Shown here in pieces: positions 1 through 5,024 of a DNA stretch of 5,024 bases. The translations under genes and the position numbers were made by a program. The notes below the pieces were generated by a model. The model made no database searches and was not told the DNA's origin. It saw nothing but the letters and a program-made list of their open reading frames with translations. Location of the stretch: the NCBI GenBank assembly GCA_040752395.1, contig JBFMHD010000204.1, positions 1 to 5,024 on the forward strand. The letters are read 5' to 3'. This DNA is from JBFMHD01 sp040752395 [NCBI: Candidatus Hydrogenedentota bacterium]. GTDB taxonomy: Bacteria > JBFMHD01. Each line of letters starts with the position of its first letter. Position 1 is the stretch's first letter.

Positions 1-11
1 AATAATATAAT

Positions 12-125
12 ATGGAATTTATTACAAAATGTATCAGATGTAACACTGAAAATGATCCAAAAGAATCATTCGTATGCAAGAGATGCGGTGGAAACCTCGA
101 GGTTATATTTGATTATAAAGAAAAA
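12..125 (+). pseudogene. thrC: Threonine synthase N-terminal remnant (zinc ribbon)
   Basis: An ATG at position 12 opens a 54-codon frame ending at TGA 174-176. Its first 38 residues look like the start of the threonine synthase family: paired cysteines C7/C10 and C22/C25 form a zinc ribbon, followed by the typical CGGNLEVIFDY stretch. Threonine synthase is a PLP enzyme that makes threonine from O-phosphohomoserine and is normally several hundred residues long. Here the homology stops near codon 37-38, where a different gene remnant begins in another frame. Residues 39-54 of this frame are read out of frame through that second gene. All of the PLP-binding catalytic domain is missing, so this cannot be a working enzyme. 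Only 11 bases precede the start, so no promoter or ribosome site can be judged. Zinc-ribbon-only proteins exist, but the LEVIFDY tail makes threonine synthase the best reading. Confidence 0.62.
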
Positions 126-356
126 ATGAGATTGTTCAACTTGGCATTGCACCTAATAGGATCGACATTTTATTGAATCTACCCGGCATCAGATTTAACA
201 CTGTTTGGGAAAAAAGAATAAGAAGCAAATATGGAGACGTAACTGCAAATTGGATTGATATAGATAGTCTAATTAGTATTAAGAAAAAAAATTGATCACC
301 CCAGACATCAGGATGACGCAAATATCTTAATGCAAGTTAAAAAGATAAAAAAATAA
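119..356 (+). pseudogene. Nucleotidyltransferase-like (DUF6036 type) C-terminal remnant, frameshifted
   Basis: From about position 128 the frame reads EIVQLGIAPNRIDIL, then GIRF, WEKRI, YGDV and IDIDSLISIKKK, ending at TGA 293-295. This matches, from memory, the C-terminal half of small nucleotidyltransferase-like proteins (DUF6036, related to AbiEii-type toxins), which carry VQLGxPPNRIDLL and a later IGxxDLIxNKRATGRPQDLADxEAL. The missing tail continues in the next frame after the run of eight A at 284-291: IDHPRHQDDANILMQVKK, ending at TAA 354-356. A one-base slip in this A run therefore broke the gene. The N-terminal half with the nucleotide-binding GG...D.D motif is absent and is replaced by the threonine synthase fragment. 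It converges with the lipoprotein gene 15 bases downstream. The family assignment is by motif recall, not by a search. Confidence 0.68.
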
Positions 357-371
357 ACTGCCACGTGTCAT

Positions 372-1361
372 TTATTTAATAATAACAAAGTCTTTAATAA
401 TATTAAATGTTTCGTCGTTCATTTCAGGCACAATCTTCAATTCTTCAATCATTTCGAAATCGCTTATATTTTCCCGGTACCACACAATACCTTCAGCAAC
501 GCTTGGCTCGAGCCCGAGTTTTGCTTGTAGTTCATCAGCCGAGGCAGTATTAACATTGACCTTTTCTCTTTTTTTAGGCTCTTTAATCACGGTTTTTACG
601 GTTTCGGTTTTTGGTTGTAGTTTTATTTCTGGTTTTCCTGTATAAAGTCCTGGTTTTATCTCTTTAATTTTATCTGATATTTCTCTTTCTTGGATCTCTG
701 CTTTAGATTTCAATAGAATCTGCTTAAGTGTTTGAATCCCCTGGAATGCGAGGTCTTCACTCTGAACTCTTTCACCCCGTTTTGCGAGTTCCACAGCACG
801 GCTATATATCAGCTCAACACTTTCAATCTCTTGTGATTTTTTTAATTGAACATCAGTTATACCATCGAGTCGTTCCCTTAATTCAATAAGATTAGGTCCT
901 GCGGTAATCCTGATGGTTTCTTTTAGTGGTTCTATTTTTGTCTCTTTGATCTTTATTTCTATAATCTCTTTAAGCAGTTTACTCATCTTATCATCAGCTT
1001 CCTTATATACCTTACTATTAATTACTTCCTCAATTTGCGGGAGAGTTTTACTTAATTTTTGAGTAATTTCATTATCCGGATATTTTTGAAGTAAATATTT
1101 CTGCAAATCTTTTAATTGATTATATGTAGAATAACAAGATACCTCAGCTTCGCGTTCAGCCTGCTCTTCTCTTAATTTTTCGTTTTCTTTTTGCAGAAGC
1201 TGTTTTTCTGTCTCCAGTGTCTGAACACGTAAAAGCAGTTGAGAGATCTGTTCGGGTTCCTCTTCCTTTTCTTTTTTCAGATTCCAGCCTTTGAATTCAC
1301 ACCCACTTGATAGAGTTATAACTACAAAAAAAATCAGATTATAAAAAACAATTTTTCTCAT
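372..1361 (-). CDS. Coiled-coil lipoprotein with ComEA-like helix-hairpin-helix domain
   Basis: This encodes 329 residues. Residues 1-20 form a lipoprotein signal peptide with lipobox LSSGC, so C21 would be lipidated after signal peptidase II cleavage. Residues about 33-75 are a charged, heptad-like coiled coil. A long, mostly helical middle follows (about 77-230), then a basic, proline-containing linker (about 235-266). Residues 267-329 match a ComEA-type helix-hairpin-helix module: it opens with VNVNTASADELQ and has IVWYRE, IEELKIVPEMNDETF and a final IIKDFV helix. HhH domains usually bind DNA, but both hairpins lack the usual GIG glycines (LGLEPS and PEMND instead). DNA binding is therefore doubtful and a protein-contact role is possible. 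It starts directly after the tatC stop (TAGATG) with a strong GGGAGG site inside tatC, so it is the last gene of the operon. No specific function can be named. Confidence 0.82.
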   Translation of the reverse strand: MRKIVFYNLIFFVVITLSSGCEFKGWNLKKEKEEEPEQISQLLLRVQTLETEKQLLQKENEKLREEQAEREAEVSCYSTYNQLKDLQKYLLQKYPDNEITQKLSKTLPQIEEVINSKVYKEADDKMSKLLKEIIEIKIKETKIEPLKETIRITAGPNLIELRERLDGITDVQLKKSQEIESVELIYSRAVELAKRGERVQSEDLAFQGIQTLKQILLKSKAEIQEREISDKIKEIKPGLYTGKPEIKLQPKTETVKTVIKEPKKREKVNVNTASADELQAKLGLEPSVAEGIVWYRENISDFEMIEELKIVPEMNDETFNIIKDFVIIK

Positions 1362-2087
1362 CTATTCTTTCCTCCCGTGATATACTAATCTTGCTAAAAA
1401 TATACCTAAAAGATACAGAAAAATCAAAGGAATGGCAAGAAAAATTTGACTTATAATATCAGGCGGTGTGAGTACCGCAGCAATAATAAATATAAGAACA
1501 ATAGCATAGCGAAATTTATTTAAAAGTTGTTTATAGGTAACAACCCCCATTTTTGCTAAAAAAAATAATACCCATGGTAATTCAAACCCCAATCCGAAGG
1601 CAAGAAAGAGCTTTAAACTGAAATCCGTATAAAATTTGTATGACCAGTTTGGTACAAGAAAATTTCTATGCTCTTTTAGAAAAAAATTAATAACAAAAGG
1701 AAGAACGTATTTAAATGAGAAGATTACACCTGTATAGAACATTACAATCATACCGATCAAACAAGGTAAAACAACTTTCTTCTCGCGTTTATATAATCCA
1801 GCTGCTATAAACTGCCATATTTCATAAAGCCAGTGCGGACAGGATATAATCAATGCGGTGTAAAGACAAATTTTAAAATTATATAAAAATGCTTCTGCAG
1901 GCGATAATGATACTAAGTTCAAGCCAAATGTTGTAAGCGGATAAAATATTATTTTTAACAATTGTTCTCTAAAAAAAGAATATAAAAGAATAAAAACTAT
2001 TAACAAAACAACGAGTATTTTTAAAATTCGTGTCCGTAATTCCTCGAGATGTCCAAGAAATGACATCTCTTTTAGTTCCTGATTCAT
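1362..2087 (-). CDS. tatC: Sec-independent (twin-arginine) protein translocase TatC
   Basis: TatC is the membrane receptor that binds twin-arginine signal peptides with TatB and recruits TatA to export folded proteins. The product is 241 residues, the usual size, with six hydrophobic segments. Family motifs appear in order: FLGHLEELRTR (residues 10-20), SPAEAFLYNFK (62-72), LYEIWQFIAAGLYKREKK (87-104), FGLGFELPW (164-172) and TPPDIISQ (207-214). Acidic residues matching those important in E. coli TatC are present (E15 or E16, E102, E169). The gene lies 6 bases after the aminotransferase stop and abuts the lipoprotein start. The annotated ATG has only a distant AGGAAA upstream. An in-frame ATG at codon 8 (2064-2066) has AGGA 10 bases before it and gives the common MSFLGHLEELR start, so the true protein may be 234 residues. 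Confidence 0.96.
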   Translation of the reverse strand: MNQELKEMSFLGHLEELRTRILKILVVLLIVFILLYSFFREQLLKIIFYPLTTFGLNLVSLSPAEAFLYNFKICLYTALIISCPHWLYEIWQFIAAGLYKREKKVVLPCLIGMIVMFYTGVIFSFKYVLPFVINFFLKEHRNFLVPNWSYKFYTDFSLKLFLAFGLGFELPWVLFFLAKMGVVTYKQLLNKFRYAIVLIFIIAAVLTPPDIISQIFLAIPLIFLYLLGIFLARLVYHGRKE

Positions 2088-2093
2088 TATTAA

Positions 2094-3287
2094 TTATACG
2101 AATTTTCCTACGGTTTCAGCTATTCTTGATACCCCTTTCTCAATCTGCTCCATAGATAATGCATACGATAATCTAATAAAATTATCGTCACCAAACGGTT
2201 CCCCGGGAACAACAGCAGAAAGCGCATCAGTAAGAAAGACCTCAGCTATATCATACGAATTTTTTATTACTTTATCTTTATATCTTTTACCATATAAACG
2301 AGAAACATCCGGGAATACATAGAAAGCACCCTTCGGCATATTACAGGAGATGCCATCAATAGAATTCAGCATCTCAACAATACGCTTCCTCCTTTTATCA
2401 AATGCTTCTCTCATTTTAATAACCTCATCTTCAGGAGCTGAAAAAGCAGCGAGCGATGCGTATTGAGTAATAGAATTAGGATTAGAGGTTGATTGGTCCT
2501 GGAGTTCTATAACTTTTTTCATTATTTCAAGCGGCCCGGCAGCATACCCCATCCTCCATCCTGTCATTGAATGACTTTTAGATAGACCATTAACCGTAAT
2601 AGTCAATCTTTTAATCTCTTCAGAAAAAGTCCCGATACTATAATGTTTTTCGTTGTCATAAATAAGTTTTTCATAAACCTCATCTGAGATAACAACAATG
2701 TCGTTTTCACAAGCAACTTTTGCTACTATTTCAAGTGATGTTTTATTAAGAACAGCGCCTGTGGGATTACAGGGACTATTTAAAATTATGCCCCTTGTTT
2801 TAGGGGTTATTAGTTTTCTTAATTCTTTTTCTTCAATCTGAAAATCATTTTCTGCACTTGTCCTGAGATATACAGGCGTAGCACCGGAAATCTCAACCTG
2901 CGCAGGATAAGTTACCCAATATGGCAGCGGGATAATAACTTCATCACCATAATCAAATAGAACAAGTATTACATTAAAAAGCGAATGTTTGGCTCCGCAG
3001 GATACAACAACCTGTTCAGGTTTATATTCAAGCCCATTATCTTTTAATAATTTTTTACATATAGCTTGTTTTAGTTCCGGGATACCTGAAGAAGGTGTAT
3101 ATTTAGTTTTTCCTTCCTTTAATGCTTTATTAGCAGCTTCTTTAATAAACTCCGGGGTATCAAAATCAGGTTCACCCGCACCAAATCCTACGACATCTAC
3201 GCCTCTGGCTTTTAGTTCTTTAGCTTTAGCTGTGATAGCAAGTGTTGCAGACGGCTTTAATACATCTGTTCTCTTTGAAAGCTTCAT
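2094..3287 (-). CDS. aspC: Class I PLP-dependent aminotransferase, aspartate aminotransferase Ib type
   Basis: A full-length 397-residue fold-type I aminotransferase, probably converting aspartate and 2-oxoglutarate to oxaloacetate and glutamate in the cytoplasm. Signature parts are visible: KPSAT (residues 11-15), GAGEPDFDTP (36-45), KYTPSSGIPEL (62-72), W124 that would stack on PLP, NPTG (N174), SDEVYE (D202), the Schiff-base lysine K237 in GLSKSHSMTGWR, R245, and the substrate carboxylate arginine R372 in FIRLSYA. The pattern fits the Thermus/Bacillus Ib group; K100 in CGAKHSLFN lines up with the Thermus lysine that reads the distal carboxylate. Some members of this group also act on prephenate, so a role in tyrosine/phenylalanine synthesis is possible. 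It has an excellent AGGAGGT site, supplied by a repeat element upstream. It sits between tatA and tatC with no obvious functional link to them. Confidence 0.93.
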   Translation of the reverse strand: MKLSKRTDVLKPSATLAITAKAKELKARGVDVVGFGAGEPDFDTPEFIKEAANKALKEGKTKYTPSSGIPELKQAICKKLLKDNGLEYKPEQVVVSCGAKHSLFNVILVLFDYGDEVIIPLPYWVTYPAQVEISGATPVYLRTSAENDFQIEEKELRKLITPKTRGIILNSPCNPTGAVLNKTSLEIVAKVACENDIVVISDEVYEKLIYDNEKHYSIGTFSEEIKRLTITVNGLSKSHSMTGWRMGYAAGPLEIMKKVIELQDQSTSNPNSITQYASLAAFSAPEDEVIKMREAFDKRRKRIVEMLNSIDGISCNMPKGAFYVFPDVSRLYGKRYKDKVIKNSYDIAEVFLTDALSAVVPGEPFGDDNFIRLSYALSMEQIEKGVSRIAETVGKFV

Positions 3288-3291
3288 TAGT

Positions 3292-3298
3292 ACCTCCT
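3292..3298 (-). promoter_or_regulatory. Ribosome binding site of the aminotransferase gene
   Basis: On the minus strand this reads AGGAGGT, with ACTA between it and the ATG. It is the strongest Shine-Dalgarno site in the window, and most of it lies within the conserved end of the upstream repeat element. The same CAGAGGAG word serves the PilZ-like gene. Confidence 0.85.
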
Positions 3299-3403
3299 CT
3301 GAAAAACATTGTAACTATAATAATATCAAGTAGAAGCAAGAAATAACGGCATCCTGTATCTTGCCTCTTGCTTCTTTCGTTATCTTGCTTCTACATATCA
3401 TCT
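3294..3403 (-). repeat. Leader repeat element, copy 1 (upstream of the aminotransferase gene)
   Basis: The end next to the gene (3294-3324) matches 4179-4209 at 28 of 31 bases. The far end (3393-3403, acatatcatct on the plus strand) matches 4276-4286 exactly. The 68-base core between them is unlike the core of copy 2 and forms a long inverted repeat. In the gene's reading direction the order is far end, core, conserved leader, Shine-Dalgarno, start codon. The element fills most of the gap between tatA and the aminotransferase gene. It may be a transcribed leader, a promoter region or a small non-autonomous repeat; the sequence alone does not decide. Confidence 0.7.
3331..3393. repeat. Long inverted repeat in the core of leader element 1
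   Basis: The left arm 3331-3348 (tagaagcaagaaataacg) is complementary to the right arm 3378-3393 (cgttatcttgcttcta), with one 2-base bulge. The 29-base loop carries a further tcttgcttc (3366-3374), so alternative pairings exist. No T-run follows on the minus strand, so it is not a standard intrinsic terminator for tatA. It could form a strong RNA hairpin upstream of the aminotransferase gene. Confidence 0.8.
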
Positions 3404-3418
3404 CCTATAATGATTTAT

Positions 3419-3595
3419 CTACATTTTTTTATTATCTTCTTTTTCTGTTTGGTTTTTATCTTCTTTTAAGCCCTTTTTAAACTCAGTAATACTTCGGCCA
3501 ATCTGGCGCATAAGATCAGGTATGCGTTTAGCGCCAAATAATAATATAACAATCACTATAATCAGTAAAACTTCATCAAAACGAATATTACCCAT
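3419..3595 (-). CDS. tatA: Twin-arginine translocase subunit TatA
   Basis: A short gene of 58 residues, starting ATG at 3593-3595 and ending TAG at 3419-3421. TatA oligomers form the passage for folded proteins at the inner membrane. The layout is classic: a short N-terminal segment with E8, one hydrophobic helix (about 9-20), the F20-G21 hinge in LLFGAKRIPDL, an amphipathic helix (about 24-44) with GRSITEFKKGLKED, and a short charged tail rich in K, E and D. The start overlaps the upstream tatB-like stop by 8 bases (ATGGGTAA), with GGAG 5 bases before the ATG, so it is translationally coupled. Arginine replaces lysine in the usual KKLP, giving KRIP. With the TatB-like gene and tatC it completes a three-part Tat system. 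Confidence 0.93.
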   Translation of the reverse strand: MGNIRFDEVLLIIVIVILLFGAKRIPDLMRQIGRSITEFKKGLKEDKNQTEKEDNKKM

Positions 3596-3791
3596 AATTC
3601 TCCGAGTCCTTCTTTATTTCTTCTTCAAATTCAGAAGCCTCAATCTCGTCCTGAAACTCGCGTGCACCTCGTTGAAATTCTTTTAATCCTTTGCCTAAGG
3701 AACGTGCCAATTCAGGTAATTTTTTAGGGCCTATAAATATAAGCGCTACAATAAATATGACAATAATCTCTCCAAAATTAAGGTTAAACAT
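3588..3791 (-). CDS. tatB: Twin-arginine translocase TatA/TatB family subunit, TatB-like
   Basis: This encodes 67 residues: one N-terminal transmembrane helix (about 7-20), a GP hinge, then a long amphipathic helix with GPKKLPELARSLGKGLKEF and an acidic tail. The opening MFNLNFGE, with E8, and the hinge IGP rather than FGP are TatB traits. TatB partners TatC in binding the signal peptide. The neighbouring 58-residue protein has the TatA-type FG hinge, so the pair looks like one TatB and one TatA rather than two TatA. However, the protein is much shorter than E. coli TatB, and many lineages have bifunctional TatA-like proteins, so the subtype is less sure than the family. Its ATG overlaps the PilZ-like stop by 8 bases (ATGTTTAA), with AGGAAG about 8 bases upstream of the start. 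Confidence 0.85.
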   Translation of the reverse strand: MFNLNFGEIIVIFIVALIFIGPKKLPELARSLGKGLKEFQRGAREFQDEIEASEFEEEIKKDSENYG

Positions 3792-4173
3792 TTTCTTCTT
3801 CCTCTCTGGAAGAATAAAATCTTATATATGTCTGTAGATTCAATTCATCCAAGTCAGAAATCTGTATAAATCTCACAGCTATAAAATAATCTTTAGTAGG
3901 GTCTTTTCTGCTTTTTTCGACCCTTAATATTTTGCAGGTAATATCTGAAAACTCTACACCTTCTATCTGAAACATAACTTTAAATGCATCTCTCATAAGC
4001 ATCTGCAAAGTAGCACAATTCAAGACAGGGTCGCTTGACCGAAGCCCCATACCATGAACACTCAAGCCAACAGCAACCCCTTCAAAACTGAATTGTTCCT
4101 GATGAACGGCAGTCAACCTGACAAGAACTTCCCTTTTTAATCGTTCAGCTGATCTTATACCGGGCTCTTCCAT
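3784..4173 (-). CDS. PilZ-like domain protein
   Basis: A single-domain protein of 129 residues with no signal peptide or membrane segment, so probably cytoplasmic. PilZ domains bind cyclic di-GMP through an N-terminal RxxxR and a (D/N)xSxxG motif. Here R7-S-A-E-R11 fits RxxxR, and VGLSVHGMGL (residues 35-44) sits where DxSxxGMxL is expected, with G36 replacing the acidic or Asn residue. The later strands resemble the family: ITCKILRVE, then YFIAVRFIQISDLDELNLQTYI near the C-terminus. The fold call is by pattern only, and loss of the Asp/Asn could mean weak or no c-di-GMP binding. It is the first gene of the minus-strand operon and overlaps tatB by 8 bases, so its level is tied to that of the translocase. 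The start has GGAG 5 bases upstream, from leader element 2. Confidence 0.68.
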   Translation of the reverse strand: MEEPGIRSAERLKREVLVRLTAVHQEQFSFEGVAVGLSVHGMGLRSSDPVLNCATLQMLMRDAFKVMFQIEGVEFSDITCKILRVEKSRKDPTKDYFIAVRFIQISDLDELNLQTYIRFYSSREEEENV

Positions 4174-4178
4174 TGTAT

Positions 4179-4185
4179 CTCCTCT
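4179..4185 (-). promoter_or_regulatory. Ribosome binding site of the PilZ-like gene
   Basis: The minus strand reads AGAGGAG, then ATACA, then ATG. This supports the start at 4171-4173. The site lies inside the conserved end of leader element 2, as in the aminotransferase leader. Confidence 0.8.
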
Positions 4186-4210
4186 GAAAAACGCTGTAAC
4201 TCTAATAATT

Positions 4211-4274
4211 CGGGCTACAGACTACGGGCTACGGACTACAGCCGGCTGGAGCCTGAAGCCCGGAGCCTGAAGCC
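4211..4274. repeat. GC-rich iterated 14-mers in the core of leader element 2
   Basis: There are two tandem pairs: cgggctacagacta at 4211-4224 and cgggctacggacta at 4225-4238 (one mismatch), then ggagcctgaagcc at 4248-4260 and 4262-4274 (identical, period 14). A perfect 10-base palindrome, CAGCCGGCTG (4239-4248), lies at the joint. CGGGCT at 4225-4230 can also pair with AGCCCG at 4257-4262. The stretch is much richer in G and C than its surroundings, which suggests it was inserted or expanded separately. Confidence 0.85.
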
Positions 4275-4308
4275 AACATATCATCTTTAGTTTTTCATAT
4301 ATTGTGTA

Positions 4309-4325
4309 GAGCGCAAACCGCGCTC
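4309..4325. other. Short GC-rich hairpin in the divergent intergenic region
   Basis: GAGCGC (4309-4314), loop AAACC, GCGCTC (4320-4325): a perfect 6-base stem. Neither strand has a T-run after it, so it is unlikely to be a terminator. If the predicted minus-strand promoter is used, it lies in the leader of the PilZ-tat transcript. It could instead be an operator. Confidence 0.5.
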
Positions 4326-4375
4326 ATGACGACTCCTATGAAAAAAAGCAAGAGATGAAGAAGCAAGACTTGTCT

Positions 4376-4405
4376 AATAGAATCTTCTATAGCATAAATT
4401 GTCAA
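4376..4405 (-). promoter_or_regulatory. Candidate sigma70-type promoter for the PilZ-tat operon
   Basis: On the minus strand a perfect -35 TTGACA (4405-4400) is followed, after 18 bases, by TCTATT (4381-4376), a 4 of 6 match to the -10 box. Transcription would start near 4369, giving a leader of about 195 bases that includes the hairpin at 4309-4325 and leader element 2. The -35 box is convincing and the -10 box is weak. Confidence 0.5.
4377..4390. promoter_or_regulatory. Palindrome ATAGAA-TC-TTCTAT, possible operator
   Basis: A perfect inverted repeat with 6-base arms and a 2-base centre covers the -10 box and part of the spacer of the candidate minus-strand promoter. That is a typical place for a repressor site. 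No regulator is encoded beside it, and a 14-base AT-rich palindrome can arise by chance. Confidence 0.35.
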
Positions 4406-4413
4406 GATTTATT

Positions 4414-4443
4414 TTGACATAGTTAATAGTTAATGGATTAAAT
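4414..4443 (+). promoter_or_regulatory. Candidate sigma70-type promoter for rlmH
   Basis: A perfect -35 TTGACA (4414-4419) is followed by an 18-base spacer holding the tandem word TAGTTAA twice (4420-4433), then TTAAAT (4438-4443), 4 of 6 to the -10 box. Transcription would begin at about 4450, at the rlmH ATG, so the mRNA would be nearly leaderless. This agrees with the lack of a good ribosome site. Confidence 0.5.
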
Positions 4444-4450
4444 ATTGTAT

Positions 4451-4915
4451 ATGAAAGCAGAGATATTTATTCTTTGTATTGGAAAATGTAAAAAATCTGA
4501 ATATAATCCTGTTATTGAGATGTATCTAAACAGGATAAACAGATTCATAAAAATAACTCAGTTTGAAATCCCTGCTATGAATTATAAAGATATTAATCAG
4601 ACTATAAAAAAAGAATCTGAGATGCTTATTGAAAAATCGAAAGATATGTTCAGAATACTTTTAGATAGTAACGGCAAAAAAATTGATACCGAATCTTTTG
4701 TAAGAATACTTAATAAAATATTTTTTACAGGGTCGAAACGGGTCTGTTTTATTATTGGCGGGCCATACGGGGTCTCTGATTATTTAAAAAGTCTTGTGGA
4801 TTTAACTATATCTTTATCCTGTTTAAATCTCCCATATCTTCTCGCAAGAACTATTCTATTTGAACAAATCTACAGGTCTTTAACAATTATTAAAAACGTA
4901 CCGTACCAGCATTAG
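4451..4915 (+). CDS. rlmH: 23S rRNA pseudouridine-1915 N3-methyltransferase RlmH
   Basis: RlmH is a small SPOUT-class SAM enzyme that methylates pseudouridine 1915 in helix 69 of 23S rRNA on assembled ribosomes. From ATG 4451 the protein is 154 residues, the usual family length. Seen in order: a beta-strand start MKAEIFILCIGKCKKSEY, YLNRINRF (25-32), LDSNGKKIDTESF (71-83), the SAM-loop motif FIIGGPYG (100-107), ISLSCLNLP (120-128), LARTILFEQIYR (131-142) and IIKNVPYQH at the end. A TTG two codons upstream (4445) could also start it, but the ATG gives the normal N-terminus. Two usually conserved histidines are changed: PH before LAR is PY (Y129), and the terminal YH(K/R) is YQH. There is only a weak GGA 13 bases before the ATG. 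The gene is transcribed away from the PilZ-tat operon and is followed by a terminator. Confidence 0.93.
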   Translation: MKAEIFILCIGKCKKSEYNPVIEMYLNRINRFIKITQFEIPAMNYKDINQTIKKESEMLIEKSKDMFRILLDSNGKKIDTESFVRILNKIFFTGSKRVCFIIGGPYGVSDYLKSLVDLTISLSCLNLPYLLARTILFEQIYRSLTIIKNVPYQH

Positions 4916-4934
4916 GTAGTGTCAACCCACGGTT

Positions 4935-4963
4935 ATGAGGTCTCTTTTAAAACCTCATTTTTT
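4935..4963 (+). terminator. Rho-independent terminator after rlmH
   Basis: ATGAGGT (4935-4941), a 10-base loop, ACCTCAT (4952-4958), then a T-run through 4963. The 7-base stem followed directly by six T, 20 bases after the rlmH stop, fits an intrinsic terminator. Confidence 0.75.
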
Positions 4964-4988
4964 AAAGACGGGTCTTGTGACCCTCTTT
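4964..4988. other. Second hairpin downstream of the terminator
   Basis: AAAGA, one bulged C, GGGTC (4970-4974), loop TTGT, GACCC (4979-4983), TCTTT (4984-4988): a 10-pair stem with one bulge. On the minus strand the T-run of the neighbouring terminator follows it directly, so it could end transcription entering from the right-hand side. The last 36 bases of the window (4989-5024) are AT-rich and show nothing else. Confidence 0.5.
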
Positions 4989-5024
4989 ACATTATATTGA
5001 AATTACAAAAAATAAAAAATGTAG

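What the first reader, a model, noticed from the sequence alone, without database searches (positions are those of the whole stretch)
3294..4286. Two leader elements with the same ends but unrelated cores, each placed before a gene trio
Positions 3294-3324 and 4179-4209 match at 28 of 31 bases. About 67 bases further on, both copies carry the exact 11-mer acatatcatct (3393-3403, 4276-4286). Total lengths are nearly equal (110 and 108), yet the cores differ completely: one is an inverted repeat of gaagcaaga words, the other tandem GC-rich 14-mers. Both point the same way and end in the Shine-Dalgarno site of the next gene. This looks like a mobile or duplicated leader cassette with exchangeable or fast-evolving cores that brings its own ribosome site. 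A simple duplication of a promoter region with later core replacement is the plainer explanation.
Basis: partly seen in the sequence, partly recalled or inferred. Interest (0 to 1): 0.68.

Follow-up and report, generated by a model that had tools for sequence, protein, structure and literature searches.

The report
Duplicated leaders carrying different heptad hairpins
Two near-identical gene leaders each hold, at the same spot, an unrelated hairpin built of seven-base words, and similar hairpins occur between genes, in a riboswitch, in ribosomal RNA genes and around genes for the S23 protein in other uncultured bacteria.

Summary
The leaders of pilZ-tatA-tatA and aspC-tatC-comEA (minus strand) share 28 of 31 bases near the start codon and an exact distal 11-mer, with unrelated 66-68-nt cores between. 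Both cores fold as hairpins and have a seven-base period. The shared ends can pair, placing each core in a stem's loop.

The source genome is not held, so copy number there is unknown. Elsewhere, seven-base repeats are enriched in four S23-bearing genomes, most clearly G104: 27 hairpins in 800 kb, 26 intergenic, plus one in a c-di-GMP-I riboswitch loop. Heptad inserts interrupt 23S rRNA in 2 of 7 genomes; S23 genes often have inverted flanks, some of heptads. Core 1 shares words with one S23 element.

Best reading: a duplicated host leader that twice received, or exchanged, an IVS-like heptad hairpin. A mobile cassette carrying constant ends is not supported: G104 hairpins share no such ends. 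Mobility and any role of S23 are inferred; local slippage is the main rival.

The parts
3288..3403 (-). Leader 1, before aspC: distal 11-mer, hairpin core 1, conserved proximal end with Shine-Dalgarno
   Evidence: folds at -26.0 kcal/mol, z -2.4
3393..3403 (-). Distal conserved 11-mer AGATGATATGT of leader 1; GATGAT (3402-3397) can pair with ATTATT (3324-3319)
3325..3392 (-). Core 1: hairpin with GAAGCAA/GAGGCAA/GATACAG-type heptads, 15 pairs in the outer stem
   Evidence: lag 7 P = 0.001, lag 14 P = 0.019; local score 21 with the arm of an S23 element of G242 and with a solo hairpin of G242, shuffled maxima 15 and 13
3294..3324 (-). Conserved proximal end of leader 1
   Evidence: 28 of 31 with 4179-4209
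3293..3300 (-). Shine-Dalgarno-like AGAGGAGG before aspC
4174..4286 (-). Leader 2, before pilZ
   Evidence: folds at -39.4 kcal/mol, z -2.4
4276..4286 (-). Distal conserved 11-mer of leader 2; GATGAT (4285-4280) can pair with ATTATT (4209-4204)
4210..4275 (-). Core 2: hairpin whose arms are heptad arrays of the types GGCTYCR and GTAGYCY, with a recurring mismatch; 65% GC
4179..4209 (-). Conserved proximal end of leader 2, including Shine-Dalgarno-like AGAGGAG (4185-4179)
2094..3287 (-). aspC-like class I aminotransferase, first gene of trio 1
   Evidence: PF00155, E 4.8e-72
1362..2087 (-). tatC
   Evidence: PF00902, E 9.1e-65
372..1361 (-). Helix-hairpin-helix (ComEA-like) protein with an apparent lipoprotein signal
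   Evidence: PF12836, E 1.9e-15; the signal is read by eye
3784..4173 (-). pilZ, first gene of trio 2
   Evidence: PF07238, E 1.2e-5
3588..3791 (-). tatA-type gene
   Evidence: PF02416
3419..3595 (-). second tatA-type gene; leader 1 begins 15 bases after its stop
   Evidence: PF02416

Best explanation
The two elements are copies of one short host leader (a weak 6-bp stem GATGAT/ATTATT followed by the Shine-Dalgarno region) duplicated within the locus. In each copy the loop of that stem is filled by a different member of a dispersed class of heptad-word hairpins. These would be ORF-less relatives of the hairpin elements that carry the S23 four-helix-bundle gene and that appear in 23S rRNA as intervening sequences (IVS). 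They are tolerated because a hairpin at the tip of an existing stem leaves the surrounding RNA fold and the ribosome site intact; after transcription they could offer an RNase III-type processing site. Shown: duplicated ends; unrelated period-7 cores, predicted to fold as hairpins, at the same point; similar hairpins in a riboswitch, in rRNA genes, in operon spacers and beside S23 genes of other genomes. Inferred: that the window cores belong to that class, that they arrived by insertion or exchange after the duplication, that S23 helps to spread them, and RNase III processing.
For: Both cores have a 7-base period and no other significant one except the 14-base harmonic; ends alike, cores unrelated; core 2 is 65% GC in a 34% GC window. 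With the cores left out both leaders fold into a small stem whose loop is the core's site. Lag-7 runs with an inverted partner in G104: 46 of 145, against 0 at lags 4-6 and 8-13 (lag 14, a harmonic, 41 of 100). 26 of 27 G104 hairpins are intergenic although 90.4% of that DNA is in ORFs, and 19 of 27 lie within 120 nt of both the preceding and the following co-directional gene. Same scaffold with and without a heptad hairpin: two c-di-GMP-I riboswitches in G104, the second with 72 nt where the model has 4. Same flank, different words: paralogous gene ends in G104. Heptad inserts inside 23S rRNA in 2 of 7 genomes. S23 flanks: inverted-repeat score of 20 or more in 13 of 26, against 4 of 300 control ORFs. 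Core 1 shares words with an S23 element and a solo hairpin of G242. A published Coxiella IVS has tandem heptamers before its S23 ORF (PMC4990558, passages).
Against: The source genome is not held and no close relative was found (AspC best 58%); copy number in the source is unknown and its phylum unsettled, so the other genomes are analogues. The hairpin detector did not call either window core, and core 1's inverted-repeat score lies within the range of other window stretches. Apart from G104 the enrichment is weaker: G004 39 runs at lag 7 but 29 at lag 12, none with a partner; G242 5 with partner at lag 7 and 2 at lag 8; G054 4 at lag 7 and 1 each at lags 6, 8 and 13. S23 flanks are repetitive at other lags too (9 of 26 against 11 of 300; lag 7: 15 of 26 against 33 of 300). 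None of 21 other scored riboswitch spans has a heptad insert. The GTAGYCY pattern was no commoner than its reversed control. The pairing of the conserved ends rests on two sequences without covariation. No insertion event was observed.
Confidence: 0.5

Rival explanations
1. A plain duplication of a promoter/leader region whose cores then diverged or were replaced by ordinary local processes (slippage, template switching), with no dispersed element involved.
For: Only two copies are known (source genome not held). Seven-base arrays whose unit changes along the array exist (L142, read by eye), so local slippage can change words.
Against: Two cores of nearly equal length, both period-7 and predicted hairpins, share no residual similarity; core 2 differs strongly in GC content; core 1 words recur in another genome's S23 element.
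Confidence: 0.28
2. A regulatory leader family: the conserved ends are a regulator or RNA-protein site shared by the two operons that hold the Tat genes, and the variable stem is only a spacer.
For: Conserved ends in front of two gene sets that split the Tat genes between them; TAACTGA heptamers before start codons have been proposed as regulatory sites (PMC4679880, abstract and passages).
Against: No Rfam match in the leaders; promoter-like sites in 3250-4460 are at chance level (3 found, 3.5 expected); period-7 cores are not predicted by this model.
Confidence: 0.14
3. A mobile cassette whose constant ends, including the ribosome site, move together with exchangeable cores.
For: Same ends, same orientation, abrupt end of similarity.
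Against: Flanks of 27 analogous hairpins in G104 are not shared beyond one paralogy case; no relative of the proximal end in 384 Omnitrophota genomes or, as an exact pattern, in IMG/VR; the ends pair with each other over only 6 weak pairs.
Confidence: 0.06

Closest known systems
23S rRNA intervening sequences (IVS) with S23/IVP proteins (PF05635)
   Same: Hairpin that extends an RNA stem (inferred here); in other genomes some S23 genes lie between inverted heptad arms and heptad inserts occur inside 23S rRNA genes; tandem heptamers are reported in the Coxiella IVS, and a mobile origin of IVS has been proposed in papers cited there (PMC4990558, passages)
   Different: The window elements lie in mRNA leaders, have no S23 ORF, and two unrelated hairpins share one scaffold
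Heptanucleotide repeats of bacteria: STRR of cyanobacteria (recalled), TAACTGA of Beggiatoaceae (PMC4679880, abstract and passages), Geobacter metallireducens heptamers (PMC2700814, passages)
   Same: Seven-base units in intergenic regions, in Beggiatoaceae mostly just before start codons
   Different: TAACTGA forms direct arrays of one word and is not predicted to fold; here the arrays are hairpin arms, with several words per genome in G104
REP/REPIN palindromes (PMC3733652, PMC3116915; listing only)
   Same: Short dispersed intergenic hairpins
   Different: REP families share a consensus and have no heptad periodicity (recalled); no similarity joins core 1 and core 2

Membership tests
23S rRNA IVS (S23-type) | Located within a 23S rRNA helix | tested here: not met
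   The window elements lie between protein genes and the window has no rRNA match
23S rRNA IVS (S23-type) | Hairpin with complementary termini extending an existing RNA stem | tested here: inconclusive
   Cores fold as hairpins and the ends pair at their base, but on two sequences without covariation
23S rRNA IVS (S23-type) | Removed by RNase III | not testable with these tools
   Needs RNA work
Dispersed heptad hairpins (class described here) | 7-base periodicity | tested here: met
Dispersed heptad hairpins (class described here) | Called as a lag-7 run with an inverted partner by the detector used on other genomes | tested here: not met
   Lag-7 runs were found in both cores but no partner was called; a direct half-against-half comparison does find the arms
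Dispersed heptad hairpins (class described here) | Many copies with several words in the same genome | not testable with these tools
   Source genome not held
STRR-type heptanucleotide repeats | Direct array of one heptamer | tested here: not met
   Each core has inverted arms with varying heptads
Known riboswitch leader | Rfam match | tested here: not met
   Only one weak match, elsewhere in the window (E 0.99)

The most novel reading that the evidence does not exclude
Heptad-word hairpins are a mobile element class that targets the loops of existing RNA stems (leaders, riboswitches, rRNA, operon spacers); the S23/IVP four-helix-bundle protein belongs to the autonomous form; and the window shows two such elements occupying the same loop of a duplicated leader.
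Probability: 0.3. Interest if true: 0.85.

Novelty: new variant of a known kind. Interest (0 to 1): 0.6.

Why it matters
The function and origin of 23S rRNA intervening sequences are described as unclear, and the S23 proteins as of unknown function (PMC4990558, passages). If IVS are only the rRNA-borne part of a genome-wide class of heptad hairpins, with S23 genes carried between heptad arms outside rRNA, the question becomes testable by comparing close strains. It could also explain how some riboswitches and leaders acquire large variable stems. A duplicated leader with two unrelated hairpins at one point would be a natural experiment for this.

Tried and rejected
Source genome and kin: the window's genome is not held. 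A genome-contig scan with AspC, by exact peptide patterns, gave at most 54%; the AspC tree leaves the window unplaced. AspC reached 58% in 149 Elusimicrobiota genomes, TatC 42% in 237 Omnitrophota genomes, and the ComEA-like protein matched 14 of 149 Elusimicrobiota genomes only in its C-terminal HHH region. The phylum stays open. Phylum names of G genomes are taken from the titles of the loci that led to them.

Leader ends elsewhere: 0 in IMG/VR, exact pattern of 20 fixed bases; 0 of 384 Omnitrophota genomes with up to 3 mismatches; the latter pattern was not tried in other phyla.

Word search: exact GTAGYCY triplets matched 2 of 149 and 5 of 237 genomes, but the reversed control pattern matched 3 of 149 and 3 of 237, so this pattern alone shows no excess.

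Shared flank in G104 (28 of 31, L254): rejected as an element end because it is the C-terminal coding end of paralogous genes. One exact 15-mer between two other flanks was within the range of shuffled flanks (maximum score 16).

Heptad inserts as a common feature of long c-di-GMP-I riboswitches: rejected. I chose 20 stretches among the longer matches and fetched them. My pattern found the motif in 17 of 20, 22 spans; one span was too short to score; the other 21 reached at most 12 of 21 at lag 7. L307, L313 and L316 gave no motif. Spans were cut by a simple pattern and are approximate. The G104 insert itself was found by eye and Rfam; the detector had not listed it.

S23 and heptads: the 16 genomes were chosen, not sampled; 44 places matched, 30 got loci, 4 with short flanks were dropped, leaving 26. 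For one of these (L215) the contig start shifted the flank by 69 bases. The 300 control ORFs come from G104, G004 and G242 only, so they are not matched to all genomes. Several S23 loci show no strong inverted flank (9 of 26 below z 4), and some strong ones are not clearly heptad. One S23-free genome (G093) had 7 lag-7 runs in 287 kb, against 38, 39, 26 and 145 in 243, 273, 198 and 800 kb of the four S23-bearing ones: one against four, partial sequence.

Coding reading of core 1: a 28-codon frame with ATG in the 11-mer exists; not pursued.

Literature: ten searches listed nothing that I recognised as dispersed heptad hairpins tied to S23; only listed titles and abstract starts were seen, apart from passages of PMC2700814, PMC4679880 and PMC4990558. 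A word search inside PMC11270868 on rRNA insertions gave no hits. Subscription papers are not held.

Not tested: whether the S23 genes sit beside reverse transcriptases (PF05635 occurs in the text of a paper on diversity-generating retroelements, PMC10053308, seen in listing only).

Full report
What is there. The window holds two minus-strand gene trios: pilZ-tatA-tatA (4173-3419) and aspC-tatC-comEA-like (3287-372), with a divergent SPOUT-methyltransferase (rlmH-like) gene on the plus strand. In front of each trio stands a leader of about 110 bases. Near the start codons the two leaders agree at 28 of 31 bases (36 of 43 when extended towards the ATG), and both begin with the exact 11-mer AGATGATATGT; similarity stops outside. 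In 40 Markov simulations of the window the best 31-base match did not exceed 24.

The cores. Between these ends lie 68 and 66 bases with no residual similarity (local score 5, shuffled mean 5.5). They are alike in kind. Each is predicted to fold as a hairpin, and each shows a 7-base period and no other apart from the 14-base harmonic (lag 7: core 1 P = 0.001, core 2 0 of 1000 simulations). Core 2 has arms built of heptads of the types GGCTYCR and GTAGYCY that pair with a recurring mismatch, and is 65% GC in a 34% GC window. Core 1 has GAAGCAA/GAGGCAA/GATACAG-type words and 15 pairs in its outer stem. As an inverted repeat core 2 stands out from 666 other stretches of the window (16 against a maximum of 12), core 1 does not (11); both leaders fold at z = -2.4. 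The conserved ends contain GATGAT and ATTATT, which pair at the base of each hairpin; with the core left out, both leaders fold into a weak stem whose loop is the place where the core sits. This stem is a prediction from two sequences without covariation.

Source. No genome is held for the window, and no close relative was found with AspC, TatC or the ComEA-like protein. I therefore asked whether such cores exist elsewhere.

A class of heptad hairpins. In 800 kb of an Elusimicrobiota genome (G104) runs of 7-base periodicity are enriched: 145 at lag 7 against 6-48 at the other lags from 4 to 13; 46 of the 145 have an inverted partner within 250 nt, against none at lags 4-6 and 8-13 (lag 14, the harmonic, 100 and 41). 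They merge into 27 hairpins, by eye of at least six word types (TAGCGTA, TGCAAAA, CAGACTA, CAGTGACC and others). Twenty-six of the 27 midpoints lie outside ORFs of 100 codons or more although 90.4% of the DNA is in such ORFs, and 19 of 27 lie within 120 nt of both the preceding and the following co-directional gene. Elsewhere the signal is weaker: G242 (Omnitrophota) 26 lag-7 runs, 5 with partner, in 198 kb (lag 8: 8 and 2); G054 38 and 4 in 243 kb (lags 6, 8 and 13: one partner each); G004 39 and 0 in 273 kb (lag 12: 29 runs). G093, without S23, had 7 and 0 in 287 kb, and 80 AspC loci from many phyla 24 and 0 in 819 kb, no more than at lags 6 and 9.

Same scaffold, different tip. In G104 two c-di-GMP-I riboswitches start 286 bases apart, both above Rfam's gathering score; the second has 72 nt where the model has 4, a heptad hairpin in the loop of a peripheral stem. 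Two paralogous genes there end alike (28 of 31) and are followed at once by heptad hairpins of different words. These are close analogues of the window's two leaders. Riboswitch insertion is rare: G104 has five c-di-GMP-I matches, of which I saw this one with an insert, and 0 of 21 scored spans in other genomes of the phylum had one.

Link to IVS and S23. Inserts of roughly 100-170 nt with heptad runs interrupt 23S rRNA genes in 2 of 7 genomes with a 23S match (G116, G183; 12 searched). S23/IVP genes (PF05635) were over the cut-off in 12 of 16 chosen genomes and in none of 14 control genomes. Their 300-nt flanks score 20 or more as inverted repeats in 13 of 26 loci, against 4 of 300 control ORFs (z of 4 or more: 17 of 26 against 10 of 300). 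The flanks are repetitive at lag 7 (15 of 26 against 33 of 300) but also at other lags (9 of 26 against 11 of 300). Of the five S23 genes of G104 that I looked at, three are flanked by words of its solo hairpins (TGCAAAA, TATAAGC, CAGTGACC), and an S23 gene of G242 by GAAGCAAGA words. Core 1 of the window scores 21 with that arm and with a solo hairpin of G242, shuffled maxima being 15 and 13; core 2 does not match them. In print, the Coxiella IVS has tandem GACAGAT heptamers before its S23 ORF, with an RNase III site at the first repeat, and mobility of IVS with the help of the ORF has been suggested (PMC4990558, passages).

Interpretation. The account that covers most of this is a duplicated host leader whose stem tip holds two different IVS-like heptad hairpins. 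The constant ends would belong to the host leader, since the flanks of the hairpins in G104 are not shared. The hairpins may persist because, as RNA, they extend a stem without disturbing the ribosome site. How they spread, and whether S23 takes part, is inferred from genome position only. Slippage or template switching within a duplicated leader remains the main rival, and a regulatory leader family the next.

Novelty. Heptamer arrays, IVS and S23 are known separately, and a mobile origin of IVS has been proposed. In ten searches of the open-access library I recognised no description of dispersed multi-word heptad hairpins tied to S23 (mostly listings); subscription papers are not covered. 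I rate the window as a new variant of a known kind.

Noticed in passing
L254:2427-2581 (G104): c-di-GMP-I riboswitch with a 72-nt heptad hairpin in a peripheral loop, starting 286 bases after an uninterrupted one.
   Followed up: yes
L263:760-864 (G116); L262:997-1054 and 2160-2284 (G183): Heptad inserts inside 23S rRNA genes.
   Followed up: partly
L168:9378-9850 (G004), also L021:5660-6135: S23 gene between tatA and tatC, flanked by inverted TTAGTGR-type heptads.
   Followed up: partly
window 4343-4368: A further stretch of GCAAGA/GAAGCAAGA words upstream of leader 2, partly complementary to core 1.
   Followed up: no
window 4400-4420: Inverted repeat TGTCAA...TTGACA between the divergent rlmH-like gene and the pilZ leader, possibly divergent -35 boxes or a regulator site.
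   Followed up: no
L157:11923 and L157:14916 (G104): Two hairpins of CAGACTA words share GTACCKTAACGGCAG, apparently just after a stop codon (read by eye).
   Followed up: no
window 3401-3315, minus strand: 28-codon open frame starting in the 11-mer and running through core 1; probably chance.
   Followed up: no
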